Shown one piece after another: positions 1 to 64,000 of a stretch of DNA of 64,000 nucleotides. Positions within the stretch are counted from its first letter, which is position 1. Every line of letters starts with the position of its first letter. The notes under the pieces were generated by a model. The model saw only the letters and a program-made list of their open reading frames with translations. It had not been told where the DNA came from and made no database searches. Source of the DNA: Owenweeksia sp. (GTDB lineage Bacteria > Bacteroidota > Bacteroidia > Flavobacteriales > Schleiferiaceae); assembly GCA_028285465.1 (NCBI GenBank), contig JANQPD010000052.1, positions 1 through 64,000 of the forward strand. Reading direction: 5' to 3'. The position numbers and the translations under genes are program-made.

Positions 1-900
1 CAGTAGCGCGGGTTGTGTGAGCAATTTTTCGGCCTGAGCCATGCGGTTCTCTTCGGTAATTGGTTCCAGAGAAGGGCCGGTTCCCTTTAAAAAATCTTCT
101 ACCAGGGGGAGGCGTCTGGTATTTGTGCCGGCCGTGGGACGACAAGCCAGAAGCCCCTTGGTGTAAGGATGTTCAGGACGGGTAAACACCTCCCTTGCCG
201 CTCCGTATTCTACTTGTTTCCCCTTGCGCATGACCAGGATACGGTCGGCCACGCGTTCTACTACGGCCAGGTCATGGCTAATGAACACCATGCCCATGTT
301 AAATTCCTCTTGCAGTTCTTTGAGCAGGGTTAAAACAGACTGCTGCACACTAACGTCAAGTGCCGTAGTAGGCTCATCGGCAATAAGCAGGCTGGGGTTG
401 GCCGCCAGGGCCATAGCGATCATTACACGTTGCTTTTGTCCACCGCTTAGCTGATGTGGATAAGCGTGGTATAAGGCTTTCGCCCGCGGCAAGCGGACTT
501 TTTCAAAAAGACCCAGTACTTTTTGCCGTGTTTCCCTCCTGCTTGTTTTTTCCCTGGAATAGAACATTTCGGCTACCTGAGCGCCACAAGACATACTGGG
601 GTTAAGTGCACTCATCGGCTCCTGGAAGATCATCGCCAGGTCTGTACCTCTCAATTGCCGGTGTTGCTCCGCGTTTAACGCAAGCAGATCCCGCCCTTTA
701 AAGAACAGCTTTCCTGCGGCTTTTAGCTGCTCATCCAGTAAACCCATTATGGCCAGCGAACTGAGGGATTTCCCGGAACCCGATTCTCCTACAATGCCCA
801 GTGTTTCTCCTTTATCCAGGTTGAAATTTATGCCGTCTACCAACCATTGGTCGGCAAACTGCACACTGAAATGCTCAGCCTCTAAAAGCTTATTCCGCAT
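1..900 (-). CDS. ABC transporter ATP-binding protein, peptide/nickel type (partial, runs off the window)
   Basis: Cytoplasmic ATPase that would power an inner-membrane importer of the oligopeptide/dipeptide family. The reading frame is open from the ATG at 900 to base 1 (300 codons), so the ORF track missed it. Visible in order: Walker A GESGSGKS, Q-loop FQEPMSALNP, signature LSGGQKQR, Walker B LLIADEP, H-loop ISHD, and the oligopeptide-type tail HPYTKGLLACRP. The last readable residues (LLTQPALL) look like a linker into a second ATPase domain, so the full protein may be a dual-domain GsiA/YejF-like ATPase; that is inference. Its ATG overlaps the end of the exonuclease gene by 11 bp, which suggests coupled translation. 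Permease and binding-protein genes are not visible. Confidence 0.88.
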   Translation of the reverse strand, partial: MRNKLLEAEHFSVQFADQWLVDGINFNLDKGETLGIVGESGSGKSLSSLAIMGLLDEQLKAAGKLFFKGRDLLALNAEQHRQLRGTDLAMIFQEPMSALNPSMSCGAQVAEMFYSREKTSRRETRQKVLGLFEKVRLPRAKALYHAYPHQLSGGQKQRVMIAMALAANPSLLIADEPTTALDVSVQQSVLTLLKELQEEFNMGMVFISHDLAVVERVADRILVMRKGKQVEYGAAREVFTRPEHPYTKGLLACRPTAGTNTRRLPLVEDFLKGTGPSLEPITEENRMAQAEKLLTQPALL

Positions 901-1612
901 CGGTATATATGATTTGTGCTTCTTCCAGGGGGGCAAGATGCTGCATTTTCAAAAAAACATTGGCCACGGTAATCGTATCTTTTTGACAATAGTGTACAAT
1001 CCTTTTCAAATTTTGCTCCTCCCAGTACACGCTTCCTACCATACTTCCGTCAATGTCATCTTTTGGCGTAGGAATATTGAAGATCGCTGCCAGGAGCTTT
1101 ATGCTTGTGTAGTGCTTGTAGTCGCCAAATTTCCACATTTCCATCGTATCCAGGTGTGGTACTTCCCAGGGCTTTGCCCCGGAAATATCCAACAGGCGCG
1201 GTAAGGCAATGCCCTGTACCAGCATACGCCTGGCTATATAAGGAAAATCAAATTCCTTCCCGTTGTGTGCGCAGAGTAGAAAATCCTGGTAAAAAGTATG
1301 GTTCAACAAGCTTGCAAAGTCCTGCAAAAGCAATTGCTCATCTTCTCCGTAAAAAGACCTTACCCGAAACACAGAGGTGTTGTCTTTTTCCACAAAAAAG
1401 CCACAAGAGACACACACGATCTTACCAAACTCAGCCAGGATAGCTGCGCGCTCCTTGTAAAATTCTGCGGGGCTTTGTTCGTCTTTGCGTTGATAACGGG
1501 TTTTATCCGCCCACAGGTGTTGCCACGTCTCGTCCAGTTCCTCAAAGCGGGCCTTTTGGCTTACGGTTTCTATATCCAGGAAAAGAATTTTATATCTGTT
1601 GAATGCAGGCAT
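890..1612 (-). CDS. Predicted 3'-5' exonuclease, PolB-exonuclease-like
   Basis: A 240-residue DnaQ-fold (RNase H-like) protein related to the proofreading domain of family B polymerases, but without a polymerase domain. The acidic exonuclease motifs are all visible: FLDIET near the N-terminus (Exo I), AHNGKEFDFPY in the middle (Exo II) and YCQKD near residue 215 (Exo III). An active metal-dependent nuclease is therefore expected, probably in DNA repair, though the substrate cannot be read from sequence. The gene lies 108 bp downstream of the agmatinase gene and overlaps the following ABC ATPase start, so it is probably in one transcript with at least the ATPase. Confidence 0.85.
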   Translation of the reverse strand: MPAFNRYKILFLDIETVSQKARFEELDETWQHLWADKTRYQRKDEQSPAEFYKERAAILAEFGKIVCVSCGFFVEKDNTSVFRVRSFYGEDEQLLLQDFASLLNHTFYQDFLLCAHNGKEFDFPYIARRMLVQGIALPRLLDISGAKPWEVPHLDTMEMWKFGDYKHYTSIKLLAAIFNIPTPKDDIDGSMVGSVYWEEQNLKRIVHYCQKDTITVANVFLKMQHLAPLEEAQIIYTDAE

Positions 1613-1720
1613 AGTGAGAGGTTTTCATTTTTGAAAAAACAAGATAGGAGTATTTTTAAAAACGAAACTCTAACCTCCCGAAATTAAGCCGCTTCACATT
1701 TGTGATATGCGCTCGACCTT

Positions 1721-2755
1721 CTATGATTTCCGCTTGGATCGTGTCATAATATTGGAAAGGCGATATAACAAACGTGCGCCTACATTGGCGTCCCACTCAT
1801 CCTCTCCCGGGGCAATTTCATTCAGGTCTAACCCAATGATCTCCCGTCCGCTTTCCACTACTCTTTCCAAAAGATAGAGCACTTCTTCTACCTCAAAACC
1901 CCCTGCTACCGGTGTCCCGGTATTGGGGCATAGCTTCGGGTCCAGGCCATCAATATCAAAGCTCAGGTATACCTTAGCCGGGAGTTGGGCTACTATTTCT
2001 GTACATTGATCGGCCCAGCTTACTCCCCCGAACTGTTTTTGTTTGATGTCGCGGTCAAAAAAGGTACATACTCTTCCCTGGCTTTCTTCGATGTATTGCG
2101 CTTCTTCCTCGCAATAGTCCCGTATGCCTACCTGAACCAATCGCTCTACCTGAGGCAGGGCCAATGCGTTGTACATGATGGAAGCATGCGAGTAGGTAAA
2201 CCCTTCATAAGCTTTCCGCAAATCTGCGTGTGCGTCAACCTGCAAAATGCCGAAGCTTTCAAACCGTGCGGCTAAAGCTTGTATAAAACCAAGGGGCGTA
2301 CTGTGGTCTCCACCCAGCAGAATCAACTCTTTTCCTGCATTCAAAGCTTTTGTGCTTTCTTGTTTAACCCAGTGCACCATTTCTTTACTGGCCTTATTGA
2401 TCTCCCGGAGCAGGTCCACATCAGGCGCTCCTTTAAAAAGTCCATCTAAGTACACCTCCGCTTTTGTTCGGTAAACATGGCTGCGCTTTTCAATCTGTTT
2501 GCTTACTTCAAGCATATAAACCCCTCTTTTCCAGGAATATTGTAAAAAGGGATCATACAGATCTACCTGCAGGCTAGCCTTTTTCACTGCTTCGGGTGCT
2601 TTGGCGGTGCCTGCTTCGTAAGAAACGGTTACCTCCCAGGGTACGGGCAATACCCATACCTGGCTTTCTTCCCGGGTAAAGGGCAGCCCAAATAACGCTT
2701 CCGATGTACTATATCCATTCGGATCAAAAAGCTTTATTTTTTCTTTCTTACTCAT
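1721..2755 (-). CDS. speB: Agmatinase / ureohydrolase family enzyme
   Basis: Hydrolyses agmatine to putrescine and urea if the usual assignment holds. Binuclear manganese ligands of the arginase fold are visible as GGDHS, VDAHADLR and SFDIDGLDP. The product is 344 residues, slightly longer than typical SpeB because of an N-terminal extension. The ORF track begins at 2881, but its first 42 residues are basic and non-conserved; the ATG at 2755 (MSKKEKIK) sits 2 bp after the stop codon of the upstream gene and is preferred. An arginine decarboxylase that would supply agmatine is encoded at 13.0-14.4 kb in this window. Arginase, guanidinobutyrase and formimidoylglutamase share the fold, so substrate remains an inference. 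Confidence 0.8.
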   Translation of the reverse strand: MSKKEKIKLFDPNGYSTSEALFGLPFTREESQVWVLPVPWEVTVSYEAGTAKAPEAVKKASLQVDLYDPFLQYSWKRGVYMLEVSKQIEKRSHVYRTKAEVYLDGLFKGAPDVDLLREINKASKEMVHWVKQESTKALNAGKELILLGGDHSTPLGFIQALAARFESFGILQVDAHADLRKAYEGFTYSHASIMYNALALPQVERLVQVGIRDYCEEEAQYIEESQGRVCTFFDRDIKQKQFGGVSWADQCTEIVAQLPAKVYLSFDIDGLDPKLCPNTGTPVAGGFEVEEVLYLLERVVESGREIIGLDLNEIAPGEDEWDANVGARLLYRLSNIMTRSKRKS

Positions 2756-2757
2756 AT

Positions 2758-5367
2758 TTAGTATGTTAATACTACAGCGGCTTTTTCCACACCCTTTTCT
2801 CCATCGGTATGAAAGTACTCCAAAACTAAGAGATAAGCGCCTCTTCCCAACAGCTGGCCTGTATGGTCTGTGCCATCCCATACCAAAATACCTTCTTGTG
2901 AAACGGTAAGTGAAGTAGCCAGCTTCTTTAATGCATAACCTTCTTTGCTGTAAACCATTAAATCAAGCAGGTAGTTTGGTTTATTAAAAGAGTAATGCAC
3001 CTCGAGCTTGTCCTGGTAGCTGTCGTTATTGGGTGAAAAAAGCCTGGAAACCAGGTTCATTTTTTTGCGCAGCTGTGGGTTTCCCTGCATTTGCTGGCTG
3101 TTGAGATAGCCCGGGGTACCAAAACCGGCGGTAGAAGCCGCGCTGTACCAGGCGGCTGTAAAGGGAACGGCGTCATAGCGGGCACGTTCGAGGCTTACGC
3201 CTTCTTTGTTAAGTAAGGCCGGGCTGTGGAGGTTATCGGTATACCGTAAACTATCCACCACCGTTAAATTGGCATTGAGCAATACAATACTTCCTTCATC
3301 ATCGGCCATGGGGGGCAGATCGCTGGCCTCAAAAAGGCTTGCGGGGTCTTTTATTGTGTATTGCGCCTGCACCGATAAAGGGTTTTCAGAAAGGCAAACA
3401 TATGCACCGGGAAGCAGTAAATAACTTTCTGAAGTGATCTCTTTGGCCTCACCCAGTGTAGCGGCGCCTTCTATATAGCTAGCCAAACGTAACTTTTCCA
3501 GGTCAAACAATTGGTCTGAGGCGTTATAAAGTTCTACATAATCCGCACCCCCGGAAACCGGGTTAAAGAGTAGCTCGTTAAGATACAGGTCGCCCATCCC
3601 GGCAAATTGGGCCAGCCCAAAAACAAGCGGTTCAAAAATGAGCGGGTTGCCGCTACAATCTTTTAAATTGCCCAAAAAGGTAAGGCGGTATACTTCGCCT
3701 TGCTGCATAGGTGCGGACAGGTAAAACAGCAGGCTATTGGCCACCCTAAGGGGTTTGATGCTGTCGATAACCATTTCGGGAGTTATTTCATACGCAAAGG
3801 GGTCCAGGAGCAAGGGGTCGTCTATCCACTCCGAAAAATGCACGCGCACTATACTATCTCCCGGCACCGAGGCCCTTAGCGCGACCGGGGCTATAGTATC
3901 ACGGGTTTGACCCAATACACTATTCCTTTTCCCCGGAGTACCTCCTACCTGGCTCTCGCTTGCGCGCCAGTTTTCTGCTCCCCCGCAGAGGTTATCCGGG
4001 TCAATCCGCTCCAGGCTCCACCCTCCTCCATCTTTATTGACATCCCGGTACCAACTTAAGTCGTACAGCACTTCATCCATCTTTTCTCCTCCTGACTTAG
4101 AGAGACTTACCAGGGTTCCTGCATTTGTAAGTGCCGTGGTGGAAAGGGGAACGGCTGAAAAATTTACCCCGGCCGCCAGCTCCGGCGCAGCCTCCGGCCT
4201 GGCCAGCACGAGAAAACTATCCGCCGGTAAAAGGGCTTCATCTAAACTCACAGTACTGTTTCCTGCATTTAACACCCAGCCGGAAAGATTTAAGTCAAAA
4301 GCCGTACGGTTGTATAGTTCTATGTATTCATAGGCAGGCAACACATTGGGTGGAATGCCGATGACCGGGATGGGATCAGGCAGTAATTCATTTAGTATGA
4401 CATCTCCCCGCTCCGGCAGAATATAGGCGAAGCTAAAGCTGGTATCCGTCAGCTCGTTTCCTTCTTTGTCCTCTAAATTGGAAACGGTTAATGTGTAATT
4501 GCTCCGGTTTTGCAAGGGAGGGGCTATTTCCAGGAAAACCTGAACTCCGTCAGGGCTCAATACAGCATCTACCACTTGGGCTAAACTGCCTTGTAATGCA
4601 TAATGGTTGCTTTTTTCTGCCTCCGCCTTTTGCAGCCTTTCGTTAAAATCCAACCGAAGCATGTTGTCCGCTACTATCGTATACCCGCTTATTTCCGGCG
4701 GAAACACATCCTGGAATGCATCACCACTATACCAGAAATCGTCAAAAAACATCTTGTCTGCCCGGGTAACGGTATATACACAACGTAGCCCGGTGTACCT
4801 GCTGGAAATGAAGACAGCATTGGTATCTTCCCCCAACAAAACAAGGCCGGTTTGCGCTTCCGAGGTATCGGCATAAAGCGCCCATTCGTCATTGACAGAC
4901 CGCGTTACCCGTATCCGCGCGAAATTTCTGTTTTCGCCCAAATACTTGTCTGCGCTTTCTGTTAAGAGGACCTCGTTTCCTTGCTGGCGCAAAAAAAGGG
5001 AGATCCGGTCTTGCGTACTGCCGCCCAGGCGCACAAAAACAGCCGTTGATGCCTTTTGAAGGTCTGTGCTGTCTGCACAGAAATACACCTCTGCATAATT
5101 CGAGGCAGAGGGGTTAAATTGTAAAGTAGCTTTAAAATTCCACTCTGCTGCTACGGCAATTCTTGATGAAGCATAGATCCGGGCTTCCCCGGCCGCGGTA
5201 TCGTTGAGCTGCAATTGCTTATCGGGGCTAATGGAGAAGATCCCGGTATCAATCGTCCAGGAGGGGTTGGTCGTAAAGTTGCTGTCGCTGAAGTCGTCCA
5301 TAAACTGAAGCTGGCCAAACATAGCCAAAGGAGATAGCAGGATGAGGAAGGTTAGGCGCATAGGCAT
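2758..5367 (-). CDS. Secreted lamin-tail-domain protein with a gliding-type C-terminus
   Basis: An exported protein of about 869 residues. It begins with a signal peptide ending near AMFGQ, followed by a LamG-like beta-sandwich, then two repeats of [Ig-like Big_5 module + lamin-tail domain]. The lamin-tail domains start at VILNELLPDP and LYLNELLFNP and share the EYIELYN/DYVELYN motif. The C-terminus (FSPNNDSYQDKLEV, then VWDGTDHTGQ) resembles the FlgD-Ig/CHU_C-type tails of surface proteins exported by the type IX system. The track start at 5397 precedes the signal peptide by 10 residues; the ATG at 5367 (or 5361) is better. The agmatinase gene follows after 2 bp, an unexpected partner for a surface protein. 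The function of the protein is unknown. Confidence 0.78.
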   Translation of the reverse strand: MPMRLTFLILLSPLAMFGQLQFMDDFSDSNFTTNPSWTIDTGIFSISPDKQLQLNDTAAGEARIYASSRIAVAAEWNFKATLQFNPSASNYAEVYFCADSTDLQKASTAVFVRLGGSTQDRISLFLRQQGNEVLLTESADKYLGENRNFARIRVTRSVNDEWALYADTSEAQTGLVLLGEDTNAVFISSRYTGLRCVYTVTRADKMFFDDFWYSGDAFQDVFPPEISGYTIVADNMLRLDFNERLQKAEAEKSNHYALQGSLAQVVDAVLSPDGVQVFLEIAPPLQNRSNYTLTVSNLEDKEGNELTDTSFSFAYILPERGDVILNELLPDPIPVIGIPPNVLPAYEYIELYNRTAFDLNLSGWVLNAGNSTVSLDEALLPADSFLVLARPEAAPELAAGVNFSAVPLSTTALTNAGTLVSLSKSGGEKMDEVLYDLSWYRDVNKDGGGWSLERIDPDNLCGGAENWRASESQVGGTPGKRNSVLGQTRDTIAPVALRASVPGDSIVRVHFSEWIDDPLLLDPFAYEITPEMVIDSIKPLRVANSLLFYLSAPMQQGEVYRLTFLGNLKDCSGNPLIFEPLVFGLAQFAGMGDLYLNELLFNPVSGGADYVELYNASDQLFDLEKLRLASYIEGAATLGEAKEITSESYLLLPGAYVCLSENPLSVQAQYTIKDPASLFEASDLPPMADDEGSIVLLNANLTVVDSLRYTDNLHSPALLNKEGVSLERARYDAVPFTAAWYSAASTAGFGTPGYLNSQQMQGNPQLRKKMNLVSRLFSPNNDSYQDKLEVHYSFNKPNYLLDLMVYSKEGYALKKLATSLTVSQEGILVWDGTDHTGQLLGRGAYLLVLEYFHTDGEKGVEKAAVVLTY

Positions 5368-5418
5368 TTTTTTACCACTACTTTTGCAAGATAACACCTT
5401 TATTATTTTCCTTATACA

Positions 5419-6423
5419 ATGAAAGTAGCTGTTGTAGGGGCCACGGGTATGGTAGGCCAGGTAATGTTGCAGGTTTTGGGGGAGCGGGATTTTCCTGTTG
5501 ATGAATTGATCCCGGTTGCTTCAAAGCGATCTGTGGGCAAAAGTCTTGCTTTTAGAAATGCCACGTATCGCATTCACTCCATAGAAGAGGCTATAGCCAA
5601 AGCTCCCGACCTGGCCCTTTTCTCTGCCGGTGGCGAAACTTCCCTGGAATATGCGCCAAAATTTGCCGAAGCAGGCACCATGGTAATCGACAATAGTTCG
5701 GCCTGGCGGATGGACCCCGTAAAAAAGCTGATCGTGCCGGAAATAAATGGGGAAACCCTCACTCAAGAAGACAAAATCATTGCCAACCCGAACTGCTCTA
5801 CCATACAATTGGTGATGGTGCTAAACCCATTACATAAAAAATATGGCATAAAACGGGTGGTGGTAAGTACCTACCAGAGCATTTCCGGCACGGGCATAAA
5901 GGCGATGGAGCAGATGCAGCGCGAGCGTGCGGGTGAAAAAGGAGAGATGGCCTACCCCTATCCCATTGATGGCAATTGCTTACCGCATTGCGATGTATTC
6001 CTGGAAAACGGCTACACCAAAGAAGAGATGAAGCTCACGAACGAAACCAAAAAGATCCTCGCGGACGATACGGTGCTGGTGAGCGCTACAGCTGTTCGGG
6101 TGCCTGTAAGTGGCGGGCATTCCGAAAGTGTAAACATCGCTTTTGAGAAAGAGATCCACACCGGTGATATACGCAAGCTGCTTTCGGAAACAGCGGGCGT
6201 TACGGTTCAGGACAACGTAGATTTAAATGTATACCCGATGCCCTTAATGGCTAAGGGAAAGGACGATGTATTCGTAGGGCGTATCCGAAGGGACCTTACC
6301 CAGGTGAATACGCTAAATGTATGGATCGTTGCGGATAACCTTAGAAAAGGAGCGGCTACCAATGCGGTACAGATCGCGGAGTTGTTGGTTAAAAAGCACT
6401 TGTTTAACGTGAGTTCGACCTAA
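5419..6423 (+). CDS. asd: Aspartate-semialdehyde dehydrogenase
   Basis: Reduces beta-aspartyl phosphate to aspartate semialdehyde with NADPH, the branch point to lysine/diaminopimelate, threonine and methionine. The 334-residue length is normal. The N-terminal nucleotide-binding motif VGATGMVGQ and the catalytic cysteine motif NPNCSTIQ are present, followed by STYQSISGTG and the substrate-binding region SGGHSESVN. The gene is divergent from the lamin-tail gene with about 50 bp between starts. No partner biosynthetic gene is adjacent. Confidence 0.95.
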   Translation: MKVAVVGATGMVGQVMLQVLGERDFPVDELIPVASKRSVGKSLAFRNATYRIHSIEEAIAKAPDLALFSAGGETSLEYAPKFAEAGTMVIDNSSAWRMDPVKKLIVPEINGETLTQEDKIIANPNCSTIQLVMVLNPLHKKYGIKRVVVSTYQSISGTGIKAMEQMQRERAGEKGEMAYPYPIDGNCLPHCDVFLENGYTKEEMKLTNETKKILADDTVLVSATAVRVPVSGGHSESVNIAFEKEIHTGDIRKLLSETAGVTVQDNVDLNVYPMPLMAKGKDDVFVGRIRRDLTQVNTLNVWIVADNLRKGAATNAVQIAELLVKKHLFNVSST

Positions 6424-6477
6424 GGAAAGAAAATATATTGTTTTGTCATATTGAGTTAATTTTCTCCGAAAATCAGT

Positions 6478-6499
6478 ACCTGTCTGCCGGCAGGTAGGT
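6478..6499. repeat. Intergenic palindrome centred on CTGCCGGCAG
   Basis: A 22-bp near-perfect palindrome in the 156-bp gap between asd and the TonB receptor, both of which end or point here. Palindromes with this core look like the REP-type intergenic repeats of Bacteroidota. It may mark the shared 3' region of the convergent genes; no T-tract follows it. Confidence 0.5.
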
Positions 6500-6579
6500 T
6501 GAAATAGACAAAACGTGTCATTTTCGATATGGCGTGACACTCAAATTGACCCCGTTTTTTGTATCAAACTCGCGTTTGT

Positions 6580-9204
6580 TTAAAAGAGTATACGGGTGGT
6601 ATACATCGGGAAAAAGCCCATTTGGTAAAACGTCCGGTACTCCCCGGTAGAGGGAATAAACGCACGATTAAAAATATTCTGATGGTTAGTCAGGTTTTGA
6701 AAGTCCACGGCAAACTCAACATACACCTTGCGGTAATTCAAACGGTAGTATACTTTCAGATCCGACCGGAAATAATCCGGGAGCCTTTCCCGGTATGCGC
6801 GCGCATGATCGTAAATCACTTCTCCACGCGCTACGGAAGCGGATTCATCCACCGGCAGATACGGCCTCCCACCTGCGTAGGTCAATTTAAAGTCCGCGCC
6901 TATGGCAATTTTGGTGTTTATCCAGTATTCATAGCCCCCCATAGCGTTTAGGATATAGTTCAGGTTAAAGCCCGTATTGCGCCACACGCCATCGGCCGAC
7001 CGGTACTCCGATTGAAACAAGCTGCTGTTGAGCATCACGTAGTAATTTTTCGAGAGAAATTTCTCGAGGGTGCACTCTACACCATAATTGCGTCCTTTTC
7101 CTTCGCTTACCAGGCTGTCTACCATGGGAATAAAAAAATCTGCGCCTACGTTGAGCATGGAAAAGCTGGATGAAGGTGTATGGGAAACAGGAATGTTATA
7201 CAAATGCTGTCCGTATACTTCTGCCTTCAGGCGCCAATCTGTACCAAGGAGATAATCATACCCCATAACTAAGTGGTGTGCAGCGGAGAACCCCAGATCT
7301 CTATTGGTAAGTTCCGTCCCAGAGTTGGTAATGCTTTGCACAAAGTACACATTGCGTGGCTGCATCTGCTGATGGTTGCCATAGGAAAAAGACAAGGTTT
7401 GATTTTCCCTGAGGCTGTATTGCAGGCCCAGGCGTGGCTCTAAGGCAAAAGAATTATTTAAGAACAAGTATTGAGCATGTAAACCTGCCCTTGCCTTAAG
7501 GCGCGTGGTAAATGTATATTGGTTTTCTGCATACAGGCGCAACAGGTCCAGGTGATCCTGGCTATTGATAAGCGTCTCGTAGGTTCCACTGGCAAACACG
7601 CCCTCTTGCCGGTAGTGTATGGCATAGGTGTCCCAGCGCATACCTGCCTTAAACTTGCTTTTCTTGTTAAAGAAATGGTTTATTTCCGAGAAAAAAGAGT
7701 ATTTGGATTCGGATGAGGTTTCACCAAAAGTGGCCGCTGTTGCGTCTGAAGCGTAGTTAAAAGTGTCTATCTCCGTTTGTATTTGGTTGTTGAGAAATGA
7801 AACCCCTGTTTTAAGCATGGTGCTTTTGCCCAAACGGTATCTGGCATTAAGCCCCATAACCGCAATGTCAGAACCCGTTTTCAGGTGCTGCCCGTAGGGG
7901 CCAACCCGTTCTTCCTCCTCTATGGAATGGTCATCGATTTCAATAAAGCTGGTACCCCATAAACCAATGATGGACAGGTTTAACTTTTCTGATACCGGCA
8001 AGTCAACTTTTGCTGTAAAATCCTGGTACTGTGGCAAGATGCCAAAGTCTACCCCCAGTTTATTCATCAAGTCTAAGAAGGAATAGCGGTAGGTGGCAGA
8101 GTAGGTTGAACCGTTGGTCCGGTTAATGGGGCCTTCTGCTCCAGCTTCGAACCCATTCCAGCCCGTTTGCAGCCTGAATTGGTGTTTTTCAGGATTAGGC
8201 TTTCTCAACCTTAGGTCGAATACCCCCGCCAGTGCATTTCCGTATTCGGCCGGGAAAGCACCCGTTAGAAAATCGGAATTGTCCAACAGGTTAATGTTGA
8301 GTAAGGTTACCGTATTCCCGGTTAAGCCTATTCCGCCGTAATGATTGGGGTTGGGGATCTCAATATCGTCAAGGCGCCACTGCAAACCAATAGGCGAGTT
8401 TCCCCGTATGATGATGTCGTTACGGTCGTCCCTGGCCGGAACAACACCCGCATAACTGCGTACCATCCTGGCCGGATCGCCCAAAGTTCCGGCATATCTA
8501 TAGGCCTCGTCTAGCGAAAAACTCCTGCCACTGGCATAAACCGCTTCGTTGATAGGCCTGGTTTTATCATGCCCGGCTTTTATCTCTACTTCTTCCAATT
8601 CAGATACCAAAGGCTCCAGCTTTATTTCCAGGTAGGGTTCCTGCCCGGTATTGAGCAAAAGCGGTATCTTTTTGGTTTCGTAGCCGATAAAAGAAACGAT
8701 CAGTTCTTGCCTCCCAATGGATGTTTTTATGCTAAAATATCCGCGGGGGTCTGAAATAGTCCCAAGGGTTTTTTCCCCCTGCAGAACAATGTTTGCCGCG
8801 GGCAGGGGCAAAGCCGTTTGCTGGTCTAAAACAACTCCTTTTACCACTTGGGAAAAGCCCTTGGCCGAAGCCTCTTCCGGAAGAGAAATGACGATGTATT
8901 GGTTTACTTTCTTGAACGCAAACCCTTGTTTGGCTGAAAGTTCTTCCATAAGCTTTTCCAGCTCATAGCTTCCCGCTTTTACCCCGGGGTCTGCATCCAG
9001 TTCAATATCGTCTTCCGACACAACGAAGAGGTATGGGGATTGTGTTTCGATGCTGTTAAATATCTGGCGCAAAGACTGTGCTTCTTCTATTTGAATGTTT
9101 TGAGCCCGCAGAGACGAACCGGGCAGAAACACCATTCCAAAAAGCAAAGAAAGTACACTTAGCAGGGGCCTCTTCGACACATTTGATACCGCAATGCTAC
9201 TCAT
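6580..9204 (-). CDS. TonB-dependent outer-membrane receptor with STN signalling domain
   Basis: An 874-residue outer-membrane transporter that also senses its ligand. After a signal peptide (cleavage near SLRAQ) comes an STN domain (SLRQIFNSIE onward, about residues 45-105), which in FecA-type receptors contacts the anti-sigma FecR. Next are a carboxypeptidase-regulatory-like domain (VVLDQQTALPLPAANI), a plug (GTLGDPARMVRSYAGV) and a 22-strand-type barrel ending in the aromatic-terminal MYTTRILF. Its ATG overlaps the fecR-like gene by 8 bp, so sigma factor, anti-sigma and receptor form one operon. No SusD partner follows, which argues for an iron or other small ligand rather than a glycan. 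The ligand is unknown. Confidence 0.9.
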   Translation of the reverse strand: MSSIAVSNVSKRPLLSVLSLLFGMVFLPGSSLRAQNIQIEEAQSLRQIFNSIETQSPYLFVVSEDDIELDADPGVKAGSYELEKLMEELSAKQGFAFKKVNQYIVISLPEEASAKGFSQVVKGVVLDQQTALPLPAANIVLQGEKTLGTISDPRGYFSIKTSIGRQELIVSFIGYETKKIPLLLNTGQEPYLEIKLEPLVSELEEVEIKAGHDKTRPINEAVYASGRSFSLDEAYRYAGTLGDPARMVRSYAGVVPARDDRNDIIIRGNSPIGLQWRLDDIEIPNPNHYGGIGLTGNTVTLLNINLLDNSDFLTGAFPAEYGNALAGVFDLRLRKPNPEKHQFRLQTGWNGFEAGAEGPINRTNGSTYSATYRYSFLDLMNKLGVDFGILPQYQDFTAKVDLPVSEKLNLSIIGLWGTSFIEIDDHSIEEEERVGPYGQHLKTGSDIAVMGLNARYRLGKSTMLKTGVSFLNNQIQTEIDTFNYASDATAATFGETSSESKYSFFSEINHFFNKKSKFKAGMRWDTYAIHYRQEGVFASGTYETLINSQDHLDLLRLYAENQYTFTTRLKARAGLHAQYLFLNNSFALEPRLGLQYSLRENQTLSFSYGNHQQMQPRNVYFVQSITNSGTELTNRDLGFSAAHHLVMGYDYLLGTDWRLKAEVYGQHLYNIPVSHTPSSSFSMLNVGADFFIPMVDSLVSEGKGRNYGVECTLEKFLSKNYYVMLNSSLFQSEYRSADGVWRNTGFNLNYILNAMGGYEYWINTKIAIGADFKLTYAGGRPYLPVDESASVARGEVIYDHARAYRERLPDYFRSDLKVYYRLNYRKVYVEFAVDFQNLTNHQNIFNRAFIPSTGEYRTFYQMGFFPMYTTRILF

Positions 9205-10120
9205 CTTTTCCGGCTTTATAAATTACGTATGCCGACTCAGCCTGTTTCTTAACTTCCAGTCCCTTCGCGGCGGATACGGCCTCCAAAAATGCTGTAATGT
9301 CGCTGTTTTCAAGGCGCCCGTTCACCGTATAGTCTTTAACAGAAGGGTCCTCAAAAGTGAGCTCCACCCCATAGTTTCTCTTTAAGATCAGGGCCAATTG
9401 CCCGAAGGAGGTTTTTTTCAAAACAAGCTGGTTTGCTCTCCATGCCAGGGTTTCTGCCGCTTGAAAAGCCTGCACATACAGCTGCTTATTCTTCCGGGTA
9501 AAAGCCGCTTGCTCATTGGGCATCAGCGTGTCTACCTGCTTAAAGCCGTTCACCTGAACAAACCCTTCCAGCAGGGATACCAGTACAACGGAGTCTTCGG
9601 GATACGCGTTTACATTGAACTCCGTTCCCAGTGCAGTGGTTTTAATGCCGTTGGCATATACCGCAAAAGGCTGGGCCGTATCTTTCGCTACTTCAAAATA
9701 GGCTTCGCCTTCCAGTTCTATTTTACGTTCTTTTCCCCACCAGGAAGTATAGGTCAGGGCACTTCCCCCGTTGAGTTGTACATGACTGCCATCGCTTAAG
9801 GTAAGGCTTATGCGTTCTCCATAGGCCGTTTTAATGGTTTCCGTATGATGAGAGATATACCAGCCGGAATAGCTCAGCCCAATAAACAGAAGTACGGCCG
9901 CCGCTACTTTTAGCCAGCCAAACCGCTTTGTTGCCGGAGGAGCAACACGCGCATATAGTTCCCGGTAAACCGCTGCTTTCTCTTCATCAGAGGCAAAAAC
10001 CGTATGCCTGTTGGTTTCCAGGAAGTGCTGTTCAAATTGCTCAATCTGTTTTTTTTCAGCTGCGGTACTTTCCCCCTTCAGGTGTTTATCCAGTAGCTTT
10101 TGAAATTCTTCTGTAGTCAT
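9197..10120 (-). CDS. FecR-family anti-sigma factor
   Basis: A 307-residue single-pass inner-membrane regulator. The N-terminal cytoplasmic part (MTTEEFQKLLDKHLKGE) would bind the sigma factor, a membrane segment follows around VAAAVLLFIGLSYSG, and the periplasmic FecR domain (RISLTLSDGSHVQLNGGS, then EGEAYFEVAKD) is followed by a C-terminal FecR/STN-like module. The track's start at 10150 adds ten non-conserved residues; the ATG at 10120 matches the family N-terminus. It lies between the sigma factor and the receptor genes and should relay ligand binding by the receptor to the sigma factor. Confidence 0.9.
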   Translation of the reverse strand: MTTEEFQKLLDKHLKGESTAAEKKQIEQFEQHFLETNRHTVFASDEEKAAVYRELYARVAPPATKRFGWLKVAAAVLLFIGLSYSGWYISHHTETIKTAYGERISLTLSDGSHVQLNGGSALTYTSWWGKERKIELEGEAYFEVAKDTAQPFAVYANGIKTTALGTEFNVNAYPEDSVVLVSLLEGFVQVNGFKQVDTLMPNEQAAFTRKNKQLYVQAFQAAETLAWRANQLVLKKTSFGQLALILKRNYGVELTFEDPSVKDYTVNGRLENSDITAFLEAVSAAKGLEVKKQAESAYVIYKAGKDE

Positions 10121-10241
10121 TTTACATGCGTATAGAAGGGAATACCACAAGTCGCCTTACACACGTAAGCCTTCTTAAAAAAATATTCGGATGGCTACTT
10201 AAACTAGGGTACGTTTAAAGTTTCAACATGGCAAGATTGCG

Positions 10242-10805
10242 CTATTCAAAAAAGAGTATTAGAAAAGCCAATGTTCCTAACCTTTCCCTTAGAAATTTCA
10301 GCGCATGGGAGATATGGGTTTCCACCGTGCGCTGTGAGATATTCAATTTTTGAGCTATTTCCTTATTGCTGAGGTGCTCATAGCGGCTTAGCTTGAAAAC
10401 CTCCCTGCGTTTTGGCGGTAGTTTTTCTACCCAATGGGCAATCTGCTCCTGTAGTTCTTCTTGTTCTAAGGGGCTTTCCAATGCATCCGGGCTGGCTAGT
10501 GTAGATATGTATTCTATATGCTCGGGGCGTAATTTGCCGTCTCTAAATTCCTTGTATACACGGAACCTTACGGCCTGCATCAGGTACGCTTTTATGTTTT
10601 GATTGTCGATCTGCCGCCGCCTTTCCCAAAAGCTCAGCCAAACGTCCTGTAAAATGTCTTTAGATGTATCCGGGTCCCTGATCAGGCTTTGCGCAAACGC
10701 ATACATGGACTCCCAATAGCGGTTAAAAAGGAAGTAATAGGCCTCCCGCTGGCCTGACTTAATCCGGTCTACAAGTTCTTTATCGCTTACATTTACGGGG
10801 TCCAC
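10242..10805 (-). CDS. ECF RNA polymerase sigma factor, FecI-like
   Basis: A 187-residue sigma factor with region 2 (AYYFLFNRYWESMYAFA, DILQDVWLSFWERR) and region 4 (LPPKRREVFKLSRYEHLSNKEIAQKLNIS, a helix-turn-helix). It would direct transcription of the receptor operon when released by the adjacent FecR-like protein. The start codon is GTG at 10805; no in-frame ATG lies before region 2. A 121-bp gap separates it from fecR. Confidence 0.9.
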   Translation of the reverse strand: MDPVNVSDKELVDRIKSGQREAYYFLFNRYWESMYAFAQSLIRDPDTSKDILQDVWLSFWERRRQIDNQNIKAYLMQAVRFRVYKEFRDGKLRPEHIEYISTLASPDALESPLEQEELQEQIAHWVEKLPPKRREVFKLSRYEHLSNKEIAQKLNISQRTVETHISHALKFLRERLGTLAFLILFFE

Positions 10806-10978
10806 AAGGATGGTTTTACTGATCTGGAACGGTGCAAATAAAACAAAAACAAGGCCGAAGGGTGATAAATACGGTTGTCTCGTGTAAACCTTCCGGCCGG
10901 ATATGGATTTTTATACAGGAAACTTACTCTTAAGCGGGCGTTCAGGCGCCCGGTCTTTAAAGGAAAAGAAACAAAACT

Positions 10979-11461
10979 ATGGAAAGAGCACTTTTTGCCT
11001 CGGGTTGCTACTGGGGCACTGAATATTACCTGCAAAAAGCAGAAGGCGTAGTTTCTACCAAAGTGGGCTATACCGGGGGACATGTGCCCAACCCCAGTTA
11101 CCGCCAGGTTTGCACCGGCACCACGGGGCATGCCGAAACGGTAGAGGTGGTATATGATCCTGAAAAAACGGATTTTGAAACCCTGGCCAAGCTCTTTTTT
11201 GAAACGCACGACCCTACGCAGGTAAACCGACAAGGGCCGGATGTGGGCACACAGTACCGCTCCGGGATCTTTTACCTCAACGAGACACAGCGCCTAGTAG
11301 CAGAAAAGCTGGTGGATGAATTAAAGGCCGAAGGCTACGATGTGGCAACAGAAGTTACCGAGGCGGGTACGTTTTACCCGGAAAAGGAAGACTACCACTA
11401 CAGTTATTACAACAAGAAGGGCGGCACACCTTATTGTCATTTTTATCAGAAGAAGTTCTGA
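10979..11461 (+). CDS. msrA: Peptide-methionine (S)-S-oxide reductase
   Basis: Repairs oxidised methionine S-sulfoxide in proteins and free methionine. The 160-residue length fits a single-domain cytoplasmic MsrA. The catalytic cysteine lies in SGCYWGTE; most MsrA proteins have GCFWG here, so Phe to Tyr is a mild variant. GYTGG, the TGHAE motif and GTQYRS are intact. No MsrB domain is fused. The gene is divergent from the sigma factor and stands alone. Confidence 0.93.
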   Translation: MERALFASGCYWGTEYYLQKAEGVVSTKVGYTGGHVPNPSYRQVCTGTTGHAETVEVVYDPEKTDFETLAKLFFETHDPTQVNRQGPDVGTQYRSGIFYLNETQRLVAEKLVDELKAEGYDVATEVTEAGTFYPEKEDYHYSYYNKKGGTPYCHFYQKKF

Positions 11462-11515
11462 TTAGCGGGAGTGGGCCTAACAAAGTGCCCACCTAAGTGA
11501 AATTCTTTTAGCATT

Positions 11516-11551
11516 TTGTACCTGCCTTTTGAGGCGGGTCAAACTCACATA
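11516..11551. repeat. Dispersed intergenic repeat, copy 1
   Basis: About 36 bp reading TTGTACCTGCC...GGGTCAAACTCACAT between msrA and the small acidic gene. A second copy with the same edges lies at 35073-35110. The middle carries an imperfect inverted repeat (ACCTGCC/GGCGGGT), so the RNA could form a short hairpin. Confidence 0.5.
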
Positions 11552-11589
11552 GATCAATACGTTAAAGGACCTAGGCGGGTACCCCAGAC

Positions 11590-11895
11590 CTAATCGTCTA
11601 TATCGCCCTCCGGCACCTCTACATCACCATCTTCGCTGGGAACACTGTCTTCTTCATCCAGAAAGGCCTCGATCTTGGCGTCCATCTCTACGCTTACTTT
11701 TACCAGGTACTTGCTGTCTTTGGTTTCAAAAGGCACCGCCCGTACGGTTTCGCCCTTGGCGTTTTTAAACTTGATAATGTCTTCAGGTTCATACCCGTAG
11801 GGGTAACGGTCTGTAAAGAGGTCGAGGATCTCTTTGGTTACGTTCTTTACATCTACAATTACGCGTTTTTTGTCGGAAGGTGCAGCATTGCTCAT
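11590..11895 (-). CDS. Small acidic conserved-looking protein, function unknown
   Basis: A 101-residue soluble protein with no signal peptide or membrane segment. The N-terminal half is mixed (VIVDVKNVTKEILDLF, then YPYGYEPEDIIKF) and looks folded. The last 20 residues are almost all acidic (EDGDVEVPEGDIDD). I recognise no domain. It starts 25 bp after the stop of the deoxyhypusine synthase-like gene on the same strand, so co-transcription with the polyamine genes is likely. The acidic tail could bind a cationic partner, but this is speculation. Confidence 0.7.
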   Translation of the reverse strand: MSNAAPSDKKRVIVDVKNVTKEILDLFTDRYPYGYEPEDIIKFKNAKGETVRAVPFETKDSKYLVKVSVEMDAKIEAFLDEEDSVPSEDGDVEVPEGDIDD

Positions 11896-11920
11896 TGCTT
11901 GTTTGTTGTTGAGTTGGTTG

Positions 11921-12901
11921 TTAATAGTTCAGCAGCCAGGCAAATATCAAAGGCGCTACTATAGTAGCGTCACTTTCCACAATAAATTTCGGGGTGTCAA
12001 CGTCCAGCTTGCCCCAGGTAATTTTTTCGTTGGGCACTGCCCCGGAATAGGAACCATAACTGGTGGTGCTGTCGCTGATCTGGCAGAAGTAACTCCAGAA
12101 GGGAATGTTTTCCATTTCCATATCCTGGTATAACATGGGCACTACGCAAATGGGAAAGTCGCCCGCTATGCCCCCTCCTATCTGGAAAAAGCCCACTCCC
12201 TTGCCTACCGCGTACTCCACATACCAATCCGCCAGGTAGGTCATATATTCGATCCCGCTTTTCACGGTGGTGGACTGCAGTTCGCCCTTCATGCAATACG
12301 AAGCAAAAATGTTCCCCATGGTGCTGTCTTCCCACCCCGGGCAAACAATGGGCAGGTTTCTCTCAGCAGCGGCCAGCATCCAACTGTTGGCTGGGTCGAT
12401 CTCATAATATTGTTCCATATCTCCGCTCAGCAACATCTTATACATATACTCGTGAGGCAGGTAGCGCTCGCCTTTATCCTGGGCTTCTTTCCATATCTTG
12501 TGGATGTGTTGCTGTAAACGTCTAAAGGCTTCTTCTTCGGGGATGCACGTATCCGTAACCCGGTTAAAGCCTTCATCCAGGAGGGCGCGTTCTTCAACGG
12601 GGCTTAGATCCCGGTAATGCGGCACCCGCTTATAACTTTTGTGCGCTACCAGGTTCATAATGTCTTCTTCGAGGTTGGCCCCGGTGCAGGAGATGATGTC
12701 TACCTTTCCCTGGCGGATCATCTCCGCGAGAGATTTGCCCAATTCGGCCGTACTCATGGCCCCGGCCAGGCTGATCAGCATTTTGCCGCCTTCTTCCAGG
12801 TGTGTCTCGTACCCTTTGGCTGCATCGACCAGGGCGGCTGCATTAAAGTGTAAATAATGCTCTTCTAAAAACTTAGAAATGGTATTCCGGTTTTTTGCCA
12901 T
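11921..12901 (-). CDS. Deoxyhypusine synthase-like protein (polyamine aminobutyltransferase family)
   Basis: A 326-residue member of the deoxyhypusine/homospermidine synthase fold. Eukaryotic members transfer an aminobutyl group from spermidine to a lysine of eIF5A through an enzyme-lysine intermediate. The catalytic lysine context is present: EKITWGKLDVD, followed by the conserved DATIVAPL. The NAD-binding glycine run is present as IGGGIAGDF, but the histidines that follow GGG in eukaryotic enzymes (KHH) are replaced. Bacteria lack eIF5A, so the likely substrates are free polyamines, as in homospermidine synthases. It follows the arginine decarboxylase by 134 bp on the same strand. The exact product is unknown. 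Confidence 0.85.
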   Translation of the reverse strand: MAKNRNTISKFLEEHYLHFNAAALVDAAKGYETHLEEGGKMLISLAGAMSTAELGKSLAEMIRQGKVDIISCTGANLEEDIMNLVAHKSYKRVPHYRDLSPVEERALLDEGFNRVTDTCIPEEEAFRRLQQHIHKIWKEAQDKGERYLPHEYMYKMLLSGDMEQYYEIDPANSWMLAAAERNLPIVCPGWEDSTMGNIFASYCMKGELQSTTVKSGIEYMTYLADWYVEYAVGKGVGFFQIGGGIAGDFPICVVPMLYQDMEMENIPFWSYFCQISDSTTSYGSYSGAVPNEKITWGKLDVDTPKFIVESDATIVAPLIFAWLLNY

Positions 12902-13035
12902 GCGTATAAATCGTTACTGCAAGGTTTTAAAATTTTCCTTAAAAAATAAAAGCCCCGGAAAAATTTTCTTCCCCTGTATATCTCCTATCGGAGTAGATGC
13001 ATGCTTTGCTTTTCTACAAGCACAACCACTTACGG

Positions 13036-14433
13036 CTAGTATCCCAGTATCTTCAACATGCTTTTGTAGCTCTGCTCTTTGGCAAAAAGGCGTGTTTTGG
13101 GTTCGTTGTTTTCGTCCAGCTCTATTACCACATGCTTGGGTGCCGGAGTTAAGCAATGCTGAATGCCCCCATACCCCCCTATACTTTCCTGGTAAGCCCC
13201 GGTATGGAAAAAGCCGATGTATTGCCTTTCCTGCGGATCGTACTTGGGCAGGTAAATGGCGTTGGCGTGTTGTTCACTATTGTAGTAATCATCACTATCG
13301 CAGGTGAGGCCGCCCAGCAAAATCCGCTCGTAAGGTTCTTCCCACCTGTTGATTGCCAGCATGATAAATCGCTTATTTATGGCCCAGGTATCCGGTAAAG
13401 CGGTCATAAAACTCCCATCGATCATATTCCAGTTTTCACGATCGTTTTGCTTCTTTTGATCCAGTATGCTGAAAAAGGTAGCACCACTTTCACCCACAGT
13501 AAAAGAGCCAAACTCCGTAAAAATATGGGGTTCGGGCACGTCCTTCCGATTACAGATTTGCTTAATCTGTGCGATAATCTCTTCGGCCATATAATCATAA
13601 TCGTAATTGTAGGCCAGGGTGTTTTTTATCGGAAAGCCACCCCCAATGTTTAGGGAGTCTAGTTCAGGGCAGACCTTCTTAAGTTCGATGTAAACGTTTA
13701 CGCATTTGAGCAACTCACTCCAGTAGTAGGCATTATCGGCAATACCCGTATTGATAAAGAAGTGCAGCATTTTAAGCTCAAACTTCTCGTTGTTCATGAT
13801 TTTACTTTTGTAAAAGGGTACAATGTCTTTGTACCCAATGCCGAGGCGACTGGTATAAAACTCAAACTTTGGCTCTTCTTCGGCCGCAATACGTATCCCC
13901 AACTTAGTCGGGTTCTTAAAGTTTTGGTCAAAGAGGTCCAGTTCGTTCTTATTGTCTACCACCGGTATAACGTTCTCAAAACCTGTGTTGATCAGGCGGG
14001 CAATATTCTCTACATAGGGGGCCCTCTTAAAGCCATTGCATACTACAAACTGTTCTTTTGTGATCTTGCCCTGCTCAAAAAGGGACTCAATGAGGTTGAT
14101 GTCAAAAGCACTTGACGTTTCTATATGGATACCGTTTTTTAAAGCTTCTTCCAGCACAAAAGAAAAATGGGAGCTCTTGGTGCAGTAGCAATACTGATAC
14201 TCCCCTTCGTAACCCACTTTAGCCATCGCCACGTTAAACATACGCTTGGAACGCTGTATCTGGCTGCTGATCTTTGGGAGGTAAGTCACTTTTAGCGGAG
14301 TGCCATACTGCTTGATCAGGTCCATCACATGCACCTCGTTCCAGACCAGGGTATTGTCGGAAGGGTCCAGGTTAAATTCGGCCTGTGGCCAATCAAAAGT
14401 TTGATCGATCAGGTCAAAATATTTATTCCGCAT
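13036..14433 (-). CDS. speA: Arginine decarboxylase, PLP-dependent fold type III
   Basis: Decarboxylates arginine to agmatine, the first step of polyamine synthesis from arginine. The 465-residue length is the short form seen in Flavobacteriia, about two thirds of the E. coli SpeA. The pyridoxal-phosphate lysine lies in YCYCTKSSHFSFVLEEAL near residue 86, the glycine-rich phosphate-binding loop in LNIGGGFPI, and the second-subunit active-site cysteine in LTCDSDDYYN. The enzyme heads a probable transcript with the deoxyhypusine synthase-like and small acidic genes. An agmatinase that would use its product is encoded 10 kb away. A strong promoter match lies immediately upstream. Confidence 0.92.
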   Translation of the reverse strand: MRNKYFDLIDQTFDWPQAEFNLDPSDNTLVWNEVHVMDLIKQYGTPLKVTYLPKISSQIQRSKRMFNVAMAKVGYEGEYQYCYCTKSSHFSFVLEEALKNGIHIETSSAFDINLIESLFEQGKITKEQFVVCNGFKRAPYVENIARLINTGFENVIPVVDNKNELDLFDQNFKNPTKLGIRIAAEEEPKFEFYTSRLGIGYKDIVPFYKSKIMNNEKFELKMLHFFINTGIADNAYYWSELLKCVNVYIELKKVCPELDSLNIGGGFPIKNTLAYNYDYDYMAEEIIAQIKQICNRKDVPEPHIFTEFGSFTVGESGATFFSILDQKKQNDRENWNMIDGSFMTALPDTWAINKRFIMLAINRWEEPYERILLGGLTCDSDDYYNSEQHANAIYLPKYDPQERQYIGFFHTGAYQESIGGYGGIQHCLTPAPKHVVIELDENNEPKTRLFAKEQSYKSMLKILGY

Positions 14434-14446
14434 GCTTTATTTTTTG

Positions 14447-14480
14447 CAAATGTAGCTGTGTTGGGTTGCTCTTTATGCAA
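14447..14480 (-). promoter_or_regulatory. Promoter of the arginine decarboxylase gene
   Basis: On the minus strand, TTG (14480-14478) and TACATTTG (14454-14447) match the Bacteroidota TTG-N17-23-TAnnTTTG consensus with a 23-bp spacer. The start codon is only 13 bp beyond the -7 box, so the leader would be about 8 nt or less. Confidence 0.65.
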
Positions 14481-14803
14481 TAATGTAACAAAGGTGGTTT
14501 TGTTTTTTTAGACACACTTGCCTCCCTTGGATCCCTGTATTTGAAAACTAACTACCAGGCACGGCTGTTATACTTGCAACCGCAAGGCCGTTGTCGAAAA
14601 CATGCGCGTGTATTTCTTGCCGCATCGCTGTTTGTAGAGGCGCTAATTTGCAGCGCAGTCTCGCCCGTCTACAGGGGAATATCTGCCCATAAGGTCTTCT
14701 GGAAGCAGACCGGGTTGGTCATGCTCTCTTCTTGTATAGACCAAACCCCGAAGACAGGGAAAATCTATATGAAAACACACAAAATTTGTCCCCTCAGTGC
14801 TAT
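14481..14803. other. Intergenic gap between the kbl 3' end and the arginine decarboxylase promoter
   Basis: About 320 bp without a convincing gene. The 88-codon plus-strand ORF at 14541-14807 has no recognisable domain and runs into the end of kbl on the other strand. I see no RNA gene or clear terminator here. Confidence 0.5.
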
Positions 14804-15994
14804 TTAGATCACGCCTAACTCCTTGCCCACCTTTGTAAAGGCTGCAATGGCTTTATCGAGATGTGCACGCTGATGGGCGGCACTAAGTTGCACCCTAATC
14901 CGGGCCTGTTCTTTCGGTACTACCGGGTAGAAAAAGCCAATTACATAAATGCCTTCTTCTAAGAGCCGGTCAGCAAAGGTTTGCGAAAGCGCTGCATCGT
15001 AAAGCATAATGGGCACAATGGCAGAATCTCCGTCTTTGATGTCGAAGCCGGCTTCTTTTATACCTTGCTTAAAATAATGAACGTTGTCTTCAAGGGTATC
15101 GCGAAGGTCTGTGCTTTCGCTGAGCAGGTCAAAAACGGCGATGGAAGCGCCTACAATAGCCGGGGCCAGGGAGTTGGAGAATAAATACGGGCGCGAACGT
15201 TGACGTAGCATTTCAATGATTTCTTTCCGACCGGTTGTAAAACCGCCCATGGCTCCCCCGAGGGCCTTACCCAATGTACCGGTGATGATGTCTACCCGGC
15301 CCATCACTCCATTTAACTCGTGTGTGCCCCGCCCGGTTTTGCCAATAAAGCCCGTGGCATGGCAATCATCTACCATCACGAGGGCATCGTATTTATCTGC
15401 CAGGTCGCAGATCTTGTCCAACTGAGCTACATAACCATCCATACTAAACACTCCATCGGTTACAATAATTTTAAAGCGCGCAGTTCCCGCAGCTTCCTGC
15501 AGCTTAGCTTCTAAGTCTTCCATATCGTTGTTCGCGTAGCGAAAGCGCTGTGCTTTGCATAAGCGCACCCCATCAATTATGGAAGCGTGGTTTAAAGAGT
15601 CAGAGATTATGGCATCTTCTGTCGTGAGCAGGGGCTCAAAAACACCTCCATTGGCATCAAAAGCAGCCGCATAGAGGATAGTATCCTCTGTACCCAGGAA
15701 ATCGGCAATTTTCTTTTCCAGGGTTTTATGAATGTCTTGCGTGCCACAAATAAAGCGCACAGAGCTCATCCCAAAACCATGACTGTCTAAGGTATCCTTT
15801 GCGGCCTGCACTACTTTGGGGTGCGAAGAAAGGCCCAGGTAGTTGTTGGCGCAGAAATTCAGCACCTTCTTGCCGCCCTCGACTTCGATTTCAGCACCCT
15901 GTTCACCCACAATAATGCGTTCTTTCTTAAAGAGCCCGTCATTTTTTATGGATTCCAGTTCGTTTGTGAGGTGTTGTTGTAGTTTTCCGTACAT
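14804..15994 (-). CDS. kbl: Glycine C-acetyltransferase (2-amino-3-ketobutyrate CoA ligase)
   Basis: A PLP enzyme of the alpha-oxoamine synthase family that interconverts 2-amino-3-ketobutyrate plus CoA with glycine plus acetyl-CoA in threonine breakdown. The 396-residue length is standard. Visible: [14 protein letters not shown] near the N-terminus, HASIIDG, the cofactor aspartate in [10 protein letters not shown], and the PLP lysine in [13 protein letters not shown]. Related enzymes (8-amino-7-oxononanoate synthase, serine palmitoyltransferase) share the fold, but the overall match, [13 protein letters not shown] included, favours Kbl. No threonine dehydrogenase gene is adjacent. Confidence 0.93.
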
Positions 15995-16114
15995 GGGGTT
16001 TCGGTATTTGAAGGCGTAAAGATAATGCGCAGAAGGCCGGGTATAAAAACCAAAAACGCCTGTCGCAGGTTTTAATCCGCTACAGGCATGCGTGGATATA
16101 CGGATAAGGGCTAG

Positions 16115-17440
16115 CTACAGCTTCCCAAAGTTTTGCGTAAGTGGGACATCATCTTCCTCGCGTAGGCGCAGGGTGTATTGTCCTGCGGGGAGGGCCTGTA
16201 CATTAATGGGCACGTTTCCGTAAATACCTTCTTTTACACGCTGCCCCTGCATGTTGCGTATTTCATACGAAACACCTTCGCTTACACCCTCAATTTTTAT
16301 ACGATCTACAGTAGGGTTGGGGAAAAGCTGAAAGTGCGCCTGTTTTGTATCGTCCAGGCCAATATTTAACTCTGTATTTTCATAGTACAGCAAGCTGTCT
16401 GCGTATTCGGCTACCAATACATCCGCATCTCCATCTCCGTCCAGGTCGGCTGCTGCCACTTGCGCCTGGTAATATCCCGGGCTAATGCCAAACGGGTTTT
16501 GCAGGGGGGCGGCAAAAGCGGGAGCGGCAGCACTGCCGGTGTTCTCATAATAGTTGATGCTCCCCCCAAATTCGCCCACCAGCAGGTCCAGGTCACCGTC
16601 TCTGTCCAGGTCGGCAAAACTTGGAGAAGCTATAATATAAGAGGGTGTAAGGCCGTGTGGGTTACCAACAGGAGCGGCAAACTGAGGGGTAGAGGCACTC
16701 CCGGTATTCTCAAAATACTGCATGTTGCCGTACAGCTCCCCTACTAAGAGATCCTGGTCCCCATCGGCATCCAGGTCGGCAAAGCGGGGAATCGCTAAAA
16801 AATACGTATCGGTCAACCCAAAAGGAGATACCTGGGCCGTATCGAAAAGAGGAGCAGTAGCGGTGCCCCTGTTTTCATAATACACCAGCGTTCCGCTATA
16901 GTAATTAGACGTCCCGACAAGCATATCTACATCCCCGTCCCCATCCAGGTCGGCAAAGGTGGGCGCGGCAACATCCGTATATACACTGCCGGGTATGGCA
17001 ATGCTAAAAGGGTTGATCTGCGCAGGACCAAAAGCCGGGTTCAAAGCGTCACCCGTATTCTCAAAATACCTGAAGTTGCCATAATACTCGCCCAGCATCA
17101 GGTCAAGGTCCCCATCTGTATCCAGGTCTACGAAGGTTGGGAAGGAAACAAGGTCCACGTCAGAAAGGCCAAAGGGGGAAGTAAGGGGGGCGGCAAAGTT
17201 TTGTGCTTGCCCTTCATAGCTCATGGAAAAACCAAAAAGCAGGGCAACCGCCCCCAGGGCTTTGGTTAATTCTTGTTTGCTTAGGCTAAAACGCAATTCG
17301 CCTATCAGCTTTTTTAAGGACTTTATTAAATACGCTGCCCTAAAGCTCATTTTGCCAGGAAAAGTACGCAGTTCCTTTGCCAGGGCATCAGCCAGCTTTT
17401 CTACCTGGTGTTTTTTCTTGTAAGCTCTCTTTTGCTGCAT
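16115..17440 (-). CDS. Secreted FG-GAP/VCBS-repeat protein with type IX sorting domain
   Basis: A 441-residue exported protein with an unusually long N-terminus: about 60 basic, amphipathic residues precede a hydrophobic stretch (ALGAVALLFGF) and a likely cleavage site near EGQAQ. The mature part has about five repeats of roughly 60 residues with the calcium-binding pattern FADLDGDGDVDMLVG followed by YYENTG, predicted to form a beta-propeller. The C-terminal 70 residues (LFPNPTVDRIKIEGV, then LPAGQYTLRL) form a type A sorting domain for the type IX system. Such propellers often bind ligands or other proteins, but no role is evident here. Confidence 0.85.
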   Translation of the reverse strand: MQQKRAYKKKHQVEKLADALAKELRTFPGKMSFRAAYLIKSLKKLIGELRFSLSKQELTKALGAVALLFGFSMSYEGQAQNFAAPLTSPFGLSDVDLVSFPTFVDLDTDGDLDLMLGEYYGNFRYFENTGDALNPAFGPAQINPFSIAIPGSVYTDVAAPTFADLDGDGDVDMLVGTSNYYSGTLVYYENRGTATAPLFDTAQVSPFGLTDTYFLAIPRFADLDADGDQDLLVGELYGNMQYFENTGSASTPQFAAPVGNPHGLTPSYIIASPSFADLDRDGDLDLLVGEFGGSINYYENTGSAAAPAFAAPLQNPFGISPGYYQAQVAAADLDGDGDADVLVAEYADSLLYYENTELNIGLDDTKQAHFQLFPNPTVDRIKIEGVSEGVSYEIRNMQGQRVKEGIYGNVPINVQALPAGQYTLRLREEDDVPLTQNFGKL

Positions 17441-17451
17441 GTTTAAAACGT

Positions 17452-18534
17452 TTAATCCGCCTGGGACCTTGCCCAGTAGGTTTTATTAGGTATTACGAGT
17501 GCGCTTCTGAAATCGTTGGTTAAGGTATTTAAAATATTTGGCCGTAGCATGGATTTTAACACTTGTACATCATAAATCTCGTCTACTGAGTTTTGGTAAG
17601 TCAATTTGGCTGTAAAGGCACCCGTGGGCAAGTGAATGATGGCAATGCCTGCCTGGTTTGCCCTGTTGGCAATATCTAGCTTGGCAAAAGTGCTGGAGTT
17701 TTTGCGCAATTTGCTCATGCCGATGAACAAATAGTCGCCGGCCATGGACATACCCCTGAGAAAGCCATCGGTTTTGTATACTGTTTCACGACTCCCAGTT
17801 TTGGGATCCAGGCAAATCAATTCACCTGTTGCCGAAAGCAATACATACAGTTTGTGATTGTACAGCATAGGGGAATGGGGCATGCCCAGGCCATCCGCCA
17901 ATACCTCATCAGTGTCGGTGTCAATGACTACCCCCGTTTCCATAAGCGTCTCTCTCCAACTTTGCGGTGTATCGCCCTGGCCAAAGGCGGTAACGTAGCG
18001 CGGTTTTCCGTTCTCCATAGCCATGCCGTTAAGGTGACAACGGTCTTCCGAGGCAATCTTTGTGACGAATTTTGGTTTCCATACGGGCGTGAAGTTATAG
18101 TGCTCATCGATCCTGACCAGGCAAGAAAACAGCGTGTTGACCGCGTAGAGCCCGTCAGACCCAAAACTCAGATCATGCAGGTCAAGGGCATTGGTGTAGT
18201 AAGCCGCACGGGGTACAAAAAGTGCATCGTATGTGCCAGGTTTACGCGGATAGTGCCTCGCCAATTCAACAGAATTTGAAAAGAGTATTACTTCGTCTTT
18301 GGTTGCCAGTGCCAACTGCCCCCTTTCCGGGCGGTAGCCTATGCCCATGGGTTTGTGAAAACTCCGCGGCAGTTGAACGAGTTCCTCATCATTTTTGGGT
18401 GAAATAAGGACCAGTTTACCGGCCTGATAAGTGCTAATGGCTATGGTACAGTTGAGTTTGTTGAGCAACTCGGGCAGTTGCGGACTAAACGTACAGGCAA
18501 ATGGAGCCAGGGCATCCGAAGGTCTATGCTTCAT
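17452..18534 (-). CDS. TIGR03032 / DUF4915 family protein
   Basis: A 360-residue soluble protein matching the uncharacterised TIGR03032 family. Recognised from FTCTFSPQLPELL at the N-terminus, STYQAGKLVLIS, and the family hallmark EDRCHLNGMAM near the middle; the repeated strand pattern suggests a beta-propeller. There is no signal peptide. In other bacteria the family often sits near glycosyltransferases or repeat-containing proteins, but its function is unknown. Its ATG overlaps the end of the AddA-like gene by 11 bp, so the two may be translated together. No functional link between them is known to me. Confidence 0.82.
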   Translation of the reverse strand: MKHRPSDALAPFACTFSPQLPELLNKLNCTIAISTYQAGKLVLISPKNDEELVQLPRSFHKPMGIGYRPERGQLALATKDEVILFSNSVELARHYPRKPGTYDALFVPRAAYYTNALDLHDLSFGSDGLYAVNTLFSCLVRIDEHYNFTPVWKPKFVTKIASEDRCHLNGMAMENGKPRYVTAFGQGDTPQSWRETLMETGVVIDTDTDEVLADGLGMPHSPMLYNHKLYVLLSATGELICLDPKTGSRETVYKTDGFLRGMSMAGDYLFIGMSKLRKNSSTFAKLDIANRANQAGIAIIHLPTGAFTAKLTYQNSVDEIYDVQVLKSMLRPNILNTLTNDFRSALVIPNKTYWARSQAD

Positions 18535-21500
18535 GGTTCAGGCTTTTGATGTATATATGCTCATTTATGTATACCAGCTTGCCATCACCTACGTGATAGC
18601 CTGCATTTTTCAATTGTACGAGGTAGCTCTTCAATTGCGTAAGGTGCTCAGGAGATTCAGCACCTGTTTTATAATCCAGCACGTGTGCCGTGTTCCCTTC
18701 CAGTACTACGCGGTCCGGCCGCATTATTTTCCCATCAGGCAGCAACAGGTCCCGTTCGTTGAGTACTTCAAGCCCCTCCGCAAAATACTTGAAGAGATCA
18801 GGGTGCTTAAGCACTTTTTCCGCATGTTCAGACACGAGAGGATCTCCTTCTTCTATTTGATTATAATCAATTGATTTTTCAATAGTTGACAAATACGCAT
18901 GTACTGCTTTACCAAATTGTAATGCTCCTTGCTCACCCGTTTCCCAGGCCTTAGGCGCCGTTATGCTAATGGCCAGTTTTTTGGCCCACTCTTCTTCTTT
19001 GTACCGCGGGCTTATTTGCCGGAAAACGACTGGTTTCGCCTGCTGCTTATGCGGGTATTCCCCTGCCTGCAGGGGTGTTTCTGCCCCTTCGTTTTCAAGG
19101 AAACCCGCAAAATAGGTGCTTACCCTGGATGTATCGTCCCTACGCGCTGTAGAAGAAAAGATATACAGGACTTCCTCCGCCCGTGTCATGGCTACATACA
19201 GGAGGTTTACATTGTCCAGTATTTCTGCCTGGGCATTTTCCAGGTAGCGTTCCTTATACGTTTCATCTGCGTAGTCGTAGCCGTTTTTTGAAAGTGAAAC
19301 CCGGGCAACGGGCAAGCCAAAAAACTGCCCGGGGTCCAGCCGAAGCCAGGCGTGTGCCGTACCTGTGCTTAATCGCCAGTCGGCAAAGGGCATAATAACC
19401 ACGGGAAACTCCAGCCCTTTGCTCTTATGTATGGTCAACAGGTTTACGGCATTTTCTGCGCCCTCCATATCCAACTGTTTGCGTCCACCTTCTTCATCCC
19501 ACCAGGAAAGCAATTCCGGCACGTGCCCTTCCTGCTGATTTTGAAAGCGATGTACTGCGTCTAAGAAGGCGGATACAAAAGCATCGTTCTTTAATGCATC
19601 ATCCTGGTGGTTTATGATCGTATAGACCTTCTGTTCAAGCGAAAACCGCTGAAAACGAGCAAAATCAAAGCCCGGCCATTGTGTTTCAATGAATTGCTCA
19701 AAGCGCTTGATGCTCTGCTCCTTAAAAGGCAACAAAAACACATGTAAGGTTTCGTCTTGTAGTTTTTCGTTTTTTCCCCACATATATTCCAGGCACTTCA
19801 CGCGCGGCAAGAGGTCATCGGGCCGGGTCAATGCACGTAAAAAGTCAATCACGAAAAGCAAGTCGCGGGATTGCTGCAGTTGAAGGGTAGCCGTACTTAC
19901 CACTAAAACATCCTTAGACAAGAGGTGGTCTACGATTTTTTTACCCTCTTTATTTCCGCGTACCAGTATGGCAATATCCGAACGCCCGTAGCCGTGCTGC
20001 TCTGCCTCGTAAATGGCCTGTTCAATGCGCTGCAATTCCATTTCCTCGTAGGTATCTGTATATGCATTGCGTTCAAGCTGTACAAAACCTCCCTCACGTG
20101 GGTTCGCCTTTTGGGAAGCCTGCGCATACAACTGCTTGTGCTGGTCTGCTTCCAGGTTGCCGGCGATCCATTTAAAAAAGCTGTTGTTAAACCGCACCAC
20201 TTCCTGACGGCTCCGGTAATTGTGGGCAAGTGTAAGTTTCTGACGGGTATACAGCTCTATATCCCCCTGTTCACTGCGTATTTTATTGCTGGGGTGTGTA
20301 TTGTTGCCTAAAGCCAGGAATTGTTCTACTTCGCCCCCCCGCCAGCGGTATATAGCCTGCTTGCCATCGCCCACCAGCATCGCTGAACTATGCATACTCC
20401 CCTCGCTCAATGCATTGTTAATAAGGGGGATAAGGTTTTCCCACTGCAAACTTGAAGTGTCCTGGAACTCGTCTATAAAGAAGTGCTTATAGCGATCGCC
20501 CAGCCGCTCGTATAAAAAGGGGGCTGCCTGTTGGCGAAGGCGTAAACTGATGAGCTTGTTAAACTCCCCTATGGGAAGGCGGTTGCTTTCCTCTTTTACT
20601 TCCTGTAAGCGGTGGTCTACCAGGTTCAATACCGCCAGGGCATATACATCTTTTAGCACCAAGCGACTTAGGTGATAAATGGGATAGTGGCTTTGTAGCT
20701 CCTGTAATAAATGTATTGCACTAGCCCTTAGTTCTGCCTCTACCGGGTCTATCAGGTGGCCGTATTTTTTTTGGTTGGCTTTTGAGAAAAAGTGTGCCTC
20801 TTCAAACAAAAAGCTGTGCACCATTTTTCCGGGGAAGCAGTCTTCCAGCGACTTACTCCTGAACTTTAACAGCCAGTTGGGAAAAACTTTCCTGGAAAAC
20901 CACTCATGTGCCAGGTCTGCTTCTTCCATCCTTTCCAAAATTGCTTCGGCCATACCGGCCAAATGGCCCGCTATTTTTTTCTGTCGGGCCAGCAATTGTT
21001 TGCGCGCGCCTATGATCTCTTCCAGGCTGGTCCCTTGTAAAAGATCGAGGTAGGGCTGTGCAGCTTCATCAAACAAGCTCGCGCCCATTCGGGTGAGGTG
21101 TTGTGCAATCCGGGGGCTCTTTCCCTCTTCCAGTTGGGTGTTTATGTAGCTGATCAAAGCCATACTTGCCCCATCACCCTCTTGTAGTTCGCCCAGCATT
21201 TTATCTACCGCTTCATGAAGAATGCTGTAGCTATCCAGCTCTACTTCGTAGTTTCCATTCAGCTTGAGGTCTTGTGCAAAACTGCGGATAAGGCGGTTGG
21301 TAAACTTATCTATGGTAGAAACCGAAAAAGCGGAATAGCTGTGAAGAATGGCCCGGAGTACATCCCCGGCCCGGTATCCCAGTGTTTCCACTTCCTCGTT
21401 CAGTTCTTCGGCCAGTTGCCGGTGCATCTCATTGGGCGAGGCTTTCTCGGGCCCCACCACTTTGTTAAAAGCCCATAAGGCTTTTAATATCCGTGCCTTC

Positions 21501-21667
21501 ATTTCTCCTGCAGCTTTGTTGGTAAAGGTTACCGCCAGTATGCTCCGGTATACTTCCGGACCCGGTGTACCCAGGCACAAGCGGAGGTAAGCGCGCACCA
21601 GGTTATAGGTTTTTCCTGCACCTGCAGAGGCATTGTATATTTTAAAGGGAGCTTCGGTAAAAGGCAT
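18524..21667 (-). CDS. UvrD/RecB-family helicase-nuclease, AddA-like
   Basis: A 1047-residue double-strand-break repair enzyme. Helicase motifs are in order: Walker A NASAGAGKTYN at the N-terminus, motif II FFIDEFQDTSSLQW, AIYRWRGGEVEQF, motif V TIHKSKGLEFPVV and motif VI YVAMTRAEE. The C-terminus carries a PD-(D/E)XK nuclease of RecB/AddA type (MRPDRV, then VLDYKTG, then QLKSYL). The track start at 21691 is a TTG; the ATG at 21667 (MPFTEAPFKIYN) fits better. AddA normally pairs with AddB, whose gene often lies beside it; here the neighbour is a TIGR03032 gene instead, so AddB must be elsewhere or absent. Confidence 0.9.
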   Translation of the reverse strand: MPFTEAPFKIYNASAGAGKTYNLVRAYLRLCLGTPGPEVYRSILAVTFTNKAAGEMKARILKALWAFNKVVGPEKASPNEMHRQLAEELNEEVETLGYRAGDVLRAILHSYSAFSVSTIDKFTNRLIRSFAQDLKLNGNYEVELDSYSILHEAVDKMLGELQEGDGASMALISYINTQLEEGKSPRIAQHLTRMGASLFDEAAQPYLDLLQGTSLEEIIGARKQLLARQKKIAGHLAGMAEAILERMEEADLAHEWFSRKVFPNWLLKFRSKSLEDCFPGKMVHSFLFEEAHFFSKANQKKYGHLIDPVEAELRASAIHLLQELQSHYPIYHLSRLVLKDVYALAVLNLVDHRLQEVKEESNRLPIGEFNKLISLRLRQQAAPFLYERLGDRYKHFFIDEFQDTSSLQWENLIPLINNALSEGSMHSSAMLVGDGKQAIYRWRGGEVEQFLALGNNTHPSNKIRSEQGDIELYTRQKLTLAHNYRSRQEVVRFNNSFFKWIAGNLEADQHKQLYAQASQKANPREGGFVQLERNAYTDTYEEMELQRIEQAIYEAEQHGYGRSDIAILVRGNKEGKKIVDHLLSKDVLVVSTATLQLQQSRDLLFVIDFLRALTRPDDLLPRVKCLEYMWGKNEKLQDETLHVFLLPFKEQSIKRFEQFIETQWPGFDFARFQRFSLEQKVYTIINHQDDALKNDAFVSAFLDAVHRFQNQQEGHVPELLSWWDEEGGRKQLDMEGAENAVNLLTIHKSKGLEFPVVIMPFADWRLSTGTAHAWLRLDPGQFFGLPVARVSLSKNGYDYADETYKERYLENAQAEILDNVNLLYVAMTRAEEVLYIFSSTARRDDTSRVSTYFAGFLENEGAETPLQAGEYPHKQQAKPVVFRQISPRYKEEEWAKKLAISITAPKAWETGEQGALQFGKAVHAYLSTIEKSIDYNQIEEGDPLVSEHAEKVLKHPDLFKYFAEGLEVLNERDLLLPDGKIMRPDRVVLEGNTAHVLDYKTGAESPEHLTQLKSYLVQLKNAGYHVGDGKLVYINEHIYIKSLNHEA

Positions 21668-21767
21668 AAAGCCGTTTATTTGGCGCACCAAAGTAGCCCA
21701 AATCGGGAGTATAAGAAACCTCTATATAAAAAAAGGCGAATGCCAAAGGCAATAAACCTAATGTGTG

Positions 21768-21775
21768 TAGCTTTG
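21768..21775 (+). promoter_or_regulatory. -7 promoter element upstream of superoxide dismutase
   Basis: TAGCTTTG matches the TAnnTTTG consensus exactly, 43 bp before the ATG. No TTG is found at the expected -33 distance, so this is a partial match. Confidence 0.45.
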
Positions 21776-21818
21776 TTAGTCTTTCGAACTAAATGTATAA
21801 ATCACTAAATCTATTTTT

Positions 21819-22427
21819 ATGTCTTTCACACTCCCCGAACTTCCTTACGCACACGATGCCCTTGAACCCCATATTGATGCACAAACCATGGAGATCCACC
21901 ATGGAAAACACCATGCCGGGTACACTTCTAAATTGAACAATGCCATTGAAGGTACCGACCTGGAGGGCAAGAGCATTGAAGAAATTCTCAAAAATGTATC
22001 GCAGCACAGCGCTGCCGTGCGCAACAACGGAGGAGGTTATTACAACCACAGCCTTTTCTGGGAGGTAATGAGCCCCAACGGGGGCGGGGAACCTACCGGT
22101 GAAGTGGCCAATGCCATCAACGAAGCTTTTGGTTCTTATTCTAATTTCAAAGATGAATTCAGTGCTGCTGCCGCCAGTCGCTTTGGTTCAGGCTGGGCCT
22201 GGCTTATGGTTGGCCCCGACAATAAGCTGCACGTAACCTCCACAGCTAACCAGGACAATCCGCTTATGGATATTGCCGAAACAAAGGGTATGCCTGTTTT
22301 GGGGCTAGATGTATGGGAGCATGCCTATTATCTAAAATATCAGAATAAGCGCCCGGACTACATCAGTGCCTTTTTTAACGTGATCAATTGGGAAGAGGTA
22401 AACAGCCGCTACGCAGCAGCAAAGTAA
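21819..22427 (+). CDS. sodA: Superoxide dismutase, Fe/Mn family
   Basis: Converts superoxide to oxygen and hydrogen peroxide in the cytoplasm. The 202-residue length is standard. The four metal ligands are visible: His in EIHHGKHH, His in YYNHSLFW, and Asp and His in [15 protein letters not shown] and the Gln in NQDNPL point to a manganese-type active site, while [10 protein letters not shown] is more iron-like, so metal preference could be mixed. No signal peptide. A strong terminator follows the gene, and a -7 promoter box precedes it, so it is probably monocistronic. Confidence 0.95.
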
Positions 22428-22450
22428 TTTTTTCCTTCTGAAGTATATGT

Positions 22451-22481
22451 AAGCCGATGGCATAATGCCATCGGCTTTTTT
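22451..22481 (+). terminator. Rho-independent terminator of the superoxide dismutase gene
   Basis: A perfect 12-bp stem (AAGCCGATGGCA) with a 3-nt loop, followed by a T run, 24 bp after the stop codon. It also lies near the 3' end of the convergent M23 peptidase gene. Confidence 0.9.
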
Positions 22482-22505
22482 CTAAAACGTTTACTTCACT
22501 AAGCT

Positions 22506-23372
22506 TTAAAAAGCTATGTAGCCTTTGGGGTTTATCGCATTGCCTTTGTACCACAGCTCAAAGTGCAGATGCGGCCCGCTGGTAAGCTCTCCCGAGTTGC
22601 CAATGATCGCAATGGGTTCCCCTGCTTTTACCAGGGCACCTTGTTTTTTCAGCAAGGCAGAGTTGTGCTTGTACACACTGAGAAAGTCATGTGCATGCTG
22701 TACAATGAGCACATTTCCTGTCTCCACAGTCCACTCGCTAAAGATCACCACGCCTTCCTGTACCGACTTGATCACTTCATTTTTTTGTGCCACTACGTCC
22801 ACTCCAAAATGATCCTTCTCCGCTTCAAACTCGTTTACGATCAAGCCGTTTACCGGGGTAAAAAAGCTTAGCCCCCTGAAACCATTGCCCTGCCCTTCGC
22901 TGGCCAGGTCAAAGCGCTCCTCGTTCTCCACAAACTCTCGCAAGGCTTCGTCAGCCTGGGTGATCCCCGTGTTCAGGGCCTGTGTGACAGCCGAATCCGT
23001 AAGCGTAGTGTCGGCAAAATCCAATACCGGTTTTCCTTCCAGGATGTTGCGGATGTTGAGCAGGTACCGTTGGTTGTAGGCCAGCTGCTCCTTTAAGGAA
23101 TCTGTAGTACTTACCAGGTTTACCGCCCGTTGCCTCAGGCGCGTGCTGCTATAGCCGGGAATATATTCCCGTAGGGGGGTAAAAGCAATAAGCAAAATAG
23201 TCCCTGTGATCAGCACGATCGTACTGATGCCTACGAGAAAAAAAACGTTGAGGCGGCTGAGCTTTAACGAAAGCTTTTCTTCAAAGGTATCGTCATTTAA
23301 AATAACCAGGCGGTACTTGTTTCTCAGTTTGCGCCCGATCTGTTTTCTGTCGCGTGTTTTTTGATCGCCCAT
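22506..23372 (-). CDS. M23-family (LytM-type) metallopeptidase, membrane-anchored
   Basis: A 288-residue envelope protein. A basic cytoplasmic segment of about 40 residues is followed by one membrane helix (FFLVGISTIVLITGTILLIAF), a periplasmic coiled region, then the M23 domain. Zinc ligands are intact: HFGVD and GPHLHFELW. It should therefore be an active peptidoglycan endopeptidase or an activator of cell-wall hydrolases. The track start at 23396 adds eight residues; the ATG at 23372 (MGDQKTRDRK) is preferred. It is divergent from the sprE/porW gene. Confidence 0.9.
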   Translation of the reverse strand: MGDQKTRDRKQIGRKLRNKYRLVILNDDTFEEKLSLKLSRLNVFFLVGISTIVLITGTILLIAFTPLREYIPGYSSTRLRQRAVNLVSTTDSLKEQLAYNQRYLLNIRNILEGKPVLDFADTTLTDSAVTQALNTGITQADEALREFVENEERFDLASEGQGNGFRGLSFFTPVNGLIVNEFEAEKDHFGVDVVAQKNEVIKSVQEGVVIFSEWTVETGNVLIVQHAHDFLSVYKHNSALLKKQGALVKAGEPIAIIGNSGELTSGPHLHFELWYKGNAINPKGYIAF

Positions 23373-23440
23373 GTGGGGGCAAATATCGGAATACAAACAG
23401 ATTATTTAAGCCTCGATACTTTTAGGCGGCATTATTATAA

Positions 23441-23448
23441 TATTTTTG
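23441..23448 (+). promoter_or_regulatory. -7 promoter element upstream of sprE/porW
   Basis: TATTTTTG is an exact TAnnTTTG match 29 bp before the TTG start codon. No good -33 TTG is seen. Confidence 0.4.
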
Positions 23449-23476
23449 GCGCTTCGCTGTTTACTCTACCTCTGTT

Positions 23477-26110
23477 TTGAAAACCGTGGCCATATATATA
23501 CACCGCTTCTTTAGCGCTTTTCTGCTGACAATACTCCTCATTTCCCTGGCGGGATGTAGCCGTTCTCGCGACTCCTTTACCAGCCGGACCTATCACCGCA
23601 TGGTGAGCAAGTTTAACCCCCTTTTTAACGGAGAGCAGGCTTATTTAAAGGGCGTACAGAGTATCGAACGTGCGCACAAAGACAATTTTGACGAGATCCT
23701 GGATGTATACCTTATCCCCACGGAAAAAGAAGCTTCTTCTGTAAAACCCGATATGGACAAGGCCGTTGAAAAAGGCGCCAAGGTGATCCAGGAGCACAGT
23801 ATGATGGTACGCAACGATCAAAAAAACAGCTTTGTAGATGACAGTTACCTCCTTATCGGGAAAGCGCGTTTCTACAAGCGCGATTTTCTGGAAGCCCTGG
23901 AGACCTTTAATTACGTGATACAGGAGTTTGAAAAAGAAAAAGCGGCAGATGAAGCGCGCGTATGGGCAGCCAAAAGCCTTATTGAAACAGAGAATTACCT
24001 CAGCGCACAAGCCAATGTAGAAAAGCTATACCGCAAGAAAGGCGCAAAGGAAAAGGTAAAAGTACAGGCCCTATCCGTGTTTGCCCAAATCGAGATCCGT
24101 AAAAAAAACTACGAAGGAGCCATACAGTTGCTGCGCCAGGCAGTAGATAAAACAAAGAAAAAACAAGAGGAGATCCGCTGGTTGTTTATCATCGGACAAC
24201 TGCATGCCCGCTTGGGCAACCACTATGAAGCGAGTGAAAAATTTCGCGAAGTGATCAAAAAAGGCCCGCCTTATGAGTTGCTTTTCCAGGCGCAGCTTAA
24301 CCGGGCAAAAAACTATGACGTAGACCTGCAAAACCCCAACCGGGTATTTGACGAGTTGCGGGCCATGCTCAGGGATGACAAGAACTACGACAACCGCGAC
24401 CAGATCTACTATGTAATGGCCGAAGTATCCGAACGCCTGGAAGAAGACGCTATGGTAGAGGAATTCCTGAATAAATCCATCCGTACCAGCACCACCAACA
24501 ACGCTCAAAAAGGCCTGAGTTACCTTAAAATGGGAGAGATAAACTTTGACAACCGCATGTACCCGGTTGCAGCCGCTTATTACGACAGCGCTTACAGCGT
24601 ATTGCCTAAAGAACACAAACGCTTTGAAGAAGTGCGTATCAAAAAGGAAAGCCTGGGCGCACTGGTTAAGAATATTGAGGTTATTGAAACACAAGACAGC
24701 CTCCAACGCATTGCCAACCTCACCGAAAAACAACGCCTGGCTTTTATCAATAAACTGATCGATAAGCTGGAGGAGGCCGATCGCCTTGCCGAAGAAGAAA
24801 GGCAAAGGGCAGAAGACAATGCCCTTGCCTTTAATCCGGGCAACCCTTCGGGTGGTGGTGGCAACAGCGCTGCCGGGACCTGGTACTTTTATAACCAAAG
24901 CCTCCGCTCTGTAGGGGTACGCGACTTCCGAAACCGTTTCGGGAACCGCAAGTTAGAAGACAACTGGCGTAGGGAAAACAAAGATTCTGACGGAAGCTTT
25001 GCCCTCAACACCCAGGGTGAAGATGAAGAGGCACCGGGCTCAGGTTCCGGTTCCGAAGAGAGTGACAGCAAGTATAAGCCCGAACAGTTTCTGGCTAACC
25101 TGCCACTCACGGAAGAAAAGATGGCCGCCAGCCACCAATTGATCATTGATGCGTTCATGGCTATCGGTGTTATTTACAAAGAAGAATTAAAGGATTACCT
25201 GGCAGCAGCTAAAGAATTAAAAAAACTGCTCAAGCGTTACCCGGACCTGGACATAAAAGGGCGGGTATGGTATACCTTATACCGCATATACATTTTGGCC
25301 GAGGATCCAACAGAAGCAAACAAATACAAAAACCTGATCCTGAGCGAACTGCCCGAAAGCGAATACGCCAACATCATTCGCAATGAAGGCAAACCTGAAA
25401 AAGAAGTGGATAAAAGTGCCGCCAAGGCCCTGTACGTAGAAGCCCTGGCGCAATACCGAGCTGAAAAATACAAGCCTGCCTTAAAGCTTTCCACACAAGG
25501 GGTGGGTGACTATTCAGAAACAGAGTACGGGGCACGCTTCTTTTTACTGCGCGCCTATAGCCTGGCACAAACCGATGAAAAAGATAAGCTTAAACTAGCT
25601 CTGCGGGCAGTAGTAGACCGCTATCCCGACACAGAGGAGGCCAAGGCCGCCAATGATGTTCTGGCCCAGATTGACGAGCCGGTAATAGGCGAAAAAAAGA
25701 CAACGGATAATACGAAAGAAGGAGACAAGAGCCTGTATACCTATAAGGCAGATGCCCCGCATCGTTATGTCCTCATCGTTCCCAATTTAGGGGTGGATAT
25801 GAACAACCTGCGCAATGACGTAAGCGATTTTAACACACAGTTTTATAAATTGGAGAAGCTCAACAGCCGCAGTATTTTCCTGGACCAGGACAACCAAATG
25901 GTACTGGTAGCTACCTTTCCCAATGCTGCTAAAGCGATGAATTATTACAATACGCTGATCAACCAAAGGGTTTTGGTAAAATACATGCCTGTGGAGTCTG
26001 CCAAGCATTTTGTAATTTCGAACACTAATTTTCAGACCTTTTATAAGGAAAAGGAGGTAGAGCCCTACCTTGCTTTTTATGATGCACAATACCTGAAAAA
26101 GAAGGAATAG
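23477..26110 (+). CDS. sprE: Type IX secretion/gliding TPR lipoprotein SprE/PorW
   Basis: An 877-residue TPR-rich lipoprotein. The lipobox is LAGCS near residue 27, and the mature N-terminus (SRDSFTSRTYHRMVSKFNPLFNGE) is the characteristic SprE/PorW start. Several tetratricopeptide-like helical repeats run through residues 100-400, then a low-complexity linker (GSGSGSEESDS, near 520) and a second helical part. PorW/SprE is needed for type IX secretion and gliding, linking the outer-membrane translocon to the PorL/M motor. That matches the many sorting-domain proteins in this window. The start is TTG; no ATG precedes the signal peptide. The bactofilin gene follows after 3 bp. Confidence 0.88.
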   Translation: MKTVAIYIHRFFSAFLLTILLISLAGCSRSRDSFTSRTYHRMVSKFNPLFNGEQAYLKGVQSIERAHKDNFDEILDVYLIPTEKEASSVKPDMDKAVEKGAKVIQEHSMMVRNDQKNSFVDDSYLLIGKARFYKRDFLEALETFNYVIQEFEKEKAADEARVWAAKSLIETENYLSAQANVEKLYRKKGAKEKVKVQALSVFAQIEIRKKNYEGAIQLLRQAVDKTKKKQEEIRWLFIIGQLHARLGNHYEASEKFREVIKKGPPYELLFQAQLNRAKNYDVDLQNPNRVFDELRAMLRDDKNYDNRDQIYYVMAEVSERLEEDAMVEEFLNKSIRTSTTNNAQKGLSYLKMGEINFDNRMYPVAAAYYDSAYSVLPKEHKRFEEVRIKKESLGALVKNIEVIETQDSLQRIANLTEKQRLAFINKLIDKLEEADRLAEEERQRAEDNALAFNPGNPSGGGGNSAAGTWYFYNQSLRSVGVRDFRNRFGNRKLEDNWRRENKDSDGSFALNTQGEDEEAPGSGSGSEESDSKYKPEQFLANLPLTEEKMAASHQLIIDAFMAIGVIYKEELKDYLAAAKELKKLLKRYPDLDIKGRVWYTLYRIYILAEDPTEANKYKNLILSELPESEYANIIRNEGKPEKEVDKSAAKALYVEALAQYRAEKYKPALKLSTQGVGDYSETEYGARFFLLRAYSLAQTDEKDKLKLALRAVVDRYPDTEEAKAANDVLAQIDEPVIGEKKTTDNTKEGDKSLYTYKADAPHRYVLIVPNLGVDMNNLRNDVSDFNTQFYKLEKLNSRSIFLDQDNQMVLVATFPNAAKAMNYYNTLINQRVLVKYMPVESAKHFVISNTNFQTFYKEKEVEPYLAFYDAQYLKKKE

Positions 26111-26113
26111 ATC

Positions 26114-26530
26114 ATGATCAAAAAAAATCTCAACGAAACCAACCAGGCCAGCAATCGTATCCTGGCCGGCACTTCCATTGAAGGAGAACTACGCACAGAC
26201 GGCGATATGCGCATTGATGGCCACGTAAAAGGACAGATCAACATCAAGGGCAAGCTGGTAGTGGGCGAAAAAGGTTCTGTAGAAGGAGAAGTGGTGTGTG
26301 CCTACGCCACTATTGCCGGTACAATAAAGGCAAAAGTAGAGGTAAGCGAATTGCTTACCCTGCAGGCTTCCGCAAAATTAAACGGAGATGTGCTCACGAA
26401 TAAGCTGTCTGTAGAACCTGGCGCTGAATTTACCGGTTCTTGCAGCATGGGAGCCGTGGTGCGCGAAATGACCAAGCAAGATGAAAAAGCAGAAGGCGGC
26501 GCCAAAGACACCAAAGGACAAAGCGCCTAA
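26114..26530 (+). CDS. Bactofilin (polymer-forming cytoskeletal protein)
   Basis: A 138-residue member of the bactofilin/CcmA family that self-assembles into filaments near the membrane. The right-handed beta-helix core is visible as repeating GELRTDGDMRIDGHVKGQI and GSVEGEVVCAYATIAGTI patterns; the ends are polar and disordered. It starts 3 bp after sprE/porW and overlaps atpZ by 50 bp, so all are probably one transcript. A structural role in the envelope is likely. Confidence 0.93.
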   Translation: MIKKNLNETNQASNRILAGTSIEGELRTDGDMRIDGHVKGQINIKGKLVVGEKGSVEGEVVCAYATIAGTIKAKVEVSELLTLQASAKLNGDVLTNKLSVEPGAEFTGSCSMGAVVREMTKQDEKAEGGAKDTKGQSA

Positions 26531-26720
26531 CCTCTATGTTAAATACTCCACCCTGGTCATTCAAATGGGCCTCATCATAGGCTTGGGTACCTGGCTAGGC
26601 GATTACCTGGACGAGAAGCGGGCAAACGAATTTCCCGTTTATACGCTGGTGTTGGCCCTGTTTTCCGTAGGGGCAGCTCTTTACCTTATCCTGAGAGATG
26701 TGCTGAAAAACCGGTCTTAG
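26481..26720 (+). CDS. atpZ: AtpZ-type ATP synthase accessory protein
   Basis: A 79-residue membrane protein with two helices (VIQMGLIIGLGTWLG and FPVYTLVLALFSVGAALYL) after a basic N-terminus. AtpZ/AtpI proteins help assemble the c-ring or move ions during F-ATPase assembly. The start overlaps the bactofilin gene by 50 bp in another frame; the next in-frame Met would cut into the first helix, so the long form is kept. Confidence 0.88.
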   Translation: MKKQKAAPKTPKDKAPNLYVKYSTLVIQMGLIIGLGTWLGDYLDEKRANEFPVYTLVLALFSVGAALYLILRDVLKNRS

Positions 26721-26749
26721 TCCTATCCTTACCCGGCAAGAAAAGCTTT

Positions 26750-27151
26750 ATGCTAAAAACGTTTGCAACATTTTCTTTCTTCACCGCCCTATTCAGCCTT
26801 TTTGTGCAGGGTCTGCTCTACTTTATCCTGCCCGAATTTCAACTGCCCTTTACCCTGGTGCTGATAGAATATTGGGCTTTTTCGTATTTCCTTACGCAGG
26901 TCAGCTTTTTTGTAGTGCTGTATATCCACCACCGGAACAGCAACCGTACCGGTTTTGCCTTTTTAGGGCTGGTATTGGTTAAGATGGCTGTTGCGGCCCT
27001 CTATATCATTCCGCAGCTAAAAGCCGAAGAGGTAGATAAATACTACCTGATGTTTAACTTTTTTGGCGCCTATTTTTTCCTGCTGTTTTTAGAAGCCCGG
27101 GAATTGATGGTGCTTTTAAAAGCTACTTCTTATAACCGGAATACCGGTTAA
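26750..27151 (+). CDS. AtpI-position membrane protein (DUF6168-like)
   Basis: A 133-residue protein with four predicted membrane helices (e.g. LFVQGLLYFILP, ALYIIPQL, FFGAYFFLLFLEAREL). In Bacteroidota a protein of this size and layout usually lies between atpZ and atpB and is thought to assist ATP synthase assembly. Here the atpB gene is 2.7 kb further on. Assignment rests on topology and position. Confidence 0.75.
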   Translation: MLKTFATFSFFTALFSLFVQGLLYFILPEFQLPFTLVLIEYWAFSYFLTQVSFFVVLYIHHRNSNRTGFAFLGLVLVKMAVAALYIIPQLKAEEVDKYYLMFNFFGAYFFLLFLEARELMVLLKATSYNRNTG

Positions 27152-27756
27152 AGGTCCCCTCGGGCTCTTCGGGCACTCCATTTGGAAATGATGTGCCGAT
27201 CCCCCTGGATCCTTATATGGGTTAAGTTCATCTCCGCTTATCATGCGGGCACCTGTTACCTAGCTAGTTACAGAAAAACCTCTCCATACAGTCACGTCTC
27301 CTATCCCACCACTATGGTTGGTAAAAGCATAGCGCTTGTATCCATTTTTAGGCCGTTCATAAGTTCTCGCTTAGTTTACTGCAGGCCTGAAGGTGCTTTT
27401 ACGAATAGTTTAACGTGTGTTTGAGAAAAGGTCGTGAAACATAGCAAAAGAAAGACTGTGATTGGGTATATAGCCCGCTAGCTTTTAGTCGGACGTACGT
27501 CAACTTGCAAATTTTTATCACACAAAACTCTACATGATGAATCAAAAAACGATCAGCGCCCCTTTTGGGACATTGTGCCTTTCTCTTTCTGCCAGCGCGC
27601 AGCTCTGCTGTAAGCTTCTCTGAGAAGTTACCGGATAAAAGTAGAAAGACTACCTTTAGCCAGTAAGTGAAAAGTAAGGTTCAGCGAAGGCCAGGCCCTG
27701 GGGCATTGAAAGCCCAGAACCAGCAGTAGTTAAAACAAACTTCAACACCTAATGTT
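27152..27756. other. Intergenic gap with a possible decayed signal-peptide ORF
   Basis: About 600 bp without a convincing gene. A 28-codon ORF at 27537-27623 encodes a signal-peptide-like sequence ending in SASAQ, then stops. It may be the remnant of an exported-protein gene. The 80-codon ORF at 27182-27424 lacks coding character. No tRNA or clear terminator is visible. Confidence 0.45.
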
Positions 27757-28818
27757 ATGAAAACTTTGATATCTCTTTTAACTGTAGGCATTCTATTCAC
27801 CTCCCTAACGGATGTGGCGGGACAAGCGCTTAGCAAAGGCCAAAAAAGAGTGCATGTACAAAACAAAGAAGAGTATCACCCTGCGCATAGCTATAAAGTA
27901 AGCGGCAACGATTACACTTTTACAAAAGCAACAGGCACTTACCAGGACCTGACAGGCGCAATTCCTATCAACAACAACCAATTATGGGATAGCCCCGATT
28001 TTGTTATTCCCATCGGGTTTGCTTTTGATCTGAACGATACGCTTATTGACTCCCTTAATGTCGCTTCAGCCCAAGGGGGCTCCGTTTCGAGCAGAATGGG
28101 TATGCATTACTGCCTGATCATGGTTTTTGAAGCAGACCTGATCGACCGGGGGGATATCTCAGGTATTTCTCAGTCCCCCATCAGTTACAAACTAGAAGGA
28201 TCACCCGGAAACAGGATCTTAAAAGTGGAGTGGAAAAATGCCGGTTTTTTTGATGAAGGGGCTGCGCTGGGCACATTGAACGATTATGTCAACTTCCAAT
28301 TGTGGCTTTACGAAGGGACAAACGCCATTGAGATTCATTTTGGTCCCAACCAGGTGACCGATCCGGCCATAAATTATCTTGGAAGAGGAGGTCCGGGAAT
28401 TGGAATAAGTGGGCGGATTGGCAATGCTATAACTGCCTATTACTTCTTGTCTGACACCCCTGACAATCCCATGCTTGTAAACTATTCCACCACCTTGAAC
28501 GGCACGCCCGCAAACGGTACGATCTACAGGTTTTCCAGAAATACCATTGGCATAAGCGCTCACCCTTTAACTACCCACTCGCTTAACCTGTACCCGAACC
28601 CCCTAAAAAGTGAGGCCGTTTGTCAAACAGAAAAAGATCTACAAGACGCAACTCTGACCGTTTACAGCGCAAGTGGACAACTCATGAGGCAAATAACACA
28701 TATCTCCGGGAAGGAAGTTCGTCTAAAGCGCGGCAACTTAGCAGCTGGGCTGTATCTTATACAACTGACAGAACAAAACCAGCTTATAGCCTCTGAAAAG
28801 CTCATAGTAAAGGATTGA
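27757..28818 (+). CDS. Secreted protein with type IX sorting domain, function unknown
   Basis: A 353-residue exported protein with a signal peptide ending near DVAGQ, a mature domain of about 240 residues and a C-terminal type A sorting domain (LNLYPNPLKSEAV, then LAAGLYLIQL). The middle has the beta-rich pattern of a surface adhesin (FVIPIGFAFDLND, YVNFQLWLYEGTNAIEIHFG), but I recognise no named domain. It sits between the atpI-like gene and atpB, where unrelated genes are unexpected. Cargo of the type IX system that includes SprE/PorW encoded just upstream. Confidence 0.82.
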   Translation: MKTLISLLTVGILFTSLTDVAGQALSKGQKRVHVQNKEEYHPAHSYKVSGNDYTFTKATGTYQDLTGAIPINNNQLWDSPDFVIPIGFAFDLNDTLIDSLNVASAQGGSVSSRMGMHYCLIMVFEADLIDRGDISGISQSPISYKLEGSPGNRILKVEWKNAGFFDEGAALGTLNDYVNFQLWLYEGTNAIEIHFGPNQVTDPAINYLGRGGPGIGISGRIGNAITAYYFLSDTPDNPMLVNYSTTLNGTPANGTIYRFSRNTIGISAHPLTTHSLNLYPNPLKSEAVCQTEKDLQDATLTVYSASGQLMRQITHISGKEVRLKRGNLAAGLYLIQLTEQNQLIASEKLIVKD

Positions 28819-28968
28819 TGCTTGAAGCAGACTTGACCCATCAGCCAATAGGATTACGTATGTATACCTTAAGGTGCGTTTGGCAAAACCAAAGTACATA
28901 AAAGCCGATCCTCTAAAGTGAATAGCCCTTATGTATAGCTATTTTGTATTTTGCCGTATTCTAAGAAG

Positions 28969-29580
28969 ATGCCCTTAAAAGACCGCTTATTTGTATTTCT
29001 CCTCAGTGCTTTCCTGCTAAGCAGTCCGCTGTATGCCCAAAGGTCGGGCAAGGTAATCACCTCTTTTGGTCTTCCACTGGAGACCGAAAATACCGGTAAT
29101 CTTCAGGGACCGAACTTGTTTGCCAGCCTCGGGTATGCATTTAAGCTAACGGATGCCCCTTCTTTTTTTATACAGCCGGAGCTCTCCTATATAAAAAGCA
29201 GCCTTTCCCCCTCCTCTTATGGCTATACTTTTGACAACGAGCTTATTAACCTGGGGTCAAAAATTGTTTTCAGGCAAGCCCTGGCGGATAAGGCATACAT
29301 TGAATTGTTTTCCGGCCTCTATTATACGCACATGGGCTATACCTGCAATTGTTTTGGAGCCACATATAAAAAAGCCAATGCCCTCGGGTACAGCTTTGGG
29401 CTTAGGCCGGTTGTAAAGCTGTCGCGCAAAGCAGAGCTCTTTTTTGATATGCGGTATATGGGATTTTCTGAGCGGCTGCGCTCGCCCGAAATGGATCTTG
29501 CACCCCCTATTGAGGTTTTCTTTGATAACGTGCAGGTAGCTTTTTACATCTTTTCTGTGGGTGGCTCCATAACCCTCTAA
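28969..29580 (+). CDS. Outer-membrane beta-barrel protein
   Basis: A protein of about 203 residues with a signal peptide (LLSSPLYAQ) and alternating strands typical of small 8-strand outer-membrane barrels (PSFFIQPELSYIKS, YGYTFDNELINLGSKIVFR, YIELFSGLYYTHMGY), ending SVGGSITL. Two cysteines in TCNCFG could bind or bridge. The track start at 28951 is TTG and adds six residues; the ATG at 28969 begins the signal peptide. Function unknown; the pair with the upstream sorting-domain gene may be one inserted unit. Confidence 0.75.
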   Translation: MPLKDRLFVFLLSAFLLSSPLYAQRSGKVITSFGLPLETENTGNLQGPNLFASLGYAFKLTDAPSFFIQPELSYIKSSLSPSSYGYTFDNELINLGSKIVFRQALADKAYIELFSGLYYTHMGYTCNCFGATYKKANALGYSFGLRPVVKLSRKAELFFDMRYMGFSERLRSPEMDLAPPIEVFFDNVQVAFYIFSVGGSITL

Positions 29581-29704
29581 GCGGGTGATTTTTATGCAAG
29601 AATCCCCGGAAGAATATCTTATTTTCTTTGTTTCTGCCAACCCAACCTTACACACGCATTTGAACTTTCTGCAGGTCTTCTTTAAGACACGACCGAGAAC
29701 CGCA

Positions 29705-29728
29705 AAAGCCCATACTTACATGGGCTTC
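29705..29728. terminator. Hairpin between the barrel gene and the atpB promoter
   Basis: AAGCCCAT and ATGGGCTT form an 8-bp stem with a 6-nt loop. The T run is on the minus-strand side (four T), so on the plus strand it is only a weak terminator. It separates the inserted genes from the atp promoter. Confidence 0.5.
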
Positions 29729-29749
29729 AAATAATTTAAAGTACGCCCT

Positions 29750-29778
29750 TTGGTTAATCAGTTTTATACATACATTTG
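29750..29778 (+). promoter_or_regulatory. Promoter of the atpBEFHAG operon
   Basis: TTG (29750) and TACATTTG (29771) match the Bacteroidota consensus exactly with an 18-bp spacer, 38 bp before the atpB ATG. It explains how the operon stays expressed although separated from atpZ/atpI. Confidence 0.75.
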
Positions 29779-29816
29779 CACCGATTTTTAAAAAGGGTAA
29801 CCTGATCAAAACAGAG

Positions 29817-30980
29817 ATGCACAAACTTTTAAATTTCAGTGCGTTAGCCAGCCTTACGGTTTTACTTTCTACGAATGCTCCCTTATATGCGCAAGGGCAC
29901 GAAGAGCATGGACATAAAGGGCATGAGCACATCATTACAGTTCATGAAGACGTGGAGGTACACGGGGAGCGCTTCCCGGAAACAGAGAACGAGGAAGGCG
30001 ACTACGACCCCACCCCCGTTATCATGCACCACATACAGGATGCCCACAGCTTTCACATTTACGGAGAAGGCCACGAGGCGGTATCGGTTCCCCTTCCTGT
30101 TATCCTCTGGACAGAAAAGGGCCTGGTTACTTTTATGTCTTCCGAGTTTCACCACGACAGCCACGGCCATCATGTAGTAGAGAAAAAAGGCATGTACTTT
30201 GTGAACTATCACGAAGACATCTTCCAGTTGGAGCGCCCCGATGAAACACTGACACTCGATGAAGAAGGACACCCTACCAACACACAACCCCTGGATTTCT
30301 CCATCACCAAAAATGTATTTACCCTTTTCCTGGCCTGTATTTTACTCTTTTTGATCTTTGGAACAGCCGCCCGCAAATACAAAAATGCCGGGCACAAGGT
30401 ACCCAGGGGAATTGCTTCTTTTGTAGAGCCCCTGGTGGTGTATGTGCGTGACGACATTGCCAAAGCAAACGTGGGCGAAAAGAAGCACGAAAAATACATG
30501 CCCTATCTGCTTACCCTTTTCTTTCTTATCTGGGTGATCAACTTAATGGGGCTTATCCCTTTCTTTCCCTTTAGTGCAAACCTGACCGGGAATATCGCCT
30601 TTACGATGTCTTTGGCGGTTATTGCCATGTTTGTCGTAAGTTTTAGCGGAGGCAAAGCGTATTGGAAACACATTTTCTTTCCCAAGCCCTGGGGGGTATG
30701 GCCTATTTTAATGCCCATTGAGTTTGCCTCAAACGTCATCATTAAGTTTTTTGCCCTGATGATCCGTTTGTTTGCCAACATTACGGCAGGCCACATCATT
30801 GTATTGAGTCTTATTAGTCTGGTGTTCATTTTCCAATCGGTAGGAATGGCTGCTGTAGCGGTTCCCTTCGCGCTCTTCATTTCGGTGTTGGAGCTCTTAG
30901 TGGCTGCGTTACAAGCCTACATCTTTACCCTCTTGGTAGCCTTGTTCATCGGACAAGCGGTGGCGGATGACCACCATTAA
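29817..30980 (+). CDS. atpB: F0F1 ATP synthase subunit a
   Basis: The stator channel subunit that passes protons to the c-ring. At 387 residues it is over 100 longer than the E. coli protein because of an N-terminal signal peptide and a histidine-rich periplasmic segment (GHEEHGHKGHEHI), which is usual for Bacteroidota. The membrane part has the typical five to six helices; the essential arginine is in MIRLFANITAGH. First gene of the operon and preceded by its own promoter. Confidence 0.95.
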   Translation: MHKLLNFSALASLTVLLSTNAPLYAQGHEEHGHKGHEHIITVHEDVEVHGERFPETENEEGDYDPTPVIMHHIQDAHSFHIYGEGHEAVSVPLPVILWTEKGLVTFMSSEFHHDSHGHHVVEKKGMYFVNYHEDIFQLERPDETLTLDEEGHPTNTQPLDFSITKNVFTLFLACILLFLIFGTAARKYKNAGHKVPRGIASFVEPLVVYVRDDIAKANVGEKKHEKYMPYLLTLFFLIWVINLMGLIPFFPFSANLTGNIAFTMSLAVIAMFVVSFSGGKAYWKHIFFPKPWGVWPILMPIEFASNVIIKFFALMIRLFANITAGHIIVLSLISLVFIFQSVGMAAVAVPFALFISVLELLVAALQAYIFTLLVALFIGQAVADDHH

Positions 30981-31006
30981 TAGTATATAACGGTTTTTTT
31001 GTTTAA

Positions 31007-31222
<216 letters not shown>

Positions 31223-31240
31223 GTAGATTTTAAAAGAAAG

Positions 31241-31279
31241 AGCAGGCTCCATCAACGGTTGGTTGGGGGCCTGCTTTTA
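31241..31279 (+). terminator. Terminator-like hairpin between atpE and atpF
   Basis: AGCAGGCTCC pairs with GGGGCCTGCT (one G-U), followed by TTTT, 18 bp after the atpE stop. As atpF continues on the same strand 40 bp later, it would act as a partial terminator or as a 3' stabiliser of the atpBE message. Confidence 0.7.
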
Positions 31280-31318
31280 TCCCCTCATGTAGTTTTAGAA
31301 AGGATTTAATAATTGATT

Positions 31319-31831
31319 ATGAGCTTACTTGCCCTAAACCCATTAGTAAAACCAGACATCGGCCTGCTGTTCTGGACTACCGTTACCTTCCTTATCCTTT
31401 TGGTTTTACTCAGGAAATTTGCCTGGAAACCCATTTTGAATGCCGTAAAAGCACGTGAAGCGTCTATCGACAATGCCCTGGCTTCTGCCGAAAACGCTCG
31501 CGAAGAAATGGCCCAATTGAAATCAGACAACGAAAAGATCCTGAAGGAAGCTCGCGAAGAACGCGATGCGATTTTGAAAGAAGCCCGTGAGATCAAAGAA
31601 AACACCATAAACGAGGCCAAGGAAAAAGCGGCCGGAGAGGCCAAGCGCATTCTTGAAGATGCACAGGAGCAGATCGAGAACCAAAAGATGGCGGCCATTA
31701 CCGAACTGAAAAACCAGGTAGGCGAGATCTCCATCGCCATTGCGGAAAAGATCCTGCGCGATGAATTGGCCGATAAAGGCAAGCAGCAGGCTTTGGTAGA
31801 TGAACAACTGAAAGATTTTAACCTGAACTAA
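31319..31831 (+). CDS. atpF: F0F1 ATP synthase subunit b
   Basis: The peripheral stalk subunit: an N-terminal membrane helix (IGLLFWTTVTFLILLVLL) followed by a long charged coiled coil (residues 40-150). About 170 residues. The track start at 31313 is a TTG two codons upstream; the ATG at 31319 is preferred. Followed 5 bp later by atpH. Confidence 0.95.
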   Translation: MSLLALNPLVKPDIGLLFWTTVTFLILLVLLRKFAWKPILNAVKAREASIDNALASAENAREEMAQLKSDNEKILKEAREERDAILKEAREIKENTINEAKEKAAGEAKRILEDAQEQIENQKMAAITELKNQVGEISIAIAEKILRDELADKGKQQALVDEQLKDFNLN

Positions 31832-31836
31832 GCCGC

Positions 31837-32394
31837 ATGTCAGTAACCCGTTTAGGAAAAAGATACGCCAAGTCCTTCCTGGACCTCGCTACAGAGCTCA
31901 ACAAGCTGGAAGAGGCAAAAGGAGATATGGAAAACATCCTGGCCGTTACGAAAGGCTCCCGTGAGTTCAGGACATTCCTGAAGAGTCCCGTGGTGGATAG
32001 CGGCAAAAAGGTAGGCGTGATCAACGCTGTTTTTGAAGGCAGGCTTTCCGAGCTTACCCAACGCTTTATTAAACTTATGGCCAAACAAGGCCGCGAGGGA
32101 GACTTGCCCGTAATTGCACAAAGCTTTTTAGACCTCTACCAGGCGCAGAAAGGCATTGAAAAAGCAATTGTTACTACGGCTCAACCCCTTACCGAAGCAC
32201 AGTTAAAAGAACTGGCCGCTAAATTAGCCGTAAGCCTGGGTAAGGAAATACACATGGAGCAGCAGGTAGACGACAAAATGATCGGGGGCATTCGCCTGAG
32301 AGTAGGCGGCAAAGAATACAACGGCAGCATAGCTGGTAAGTTAAACGCTTTGCGAAAGCGCTTTAAGGATAACCCCTACATAGCTGAATTTTAA
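31837..32394 (+). CDS. atpH: F0F1 ATP synthase subunit delta
   Basis: A 185-residue peripheral stalk subunit that ties the b subunit to the top of F1. The N-terminal helical domain (RLGKRYAKSFLDLA) and the C-terminal signature MIGGIRLRVGGKEYNGSIAGKL are clear. Sits between atpF and atpA as expected. Confidence 0.95.
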   Translation: MSVTRLGKRYAKSFLDLATELNKLEEAKGDMENILAVTKGSREFRTFLKSPVVDSGKKVGVINAVFEGRLSELTQRFIKLMAKQGREGDLPVIAQSFLDLYQAQKGIEKAIVTTAQPLTEAQLKELAAKLAVSLGKEIHMEQQVDDKMIGGIRLRVGGKEYNGSIAGKLNALRKRFKDNPYIAEF

Positions 32395-32425
32395 AGAATA
32401 AGAATTTTATTAAAGTCGAGATAAA

Positions 32426-34000
32426 ATGGCAGATGTAAAACCAGCTGAAGTTTCAGCAATATTAAGACAACAACTCGCAGGCTTCAAGTCGGAAAGCGAC
32501 CTTGAAGAAGTGGGCACGGTACTCCAGGTAGGTGACGGTATTGCCCGTGCCTATGGTTTGAGCAATGCACAGGCCGGTGAGCTTGTGGAGTTCGAATCGG
32601 GCTTAAGAGGCATTGTACTCAACCTGGAAGAAGACAATGTGGGTATTGTATTGCTGGGCGCATCTGAAGACCTGAAAGAAGGGTCTACCGTAAAACGTAC
32701 CGGCCGTATTGCCTCCATCAACGTAGGAGAAGGCATGGTAGGCCGCGTAGTAGACACCCTGGGAAATCCTATTGACGGCAAAGGCCCTATTACCGGTGAA
32801 ACCTTCGAAATGCCACTGGAGCGTAAGGCCCCGGGGGTAATTTTTCGTGAGCCTGTAGCTGAGCCTTTACAAACAGGTATTAAGGCTATTGATGCCATGA
32901 TCCCTGTAGGGCGTGGCCAGCGGGAACTGATCATTGGCGACCGCCAGACCGGTAAAACCGTGGTGGCACTGGATACCATCATCAACCAAAAGGAATTTTA
33001 CGACCGTGGAGAGCCTGTATTCTGTATTTATGTAGCCATCGGGCAAAAAGGCTCAACCGTAGCGCAGATCGCCAAAACGCTGGAAGAAAAAGGCGCTATG
33101 GCCTACACGGTGATTGTGGCTGCCAACGCAGCAGATCCTGCCCCTATGCAGTTTTACGCTCCTTTTGCCGGAGCCGCTATTGGTGAATTTTTCCGCGACA
33201 CCGGACGTCCTGCCCTGATTGTATTTGACGACCTTTCCAAGCAGGCGGTGGCTTACCGGGAAGTATCCCTGTTGCTAAGACGCCCTCCGGGTCGTGAGGC
33301 TTACCCCGGTGACGTATTTTACCTACACTCCCGCTTGCTGGAACGTGCAGCCAAGATAATTGGTGACGATACCATCGCAAAGCAAATGAACGATTTGCCC
33401 GAATCTTTGAAGGGTAAGGTAAAAGGAGGTGGCTCCTTAACCGCCCTTCCGATCATTGAAACACAGGCGGGTGACGTATCGGCTTATATCCCTACCAACG
33501 TGATTTCGATCACGGACGGCCAGATCTTCCTCGAGGCCGACCTCTTTAACTCAGGGGTACGTCCGGCCATTAACGTAGGTATTTCCGTATCCCGTGTAGG
33601 GGGTAGTGCACAGATCAAGTCCATGAAAAAAGTGGCCGGTACCCTTAAGCTGGACCAGGCGCAATACCGTGAGCTGGAAGCCTTCGCTAAATTTGGCTCC
33701 GACCTGGATGCCGCTACTATGGCGGTGATCAATAAAGGCAAGCGCAACGTGGAGATCCTGAAGCAAGGGGTAAACAGCCCTGTACCGGTAGAAAAGCAAA
33801 TTGCCATCATTTACCTGGGTACCAAAGGTTTGATCAACAACGTACCCGTTGAAAAAGTACGTGAGTTTGAAGCGGAGTACCTGCAGATATTGGACAATAG
33901 CCACAGAGAGGTCTTAGATACGCTTAAAGCGGGTAAACTTACCGATGAGGTAACCAATACCCTGACAGAAGTGGCTAAAGACCTGGCATCTAAGTATTAA
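32426..34000 (+). CDS. atpA: F0F1 ATP synthase subunit alpha
   Basis: The 524-residue non-catalytic nucleotide-binding subunit of F1. Walker A is GDRQTGKT; the Walker B region includes [16 protein letters not shown], followed by the hallmark [16 protein letters not shown]. Full length with no gaps. A hairpin follows before atpG. Confidence 0.97.
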
Positions 34001-34016
34001 TACGTAATTGGAAAGA

Positions 34017-34047
34017 GAGCCGCAGGTGTATACCGCGGCTCCTTTTT
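34017..34047 (+). terminator. Terminator-like hairpin between atpA and atpG
   Basis: GAGCCGC pairs with GCGGCTC, extended inside by GGT/ACC around a 4-nt loop with one bulged A, followed by five T. It lies 16 bp after atpA and 18 bp before atpG. Confidence 0.7.
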
Positions 34048-34065
34048 CAAATTCCTGAACAGCAA

Positions 34066-34926
34066 ATGGCAAATTTAAAGGAACTACGCAACAGAATTAC
34101 CACCGTAAGCTCTACCATGCAGATCACATCTGCCATGAAAATGGTATCTGCGGCAAAGCTTAAGCGTGCACAAGATGCCATTACCGAAATGCGTCCTTAC
34201 GCCAGGAAGCTAGAAGAGATCCTGGTAAACGTGAGCGCTACCCTGGATAGCGCAGAAGGTGTATACGCCCGTAAAAGTGAAACAGTAAACCGCTTGCTCC
34301 TGGTTGCTATTTCCTCTAACAGAGGGCTGGCGGGTTCTTTTAACGCCAACATCATCAAAAAAGTGGTAGAGATCGCTAAAAACAACCCGCACACTACCGT
34401 AGAGGTAATCGGCCTCGGCAAAAAAGCAGCCGAGATCATTGCCAAGCGCGGGTATAAAGTATTGGATGTGAACACCGATATTTTTAATGACCTCAGCTTT
34501 GAACAAGCAGGAGAAGTAGCTGAGCGCCTCATGGCCTTTTACCGCGAGGGTGCATATGACCGTATAGAGCTCGTGTATAACCAGTTTAAGAATGCTGCAG
34601 TACAATATGTGCAACAGGAGCAGTACCTGCCCGTACGCGAAGTAAAAGGCGAAAGCAGTGCCAACACTGATTACCTTTACGAGCCGGGCAAAGAAGAAAT
34701 ATTGGAAGACCTGATCCCAAAATCCTTAAAGACTCAGCTCTTTAAGGCTTTGCTGGACAGCCATGCTTCCGAACACGGAGCACGTATGACGGCTATGCAC
34801 AAAGCCACTGATAACGCAAATGAGTTGAAAAAGCAGTTGAAGCTTTCGTACAACAAAGCCCGCCAGGCGGCCATTACCAACGAGATCCTGGAGATTGTAG
34901 GTGGCGCCGAAGCCCTCAATAACTAA
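34066..34926 (+). CDS. atpG: F0F1 ATP synthase subunit gamma
   Basis: The 286-residue central rotor shaft. The N-terminal coiled coil (LKELRNRITTVSSTMQITSAMKMVSAAKL) and the C-terminal signature (SEHGARMTAMHKATDNA) are typical. It ends the operon, with a strong terminator 18 bp later. Genes for the catalytic beta subunit and epsilon (atpD, atpC) are not in this window; a separate atpDC locus is common in Bacteroidota. Confidence 0.96.
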   Translation: MANLKELRNRITTVSSTMQITSAMKMVSAAKLKRAQDAITEMRPYARKLEEILVNVSATLDSAEGVYARKSETVNRLLLVAISSNRGLAGSFNANIIKKVVEIAKNNPHTTVEVIGLGKKAAEIIAKRGYKVLDVNTDIFNDLSFEQAGEVAERLMAFYREGAYDRIELVYNQFKNAAVQYVQQEQYLPVREVKGESSANTDYLYEPGKEEILEDLIPKSLKTQLFKALLDSHASEHGARMTAMHKATDNANELKKQLKLSYNKARQAAITNEILEIVGGAEALNN

Positions 34927-34944
34927 AGCTGAGCTCAACACTAT

Positions 34945-34981
34945 AAAAAAGCCCTTCATGCGATACATGAAGGGCTTTTTT
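34945..34981 (+). terminator. Rho-independent terminator of the atp operon
   Basis: A perfect 16-bp stem (AAAAAAGCCCTTCATG) with a 5-nt loop and a following T run, 18 bp after atpG. Confidence 0.93.
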
Positions 34982-35072
34982 CATTACGGAACTATTCTTT
35001 ATACAAGGGGGTGTCGACATAACAAAATGCAGTCAATTTGAGCAGAAATGCTGTCCACAAGTCACTTGGGGA

Positions 35073-35110
35073 TTGTACCCGCCTTCTACAAGCAGGTCGA
35101 ACTCACGTTA
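35073..35110. repeat. Dispersed intergenic repeat, copy 2
   Basis: TTGTACCCGCC...AGGTCGAACTCACGT shares both edges with the copy at 11516-11551. It lies in the gap between the convergent atpG and rseP genes. Confidence 0.5.
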
Positions 35111-35182
35111 GAATGAAGCACCAGGAGCTAAACCCCAACATCTTATATGTTTGCTTTTTGAAAAAGAGTATAAAGCCAACGC

Positions 35183-36514
35183 TTATTTACCGGATATCCA
35201 TTTTAAGATGTCGTTCCCATTGGCGAAAAGCAATAAGGCAAGCAAGATGATAAAGCCTACGATCTGCGCGCGCTCCAATACTTTTTCAGACGGTTTGCGG
35301 CCGGTGATCATTTCCCACAATACAAACACTACGTGCCCTCCGTCCAGAGCAGGAATGGGCAATATGTTGAGAAAAGCCAGCATGATGCTGAGAAAAGCGG
35401 TAAAACCCCAGAATTTTTGCCAGTTCCAACGGGTGTCAAACTGCTTGGCGATCATCATAAAACCGCCTACTTCTTTATACGCTCCTGTTTCAGGGGTAAA
35501 GATCAGCCTGAATTGGCGGATGTAATCCGTAAGCACTTTTTTACTTTGGCGAAGGCCCGCCGGTATGGCCTCAAAAAAACCATAGGTTTTGGCCTCCGTT
35601 TTAATGTAATTGAAATCCAAAGGGTTTCGTGCCAGAATACCCACCTTACCGGCATCACTAACAGGCACTGTCAGCTGCACCTGATTTCCGTCCCGGTAAA
35701 CGCCAAGCCCCACGGCATCGCCTGCGTATTTGGGGATCTCATCGTGGATTTCGTCAGCCAGGAACATGGGCTTACCGGCAACGGATACAATAGAGTCTCC
35801 AATGCGTAAACCGGCTCTTTCAGCAGCCGTTGTATCGGCAAACCCCCCTATCACGTAAGGAAAACGCAAACCAATGAGGTTGCTTCGGTTGGCGATGATC
35901 TCGCCTTTTTGTTCACTGGAAATGGTGAAAGCCACTTCTTCTCCCGCACGCAATACGCGGACTTTTCCCTCCTTACCCAACAACAATTCGAGCGGAATTT
36001 CGCTGAAGTAGCGGATCTCTTTCCCGTCAATACTCAATACCCGGTCGCCATCCCTGAAGCCCACAGCTTCAGCGGTGCTATCGGCATCGATGCCGTAGGT
36101 CACATTCTCTATGGGAAGTACCTCCTCTCCATAATACATCATCATACCGGCATAAATAATGATCGCCAGCAGCACGTTTACCGTTACGCCCCCGATCATG
36201 ATGATCAACCTTTGCCAGGCCGGTTTTGAGCGAAACTCCCAGGGCTGCGGAGCTTGTGCCATTTGCTCCTTGTCCATACTCTCATCGATCATACCCGCGA
36301 TCTTAACATAACCGCCCAGCGGCAACCAGCCAATGCCGTATTCCGTTTCCCCGATCTTCTTTTTAAAAAGCGAAAAATACGGGTCAAAAAAGAGGTAAAA
36401 CTTTTCCACTTTGGTCTTGAAGAGCTTGGCGGGAATAAAATGGCCCAGCTCGTGGAGTATGATCAGGATAGAAAGGCTAAGGAGAAATTGTGAAGCCTGA
36501 ATGAGAATGTCCAT
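35183..36514 (-). CDS. rseP: RIP zinc metalloprotease RseP (site-2 protease)
   Basis: A 443-residue inner-membrane protease that cleaves transmembrane substrates such as anti-sigma factors. Zinc motif HELGHF is in the first helix; the second motif is LPIPALDGGH in a late helix. Two PDZ-like regions lie between (near GFRDGDRVLSIDGKE and GLRIGDSIVSVAGKP). This window encodes two sigma/anti-sigma systems that could be its substrates, though that is inference. It stands alone between the atp operon and the M1-like gene. Confidence 0.94.
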   Translation of the reverse strand: MDILIQASQFLLSLSILIILHELGHFIPAKLFKTKVEKFYLFFDPYFSLFKKKIGETEYGIGWLPLGGYVKIAGMIDESMDKEQMAQAPQPWEFRSKPAWQRLIIMIGGVTVNVLLAIIIYAGMMMYYGEEVLPIENVTYGIDADSTAEAVGFRDGDRVLSIDGKEIRYFSEIPLELLLGKEGKVRVLRAGEEVAFTISSEQKGEIIANRSNLIGLRFPYVIGGFADTTAAERAGLRIGDSIVSVAGKPMFLADEIHDEIPKYAGDAVGLGVYRDGNQVQLTVPVSDAGKVGILARNPLDFNYIKTEAKTYGFFEAIPAGLRQSKKVLTDYIRQFRLIFTPETGAYKEVGGFMMIAKQFDTRWNWQKFWGFTAFLSIMLAFLNILPIPALDGGHVVFVLWEMITGRKPSEKVLERAQIVGFIILLALLLFANGNDILKWISGK

Positions 36515-36595
36515 GCAATATTGTTGAAAAGCAAGCTTTTAGCTGCGTTTTGTGTTTTATTTTGTCAAAGTGGGCAAAGGTAAGGCTTCCTCTTG

Positions 36596-38260
36596 TTACC
36601 CGCCATAGTATTTATCTACCAAGGCCTTTGCTTTTGCCCGAAGTTCCGGCTCGGGTTCTTCTTGTGCCAGTCTATGTAAGACCGCCTTTACTTTTAATGC
36701 GCCTACAGCATTTAATTGGCCGGCTGCTTCCAGGCCTTTTGCCCTAATGCTGCTGTTTTCATCGCGCAGGGCAATGCCCACCACCGTGCTGTACAGGTTT
36801 TTGTTTTGCGTGGTAAACAAGCGCAACAATACCCTTTGCTTTTCTTCCACGGAGTTGGCTTCTTTCAGTTGCGCCAGCAAATAGTTGTCAGGAAGCCTGT
36901 CTTCTACCGTACCTGGAAAAAAGTACCCGAAAGAAACCTGGACATTGTAGGGCGCTCTTTGCGCATCGATCTTTAATGTATCCTGTACTTTGGGCTTAAT
37001 AAAAGCACTGCGCCACGGAAATGCAGTATCCCCGGTGCTTAACCTGTACCGAAACGGAACGCTATAGAGTGCCGCAGCGGCCGTGTCCTGCGTAAACAGG
37101 AGCAAAAAGCGTTTTTTTGCCGCCTGGTAGCGGTAGTCTACCCTTACACGGGGCAGGCTATCGGCATGCCATTCGTTAATAAACCGCTCTTTCTCTTTAA
37201 GTTCCGGGTTTTTGGTGCGGTAGAGTGCTGCAAATGCCTTCACCAGGCGTGGTGATTTGGGACCAGAAAGCTGCCATTTATGCTTTACCCGTTCCTGGTA
37301 CCAGTCTTCTCCTTTTTTGGTGATGACCCAGTCTGTAAACGCCTGGGATGCCTTTTCTTCATCTCCTTGTGAAGCCAGCAAGAAGGACTGCTGATAGAGC
37401 CGGTACTTTTCCGGCAAAAAGTCGTCTAGCTCCTCTTCCTTGATAAAGAAGTGTTCTGTTTTGGTTTGCTTCAAACTATCCAGTAGCTGGTATACTTCCT
37501 TGTCAAAAACAAAATTAAACCGCGCGGAAAGAAAGGCCTCTATAGGGGCTGTTTCTTTTTTGATCAGCAGCCAGGAAGCCCGTTCAAAGCCTTCGCTAAA
37601 CACATATTTTTTGTCCAGTTTTTCAGGATCGGGCTTTTTAAAATCCCCTAGCACAAGAAAAAAATCAGCAGGATCAACGGCTTCCTGCGTGTCCCAAAAA
37701 CTACCCACCTTGCGTTCGTTTGCGGTAGAGACAAAGCTTAGCGAACCTATAGTAGCTACGTTGAGCGCTGCAGGGTGGCTGATGTTGAGGCTCATCAGGG
37801 TTTCCTGCCCCCTAACCGCCGGGAAAAAAAGGCCTACATGGTTCCCCGTATTTTCTTGGTACATGGCCAATGGGTTTATAGCCAGCAATTCTTCATTCTG
37901 CATAATGAAGGGGTGCAGCATTTCGTGCCTCAGGTCGATCGTATATTCAATTGCTATTACCGCATGAGTACGCAGGCGGTTTTGCGGTAGTTGTACGTAC
38001 AATAGGTTTTCTTTTTGCTGGTAGCCCAGTGTGCCCTTTATACGTCCTTCGCGTAGGTGTATGTGCTTTATATCCAGGGGCGCCCCGCATTCCAATACAA
38101 GGCTATCTCCACTTACAGCTATGGTTAGCTCCACGCGGGCTTCAATTTGTGCTTGCGCGAGATCTTCCACCGCCATACTTAAGCTGCAGTGTGTCACCTC
38201 CTGTCCCCATAGCGGATAAACCAAAATAAAATATACAGCGAAAAATAGGCATCTTTGCAT
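36596..38260 (-). CDS. Exported M1-aminopeptidase-like protein without the zinc motif
   Basis: A 554-residue protein with a signal peptide (LVYPLWGQ). The N-terminal third has the beta-sandwich pattern of the M1 peptidase N-domain (ARVELTIAVSGDSL, AVIAIEYTIDLRHE). A beta-rich part later in the protein (LPRVRVDYRYQAAKKRFLLLFTQ) resembles M1 domain 3, and the C-terminus has HEAT-like helices (SSIRAKGLEAAGQLNAVGALKVKAVL). The HEXXH zinc motif is absent, and the region where the catalytic domain should be is short. It is best read as a catalytically dead relative with a binding or scaffold role; this is inference from pattern only. Confidence 0.6.
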   Translation of the reverse strand: MQRCLFFAVYFILVYPLWGQEVTHCSLSMAVEDLAQAQIEARVELTIAVSGDSLVLECGAPLDIKHIHLREGRIKGTLGYQQKENLLYVQLPQNRLRTHAVIAIEYTIDLRHEMLHPFIMQNEELLAINPLAMYQENTGNHVGLFFPAVRGQETLMSLNISHPAALNVATIGSLSFVSTANERKVGSFWDTQEAVDPADFFLVLGDFKKPDPEKLDKKYVFSEGFERASWLLIKKETAPIEAFLSARFNFVFDKEVYQLLDSLKQTKTEHFFIKEEELDDFLPEKYRLYQQSFLLASQGDEEKASQAFTDWVITKKGEDWYQERVKHKWQLSGPKSPRLVKAFAALYRTKNPELKEKERFINEWHADSLPRVRVDYRYQAAKKRFLLLFTQDTAAAALYSVPFRYRLSTGDTAFPWRSAFIKPKVQDTLKIDAQRAPYNVQVSFGYFFPGTVEDRLPDNYLLAQLKEANSVEEKQRVLLRLFTTQNKNLYSTVVGIALRDENSSIRAKGLEAAGQLNAVGALKVKAVLHRLAQEEPEPELRAKAKALVDKYYGG

Positions 38261-38319
38261 CCGGCGGCGTTCTATTTAAACGCACAAAGTAAGCGCCTTT
38301 TAAACGAATCACTTGCACC

Positions 38320-38826
38320 ATGTACAAGATTACAACGGCAGATAAAACCTTTGAAGTAGAATTAGAAAAAGGAAACGATAACCGGGGCAAAGTTAATGGC
38401 CTCCCCTTTTCGCTGGATACGCTGCGTGAAGGAGAACGCTTCCACATTCTCCGCAACGGCATAAGCTACAGCGTGGAGGTAATACGTGCTCAATATGAAG
38501 AAAAGCACTTTGAACTCATGGTAAACGGCCATCGCTATACCTATTCGGCACAGGACCGCTTTGACCTGTTGCTAAAAAAGCTGGGTATGGAAAACCTGGC
38601 TTCAGCTGCCGTAAACGATTTAAAAGCGCCCATGCCCGGTATGGTGCTTTCCATACATGTAAAAACTGGCCAGGACGTAAAAAAAGGCGACCCTTTACTG
38701 GTGCTGGAAGCCATGAAAATGGAAAACGTACTGAAAGCGGTGGCAGACGGCACCATAAAAAGCATTCAGGCAGAAACCGGAAAAGCCGTTGAAAAAAACC
38801 AGGTGCTTGTTGAGTTCGAAGCTTAG
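38320..38826 (+). CDS. Biotin carboxyl carrier protein (acyl-CoA carboxylase subunit)
   Basis: A 168-residue carrier that holds biotin for an acyl-CoA carboxylase. The C-terminal biotinyl domain has the AMKM motif (VLEAMKMENVLKA) preceded by KAPMPGMVLSIHVKTGQ; the N-terminal 80 residues match the cap domain of propionyl- or methylcrotonyl-type carriers in Bacteroidota. The carboxylase subunits are not adjacent. It ends with a 4-bp overlap with the convergent lipoprotein gene. Confidence 0.88.
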   Translation: MYKITTADKTFEVELEKGNDNRGKVNGLPFSLDTLREGERFHILRNGISYSVEVIRAQYEEKHFELMVNGHRYTYSAQDRFDLLLKKLGMENLASAAVNDLKAPMPGMVLSIHVKTGQDVKKGDPLLVLEAMKMENVLKAVADGTIKSIQAETGKAVEKNQVLVEFEA

Positions 38827-39947
38827 TTGGGGTAGGCTACGGCAAAGTGGCCGAACAGCCTATTGAGCTGTATGGTGCTTCCATCATTAGCCAACAATGT
38901 AGCATTGGCAGAAAAGGTGAAGCGTTTTGTTGGCCAGCCGGTTGCATTCCTTTTATATTCTGCCGTACTGTGTATTTCAAACTGTCCGCCAAGCCGGTCA
39001 TGCAAGCTGGTAAAGCGCTTGCCGTTTTCATCCGTATAAATAAGCTCTACTGTATGCAGTTGCTCCGGATTTTGCGTGGTTAGCTGCTGTATGTTATAAA
39101 TAAACTCGGCAGAGCAGTTTTGAGCTAACCCAGGCACAGGCTTTACTGCCCGGCTTACCTTTTTCCGGCAACCATCCGCAAAGGTCATTTCTGCCCTTAA
39201 GGTTTGTTCCTCTCCATAGCTCCCCAGCAAAAGGCCCGATAAAGGAATTTCTACTTGTTCGTCATTCAAATACCAATCTACCTGAACAGGGGTATACGTT
39301 TCGCGGCTTACTACCGTGGGCATCACGCGATTATCGGTTAGCCAGGTAAGGTTAAAGGTAGCATCACAATCCAATGTGGGGTGCAGGTAATGCGTTATTT
39401 CACTTGAGCAATCTGTATACTCACAGCGAAGAGAAATGGGTAGTTCTTCGGTAAACCCACGGATGGAAAAACTCGCTGCGTTCCCCAGGAATATTCCTTC
39501 AGGAAGTTTCCACTGGTATGAAGTAGCCAGGTTGCTGGTGCTAAATAAGCTTACCAGGTATTCTCCCGGGATGGCAGATTGCTGCGTTGTACTGCTCAAA
39601 GCGTAGGATCGCTCATTTACTTCATCCGAAACATTCAAAGCACTAAAATCGGAAATGCCTTGTATCCCCGTCCGCAACCAAATGGACAGGCTTGGACCGG
39701 GGGTTCCGTCAGCAGGGCCTAATTTACCCCTCAAAGTAAGTACGCTATCGGTATCCAGCACAAAATCCGTGGTGAGGGCGTAGTTCTGCTCACCAGCTGT
39801 AAAGCCTATCGTATCCCCGTCCAATAAACCACTTACATAAAATGTAGGAGCATCGTTATACACGGAATTCTCCATGCCATCATCTTTGCTACATGCAAAG
39901 GCTGCAGCAACAAACGTTATGAGTACTATTCTTTTTAATTGCTTCAT
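38823..39947 (-). CDS. Putative lipoprotein of the ECF sigma operon
   Basis: A 374-residue protein with a lipobox (VAAAFACSKDD), so probably outer-membrane anchored. The rest is beta-rich with several cysteines (LRCEYTDCSSEI, TLDCDATFNL), suggesting Ig-like domains with disulfides. No named domain recognised. It is the third gene of the sigma factor/barrel operon, 12 bp after the barrel gene, so it is probably controlled by that system. Confidence 0.75.
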   Translation of the reverse strand: MKQLKRIVLITFVAAAFACSKDDGMENSVYNDAPTFYVSGLLDGDTIGFTAGEQNYALTTDFVLDTDSVLTLRGKLGPADGTPGPSLSIWLRTGIQGISDFSALNVSDEVNERSYALSSTTQQSAIPGEYLVSLFSTSNLATSYQWKLPEGIFLGNAASFSIRGFTEELPISLRCEYTDCSSEITHYLHPTLDCDATFNLTWLTDNRVMPTVVSRETYTPVQVDWYLNDEQVEIPLSGLLLGSYGEEQTLRAEMTFADGCRKKVSRAVKPVPGLAQNCSAEFIYNIQQLTTQNPEQLHTVELIYTDENGKRFTSLHDRLGGQFEIHSTAEYKRNATGWPTKRFTFSANATLLANDGSTIQLNRLFGHFAVAYPN

Positions 39948-39959
39948 TTTCTTCTTCTG

Positions 39960-41150
39960 CTAAAACGCATATTGCAAAAACATACGCACGTCCGTAAGCG
40001 CCATATGGCGTTTATCTGTGGTGCTGATATCACTAAGTGAGCCGCTGATCCGGGTGCCCAGGTTTACGCTCGGAGAAAGCCGGTAGCGATATTGTCCGAG
40101 CAAGCCAAAATCATAGCGGTTTAAAAATTCCGGCTCTGAAGGTTGTTGCACATTAAACTTGGAAACCAGTTCTTCAAATACATGCCTTTCTTTTACCGTT
40201 TGCACTTCATAGTCCAACAAAAGTGCTGCGTAGCCTCCTATTCCCCATTGATGGCGGGTACCCGTGTTATATTGCAACAATAAGGGCAATTCGAGGTGTG
40301 TAAGGCTGGCTACTTCACGAGTGTGAATCACGCGTTCTTCGTTGAAACTATAAAAGGTGCTGTCACGTTGTTGTGAGATACCGGGCGAATGACGTTGCAC
40401 AACGTTTACCTCTGCCGCCAATGACCACCCTCTACCGATGTTTCTTGCATAGCCCAGGCCTGCTGACCATCCATAACCCTGGTGGGCAGAAAAATTAACC
40501 GCGCTCCATGACCCGCCAACATTGAAGTAAAACCTTGAAGGAGAATGGTATTTCGTCTTAGGCCTTTTGTTAGGTGCACTTTCAAAAGGCATTGCCAGGT
40601 ACGGCGTTTCAGGCAGCTCGGCCAGGCCTAAATAACCCGGGGCTTCCCAATCGCTACTTTCTTCATGTAACGCGATTCTGCTTTGTACCGCATCGCTTTT
40701 CTCCTCCTGTGCTCCCAGGTGGGCAGCAAAGAGACGCTCATTCACTGTTTTCTTTAAGCTTGGCTTTCCCGTTTTCGCGACAGGTGCAGAAAGCTGCTGC
40801 TCAGAACTTACCACGGGGGCATTTACGGAAGACCGGGTGTTTCCTGCTTCAGGTACCCCCCCTGTTTCTTTTGCGGGTTGTTGATTTTCTTCAGCTTGAG
40901 GGCTTACCGCCACGGGAGGTAAGACAAACTCATGCTTCGGGTGTCCTGAAACCGAAGGTTGCATTAGCGCAAAAGAAGCCGCTACGGCACCCAGCAACAA
41001 TATAACTGCTGCACTACGCCAGTAAAAAGCATGTGCTTTGTTGCGGTTGTCCAACAGCTCTTCCATAGCCTTCCAGGCCTTTGGGTTGTAGTCGAACTGC
41101 CGGTTCCGCAGCTTTTTGGAAAATAATTTATCTAGCTCTTTATCACTCAT
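39960..41150 (-). CDS. Inner-membrane anti-sigma-like N-terminus fused to an outer-membrane barrel domain
   Basis: A 396-residue protein without a signal peptide. The first 40 residues are charged (DKELDKLFSKKLRNRQFDYNPKAWKAMEELLDN), as in anti-sigma N-termini, then one membrane helix (AAVILLLGAVAASFAL). A proline- and glutamine-rich linker of about 130 residues follows, then a C-terminal beta-barrel-like domain (RFYFNVGGSWSAVNF, GYGWSAGLGYARNIG) ending in ALTDVRMFLQYAF, as outer-membrane proteins do. It overlaps the sigma factor gene by 4 bp. A single chain may bridge both membranes and control the sigma factor directly; that is inference. Confidence 0.7.
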   Translation of the reverse strand: MSDKELDKLFSKKLRNRQFDYNPKAWKAMEELLDNRNKAHAFYWRSAAVILLLGAVAASFALMQPSVSGHPKHEFVLPPVAVSPQAEENQQPAKETGGVPEAGNTRSSVNAPVVSSEQQLSAPVAKTGKPSLKKTVNERLFAAHLGAQEEKSDAVQSRIALHEESSDWEAPGYLGLAELPETPYLAMPFESAPNKRPKTKYHSPSRFYFNVGGSWSAVNFSAHQGYGWSAGLGYARNIGRGWSLAAEVNVVQRHSPGISQQRDSTFYSFNEERVIHTREVASLTHLELPLLLQYNTGTRHQWGIGGYAALLLDYEVQTVKERHVFEELVSKFNVQQPSEPEFLNRYDFGLLGQYRYRLSPSVNLGTRISGSLSDISTTDKRHMALTDVRMFLQYAF

Positions 41151-41707
41151 AAGAACACCGCTACATTATTGAGCGCTTTTCTCAACAAGGCTTTCAGCTT
41201 GGTGCGTGCATTGCTTAAATGCCACTTGCTGGTGCCTTCGCTCATACTAAGTTTCTCTCCAATTTCTTTGTGGTTGTACCCATCGATGGCGTATAGGTTG
41301 AATACCTGTTTACTTACCGGGGGCAATTGCTCTATCATGATCTGCAGATATTCCGCATCAAATTGCTGGTCTGCTTCGTTGTAATCCATCACCGTTACCG
41401 GGGCATGGTCCATCGGGGACTCCACATAATCTACTTTGTGCTTTTTGTTTTTCCGGTACTCATCTATTACCGTATTGATGGTAATACGCCTTAACCATGC
41501 CTCAAACGGTACCTTTTCTTCATATTTATCCAGGTTAGTCAGCACTTTGTAAAAAGCTTTATTCAGTAAAAATTCCGCTTCTTCCTTATTTCGCTCATAA
41601 CGCAAACACACTGAAAGCATACAACCGTAACAAAGGCGGTAAAGCTCGTGCTGAGCCCGCCTTTTTTCTTTTTTACAGTCCTGCAAAAGTGATGCGCTAA
41701 TTTTCAT
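41147..41707 (-). CDS. ECF RNA polymerase sigma factor
   Basis: A 186-residue sigma factor. Region 2 is visible as LNKAFYKVLTNLDKYEEKVPFEAWLRRITINTVIDEYRK and region 4 as LPPVSKQVFNLYAIDGYNHKEIGEKLSMSEGTSKWHLSNARTKLK. It leads an operon with the inner-membrane/barrel protein and a lipoprotein. A terminator-like hairpin lies 7 bp before its start codon, which could control expression. Confidence 0.9.
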   Translation of the reverse strand: MKISASLLQDCKKEKRRAQHELYRLCYGCMLSVCLRYERNKEEAEFLLNKAFYKVLTNLDKYEEKVPFEAWLRRITINTVIDEYRKNKKHKVDYVESPMDHAPVTVMDYNEADQQFDAEYLQIMIEQLPPVSKQVFNLYAIDGYNHKEIGEKLSMSEGTSKWHLSNARTKLKALLRKALNNVAVFL

Positions 41708-41713
41708 ATTAAG

Positions 41714-41758
41714 CTAAAAAACCGGAAAGGCTAATGTACTCACATTCAACCTTTCCGG
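41714..41758 (-). terminator. Terminator-like hairpin just before the ECF sigma start codon
   Basis: CCGGAAAGG pairs with CCTTTCCGG; inside, AATGT pairs with ACATT around ACTC. On the minus strand it is followed by TTTTTT and then the sigma ATG 7 bp further. The position is odd: it would stop transcription just before the gene. Confidence 0.75.
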
Positions 41759-41794
41759 CACAACCGAACAATAAACCAAAAGATATTAGCGACA

Positions 41795-41853
41795 CAACCC
41801 TCGGTAAATCCCGTTGTATATTGCTGTATACGCAGGATATTTACCGAGGGTTG
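41795..41853. repeat. 15-bp perfect inverted repeat with a 29-nt spacer
   Basis: CAACCCTCGGTAAAT and its exact reverse complement, with GTATA/TATAC pairing inside the spacer. No T run follows on either strand. It could be an RNA structure in the sigma gene leader or a protein-binding site. Confidence 0.6.
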
Positions 41854-41903
41854 GGTGCTTAAATAAAAAAAGTATGTAAATTTTATATGTGGCCTCTTAG
41901 GGC

Positions 41904-42092
41904 CTACAGCTCGTTTTTATAGAGGCTCGTGCCAGCTTTGCCGGATCGCGCGCGCTGCCAAATGCGGTTGTATCTTTTGTTTTTAGAACGCATGCTCTTT
42001 CTGCCCAAAGCTAATTTTGCAAGAAAATGCTCGATCAGTAAAAAGCAAAACAGAAAGAGCAGGCAGGCATATACGAGTAGTCTTCTCCACAT
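41904..42092 (-). CDS. Small membrane-anchored basic protein (hypothetical)
   Basis: A 62-residue ORF with one N-terminal membrane helix (LLVYACLLFLFCFLLIEHFLA) and a strongly basic remainder. It lies 67 bp after the PfkB kinase gene on the same strand in an otherwise empty 450-bp gap. No family recognised. The hydrophobic-then-basic layout favours a real gene, but it may be chance. Confidence 0.35.
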   Translation of the reverse strand: MWRRLLVYACLLFLFCFLLIEHFLAKLALGRKSMRSKNKRYNRIWQRARSGKAGTSLYKNEL

Positions 42093-42159
42093 TCCACAAT
42101 CTTTGGCTCCTCCTGTATATATGGACGAGCTTCGATGCGGAAACGCTGCAAGGGTCCGC

Positions 42160-43083
42160 CTAGGCGAGCTCCATTTCTACCTGAGAAAGCTCTATGAAGG
42201 CTTGCACCCGCTGCTCTATTTCCTTGCTGCTCAGGTGCTCGATCCTTTGTGTGCCAAACTTCTCTACACAAAAGGAAGCCAGGGCCGAACCGAAAATGAT
42301 GGCGCGCTTCATATTGTTAAAGGAGATGTTTTGTGTGCGGGCCAGGTAACCGATAAATCCTCCCGCAAAGGTGTCCCCTGCCCCGGTAGGGTCAAATACC
42401 TCTTCCAGGGGCAATGCCGGAGCAAAAAATACCTCTTCGCGGTTAAACAAAAGGGCTCCGTGTTCTCCTTTTTTGATGATCAGGACGCGCGGACCCATAT
42501 CAAGGATCTTTTTGGCTGCTTTTACCAACGAGTACTCTTCACTCAGCTGGCGGGCCTCTTCATCGTTTATGGTGAGTACGTCAACCTGTTTCAGTACTTC
42601 CTTTAAGCCATCGAGCGCCACTTCCATCCAAAAATTCATGGTATCCAATACCACCAGTTTAGGGCGTTGGTTCATTTGATTAAGCACACTCAATTGCACC
42701 GCCGGGGTGAGGTTTCCAAGAAGCAAAAACGCTGCATCCCTGTAGGCCTCCGGCACTTTGGGGTCGAAATGTTCCAATACGTTCAATTGTGTATCCAGCG
42801 TATCGCGGGTGTTCATATCGTTGTGGTAGCGCCCCTTCCAAAAAAAAGTCTTTCCTCCGGCTATGCGGTCAATGCCCGTGGTATGGATGCCTTTTTCGTG
42901 GAACAGCTCTATTTTCTCTTGTGGAAAATCTTCTCCTATAATGGAGGTGAGGCGTATGTCATCCACAAAATTTGATGCGGATAATGCCGCATACGTACCG
43001 GACCCGCCGATAATCTTCCCGGATTTACCAAAAGGGGTTTCCAATTCGTCAAACGCAACAGTACCCACAATTAAAAGGCTCAT
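42160..43083 (-). CDS. PfkB-family sugar/nucleoside kinase
   Basis: A 307-residue ribokinase-fold kinase that phosphorylates a sugar or nucleoside with ATP. The N-terminal GG switch (IIGGSGTYAALSASNF) and the catalytic/anion-hole signature DPTGAGDTFAGGFIGYLA near residue 240 are intact. The substrate cannot be fixed; adenosine, ribose and fructose kinases share these motifs. Upstream lies the tRNA-Asn gene on the opposite strand. Confidence 0.9.
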   Translation of the reverse strand: MSLLIVGTVAFDELETPFGKSGKIIGGSGTYAALSASNFVDDIRLTSIIGEDFPQEKIELFHEKGIHTTGIDRIAGGKTFFWKGRYHNDMNTRDTLDTQLNVLEHFDPKVPEAYRDAAFLLLGNLTPAVQLSVLNQMNQRPKLVVLDTMNFWMEVALDGLKEVLKQVDVLTINDEEARQLSEEYSLVKAAKKILDMGPRVLIIKKGEHGALLFNREEVFFAPALPLEEVFDPTGAGDTFAGGFIGYLARTQNISFNNMKRAIIFGSALASFCVEKFGTQRIEHLSSKEIEQRVQAFIELSQVEMELA

Positions 43084-43114
43084 AAAATAATCGTTTCAAA
43101 AATTTCGGCAAATA

Positions 43115-43145
43115 TTGTGTAATTTCCCGAAAGGCTGTAATATTG
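43115..43145 (+). promoter_or_regulatory. Promoter of tRNA-Asn
   Basis: TTG (43115) and TAATATTG (43138) with a 20-bp spacer; seven of eight -7 positions match. The tRNA starts 32 bp after the box. Confidence 0.55.
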
Positions 43146-43176
43146 CAGCCCCTTTTTGAAGGATAAAAAAACAAAC

Positions 43177-43250
43177 TCTCCCTTAGCTCAGTTGGTTAGA
43201 GCATCTGACTGTTAATCAGAGGGTCCTTGGTTCGAGCCCAAGAGGGAGAG
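43177..43250 (+). tRNA. tRNA-Asn (anticodon GTT)
   Basis: A complete 74-nt cloverleaf: 7-bp acceptor stem TCTCCCT/AGGGAGA, D-arm GCTC/GAGC, anticodon arm TCTGA-CTGTTAA-TCAGA with GTT at 43211-43213, and T-arm CTTGG-TTCGAGC-CCAAG. CCA is not encoded. Its 3' end is repeated several times downstream, as at integration sites. Confidence 0.97.
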
Positions 43251-43348
43251 CAGTTAAAAACCTCACCGCATGGTGAGGTTTTTTGTTTCGGATAATCTGG
43301 GCGAGAAGTACACCCCGAGCTTAACGAGGGGAGCCCAAGAGGGAGAGC
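43243..43348. repeat. 106-bp direct repeat A, left copy
   Basis: Begins in the acceptor stem of tRNA-Asn (AGGGAGAGC), passes through the tRNA terminator and ends with a second copy of the tRNA 3' end (GAGCCCAAGAGGGAGAGC, 43331-43348). The right copy at 52788-52893 has the same length and only a few differences. Together they bound about 9.4 kb and look like attachment-site repeats. Confidence 0.85.
43256..43284 (+). terminator. Terminator of tRNA-Asn
   Basis: AACCTCACC pairs with GGTGAGGTT around GCAT, with A and T runs on the two sides, 5 bp after the tRNA. Confidence 0.92.
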
Positions 43349-43352
43349 TTTT

Positions 43353-43380
43353 AAATGCCAGCCTGTAAGGTTGGCATTTT
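43353..43380 (+). terminator. Terminator hairpin after the second tRNA-end copy
   Basis: AAATGCCAGCC pairs with GGTTGGCATTT (one G-U), loop TGTAA, then T run. No gene ends here except the 18-bp tRNA fragment. Confidence 0.8.
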
Positions 43381-43394
43381 TAGTATACCTCTAT

Positions 43395-43497
43395 TGGGTG
43401 AGAAGTCCATCCCGAGCTTGAAGAGGGAAGCCCAAGAGGGAGAGCAGCAGAAATAAAAGTGTAAGTCTTGAGCCTAGATCCGGACCTGCACTTTTTT
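43395..43497 (+). repeat. Third copy of the tRNA-Asn end with its own terminator
   Basis: A variant of the TGGGCGAGAAGT...GAGCTT unit, ending in AGCCCAAGAGGGAGAGC (43429-43445), followed by a long hairpin with AAAAGTG/CACTTTT and a T run (43455-43497). A fourth partial unit (TGGGCGAGAAGTCTATGCCG) starts at 43507. Confidence 0.75.
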
Positions 43498-43543
43498 CTT
43501 TTCCACTGGGCGAGAAGTCTATGCCGCGATTAGACCCGGTAAG

Positions 43544-43590
43544 CTCATCAAGGTTCGCAATCGCGGGGCTCTTTTCGGGTTGCTTCAGAG
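43544..43590 (-). pseudogene. Fragment of a VirD4-like ATPase gene, left copy (direct repeat B)
   Basis: A 47-bp segment identical at 44 positions to 52614-52660. Translated on the minus strand in the same frame it gives LKQPEKSPAIANLDE, a piece of the conjugation-ATPase remnant found at the right end. With the right copy it forms a direct repeat nested inside repeat A. Confidence 0.6.
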
Positions 43591-43691
43591 ATCATTCTAA
43601 CGAATGTAACTGCTTTACAAGTCACAATGCATTTTAAGTACGTATTTTGAGCGTATGTTGATCACCCTTAGCTCCGTTTCAACACACAATG

Positions 43692-43724
43692 TTGGTATAG
43701 AGTCGTATGAAGCCTTTAACTTTG
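43692..43724 (+). promoter_or_regulatory. Promoter of the hybrid two-component regulator
   Basis: TTG (43692) and an exact TAACTTTG (43717) with a 22-bp spacer. The -7 box ends only 4 bp before the annotated ATG, so the mRNA would be leaderless, or translation starts slightly downstream (for example TTG at 43738). Confidence 0.65.
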
Positions 43725-43728
43725 CAGC

Positions 43729-46700
43729 ATGTTCAGGTTGGGGGAAAAGATACTTCTTTGGGCGCTCTGTGCGTTTTTTGTATGCCTCCGCGTGCTTCAT
43801 GCACAACCCGTTACCTATACCATTGAGGACGGCTTGCCGAATCGAGATGTGACAAGCACCATAGAAGACCATGAAGGTTTTCTCTGGGTAGCCACGGCCA
43901 ATGGACTTGCGCGCTTTGATGGCAATGAATTCATCCTGTTGGAAAATGTGGGAAAGGATTCGGCCAACCTCCTCAATCCAAATATCACCGCCCTGGCAAA
44001 AACCCCTAAGGGCCAACTTTGTATCGGAACCCTAAAAGGCTTGGCTTTGCTGTCCCCAGACCGGACTAAATTATGGTACCCTATCCCAGACACCAGTCCT
44101 ATCGCAAGAAAACAAATACTATCCATCGCTGTCTTTGACGATCAACACATCGCCTTTGCTACATTTTATGGCTTGTACATCCTGTCAAAAGGAAAGGTCC
44201 AAACCGTGGCGACATTTTCCCCCAAAATTGACGGTCCAAACCGGACGACCCTGCATACCATCGACAGCAATAGAATTTTGGCATTCCATATTAAGAGTCT
44301 TGGAGCGGGAACGGACTTCTTCGTGGTAAACAGATCGGGTGAAGCTCTGCAAAGGAACACAGTCAACGCCTCTTGCCTGGGTGCGACCTTAGGCCTTGAC
44401 AATCGAGTCTATACTGCCTTCGTATTGAGCGGTCCCAATCAGGCAAACAAAATAGCCATAGAGGCTTATTCCCTTGAAGGCGAGCCCCTAGGGCATTGGC
44501 AAATGGAGCCTTCTTTTCCTCTTCCTATCGTAGATCAATTCAGTATCTTCTCTAGGTCAGGACATCTCTGGATCACCCGGTCAGGCACGCCATTAATTCA
44601 ATTCGATCACGAGAAAGGTGACTTTTCCCTTTCCGTTGGAGAAGAGATCGTCAAGAAAATACCACCTGTTACCAGCAATTTTTCCAATATTCATAGCGAC
44701 ACGCATGAAAATCTCTGGGTATCTACAAACGGAGGTTTGATAGGACTTAGCCTGAAACAGGACCGCTTCCACGTCTTAAAGCCCGGTCATTTACCGAAAG
44801 ACGAGGTCTACAGCACCAGGCTTATTTATGCTTTAGACGAAAAGCACCTGTTCATCTCAAAATGGGGTAATTCATTCCTGATGAATGTGGAAGATCAGGA
44901 ATTCACTCCATACAATCCTCTAAAATCAGACGGAACGCCACTCAACATTCGCTGCATACTCCCCTTTGGTAGTGACAGCCTTCTGGTAGGAACGGAGTGG
45001 ACGTCGCTGTTCTGGTTGAAGCCTGGGAGCACTGCACTAGAGCCTGCTCTCATAGACTCTTCTAATCAAATCTACCGGTCCGTAATGAGTCTCGTACGGG
45101 ACAAAGAGGGAAAGGTCTGGGGAGGCGGGATTGGTGGTCTGTTTTGGTTCGACCCTAAGGAAAAGATCATTCATGAGCTGAAAAACCAAGGATTTGAGAT
45201 CGGCCAGGGGGGGGTGTATGAGCTCAGTTATGATCCGGAGCGGAATCTGATCTGGGCGGCTAGCGATAAGGGCCTTGTAAAATTCGAAATAGAAAGTGGT
45301 CAGTTTAAAATATATGATCTGCGCCTGGGTAGTGATGTCATGAGTTCCTCAAAGTCCACATGTCTTATCCTCAAGGAAGACCTGCTTTGGGTGGGTACCT
45401 GGGGAAATGGACTGGTGAGGTTTGATAGATCCACCGAAGAGATCACCCATTTTACCACGCAAAACGGTCTGTGCCACAACCTGATCTACTCCATGCTGGA
45501 AGATGACAGGGGCAGGATCTGGTTGGGCACCGCCAATGGACTGTCAGCCTTTGATCCTTCATCCGAAGACTTTACAAGCTACTTCAAGGAAGACGGGATC
45601 GCCCACAATGAATTCAACACAGGCTCCGTATACAAAGATCCTGAGGGTACTCTTTATATGGGAGGTATCAATGGGATTAGCAGCTTTAAACCTGACCAGG
45701 TCCTTGGGGAAAAGGAACACTCTGAAATACGCCTGACACAAATCATACAACACAACGGAAAGACCAATACAGAGCAAAAAACTACTTTCGACATTCAACA
45801 ACTAAAGGCTTTGACCATCAATCCACATGATCGATACTTCACGGTTTTTTTCTCCCATAAGGACCTCCTCTACCCCTCCAAAACCTATGAATACCAACTT
45901 AAGGGTTTAACGGATAATTGGAGCTTTTTGGGAAGTAGTAAAAAGATCCGCTTTGCCGGCCTTCCAGCCGGAAACTATACCTTATCTATTCGTTCAACGG
46001 ATGACACAAAGGGCGAAAACATATTGAGTCTGCCCATAACGGTATTAGCTCCCTGGTACGAGCGCTGGTGGGCCATAACGCTGTTTACCCTATCGGGCCT
46101 TGCTTTGATCTTCCTGTTTTTTTCCCTCCGGTTCCGGCAGTTAAAAACGGTGAACCAGCTAAAACTGGAACGCTTGAGGGTGGAAAAGCAGGAAGAATTA
46201 GATCAGCTGAAATCGGACTTCTTTGCCAATATCTCGCATGAGTTCAGGACACCGCTTACCCTGATCCTGGGGCCACTGGAAAAAAGGCTAAGCGGGCAAG
46301 CCCCTGAAAGAGATAAACGCGATTTTGGGATGATGCGTCGCAACGCCAACCGCTTGTTGTCGCTCATCAACCAGCTACTGGACCTGAGCAAACTGGATAG
46401 CGGGAAGATGAGCTTCCGTCCGGTTCTCAAAGACCTGGCGGCTCACCTGCGTTTACTTTGCAGCAATTTTGAAAATCAGGCGGCCTTGAGGAACATCGAC
46501 TTCCATTTAACCCTGGAGGAAGAGGAACTATTGACGGCCTATGATGTGGACCAGATGGAAAAGATCATGAACAACCTGCTGTCCAATGCCTTCAAGTTCT
46601 GTGGGGAAGGAGGACGGGTAGAAGTGGTCTGCCGACAACCTGATGCGCAAAGCATCCGCATCAGTGTGGCCAATACGGGAGAAGAGATACCTGCTCACAT

Positions 46701-47727
46701 CTTACCCGATCTTTTCAAGCGGTTTTACCGGCAGGAACAGGACATGGCGCAAGGCACAGGCATCGGGCTGGCCCTGACCAAAGAGTTCGTAGAGCTGCAT
46801 CAAGGGATCATCAAAGCAAGCAGCGAGGGAGGTCTGACCACCTTTACCATCGATTTGCCTGTGCATGTTCAGGAAGGAGCAGATACGTCTGAGACCAGAT
46901 CCTTTGCCGGCCCTTCATCTCCGCTTACCACCTACACAGAAACAGCTTCTCCAAGGGAAGGTGATGATCAACAGAAGAAAGAAGACCTACCCCTGGTATT
47001 GGTGGTAGACGACAATGCCGACCTCAGGGCATTTCTGAGCGATATTTTGACACCGCATTACCAGGTGCTGCAGGCCAAGAACGGTTTAGAAGGCTGGGAT
47101 CAGGCCCGGGAGCGTATACCGGACCTGGTGGTGAGCGACTTGATGATGCCGGGGATGGATGGGAAGCAACTGTGCCATAAGCTCAAGACCGATGCCCTCA
47201 CCAGCCATATCCCGGTGATCCTGCTCACGGCCAAAGCCACTCAGGAGAGTAAATTGGAAGGTTTGGAGAAGGGAGCGGATGATTACCTGATGAAGCCGTT
47301 CAGCGGACCGGAATTATTGATCCGTGTTAAAAACCTCATCCGATTGAGGCAATTGCTGCGGGAAAAATACAGCGGGCAGAAGCTGGTGGAAATCGGACAA
47401 AAGCAGCCTGCCGATCTCGAGGATGAGTTTATGCAAAAGGTGATCAAGGTGATGGAAGCGCAAGCACACGAGGAAGATTTTACCGTGAATGTGCTTTATG
47501 AAAAACTGTTCCTGAGCCCGCGACAAGTACAGCGAAAGCTCAAAGCATTGACGAACCAAACCCCCTCCAACTTCATTCGGAAATACCGCCTCCAAAAAGC
47601 GTATGAAAAGATCTTAAGAAAAGAGGGAACGATCTCAGAAATTGCCACTTCGGTAGGCATATCCAATCTCACCTATTTTGGCAGATCGTTCAAACAAGAA
47701 TTCGGAGTTTCGCCCAGCGAGCTTTGA
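43729..47727 (+). CDS. Hybrid two-component system regulator (HTCC)
   Basis: A 1332-residue one-protein signalling system. In order: signal sequence (LLWALCAFFVCLRVLHAQ); about 14 Reg_prop propeller blades in the periplasm (e.g. LWVATANGLARFDGNEF); a Y_Y_Y domain near 690-780; a membrane helix (ITLFTLSGLALIFLFFSL); HisKA with ISHEFRTPLT near 835; HATPase with GTGIGLALTKEF; a receiver (VLVVDDNADLRAF near 1093, phospho-Asp in SDLMMPGMDG, TAKAT, KPFSG); and an AraC-type DNA-binding domain at the C-terminus. Such HTCCs sense ligands outside the inner membrane and switch on adjacent genes, here most likely the secreted protein downstream. All catalytic motifs are intact. Its 3' end is partly duplicated at 48241. 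Confidence 0.95.
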   Translation: MFRLGEKILLWALCAFFVCLRVLHAQPVTYTIEDGLPNRDVTSTIEDHEGFLWVATANGLARFDGNEFILLENVGKDSANLLNPNITALAKTPKGQLCIGTLKGLALLSPDRTKLWYPIPDTSPIARKQILSIAVFDDQHIAFATFYGLYILSKGKVQTVATFSPKIDGPNRTTLHTIDSNRILAFHIKSLGAGTDFFVVNRSGEALQRNTVNASCLGATLGLDNRVYTAFVLSGPNQANKIAIEAYSLEGEPLGHWQMEPSFPLPIVDQFSIFSRSGHLWITRSGTPLIQFDHEKGDFSLSVGEEIVKKIPPVTSNFSNIHSDTHENLWVSTNGGLIGLSLKQDRFHVLKPGHLPKDEVYSTRLIYALDEKHLFISKWGNSFLMNVEDQEFTPYNPLKSDGTPLNIRCILPFGSDSLLVGTEWTSLFWLKPGSTALEPALIDSSNQIYRSVMSLVRDKEGKVWGGGIGGLFWFDPKEKIIHELKNQGFEIGQGGVYELSYDPERNLIWAASDKGLVKFEIESGQFKIYDLRLGSDVMSSSKSTCLILKEDLLWVGTWGNGLVRFDRSTEEITHFTTQNGLCHNLIYSMLEDDRGRIWLGTANGLSAFDPSSEDFTSYFKEDGIAHNEFNTGSVYKDPEGTLYMGGINGISSFKPDQVLGEKEHSEIRLTQIIQHNGKTNTEQKTTFDIQQLKALTINPHDRYFTVFFSHKDLLYPSKTYEYQLKGLTDNWSFLGSSKKIRFAGLPAGNYTLSIRSTDDTKGENILSLPITVLAPWYERWWAITLFTLSGLALIFLFFSLRFRQLKTVNQLKLERLRVEKQEELDQLKSDFFANISHEFRTPLTLILGPLEKRLSGQAPERDKRDFGMMRRNANRLLSLINQLLDLSKLDSGKMSFRPVLKDLAAHLRLLCSNFENQAALRNIDFHLTLEEEELLTAYDVDQMEKIMNNLLSNAFKFCGEGGRVEVVCRQPDAQSIRISVANTGEEIPAHILPDLFKRFYRQEQDMAQGTGIGLALTKEFVELHQGIIKASSEGGLTTFTIDLPVHVQEGADTSETRSFAGPSSPLTTYTETASPREGDDQQKKEDLPLVLVVDDNADLRAFLSDILTPHYQVLQAKNGLEGWDQARERIPDLVVSDLMMPGMDGKQLCHKLKTDALTSHIPVILLTAKATQESKLEGLEKGADDYLMKPFSGPELLIRVKNLIRLRQLLREKYSGQKLVEIGQKQPADLEDEFMQKVIKVMEAQAHEEDFTVNVLYEKLFLSPRQVQRKLKALTNQTPSNFIRKYRLQKAYEKILRKEGTISEIATSVGISNLTYFGRSFKQEFGVSPSEL

Positions 47728-48010
47728 TCGGGACCCCTCATTTGTCGCTTCGGGTTGATACAATATCGGTTTAGCGCGAGCTCCGAAACCGCCTGCCTTG
47801 CGACCTTTACCACCGACTTATCTACGAAATTAAAGGTTTTGCGAAAATGAAATGTTCAAAATCAAAACTATGGCATGAAGCAAGGCTTTATTAATAAGTG
47901 CAAGTAAACAGGAACCGATAATTTCGGGTTGATTCCTTCCTTGTTCCGTCAGAACAAAAGACCGCATCAGGCGAAGAACTCCACGCCATTCCAACCCGGG
48001 CGGCAATGTA
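47728..48010. other. Non-coding spacer after the HTCC gene
   Basis: About 280 bp with no ORF. The segment GTCGCTTCGGGTTGAT...CGGTTTAGCGCGA (47744-47779) recurs at 48332-48368, showing that this spacer was duplicated along with the HTCC tail. Confidence 0.6.
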
Positions 48011-48230
48011 GGGCATTCAAGACCGGCAACGTTGATTAGGATGTTTTGGTTTGGTTTCCGGTCGCCCTCTCCTTTTTTAATCCTGCGCGAACACCACCAA
48101 GATCGTTTCTCTCCTCATGCTCGGATTGTAAGAGCAGTAAATGCTTCTGTCAGAGCTTTTTCATTATCGCGCTTCAATCCTGTGAAACATATCCTGATGC
48201 TTGTCACGGTGTTCCTGAGCACGGTTTGAT
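48011..48230 (+). pseudogene. Remnant leader and signal peptide of a lost surface-protein gene
   Basis: Closely similar to 48588-48805, the leader and signal-peptide region of the intact downstream gene. It includes the GTG start and signal peptide (VKHILMLVTVFL), then stops, and joins a fragment of the HTCC 3' end 10 bp later. It is the 5' stump of a second, deleted copy of the secreted-protein gene. Confidence 0.75.
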
Positions 48231-48240
48231 ACAATCGCAG

Positions 48241-48368
48241 AACCAAACCCCCTCCAATTTCATCCGGAAATACCGCCTCCAAAAAGCGTATGAAAAGATC
48301 TTAAGAAAAGAGGGAACGATCTCAGAAATTGTCGCTTCGGGTTGATGCAATGTCGGTTTAGTGCGAAC
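48241..48368 (+). pseudogene. Fragment of an HTCC 3' end (AraC domain and following spacer)
   Basis: Bases 48241-48330 match 47554-47643 of the HTCC gene (TPSNFIRKYRLQKAYEKIL and onward), then the sequence jumps to match 47744-47779, the spacer after the HTCC stop. About 100 bp are missing at a short homology (CGCTTCGG/CACTTCGG). It is the tail of a second HTCC gene, otherwise deleted. Confidence 0.8.
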
Positions 48369-48764
48369 ACCCAAAACCCTTCGTCCGCGTCCTTTGTAGC
48401 GTAACATTCCTAATCAGTTATGATAATTTATATAAAGACAAAAGCCAAACGGAATCAAAAAAGTAATCTGCTGTTTAAAGTCAATGACCTCTTAGGAGGA
48501 ATTGACCCTTTCCTCCCTATCAGCGTAAGGCGTTTCGCCCACCTGGCGCGAAGCGTTTTGTTTTTTTTCGCCACTGATTCCGGAGAGGGGCATTCAAGAC
48601 CGGCAACGCTGATTAGGAGGAAGTCTTGGTTTAGTTTCCGGTCCCCCTCTCCTTTTTTAATCCTGCGCAACTTCTACCAAGATCGTTCCTCTCCTCGGTA
48701 TTGTGTGGTAGGAGGAGCAGTAAATGCTTTCTTCAGCGCTTTTTCATTATCACGCTTCAATCCC

Positions 48765-51116
48765 GTGAAACACATCCTGGTGCTTATTGCCGTGTTCCAG
48801 CTGGGCAGTTCAGGTGCTATAGGCCAGTGTACAGAAGGAGGGTTTGATGCAATCTCAAACCCACGCTATAACCATGCATGGAACAATGATTTTACTGGTG
48901 GGAGCTCGTGGATTGGTCAGGATTTCACGGCTTGTGCTACCGGGACACTGTCTGAACTCAGGGTGTTTGTTGGCTGGCCCCCTGATATACCACAAACCTT
49001 AAACCTGTATATCTATGAGGGGCCGGATACATCAGGAAATCTGCTGGCTACGGTTCCTCGTAGCAAAATGAATTTTGTGCGAGGAGGTGGCAAACCAGGC
49101 ACTCCATCCGTAATAGACCTCTCTTCAGTAAATCCGAAGGTGAGTGTGGTGGCCGGACAACAGTATACCTTTATGTTTGATACCATTACCGATCTGGCCA
49201 CCAATTTTTATACTAATATGTTATCCTGGAATACTTATGTCGGTGGCAGTATATTCTCCAATGGAGCTCGCGTTCCTGCTGGTAGTATTAATGCACCAGA
49301 TAATGTGGATATTTTATTCGAGATCGACATTGATGTGGCTACCTCTACCTGGACCGGGAGCAGCTGGAACAACGGCACGCCCAACCGGGATGCGAATGCG
49401 ATCATCGCTTCGAGCGGATCACCCGGGGATTTTAAGGCGGTGAACCTGACCATTAACAATGGGGTGACGGTGAACCTGGGTTCCGGAGATACGGCCCTGG
49501 TCTCGGGAACACTCACCAACAACGGCAATGGGTTTAGCGGCTCTGGGGTGATTGACTTTTACCCGGGTGGCGCAAACGCAAAAGTGGCCGAGATAAAAGG
49601 GAACGCCTTCAATTGGGGAGGCATCACCCATATTGACACCGGCTATTCCCTGGCCAGCAGCCATTCCCTGACTACTAACGGACTATTAACCCTTTCGGCT
49701 AGCTCAGCCGGTTCTTACGGGGTATTGCTGGGTAATGGTACCGTTACGGATAATATAAAAGCCGAAGCCTACCTGGACCTGGCCGGAGGCAGCAACGATG
49801 GCCGCTATTACCACCTGGGGGCTCCTTTTAACAATGCTACGCTAAGTGATTTTAATGAAGGGCAAATCATGGTTTCGGCCAACACCCAACAAGGTACGGC
49901 CTGGGAGTGGGATGCTGCCAATGCCTCCTGGGTGCCGGCCGGATCGGGCAACACGTCCAACGACCGGCTGGCGTCAAACGCGGTGATAGGAAAAGGTTAC
50001 GCATTATACGCAGGAAGCAATACCTATGGTACCTTCCTGAGAAAGGACCCCGGGGCACTTACCTTAACCGGAACCCCCATTAATAGTGATGTAACCATCG
50101 CCCTGTCTTACAATGATGGCCAGTCCGGAGGTTCTTTTGCCGGAGGCACCAACACCGCAGCCACCGAAGGCTGGAACTTTTTGGCCAACCCCTACCCCGC
50201 CCAACTGGATTGGGACGTGCAGGACGATCAGCTGCCCAACGGCCTGAACAGTACCGTCTACACCTGGAACGGCGCTAACTATACTTCCTACGTCAACGGG
50301 GCTTCCACTAATACCGGTACCCGCTACATCGCCCCCTTCCAGGGCTTTTTTGTGCAACTGTCTACCAATACAACCCCTAACTTTGCCTTTGATGCGGATG
50401 CGCGTGTTGTATCCGGGCAAACGGTTGAGCTCAACAAAACCACTACTGCAAACCCCCAACTGGACGGGATAAACCTGGCGGTAGCTACCGCCAATGGGGG
50501 AGCGCGGGATGATATTTACGTAGGTTTTGAAGCGCTGGCCACCGTGGGTTATGACCGGGAGTGGGATGCGCAAAAACTCCTCAACCCGGAGGGTGTACCC
50601 AACCTTTCGGTGAGCCTGGGGGGTGAGCTGTACTCCATTTGCCGGGTACCCTATAGCGGCCCCTGGTCTTTCCCGCTTAAACTGGACTATGCCACAGACG
50701 GGGAGGCCATGAACATCACAGTAGATCAAACGAACCTACAGTCTTTCGGGCAGGTAACTTTGGAAGACCTCAAGACCGGCAGTACGCATGACCTTACACT
50801 CGGGGTCTACAACTTTACCTATGACAAGGGCTACGGGCCACAGCGCTTTATCCTGCACTTTGGCAAGGCCAACATAGGCCTGGAGGAAACCGCAGGAGAG
50901 TTGCCCCTCTTTGCCTACGCTACCGAACAGGGGCTAACCGTAGAGTTGGGCACCCTGGAAGATGCCCGCATCAGCGTGTACAACCTGGCGGGTCAGTTGG
51001 TGGCTTCCCGCCAGGCGAGTAAAGGACCAGTGCCCATACCCCTGGAAAAACACGGGGTGTACCTGCTAAGGGTAGAAACCGGCAAACAAACCGAAACCTT
51101 TAAGATAATCCGTTAA
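48765..51116 (+). CDS. Secreted surface protein with type IX sorting domain, likely HTCC target
   Basis: A 783-residue exported protein read from the GTG at 48765, which starts a clean signal peptide (KHILVLIAVFQLGSSGAIGQC). The track's upstream 115 codons lack protein character, and the truncated paralogue at 48011 has the same GTG. The N-terminal 170 residues form a beta-sandwich-like module (SWIGQDFTACATGTLSELRVFV), followed by strand-rich repeats (WTGSSWNNGTPNRDANAII, VTVNLGSGDTALVSGTLTNNG) and a C-terminal type A sorting domain (ISVYNLAGQLVASRQ, then HGVYLLRVETG). It lies just after the HTCC gene and the collapsed duplicate, so regulation by the HTCC is likely. Ligand or function unknown. 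Confidence 0.82.
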   Translation: MKHILVLIAVFQLGSSGAIGQCTEGGFDAISNPRYNHAWNNDFTGGSSWIGQDFTACATGTLSELRVFVGWPPDIPQTLNLYIYEGPDTSGNLLATVPRSKMNFVRGGGKPGTPSVIDLSSVNPKVSVVAGQQYTFMFDTITDLATNFYTNMLSWNTYVGGSIFSNGARVPAGSINAPDNVDILFEIDIDVATSTWTGSSWNNGTPNRDANAIIASSGSPGDFKAVNLTINNGVTVNLGSGDTALVSGTLTNNGNGFSGSGVIDFYPGGANAKVAEIKGNAFNWGGITHIDTGYSLASSHSLTTNGLLTLSASSAGSYGVLLGNGTVTDNIKAEAYLDLAGGSNDGRYYHLGAPFNNATLSDFNEGQIMVSANTQQGTAWEWDAANASWVPAGSGNTSNDRLASNAVIGKGYALYAGSNTYGTFLRKDPGALTLTGTPINSDVTIALSYNDGQSGGSFAGGTNTAATEGWNFLANPYPAQLDWDVQDDQLPNGLNSTVYTWNGANYTSYVNGASTNTGTRYIAPFQGFFVQLSTNTTPNFAFDADARVVSGQTVELNKTTTANPQLDGINLAVATANGGARDDIYVGFEALATVGYDREWDAQKLLNPEGVPNLSVSLGGELYSICRVPYSGPWSFPLKLDYATDGEAMNITVDQTNLQSFGQVTLEDLKTGSTHDLTLGVYNFTYDKGYGPQRFILHFGKANIGLEETAGELPLFAYATEQGLTVELGTLEDARISVYNLAGQLVASRQASKGPVPIPLEKHGVYLLRVETGKQTETFKIIR

Positions 51117-51129
51117 AACCACATTTTAC

Positions 51130-51312
51130 ATGAAAAATCTCAAAAGAATAATACCGGTTTCCTGCTTTTTAGTCTTTACGAGCTATGTGGGAAATGCCCA
51201 ACCTCTCAATCCTATGGCTCCCGCTCCCTTTGGTTTTGTGGAACTACTCATTGGGGCGGGAGCTCTGTATGGAAGCAAGAAAGTATATGAGGCACGGGAA
51301 AAAAAAGATTAA
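51130..51312 (+). CDS. Small exported protein with a PID-CTERM-like tail
   Basis: A 60-residue ORF 13 bp after the surface-protein gene. It has a signal peptide (IIPVSCFLVFTSYVGNAQ), a short proline-rich spacer (PMAPAPFG), a second hydrophobic stretch (FVELLIGAGALYG) and a basic end (SKKVYEAREKKD). This three-part layout resembles the PID-CTERM sorting tails of Bacteroidota, though the PID triplet itself is not present. Probably co-transcribed with the surface protein and membrane-bound. Function unknown. Confidence 0.65.
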   Translation: MKNLKRIIPVSCFLVFTSYVGNAQPLNPMAPAPFGFVELLIGAGALYGSKKVYEAREKKD

Positions 51313-51407
51313 AAATGCCCCGCCTGGGGCAGGGCTTCTCTATGTCCCTAATGATGCTAATTAGAAAAGACAAACACCCTGCTGCCCCCAGTTCGTATTA
51401 AAACGCT

Positions 51408-51556
51408 CACATTGAGGTGTACAAGCTGGTGGGCCAGCGCGTGGCTTTGGGCAAGGGGAGCATGAAGCTGTAAAGCTTGAGCTGGATGACCACAGGGTCT
51501 TCCAGGCCCGGGTAAACACCCATAAGCAAACAGAGATATTTAAAGTAGTATGCTAA
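51408..51556 (+). pseudogene. Remnant sorting domain of another type IX surface protein
   Basis: Two frames together read HIEVYKLVGQRVALGKGS and KLELDDHRVFQARVNTHKQTEIFKVVC-stop, matching the end of the upstream secreted protein (ISVYNLAGQLVASRQ...KQTETFKIIR). An in-frame stop and a frameshift separate the halves. It is the tail of a further lost surface-protein gene. Confidence 0.7.
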
Positions 51557-51612
51557 AACCACAGATACCTGAAGAAACAGAGAATACCAGATCACCAGTG
51601 AGGCATGACATT

Positions 51613-51876
51613 ATGAAAAATACACGTTTGAATAGCTGCTTCTTTACCGGAAACAAAAACAAAAAGTCATCCTATAGATCAGGGAAAATACTGGCCGGGA
51701 TGCGCAAAAGGGGTAAAACCCTTAAACTGGTAAAAGGCCGGGGAGGCCGTTACCTGCTTATTACCAAACGCTACTTTATGGGCATTAAGATCTCCCGCCA
51801 TTCCCAGGCTTACCAAAGCAAAGAAGAAGCGCATCAGGCTTACCTGTATAGCAAGTATAAAATGTTCAGGAGATGA
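51613..51876 (+). CDS. Small basic protein, function unknown
   Basis: An 87-residue ORF from the ATG at 51613; the longer track ORF from 51550 begins inside the preceding pseudogene. Very basic (GKILAGMRKRGKTLKLVKGRGGRYLLITKRYFMGIKISRHSQAYQSKEEAHQAYLYSKYK), without signal peptide or membrane helix. The KEEAHQAYLYSKYK end resembles AP2/integrase-type DNA-binding add-ons (FYSKEEA-AYDA-type patterns), but this is weak. Lies among gene remnants and may itself be decaying. Confidence 0.45.
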   Translation: MKNTRLNSCFFTGNKNKKSSYRSGKILAGMRKRGKTLKLVKGRGGRYLLITKRYFMGIKISRHSQAYQSKEEAHQAYLYSKYKMFRR

Positions 51877-51914
51877 TATTTTTCAATAAACGACACACAC
51901 GTAAACCACCCATT

Positions 51915-52330
51915 ATGTCCCTGGAATTGAACACACTCAAAAGTACCCTCGCGCTATGCACCTTGTGCCTTTAATCCTTCTATGGCCCAAAACGGGCCAC
52001 TTACGTGGTGGCCAACAGCGGCAACTGGACCAATGCCAATACCTGGACGGGGGAACTGTTCTTGGCCATTTGGCCAAAATGCTTGTTCCCCGGGAAAAAC
52101 CCTTACGGTGGATGGTCAGATCGCTACACGCATCAAGATCATCCGGGTACAGGGAAAGCTCTGGTTCTCCATCTCCCAAAATACGTCCCTGATGTCCAGG
52201 ACATGTCTGGTGAGCTGGAGATCGGCACCGCAGCCAACCCCATACCGCAAGGATAAGCTGCACCCTGACGATCATAGACGAGGGCGACATTGTACTGAGC
52301 AGTCCCCAGTTTGAAAAAGGCCTGGTGCTG
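51915..52330 (+). pseudogene. Frameshifted remnant of a G8-like surface-protein gene
   Basis: Across several frames the region reads ATYVVANSGNWTNANTWTGE, LTVDGQIATRIKIIRVQGKLWF and DMSGELEIGTAANPIP, the pattern of a G8 domain (tryptophan start, V-G-L core, GELEIGT end). A decayed signal-peptide-like start lies at 51915. At least two frameshifts and stops interrupt it. Confidence 0.6.
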
Positions 52331-52350
52331 ATGGGAAAACGGCCGTACGG

Positions 52351-52611
52351 GAGTCACGGGTTCAGGTTGGAGAAATTCTGACCTTACGGATAGAAGCCGA
52401 CACCAGCAAATACGGAATGCCGTTCCCGGAAAAGTTTGAAAAGCTCTTATATCAGGATGCGGAAGCCCATGAAAAGTGGGAGGCTTTATCTCGCGGATTA
52501 AAGCAGAGTGTCCTCCATTACATATCCGGTGGCAAACAAGTGCAAACCCGCATTCAGAGATCGATCGACATGGCAGAAAGGATGAAGAAGGATTTGCTCA
52601 GATGGAGGTAA
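52351..52611 (+). pseudogene. Remnant of a DUF1905/YdeI-like gene
   Basis: An open frame reads VGEILTLRIEADTSKYGMPFPEKFEKLL, then AEAHEKWEALS and TRIQRSIDMAERMK. This matches the end of DUF1905 plus the helical YdeI/OmpD-associated domain (the pattern D.S.YG..PEEF, F..L, R..RI). The N-terminal half is missing and the sequence joins directly to the G8 remnant, so it is a truncated fragment. Confidence 0.5.
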
Positions 52612-52613
52612 AT

Positions 52614-52787
52614 CTCATCAAGGTTCACAATCGTGGGGCTCTTTTCGGCTTGCTTCAGAGCCAGTTGTTGGGCTTTTTGAGTTAAATCCCCGTGTATATC
52701 TACCAAACAGAGTCCTCTCCCGTTACGAATGTCCTGGGCTAGAAGATTTTGCAAAAATATGGTTTTTCCGTTCGATAGCGTTATAAA
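52614..52787 (-). pseudogene. Remnant of a VirD4/TraD-type conjugation ATPase
   Basis: 58 codons on the minus strand read ITLSNGKTIFLQNLLAQDIRNGRG, LCLVDIHGDLTQKAQQLA and KQAEKSPTIVNLDE. This is the Walker A edge (GKT) through the DPHGD-like motif of coupling-protein ATPases that pump DNA through type IV secretion channels. Both ends are cut, one at direct repeat A. It suggests a conjugative or mobilisable ancestor of this island. Confidence 0.65.
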
Positions 52788-52893
52788 AGGGAGAGCTGTT
52801 AAAAACCTCACCGCATGGTGGGGTTTTTTTGTTTCGGACAATCTGGGCGAGAAGTACACCCCGAGCTTAACGAGGAAAGCCAAGAGGGAGAGC
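52788..52893. repeat. 106-bp direct repeat A, right copy
   Basis: Same length and order as 43243-43348: AGGGAGAGC, terminator hairpin, TGGGCGAGAAGT unit and AGCCAAGAGGGAGAGC (52878-52893, one C lost). Marks the right boundary of the island. Confidence 0.85.
52801..52830 (+). terminator. Terminator hairpin in the right repeat A
   Basis: Copy of the tRNA-Asn terminator, with one G-U pair and a longer T run. Confidence 0.8.
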
Positions 52894-52909
52894 AAACAGA
52901 GAAAAAGAG

Positions 52910-52945
52910 AAAGGTTTTCAACCGTGCCGGTTGGAAGCCTTTTTA
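52910..52945 (+). terminator. Terminator hairpin after the right tRNA-end copy
   Basis: AAAGGTTTTCAACC pairs with GGTTGGAAGCCTTT around GTGCC, then T run. Each copy of the tRNA end in this region is followed by a different hairpin of this kind. Confidence 0.8.
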
Positions 52946-53398
52946 TTTGATACGCTTTTTGAAACAAGCCCGCGTCCTATCTAAAATACACCTCGCTTGT
53001 AAATAGTCATTCAATAAGTATGTGATTTAGAAGTAATTTGTTTTAATTATTATTGAAAATATTCTACACAGATCTATATTTTATAGTGTTACTATTTTAT
53101 AGTGTTACTCGTTAAGGAAACAGAAAAAGACAAGAGAAGTTAATGGCTTGTTATCCTAGGCTTAAACAATACATTGTATAAAGCTATTAAGCATGTTCCT
53201 GATTAATAGGGACTAAGGATCTTTATTGACAACAAAATTGCATGCAAAAAGGACTTACCTGTTGATTCACTTTAAGTAAAAACAACATTAAGAAATCAAC
53301 AAAACAGGTGCCGGTTGATTAACAAAATTGGTGGAATGAATTTCATGTAGTATTCTTGCGGACATTTATTTCATACATTAACTAAATTAATAACATTT
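52946..53398. other. AT-rich intergenic region with a 16-bp tandem repeat
   Basis: About 450 bp, visibly richer in A and T than the rest of the window, without an ORF. ATTTTATAGTGTTACT occurs twice in tandem at 53078-53109. The promoter of the next gene is at its end. Confidence 0.6.
53328..53358 (+). promoter_or_regulatory. Promoter of the propeller-like secreted protein
   Basis: TTG (53328) and TATTCTTG (53351, seven of eight matches) with a 20-bp spacer, 40 bp before the ATG. Confidence 0.55.
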
Positions 53399-54745
53399 AT
53401 GAAACCTACTTTTACCCATTTGATGAAAGCAGCCTTATGCTCCTTTATTCTTGCTTCCTCTGTAAATTTAACCGCTCAATGCGGCTGGCAAATTACCACC
53501 CCTTACAACAACTCAAACCCGGTTGTCAGCCAACATCACAATGCCCTTTTCCATGGAGACAAATACTTCTATATTGACGCAAATACGCAACGCATTGCAA
53601 ATATATTCGGAGGGACATGGATGTATGGCGTATTAGATAATTCATCTCCACAAGTACGCGGCAATACCCGGTTTGAAAAGCATCCAACTAATTCTGACAT
53701 CTATTACGTTGGCACGGATAACAAACTCTATAAAACATATTGGAATGGCTCCACCTGGACCACAACGCTGTTAAACTCCAATGCCACTGAAGTTCGATGG
53801 AGCTCTCAGATCACGCTCGACAAAACCAATAACATTATCTACTACGTGGATATTTATGGTGACTTTAAAGGCATTACCACTTCCGGGTCATTAGTTATTA
53901 TTGCATTCAACATCTGGACAGACCCAAATCATCCGATCTTTTCTTCCGGCTACACGGACCTTTTCTGTGACAATACCGGTCGCGTTTGGTTCAGCGATCA
54001 CCAGAATAGGATTTCTTGCTTGTACAACAATACATCCGGGCAAGGGTGGCCAGGTTGGGCAGTAAGATATTCCGTTCCGCATAACGAACCAACAATGCAG
54101 GGTACCTCGCCAATTATCGTAAATCAACACAACGAGGTGTTCTATGTGAGCTCAAACAACCACCTCATCAGCTTTAACGCCGGTGCACATGGAACTACCA
54201 GTCAATCCTGGAGCCGGATCGGGCATTCTCTTGTAGCCGGAGACCGTTTTGGCATGAGCTGGGGAGATGATAAACTCGTATTCAAGACTACGTCTAACGT
54301 AGTAAGAAATGTATACAGGCTAAGTGGTGTTTGGCAAGACAATCAAATTAACGCGAACACCATAAGCAATCCTTCGCCTATTTCCATTAATAATGGCGAA
54401 ATCCTATATACGGATAACATCAGTGGAACAATCCGTTTACGCGCCTACAGATGGTACAATTGCAAAACGGATCATGTTTCTACTGATGGCTCTGCCTTTG
54501 CTACAGAAGACCGTCAACTTATGTTTTACCCAAACCCGGCAACCGCTTCTGTAACACTTGAGAACCAAAAGCTGGAGAAAATGGAAGTTAGGCTGTTCAG
54601 CTTGACAGGTCAACAGCTTAAGCTAATAAACATTGCACCTGCATCTACTATGAAGGTTGATCTTGACGGTTTGAGAAGTGGAGTGTATCTTGTTAAATGG
54701 GACTCCGATAATGAAGCCCAAACAGGTCGTCTGGTCGTTCAGTAA
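53399..54745 (+). CDS. Secreted propeller/lectin-like protein with type IX sorting domain
   Basis: A 448-residue exported protein with signal peptide (ILASSVNLTAQ) and mature part of repeated 45-50 residue modules carrying GTWMYGVL, DIYYVGTDNKLYKTYWNGSTW and IIYYVDIYGDFKGI. The spacing and the Y-W-G-W pattern resemble the blades of fucose-type lectin propellers or tachylectin-like proteins. The last 75 residues are a type A sorting domain (LMFYPNPATASVTLENQ, then LRSGVYLVKW). Base use is more AT-rich than in neighbours and it sits beside the island boundary, so it may have been acquired. Sugar binding is inference. Confidence 0.75.
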   Translation: MKPTFTHLMKAALCSFILASSVNLTAQCGWQITTPYNNSNPVVSQHHNALFHGDKYFYIDANTQRIANIFGGTWMYGVLDNSSPQVRGNTRFEKHPTNSDIYYVGTDNKLYKTYWNGSTWTTTLLNSNATEVRWSSQITLDKTNNIIYYVDIYGDFKGITTSGSLVIIAFNIWTDPNHPIFSSGYTDLFCDNTGRVWFSDHQNRISCLYNNTSGQGWPGWAVRYSVPHNEPTMQGTSPIIVNQHNEVFYVSSNNHLISFNAGAHGTTSQSWSRIGHSLVAGDRFGMSWGDDKLVFKTTSNVVRNVYRLSGVWQDNQINANTISNPSPISINNGEILYTDNISGTIRLRAYRWYNCKTDHVSTDGSAFATEDRQLMFYPNPATASVTLENQKLEKMEVRLFSLTGQQLKLINIAPASTMKVDLDGLRSGVYLVKWDSDNEAQTGRLVVQ

Positions 54746-54764
54746 TCTCTTAGTTTTACTTGTT

Positions 54765-54796
54765 AAACCACTCCAAAATATGGAGTGGTTTTTTTG
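54765..54796 (+). terminator. Terminator of the propeller-like gene
   Basis: AAACCACTCC pairs with GGAGTGGTTT, 7-nt loop, then T run, 19 bp after the stop codon. Confidence 0.92.
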
Positions 54797-54952
54797 CCAC
54801 TAACATCCTGGAAAGAGTTGGCTCGAAATAAACAGGTAGACTATTCAAAGACTCTCCCATTCCCAGGAGTCAGGGGAAGATCAAACTGAAAACGACCAAA
54901 TTCGAATGAACGTTGACTGTGCAAAGCGATTAGTTTCTTACGTTTCCAAAAC

Positions 54953-55094
54953 TAGTCGAGTTAGCAGTAGCGTTTATAGTGATGGTTTGTAATTTAAGAA
55001 AGGTTAAATTTACTCTCCCCGGTACGACTACACACTAAAAAGGAGAGCACTATAAGAAAAAGCCCGGTCATTTAGCACATGACCGGCTTTTTTT
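54953..55094 (+). ncRNA. Candidate small RNA
   Basis: The 470-bp gap before the histidine kinase has no ORF, yet ends in a good terminator (55061-55094: AGCCCGGTCAT/ATGACCGGCT with one bulged C, then eight T). A possible promoter lies upstream: TTG at 54913 and TACGTTTC at 54939, 23-bp spacer. Together they would give an RNA of about 140 nt. CTCTCC and GGAGAG inside could form a second stem. No known family recognised. Confidence 0.35.
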
Positions 55095-55139
55095 CTTCAC
55101 CCCCTTTTAAGGCTAGTAGGTGTACCCCTGGTAACTTCT

Positions 55140-55147
55140 TATCTTTG
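55140..55147 (+). promoter_or_regulatory. -7 promoter element of the histidine kinase gene
   Basis: TATCTTTG is an exact TAnnTTTG match, 71 bp before the preferred ATG. No clear -33 TTG. Confidence 0.4.
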
Positions 55148-55217
55148 AGGGATAGGAAAAGTAACGGGCATAGGAGCCTTTCGACTTTTCATTTTTTGTT
55201 TGCTAAAGCCTTCTTGC

Positions 55218-56495
55218 ATGGCGTTTCACTTTTCGCGTTTTATATCCGGGGCAGACCGGGCCGACCTGGAACAACGCATTTTTAATACGGCCGCTTTCTT
55301 TGTCGGGCTGATCTCCCTGCTCGCATTTTTGTTGTCGTTGGTTGCCGTGCACACGCTTTCCCGGACTTTTATCCTCGGCTTTGCCTCCCTCCTTTTTTGC
55401 GGCATTTTTTATGCCTCCCGTTTTAAAAGGGAGTTTTCGATCAGCAGTACCTTATTTATTTTCAGCACCCTGCTCTTTGCCAATTACCTCTGGCTTTACG
55501 AGCCCGGCTTCCGCTCCGCCACCAACTACCTTTATCTCTTCCTCCTGTTTTTAATGCTTACGATAAAACCTCTAAAAGCACATTTTGCCTATACCCTCCT
55601 ATTCATCTTTAACCTGGTGCTGGTCGATTTTTTGATCCGGTATTTCCCGGTTTTCGAAACGGATTTTCCCATCCCGGCAAATCAACACTACATCTTGACT
55701 TTCTTCCTGGTAGCCTTTTCCATTGTAGGTTCCTACTTTAAAAAGAATTACGAACGCGAGCGGGCCATTACCATTGACAGCCACCGGAAACTGGCCAATC
55801 TGAATCAGGCGCTGGAAAACCGGAACAAACACCTGGTCGGTTTTGCACATATGGTAGCCCATAACCTACGCAGCCCTGTGGCGGGCATGAAAATGCTGCT
55901 CAACCTGTACGACCTCAACAAAGAGCCGGCAGAACGGGAAGACCTGATGCTGCATCTTAAGGAGGGGGCTTATCAGCTTTTTGAGATGGTGGAAGACCTT
56001 TCTACGGTAATGAAAGACTATACCCAGCTTGACCAGGACCCACAAGAAGTTATTCTTGAAGAAGCCCTGCAAAAAGCCAAAGTAGCCCTGAGCGGACAGA
56101 TCCGTGAACGCAAGGCTTTGATCAATGCGCACTTTGAAGTAGAAACCGTTACGTATATAGAGGTATACCTGGAAAGCATTTTCCTGAACCTGTTGAGCAA
56201 TGCCCTTAAATATGCACACCCGGACAGGAACCCCAAAATAGAGGTCCGCAGCTACCTGGAGGGGCACAAAGTAATGCTGTGCTTCAAAGACAACGGTTTA
56301 GGGATAGATACTGAGCGGTTTGAGAACCAGCTGTTTAAAATGTACAAGATCTTTCATCCCGAAGCACACCAGGACAGCAAAGGCATTGGCCTTTTTCTCA
56401 TTAAAAACCAGGTAGAGATGTTGGGAGGAAAAATATGGATAGAGAGCACACCGGGCGAGGGCAGTGCCTTTTTCATCGAGCTGTACCGGGTTTAA
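55218..56495 (+). CDS. Membrane-bound sensor histidine kinase
   Basis: A 425-residue kinase from the ATG at 55218 (MAFHFSRF); the track start at 55200 is TTG. About six membrane helices fill residues 30-180, a coiled linker follows, then the phosphoacceptor box AHMVAHNLRSPVAG near 215 and an ATPase domain (NLLSNALKYAHPD, DNGLGID, SKGIGLFLIKNQVEM). No periplasmic sensing domain, so the helices themselves may sense membrane state or a hydrophobic signal. The LytTR response regulator gene is convergent and overlaps its end by 4 bp, so the pair is probably functional but not co-transcribed. Confidence 0.92.
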   Translation: MAFHFSRFISGADRADLEQRIFNTAAFFVGLISLLAFLLSLVAVHTLSRTFILGFASLLFCGIFYASRFKREFSISSTLFIFSTLLFANYLWLYEPGFRSATNYLYLFLLFLMLTIKPLKAHFAYTLLFIFNLVLVDFLIRYFPVFETDFPIPANQHYILTFFLVAFSIVGSYFKKNYERERAITIDSHRKLANLNQALENRNKHLVGFAHMVAHNLRSPVAGMKMLLNLYDLNKEPAEREDLMLHLKEGAYQLFEMVEDLSTVMKDYTQLDQDPQEVILEEALQKAKVALSGQIRERKALINAHFEVETVTYIEVYLESIFLNLLSNALKYAHPDRNPKIEVRSYLEGHKVMLCFKDNGLGIDTERFENQLFKMYKIFHPEAHQDSKGIGLFLIKNQVEMLGGKIWIESTPGEGSAFFIELYRV

Positions 56496-57175
56496 TCGCT
56501 TAAGCGTTCTTTCAGCGCCTTTTTGTGCGTGCGGCTCACCGGCAGGTTGAAATATTCTCCTATGACAATGTTCTCTTTAAACTCTTCAATTTTGTGGATG
56601 TTCACTATATAGGATTTATGTACCCGGATAAAATCCTCAGGCAGTTTAGCTTCGAAAGCCTTCATAGTGCTATGTACAATATGATGGCCGTTTAGCAGCA
56701 CAACCTTTACGTAATCGCCCATAGCTTCTACATATTCCACATCGCTGGTACGTAGTTTCACCAACACCCCTTCGCTTTTAATAAAGATCTCCTCTTCCTG
56801 GTTTTTCACCACGTTTTCCTCGTAATAAATGGCCCGGTCTACCGCAATCTGAAAACGGTCCATGTCTACCGGCTTAGCGAGGTAGTCTGTTACATCGAAA
56901 CGAAAAGCCTCAAAGGCATACTTTTTTTCCGAGGTTACCATAATAACCTGCGGGATATTTTTAAAGCGTTCCAGGAACTGTAAGCCGGTCATTTCGGGCA
57001 TTTCCACATCCAGGAATACCAGGTCCAGGTCTTTTTGATCAATGGCAGCGCTGGCTTCTATGGCATTATCATAAGTAGCGATCAGTCTTAAGCGCTTGTT
57101 TTTGGCAATGCAGTTTTTAAGGACATCCCTGGATATAGGGTCATCATCCACTACAATACATCTCATTTCAGCCAT
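56492..57175 (-). CDS. LytTR-family response regulator
   Basis: A 227-residue regulator with a receiver domain (CIVVDDDPISRDVL, phospho-Asp in VFLDVEMPEMTG, VTSEKK, LAKPVD) and a LytTR DNA-binding domain (DVEYVEAMGDYVKVVLLNG, IRVHKSYIVNIHKI). LytTR regulators bind direct repeats upstream of target genes. It is convergent with the histidine kinase gene and divergent from the large beta-helix protein at 57428, a possible target. Confidence 0.92.
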   Translation of the reverse strand: MAEMRCIVVDDDPISRDVLKNCIAKNKRLRLIATYDNAIEASAAIDQKDLDLVFLDVEMPEMTGLQFLERFKNIPQVIMVTSEKKYAFEAFRFDVTDYLAKPVDMDRFQIAVDRAIYYEENVVKNQEEEIFIKSEGVLVKLRTSDVEYVEAMGDYVKVVLLNGHHIVHSTMKAFEAKLPEDFIRVHKSYIVNIHKIEEFKENIVIGEYFNLPVSRTHKKALKERLSD

Positions 57176-57427
57176 GACTTAAAAGCTTTCTGTAAAAAAA
57201 GCACATATTTCTTTCCCGAGGGTACTTTTCCCCGCTGTTTTTTTCAGTGATCTTTGTTAATTACCCGTATGCTTTGTAATCTTTGCGCTGTAAACCAATG
57301 TCTTAGCATAATTAGTTTTTAACAAAATGTCGTTTATCGACAATTTTTTGTAGCTAATCTAAGAGATAAGGGTTCCCTTACATGTGGCCAGTACTTTTAC
57401 ATCATTGAATTAGAAAAGAATTGCGTC

Positions 57428-60400
57428 ATGTATAAATTATTAACCCTTATTGGAGCCTTTTTCCTGGCCCTGGGCGGATTTGCCCAGGTGGAAGTGGTAA
57501 CCAACACCAACAATACCGGAGCTGGTTCGCTCAGGCAGGCGATCATAAACGCCAATGCCAACGCCAGTATAGACCTCATCAAATTTGAGATCCCCACCTC
57601 CGACCCTAACTACAACGCAGGTACCGGGGTATACACCATTACCGTAACCGGTGATTCATTGCCCAAAATCAACAACGATCTGCTGGTAATCGATGGGAAT
57701 TCGCAAAAAGCATTCACTTCTAACTCCAATACCACCCTATTCGGCACAGGAGGTACCGTAGGCATCGATGGACTAACCCTGGATCAGGTAGACGGACCGG
57801 AAATCGAACTTGTGGATGGAGGTAACTTCATCTACGGCCTATTTGTAGAAAGTGATGATGTAACCATTCAAGGACTGGTCATTTACGGTTTTGGCAATGC
57901 ATGGAACAACAACAACGCCAATATTGCTTTTCATTTTTGTGACAACGGACGCATAGAAAGCTGTGTGCTGGGCACCAAAGCCAGTGCCATGCAAAAGCCA
58001 ACAGCCAACCCCAACGGAGGCAATAACTTCATTTACTTCGGTAGCGACAATGCGGTGATCACCAACAACTTCGTGGCTTATTCAGACGCCATGGGAGGGT
58101 ATTTCACTTTCGATTGTAATGGAGCTGAGGTGTACAACAACGAATTTGCCCACAACAGCCAAGTGTACTACTATACCGATGGCCTGGACATAGCCTTTAA
58201 TACTTCTACAGCCAATGTATACGGGAACTACTTCCATAACAACCTGGGCAACGGCTTTGATACCTACACCGCCACAGGAGGGCACTCCTTCGAGAACAAT
58301 ACCGTTACACAAAACGGAAGGGGCAACCAGGAATCTGCTGGGGTACGGGTATACGGCTCGGGAAATACCTACCGCAAAAACATCATCCACACCAACTACG
58401 GTGCCGGTGTTATGGTAACCAGTGCGGCCACCAATATGACCATTAGCGAAAACAGCATTTACGACAACGGAAGCATCGCCTCTTTTCCCGTACAACCCTG
58501 GCCCACCCAAACCTACCAGGTAGGGATCGACCTGCTTAAGTCTGGAGACGATCACGGCAGGGGAACCGGCCCTTTTTATACAGTGAATGACGATGGCGAT
58601 GTAGATGCGGGAGGAAATACTTTGCTTAACTTCCCGGTAATCGAAAGTGCTACCCAGGTGGGCGGCAACCTGGTGGTGAAGGGCTTTGCACCCGCTGGTG
58701 CCAAAATAGAATTCTTTATTGCAGACTACTATACCAACGCTACCTACCCACAGGGAAAAACATTTTTATTCAGCAGAACCGAAGGGTCTGTTGACGACGC
58801 CGATGGTACCACAGGCGCCTACGGCCCTGCCGACATAAACGGTTATCCGCAAGGGAGCGAAAGCAACGCCAACCGCTTTTCCTTCACTTTACCTATGCCC
58901 GCAGGCCTTAGCCTGGGGGATGACCTGACCGCTACCGCTACGGTAACAGGAACAGGAACCTCTGAGTTTGGTGGTGCCGTTACCGTATCACAGCCTGCTT
59001 TACAACCCGTAGTAAACTGTGTGTATGTAAAAGGCAACGGCGATTATGTAGCTAAATTCGGTTATGTAAACAGCACCTCCGCGGCTATAAATGAGCCTAT
59101 CGGTAGTGGCAACCAGTTTACCCCTGCGCCCCAGGACCGCGGGCAGGGTACCAACTTTGCCGTAGGCACCTATAGCGATGTGGTAAGCGTAACCTTTAGT
59201 GCGGGAAGCATTTCCTGGACCTTAGATGGCACTACCGTTACCGCTGACGCTGCTTCCGCCCGTTGCGATGCCGATCTTGAAATTACACAAAGCGTTAGCA
59301 ATAATGCGCCTACTGCGGGAGATAACGTAACGTTTACGCTTACCTTGACCAACCACAGCACAGACATTCCCCAATCCGGTATAGAGATAAATTATGTTTT
59401 AGATGCTGATTTTGTATACGTTTCCAACACCCCCGCTTCCGGTTCATATACACATGCCGGAGCAGGAAACAGCGGTACCTGGTCAGTTCCTGAGTTGTTG
59501 CCCGGGCAATCTACCACCCTCGAGGTAGTAGTAACCATTAACGGAGACGGCGCAGCCGTAGCCACCATCGATGTTTCGAACCAGGTGGATAACAACAACA
59601 CCAACAACAGCGCTACGGAAAATCTGACTACCAGCGGTTCTTCCGGGGGCCATGGCGGAGGTATAGAAAGCAATGGGTCGCTGGCCGAGAAAATTGCACA
59701 CCGGAACTTTACCCGCCAGAAAGAAGGTAATACAGATAAGGCTTTTTACGCCAACCTGGACAACCTGACCACTTTGGCGCAACACAAACGCTCAGCCGCA
59801 GGTAAAACCAGTGCTTTGTCTAACTACATCCCCAATGGCATCAGCCAGAGTACACGTAGCGTAGTGAGTTCCCCAACAGACCTGATCGGCATCACCAATG
59901 CGACCAACATTTTTGCGGCGGACTACTTCAATGCGGAGGACACCCGCCTGGGTGTAGTGCTGGCCATGGAAACGAGGAATTCTGTATACGAGCACACCAA
60001 GATCGTTTGTGACCGCCTGAGGGGAGGGCAGTTGGAAGAGATCAGCACGGTAATGATCGACAACAAGCCCTTTAGAATGGTGAAGCTCTTACAGGAAGAC
60101 GGAGCCGTAGATTACGCAGTAAGCTTTGTAGTGTACCAGGATGCTTCCGGCAATTTCAGTGTAGATCAGAAATGGAACTTAAGTGAATATAGTACCCCCG
60201 CTACCAGCAAGATCTTCAACTTCCAGGTATGGACCATTTCTCCCAGCCTGACCATCGAAGCTTCCGAGGCAATTTTTGACCTCTTCAAGCTGGATGGTAA
60301 CCTTATTCACCGGAACAACGTGCCGGCTACCGTGCCCTCCGTATATGTTACCAGTGGGGAGTACCGGGGAGGTAAACTGATCCTGCACCTGAGCAATGCC

Positions 60401-61378
60401 ATTGGTGCCAGCCAGATAAATGTGATCGCCAACAAATCGAATTCCGAGAGCAGTGCAGGCCGTACCGATGTATACCGCACCGTATCCCTGCCTGCCCATA
60501 CTACCAATCCCACCGTGGAGGTAAACATCGGTTACATTTTTGACGTAGACTTTACCATAACCAACAACCAGGGCGGAGGTACGGATAAGCTTTACTTTGC
60601 AGATGGCCCCTGGGGAAGAGATTGGGAAACGGCCGGAGTACAGAACGCAAACTATACGGTAAGTGCCGAAACAGATGCGCTCAACGACCCCAACGTGCTG
60701 TACATGGAGCGTGACGTAGCTTTTAACGGCAGGGTAAAGAAATACGCCCTTATCTACAAAATGATGCGTGCCGGTGCCCGTCCGCTAAACCTGACGGCTT
60801 ACAACCAGGTAAAATTCGAAGCCGCCGCTACAGGCATCCAAACCATAGAGGTAACCCTCGTAAAAGAAGGCATTGCCATCTGGAGCCAACAGTACCGGAA
60901 AAACATCCAGGTAGACGGCACTTTAAAAGAGTACACCATCGACTTTACAGATTTTGTAAGCACTGCTGGACAAGGCCTGTGGGCTGACGATATCGTAACC
61001 ATCAATTTTGCGGTGATCGGCGATGGAAGCACGTACAAGCCCACTACCATGCAGATCAAAAACGTGCAGTTCAACCAAAACGGCAAGATCGGTTTAGACG
61101 AAAACACCTTGAACACGACTACCAGCTTTGACGTACAGCCTAACCCATTTGTGGGAAGCACCTTCTTCAACTTTGAGCTGGAAAGCCGTGAAGCCATACG
61201 GGTGGAAGTATATGACCTGGGTGGGCGGCTTGTAGCAACACAGGCAGCAGAAACGTTTAACGCAGGACAAAATACCATTCCCTTTACTGCCAACAGCCGT
61301 ATGGAAGCCGGGGTATACATTGTGAAGCTGATCTCTGATCAGCACACCCGCACCGAGCGTATGATCATGGCGCGTTAG
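57428..61378 (+). CDS. Large secreted beta-helix/DUF11 protein with type IX sorting domain
   Basis: A 1316-residue surface protein. Signal peptide (FFLALGGFAQ), then a right-handed parallel beta-helix that starts with the hallmark TNNTGAGSLRQAI and runs to about residue 390 (ISENSIYDNGS-type coils), then a linker, a DUF11 adhesin-like domain near 615-730 (DLEITQSVSNNAPTAGDNVTFTLTLTN), a Gly-rich hinge (SSGGHGGG), a further module of about 450 residues, and a type A sorting domain (FDVQPNPFVGSTFF, then MEAGVYIVKLI). Likely an adhesin or polysaccharide-interacting protein. The region upstream has no good promoter match that I can confirm. Confidence 0.88.
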   Translation: MYKLLTLIGAFFLALGGFAQVEVVTNTNNTGAGSLRQAIINANANASIDLIKFEIPTSDPNYNAGTGVYTITVTGDSLPKINNDLLVIDGNSQKAFTSNSNTTLFGTGGTVGIDGLTLDQVDGPEIELVDGGNFIYGLFVESDDVTIQGLVIYGFGNAWNNNNANIAFHFCDNGRIESCVLGTKASAMQKPTANPNGGNNFIYFGSDNAVITNNFVAYSDAMGGYFTFDCNGAEVYNNEFAHNSQVYYYTDGLDIAFNTSTANVYGNYFHNNLGNGFDTYTATGGHSFENNTVTQNGRGNQESAGVRVYGSGNTYRKNIIHTNYGAGVMVTSAATNMTISENSIYDNGSIASFPVQPWPTQTYQVGIDLLKSGDDHGRGTGPFYTVNDDGDVDAGGNTLLNFPVIESATQVGGNLVVKGFAPAGAKIEFFIADYYTNATYPQGKTFLFSRTEGSVDDADGTTGAYGPADINGYPQGSESNANRFSFTLPMPAGLSLGDDLTATATVTGTGTSEFGGAVTVSQPALQPVVNCVYVKGNGDYVAKFGYVNSTSAAINEPIGSGNQFTPAPQDRGQGTNFAVGTYSDVVSVTFSAGSISWTLDGTTVTADAASARCDADLEITQSVSNNAPTAGDNVTFTLTLTNHSTDIPQSGIEINYVLDADFVYVSNTPASGSYTHAGAGNSGTWSVPELLPGQSTTLEVVVTINGDGAAVATIDVSNQVDNNNTNNSATENLTTSGSSGGHGGGIESNGSLAEKIAHRNFTRQKEGNTDKAFYANLDNLTTLAQHKRSAAGKTSALSNYIPNGISQSTRSVVSSPTDLIGITNATNIFAADYFNAEDTRLGVVLAMETRNSVYEHTKIVCDRLRGGQLEEISTVMIDNKPFRMVKLLQEDGAVDYAVSFVVYQDASGNFSVDQKWNLSEYSTPATSKIFNFQVWTISPSLTIEASEAIFDLFKLDGNLIHRNNVPATVPSVYVTSGEYRGGKLILHLSNAIGASQINVIANKSNSESSAGRTDVYRTVSLPAHTTNPTVEVNIGYIFDVDFTITNNQGGGTDKLYFADGPWGRDWETAGVQNANYTVSAETDALNDPNVLYMERDVAFNGRVKKYALIYKMMRAGARPLNLTAYNQVKFEAAATGIQTIEVTLVKEGIAIWSQQYRKNIQVDGTLKEYTIDFTDFVSTAGQGLWADDIVTINFAVIGDGSTYKPTTMQIKNVQFNQNGKIGLDENTLNTTTSFDVQPNPFVGSTFFNFELESREAIRVEVYDLGGRLVATQAAETFNAGQNTIPFTANSRMEAGVYIVKLISDQHTRTERMIMAR

Positions 61379-61401
61379 AAAGCATTTTGATTGACAACCG
61401 G

Positions 61402-61438
61402 AAAGCTGTTCCAAAATAAGTTTTGGGGCAGCTTTTTT
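61402..61438 (+). terminator. Terminator of the beta-helix gene
   Basis: AAAGCTGTTCCAAAA pairs with TTTTGGGGCAGCTTT (two G-U), loop TAAG, then T run. It ends 12 bp before the S4-protein start, so that gene may depend on read-through or a promoter inside the hairpin region. Confidence 0.85.
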
Positions 61439-61449
61439 ACTTTTACCCC

Positions 61450-61812
61450 ATGCGGATCGATAAATTTTTATGGTGTGTGCGCAAGTTTAAAACCCGGAGC
61501 CTGGCTGCGGAAGCGGTAAAAAAGGAACAAGTATGGATAAACAGAGCTCCGGTAAAACCTGCGCGGGAGGCCAAAGTAAACGATGAGATCAGCCTGAAGC
61601 GAGAGGGCATTACATACCGTTATAAAGTGCTGGCCTTTCCCAAAGCCCGGGTGGGCGCCAAGCTTGTGGAGCAATATGTAACCGAAACCACGGAGCAAAG
61701 CGAGCTGGACAAAAAGGATTTTATTGGCCTGATGAAAAAAATGAACCGCAAAAAAGGCACGGGCAGGCCTACCAAAAAAGAACGCAGGGACCTGGATGAC
61801 CTTATCGGTTAA
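61450..61812 (+). CDS. hslR: S4-domain RNA-binding protein, Hsp15-like
   Basis: A protein of 120 residues from the ATG at 61450 (MRIDKFLWCVR). The S4 domain fills the first 60 residues (KTRSLAAEAVKKEQVWINR, KPAREAKVNDEI), followed by a basic tail (MNRKKGTGRPTKKERRDLDDL) typical of Hsp15, which rescues stalled 50S subunits with attached peptidyl-tRNA. The track start at 61423 adds nine residues in the hairpin zone. Ends with an 11-bp overlap with the convergent esterase gene. Confidence 0.9.
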   Translation: MRIDKFLWCVRKFKTRSLAAEAVKKEQVWINRAPVKPAREAKVNDEISLKREGITYRYKVLAFPKARVGAKLVEQYVTETTEQSELDKKDFIGLMKKMNRKKGTGRPTKKERRDLDDLIG

Positions 61813-62467
61813 CGCTTACTTTTTGCAGGGCTTCCCATAAAGGGTCTTCGTAAAGATCATGCTTGCCGGTAAAACGAAGCAGTTGAGGCGAAAAACCTCT
61901 TTCCTTTAAAAATGCCAGGTGGCTTTGCAACTTTTCTTCACTAATAAATTCATCCGCATTCCCCAAGGCCATCAGCACACGCATAGGTGATAATCTGGAG
62001 TGGGCTTGCTCAAAGTTGAGGTCGGGAGGGAAAGCACCGGCCCAGTTGATCAGGTAATCAAAAGAATATTCCGATTGTGCCACCCAGCGACAGGCCGTAG
62101 CTGCCCCCTGTGAAAAGCCCAATACACCAGCAGGTAACGGTCGGGCCAGTTTCTGCTGCACCTGCATGTACACTGTATCCAAAAAACGTACATAATCGCT
62201 GATGTCGTTCAGGCGGTCTTCTTTAGTCATCCAACTGGCACCCACACGCCCACTGCTTTTTTGCAGGTAAAAACGGTGAAAGCCTTCCGGGGCAATAAAG
62301 AGGGTTTTATGAAGTGCTTTGTGCTGAAACCTGCGCATGAAAAACTGCGCCAGTTGCCCGTAGCCGTGCAGGCAAAAACAAACCCCTTCGTAAGGGGCGT
62401 TTAAAGGGCCGCTGCTATAATAGCGGGCGGTCTTTTCTACCTTTAGATAATGTGCCTCACCGCTCAA
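61802..62467 (-). CDS. Alpha/beta hydrolase, phospholipase/carboxylesterase type
   Basis: A 221-residue serine hydrolase. Oxyanion-side CLHGYGQ, nucleophile elbow GFSQGAA, acid GNADEF and histidine GKHDLY are in the expected order for the phospholipase/carboxylesterase (YpfH/EstB-like) group. It starts with TTG at 62467, overlapping the crotonase stop by 4 bp; no ATG fits. Likely cleaves short or medium acyl esters; the substrate is unknown. Confidence 0.85.
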   Translation of the reverse strand: MSGEAHYLKVEKTARYYSSGPLNAPYEGVCFCLHGYGQLAQFFMRRFQHKALHKTLFIAPEGFHRFYLQKSSGRVGASWMTKEDRLNDISDYVRFLDTVYMQVQQKLARPLPAGVLGFSQGAATACRWVAQSEYSFDYLINWAGAFPPDLNFEQAHSRLSPMRVLMALGNADEFISEEKLQSHLAFLKERGFSPQLLRFTGKHDLYEDPLWEALQKVSVNR

Positions 62468-63237
62468 AAGTTCGCCTTGCGCTTTTCCAGAAAAGCAGCG
62501 GTGCCTTCTTCAAAATCAGCTGTGCCAAAACATTTGCCAAATTCTTCCACTTCCACTTTATACCCGTTGATGCCGGTTGTAAAACCTGCATTTACACTTT
62601 TAATGGCGCTACACAAAGCACTCGGTGAATTCTTCATGATCTTGCCGGCTAATGCAGCGCACTTGTCCAGCAACTCGGCTTGCGGCACCACATGGTTTAC
62701 CAGGCCGGTTTCGTACGCCCGCGCTGCCGGGATCATTTCAGCGGTCATGATCATTTCATGCGCCCTGCCTTTGCCTATCAACTGGGCCAGGCGTTGCGTA
62801 CCTCCGTAGCCCGGGATAAGCCCCAAGCCTGTTTCAGGTAAGCCCAGGCGGGCGTTTTCGCTGGCTACCCTGAAATGGCAGGCCATAGCCAATTCCAAGC
62901 CTCCTCCTAAGGCAAAGCCGTTTACAGCCGCTATCACCGGTTTGGTAAGGTGCTCTATTTTGTCAAAAAGCTTGCGCTGTCCATCCGAAGCCAGTTGGGT
63001 ACCTTCCTCTATATTGAAATTGGCAAATTCTTTTATGTCCGCCCCCGCTACAAAACTCTTTTCTCCGTTCCCAGTGAGCACGAGCACCCGGACTTCTTCT
63101 GCCTGCTCTGCGGTGCCTAGTGCCAGACTGAGCTCCTCAATGGTTTCTTTATTCAGCGCATTGAGCTGTTTGGGCCGGTTGATGGTAATGAAACAAATGC
63201 GATCCCGTGTTTCGGTAAGGAGGTTGTGGTAAGCCAT
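62464..63237 (-). CDS. Enoyl-CoA hydratase/isomerase (crotonase family)
   Basis: A 257-residue crotonase-fold enzyme. The oxyanion hole (SFVAGADIKEF and AAVNGFALGGGLELAMACHF) and both catalytic glutamates (GLELAMAC and GLPETGLGLIPGYGGTQR) match active enoyl-CoA hydratases of fatty-acid or amino-acid breakdown. Overlaps the esterase gene by 4 bp and follows the SIMPL gene by 6 bp, so the three form one transcript. Confidence 0.92.
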   Translation of the reverse strand: MAYHNLLTETRDRICFITINRPKQLNALNKETIEELSLALGTAEQAEEVRVLVLTGNGEKSFVAGADIKEFANFNIEEGTQLASDGQRKLFDKIEHLTKPVIAAVNGFALGGGLELAMACHFRVASENARLGLPETGLGLIPGYGGTQRLAQLIGKGRAHEMIMTAEMIPAARAYETGLVNHVVPQAELLDKCAALAGKIMKNSPSALCSAIKSVNAGFTTGINGYKVEVEEFGKCFGTADFEEGTAAFLEKRKANF

Positions 63238-63243
63238 GTGGGG

Positions 63244-63954
63244 TTATTTTAATTCAAACTCTACGTATACCTGCACGCTTAAGCTCAGGTTTCCGCCCAC
63301 AATACTAGGCATTGCTTCGGCTTCTGCAAAATTTTTATACATAGGAGAAGGGCCTCCTCCCTCGTTAAAGGGCATATCGCTAATGCGTAGGGCCCTGCCG
63401 ATTTTTTGCCCGTATTGTGCGGCCATGCTCTGCGCTTTGGCTTTTGCATTATTCAGGGCCCGCGCCATTAGTTTTTCTTTTTCCAGCGCGGCTTTACTGG
63501 AGCGGAATTGCATGCGGCCCAGTTCATTAACACCTGCCTGCAAAAGTTGATCTAAAAGGTCGTCATAGTCTTTAAGGTCTGTAAGCACAAAACTCAGGCT
63601 TTGGCGCGCCCAATAATGGTCCTCTTCCCTGCGGTTGTAACCGGATCTCTTAGAGAGGTTTACGTACTCTGTATTCAGTGCTTCTACATCTTTATTTGCC
63701 TTCAGCAAGGCCACTACACCCGCCATTTTTTCCTGCACGTTCAGCATAGCGGTCATGGCTTCCTTATTTTCATCGGTAATGCTTACCTGTATCAGCACCT
63801 CATCCGGGCTAAGCTCTACAGAGGCAAAGCCCCGCACGCTAACGCTGCCCGTTACCTGGCCGTATGCTTGCTGCTGAGCGGTTACTGAAATGGGGAAGCC
63901 CAGCATGCAAGCTGAAAAAAGGGCCGTTGCGAAAAGGGGAACGATGTTTTTCAT
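63244..63954 (-). CDS. SIMPL (DUF541) domain periplasmic protein
   Basis: A 236-residue exported protein with a signal peptide (LGFPISVTAQ). The SIMPL pattern is visible: VSVRGFASVELSPDEVLIQVSI near the mature start, RQSLSFVLTDLKDYDDLLDQLLQAGVN in the middle, and ARALNNAKAKAQSMAAQYGQKIGRAL. Members include oxidative-stress and outer-membrane-associated proteins of unclear mechanism. First gene of the three-gene group with the crotonase and the esterase. Confidence 0.88.
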   Translation of the reverse strand: MKNIVPLFATALFSACMLGFPISVTAQQQAYGQVTGSVSVRGFASVELSPDEVLIQVSITDENKEAMTAMLNVQEKMAGVVALLKANKDVEALNTEYVNLSKRSGYNRREEDHYWARQSLSFVLTDLKDYDDLLDQLLQAGVNELGRMQFRSSKAALEKEKLMARALNNAKAKAQSMAAQYGQKIGRALRISDMPFNEGGGPSPMYKNFAEAEAMPSIVGGNLSLSVQVYVEFELK

Positions 63955-64000
63955 GAGTGGGGTTTTAGTGACGGTATATATACATAAAAAGTGGTCCCTA

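Follow-up and report, generated by a model that had tools for sequence, protein, structure and literature searches.

A gene for a predicted Dma-type dual-membrane anti-sigma factor between an ECF sigma factor gene and a conserved lipoprotein gene in Owenweeksia sp.

Results

Organization of the Cassette and Anatomy of Dma

The window analyzed here is the first 64,000 nucleotides of an Owenweeksia sp. contig, and the genes, the promoter and the leader hairpin described for it lie on the minus strand. Three genes follow each other closely, encoding an ECF sigma factor of 186 aa (41147..41707), a protein of 396 aa with an ATG start (39960..41150) and a PKD/Ig-type lipoprotein of 374 aa (38823..39947), which starts 12 nt after the stop codon of the second gene. 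The second protein is of the type known in Bacteroides thetaiotaomicron as the "dual membrane-spanning anti-sigma" family (Pardue, 2024, as summarized in PMC13088901) and is called Dma below. The stop codon of the sigma gene and the start codon of Dma share the four nucleotides ATGA, which is the overlap pointed out in an earlier note made from the sequence. In the sigma protein, Sigma70_r2 and Sigma70_r4_2 (regions 2 and 4) were recognized above the Pfam cut-offs, and TIGR02937 (sigma70-ECF) was also matched above its cut-off; TIGR02985 and NF058625 gave matches, both of which were below their cut-offs.

The earlier note described the Dma gene as encoding one protein with a tail, a helix, a linker and a barrel, and this description was confirmed by an AlphaFold2 model built on a 54-sequence alignment and by a hydropathy scan (Kyte-Doolittle mean over 19 residues). 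Residues 1–38 (41037..41150) constitute a predicted cytoplasmic anti-sigma module of the form LF..KL....F.FN...W..ME..LD, in which 10 K/R and 7 D/E residues were counted, as expected of the mixed basic and acidic tail that had been noticed. The modeled helices extend over residues 3–15 and 23–62, the latter without interruption, and the only hydrophobic segment of the chain to exceed the threshold peaks at residue 46 (mean 2.01). Hydropathy and the modeled helix together place one predicted inner-membrane helix at residues 46–64 (40959..41015), and the claim that there is only one holds. Residues 63–205 (40536..40964), which are rich in P, A, E, and S, show no secondary structure and have pLDDT values mostly below 55, and are taken to form a disordered periplasmic tether. 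A linker is therefore present, as had been claimed, but its length is nearer 139–143 residues than the 130 initially given, judging from the hydropathy and the model.

The C-terminal part of the protein (residues 206–396; 39963..40535) is a predicted outer-membrane beta-barrel of the OmpA/OmpX type. Its strands were modeled from residue 206 to residue 395 with pLDDT values mostly above 90, and the last residue is Phe, in agreement with the barrel and terminal aromatic proposed; the outcome named beforehand as contradicting the proposal, namely a predicted structure devoid of a barrel, was not obtained. A Foldseek search of the PDB matched the barrel with OmpA, Ail, OmpX, and NspA, the best target being 1qjp with a TM-score of 0.65. 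OMP_b-brl_2 (residues 226–375, above the cut-off) was the only Pfam family recognized in Dma, where no FecR domain was matched. The alignment profile gave no convincing match among the PDB sequences, and the anti-sigma module did not match any curated anti-sigma family. A short hydrophobic "LPxL"-like motif immediately preceding the barrel, which seemed conserved on visual inspection, was found in 29 of 69 homologs, versus 20.7 expected by shuffling, and this candidate was discarded.

Pairing of the Sigma and Dma Genes

We compared 81 loci, namely the window and 80 others fetched for the purposes of comparison. In 72 of them, the sigma gene is followed by the gene of a protein with the Dma architecture (in three of the 72, the contig ends ahead of the barrel), while in the other nine the script found no open reading frame downstream of the sigma gene. 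The recurrence of the pair in so many loci argues against a chance association. The two genes are within 20 nt of each other in 61 of the 72 pairs, and the ATG of Dma overlaps the sigma stop codon in 19 of the 72 loci. The sigma orthologs are 56–73% identical, which is a far higher degree of conservation than that of Dma.

The genome to which the window belongs carries seven further sigma genes of the same type. Behind most of these lie genes for long proteins of the barrel type or of barrel length, while two precede genes encoding short membrane proteins with no barrel, in which the match to the N-terminal module is nevertheless kept. Since these sigma genes pair with proteins of either kind and the module is kept in the two short ones, it is the module rather than the barrel that accompanies the sigma gene. 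The two short proteins, which are encoded directly behind ECF sigma genes at L116:1921-2685 and L121:2209-2769 and carry a module of the same type, have the same cytoplasmic end as Dma and a different sensor end.

Predicted Promoter, Leader and Putative Regulon

In 52 of the 72 loci, the region ahead of the sigma gene contains a CCAAC-N17-CGT element with nearly constant spacing, and nearly all its copies read ACCCAACC-N16-CGT or a close variant thereof. The commonest exact dyad upstream of the sigma gene was present in 6 of 17 loci, versus at most 3 of 17 in the shuffles. In the window, the conserved motif corresponds to a predicted autoregulatory ECF promoter, CACCCAACCCTCGGTAAATATCCTGCGTATAC (41826..41857), composed of the -35-like element ACCCAACC, 16 nt and the -10-like element CGTATA. 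This pattern suggests that the sigma-Dma-lipoprotein cassette is probably autoregulated. A 14-bp inverted repeat (AACCCTCGGTAAAT / ATTTACCGAGGGTT; 41796-41852) was also observed around the -10 region of the predicted promoter.

Between this promoter and the start codon of the sigma gene, the leader contains a conserved hairpin and, after it, a T run (41714..41762). The z-score of the RNA fold is -3.9 in the window and ranges from -3.6 to -4.6 in four orthologs, and 8 of the 17 pairs are preserved through two-sided changes in five orthologs. No credible family was found for the leader in Rfam. An overlap of the hairpin with a basal promoter (TAAATTAG-like) is possible, as is a function as terminator or attenuator.

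The strict form of the motif, ACCCAACC-N16-CGT, was found at 63 sites in seven genomes, 41 of which are intergenic, that is, located outside the long open reading frames. A gene starts within 250 nt of 32 of the sites; seven of these genes are the sigma gene of the cassette, and 22 of the 25 others look exported, having a strongly hydrophobic N terminus of the export type. As a baseline, this crude criterion classifies about 34% of the genes of the context loci as exported. The reversed motif, used as a control in the same seven genomes, yielded 27 sites, three of which are intergenic and one has a gene nearby, which does not look exported. Within the genome carrying the window, site numbers show no enrichment of the motif (13 sites versus 11 for the reversed motif); the evidence for a regulon lies in the placement of the sites. 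The motif thus marks a putative regulon consisting mostly of exported envelope proteins. Two kinds of targets recur: a TonB-plug receptor (L124 and L162), and a small lipoprotein of about 165 aa with no Pfam match, which was encountered in three genomes (L129, L166, and L178) and, given this recurrence behind the motif, is a probable core member of the regulon.

The Lipoprotein Encoded by the Third Gene

The product of the third gene has a lipobox with its cysteine at position 19, followed by SKDD. Among the 72 loci found via the sigma factor, 62 carry a homolog of this lipoprotein directly behind Dma, the median distance between the two genes being 3 nt. An independent search in 40 related genomes found 20 near-full-length homologs (one truncated at the end of its contig), each of them immediately following a Dma gene, and the other matches in these genomes are generic PKD domains within different proteins. 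One ortholog, that of genome G007, has the sigma and Dma genes and no lipoprotein gene. Two copies of the cassette per genome were observed in G037 and G002, the pair in G037 lying within about 8 kb (contig C1 680444-688714).

The AlphaFold2 model of the lipoprotein has a mean pLDDT of 91.5, and comparing it with the PDB using Foldseek gave only weak and meaningless matches (fluorescent proteins, E > 0.001), so that the PKD assignment rests on sequence profiles: a PKD domain was recognized in 27 of 45 homologs, and the best profile matches among the PDB sequences were PKD chains. The sequence C-S-K-D-D in the window fits the C-X-K-(D/E)2 signal that follows the lipobox cysteine and specifies surface export in Capnocytophaga (PMC5080379). 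Among the 60 homologs having the cysteine, the exact signal was found in three and a lysine at +3 in 46, so that surface exposure is a lead rather than a result, and the exact signal is unsupported as a trait of the family.

The most likely role of the lipoprotein is that of a partner in the outer membrane or of a feedback component of the Dma sensor. It might also be a mere member of the regulon, an effector or a protein protecting the envelope, which shares the operon and takes no part in the sensing, and this reading has a substantial chance of being correct, although somewhat under one half. It is in line with the probable autoregulation of the cassette and with the published Dma2 operon, in which Das2 induces BT_1555-1557, genes that proved dispensable for vesiculation (PMC13088901); the fact that full-length copies occur only directly behind Dma in the relatives, which ties the gene more closely to the cassette than the other genes carrying the motif, speaks against it. 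A mirror-tree test did not favor an interaction between the lipoprotein and the barrel, the partial rho of 0.44 being identical for the barrel and for the N-terminal module. In a stronger version of the partner reading, no switch would work without the lipoprotein as its third component: docked on or in the Dma barrel at the outer membrane, the lipoprotein would, when displaced or lost, pull on or free the tether, giving a direct three-part switch from the outer membrane to transcription that is conserved across several orders of Bacteroidota. We propose this only tentatively, with a probability clearly below one half.

Conservation of the Module, the Tether and the Barrel

The identity with the Dma of the window in 16 orthologous rows is 46% for residues 1–38, 14% for the linker and 22% for the barrel. 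Residues L9, F10, and W26 are invariant in all 19 aligned homologs. The module occurs in tandem in five loci (L041 has four copies, L040, L042, and L044 have three each, and L050 has two), and the size of the repeating unit is thereby defined as about 38 residues. The four-copy homolog is located at L041:6558-8126.

The poorly conserved, disordered linker would be accessible to proteases, and Dma might routinely be cut in the periplasm, giving an ordinary outer-membrane barrel and an ordinary single-span anti-sigma factor with no continuous link between the two membranes. The existence of the barrel-less partners of similar sigma genes in the window's genome is also compatible with this idea. 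The length of the tether in 69 homologs, however, ranges from 131 to 362 residues (median 188) and is never below 131; this minimum fits a chain required to span the periplasm and would be superfluous if the chain were cut. In addition, the fusion of the module, the helix and the barrel in one chain has been kept across records from Flavobacteriales, Saprospirales, and Chitinophagales. We therefore regard routine cleavage as unlikely. That translation might really start downstream (at Met29, for example, which precedes the hydrophobic stretch at a distance resembling that of a signal peptide), the product being a plain outer-membrane barrel with a cleaved signal peptide, is highly improbable and was rejected, since residues 1–38 are the best conserved part of the protein and the upstream ATG is the one that overlaps the sigma stop codon; the absence of a signal peptide stated in the earlier note is thus upheld.

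Discussion

Relationships with Known Systems

Based on the architecture of Dma1 and Dma2 as described, every structural feature tested here fits, and the gene can be assigned to the published Dma class. Like the Dma1/Das1 and Dma2/Das2 pairs, as far as these are outlined in PMC13088901, it combines an N-terminal domain expected to bind the sigma factor, one helix, a disordered tether and a C-terminal barrel with an adjoining ECF sigma gene. In B. thetaiotaomicron, the effects of losing Dma1 or Dma2 are mediated by their respective sigma factors, Das1 and Das2 (PMC13088901). The Dma2 operon also consists of three genes (PMC13088901), but BT_1557 is annotated as DUF4943, whereas the third gene here encodes a PKD-type lipoprotein. 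The present case also differs from the B. thetaiotaomicron proteins in that the host belongs to the Flavobacteriales, a shared promoter motif is described, and tandem modules occur in the relatives.

A similar architecture has been reported in Phocaeicola vulgatus, where the pair M0N98_03760-61, which is related to EcfO/Reo of B. fragilis, consists of an ECF sigma factor and a predicted periplasm-spanning anti-sigma factor with a C-terminal outer-membrane barrel and controls the response to an envelope toxin (PMC9308784, 2022). This pair responds to envelope damage, and its regulon includes nigD genes and changes in the O-antigen (PMC9308784); the accessible part of its description makes no mention of a co-conserved PKD lipoprotein. 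Genetic work in both Bacteroides and Phocaeicola has thus shown proteins of this architecture to restrain the ECF sigma factor encoded beside them (PMC13088901, PMC9308784). The P. vulgatus ecfO-reo system is also dealt with in PMC13114119. As in the FecA-FecR-FecI system, an outer-membrane event would be relayed to an ECF sigma factor, but that relay involves a separate TonB-dependent receptor and the inner-membrane protein FecR, whereas the barrel and the anti-sigma module belong here to a single chain. Neither a FecR protein nor a TonB receptor was found among the open reading frames of the cassette operon using Pfam, which places it outside the FecR-type class. The architecture itself is therefore not new; the linkage with the lipoprotein, the shared promoter, the minimum length of the tether and the tandem modules are additions. 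No previous description of the lipoprotein, the promoter or the tandem modules was found in the accessible Dma-related literature, setting aside Pardue (2024) itself.

Proposed Mechanism

The earlier note suggested that the sigma factor may be directly controlled by an outer-membrane barrel protein, and the anatomy of Dma, the overlap between the genes, the conservation and the published genetics of the same architecture all support this suggestion, from which we infer both the binding of the sigma factor and the insertion into two membranes. In the scheme we favor, to which we attribute a probability of about 0.85, Dma is a dual-membrane anti-sigma factor: residues 1–38 would retain the ECF sigma factor on the cytoplasmic side of the inner membrane, the single helix would anchor the chain in that membrane, the disordered tether of about 143 residues would cross the periplasm, and the small OmpA-like barrel would be the sensing end in the outer membrane, with the lipoprotein as a presumed partner. 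The trigger might lie in the barrel, through its occupancy or misassembly, or in an altered state of the co-encoded lipoprotein, and the signal would pass along the tether by tension or proteolysis and free the sigma factor. Once freed, the latter would use ACCCAACC-N16-CGT promoters to transcribe the three genes of its own operon, along with genes encoding mostly exported envelope proteins. In the lineages with tandem modules, several sigma molecules might be held per anchored chain.

The cassette bears on two aspects of Dma, namely the way in which it senses the outer membrane and the insertion of a barrel whose chain remains anchored in the inner membrane. For the study of this family, it provides a strongly linked candidate partner, a minimum tether length and a putative sigma-binding unit of 38 residues of which natural multi-copy versions exist, as well as a promoter sequence that can be directly converted into a reporter. 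The existence of a conserved third gene and predictable target genes makes the signaling route testable. The Dma class is also placed by these data in records from Flavobacteriales, Saprospirales, and Chitinophagales, well beyond the gut Bacteroides of the earlier study.
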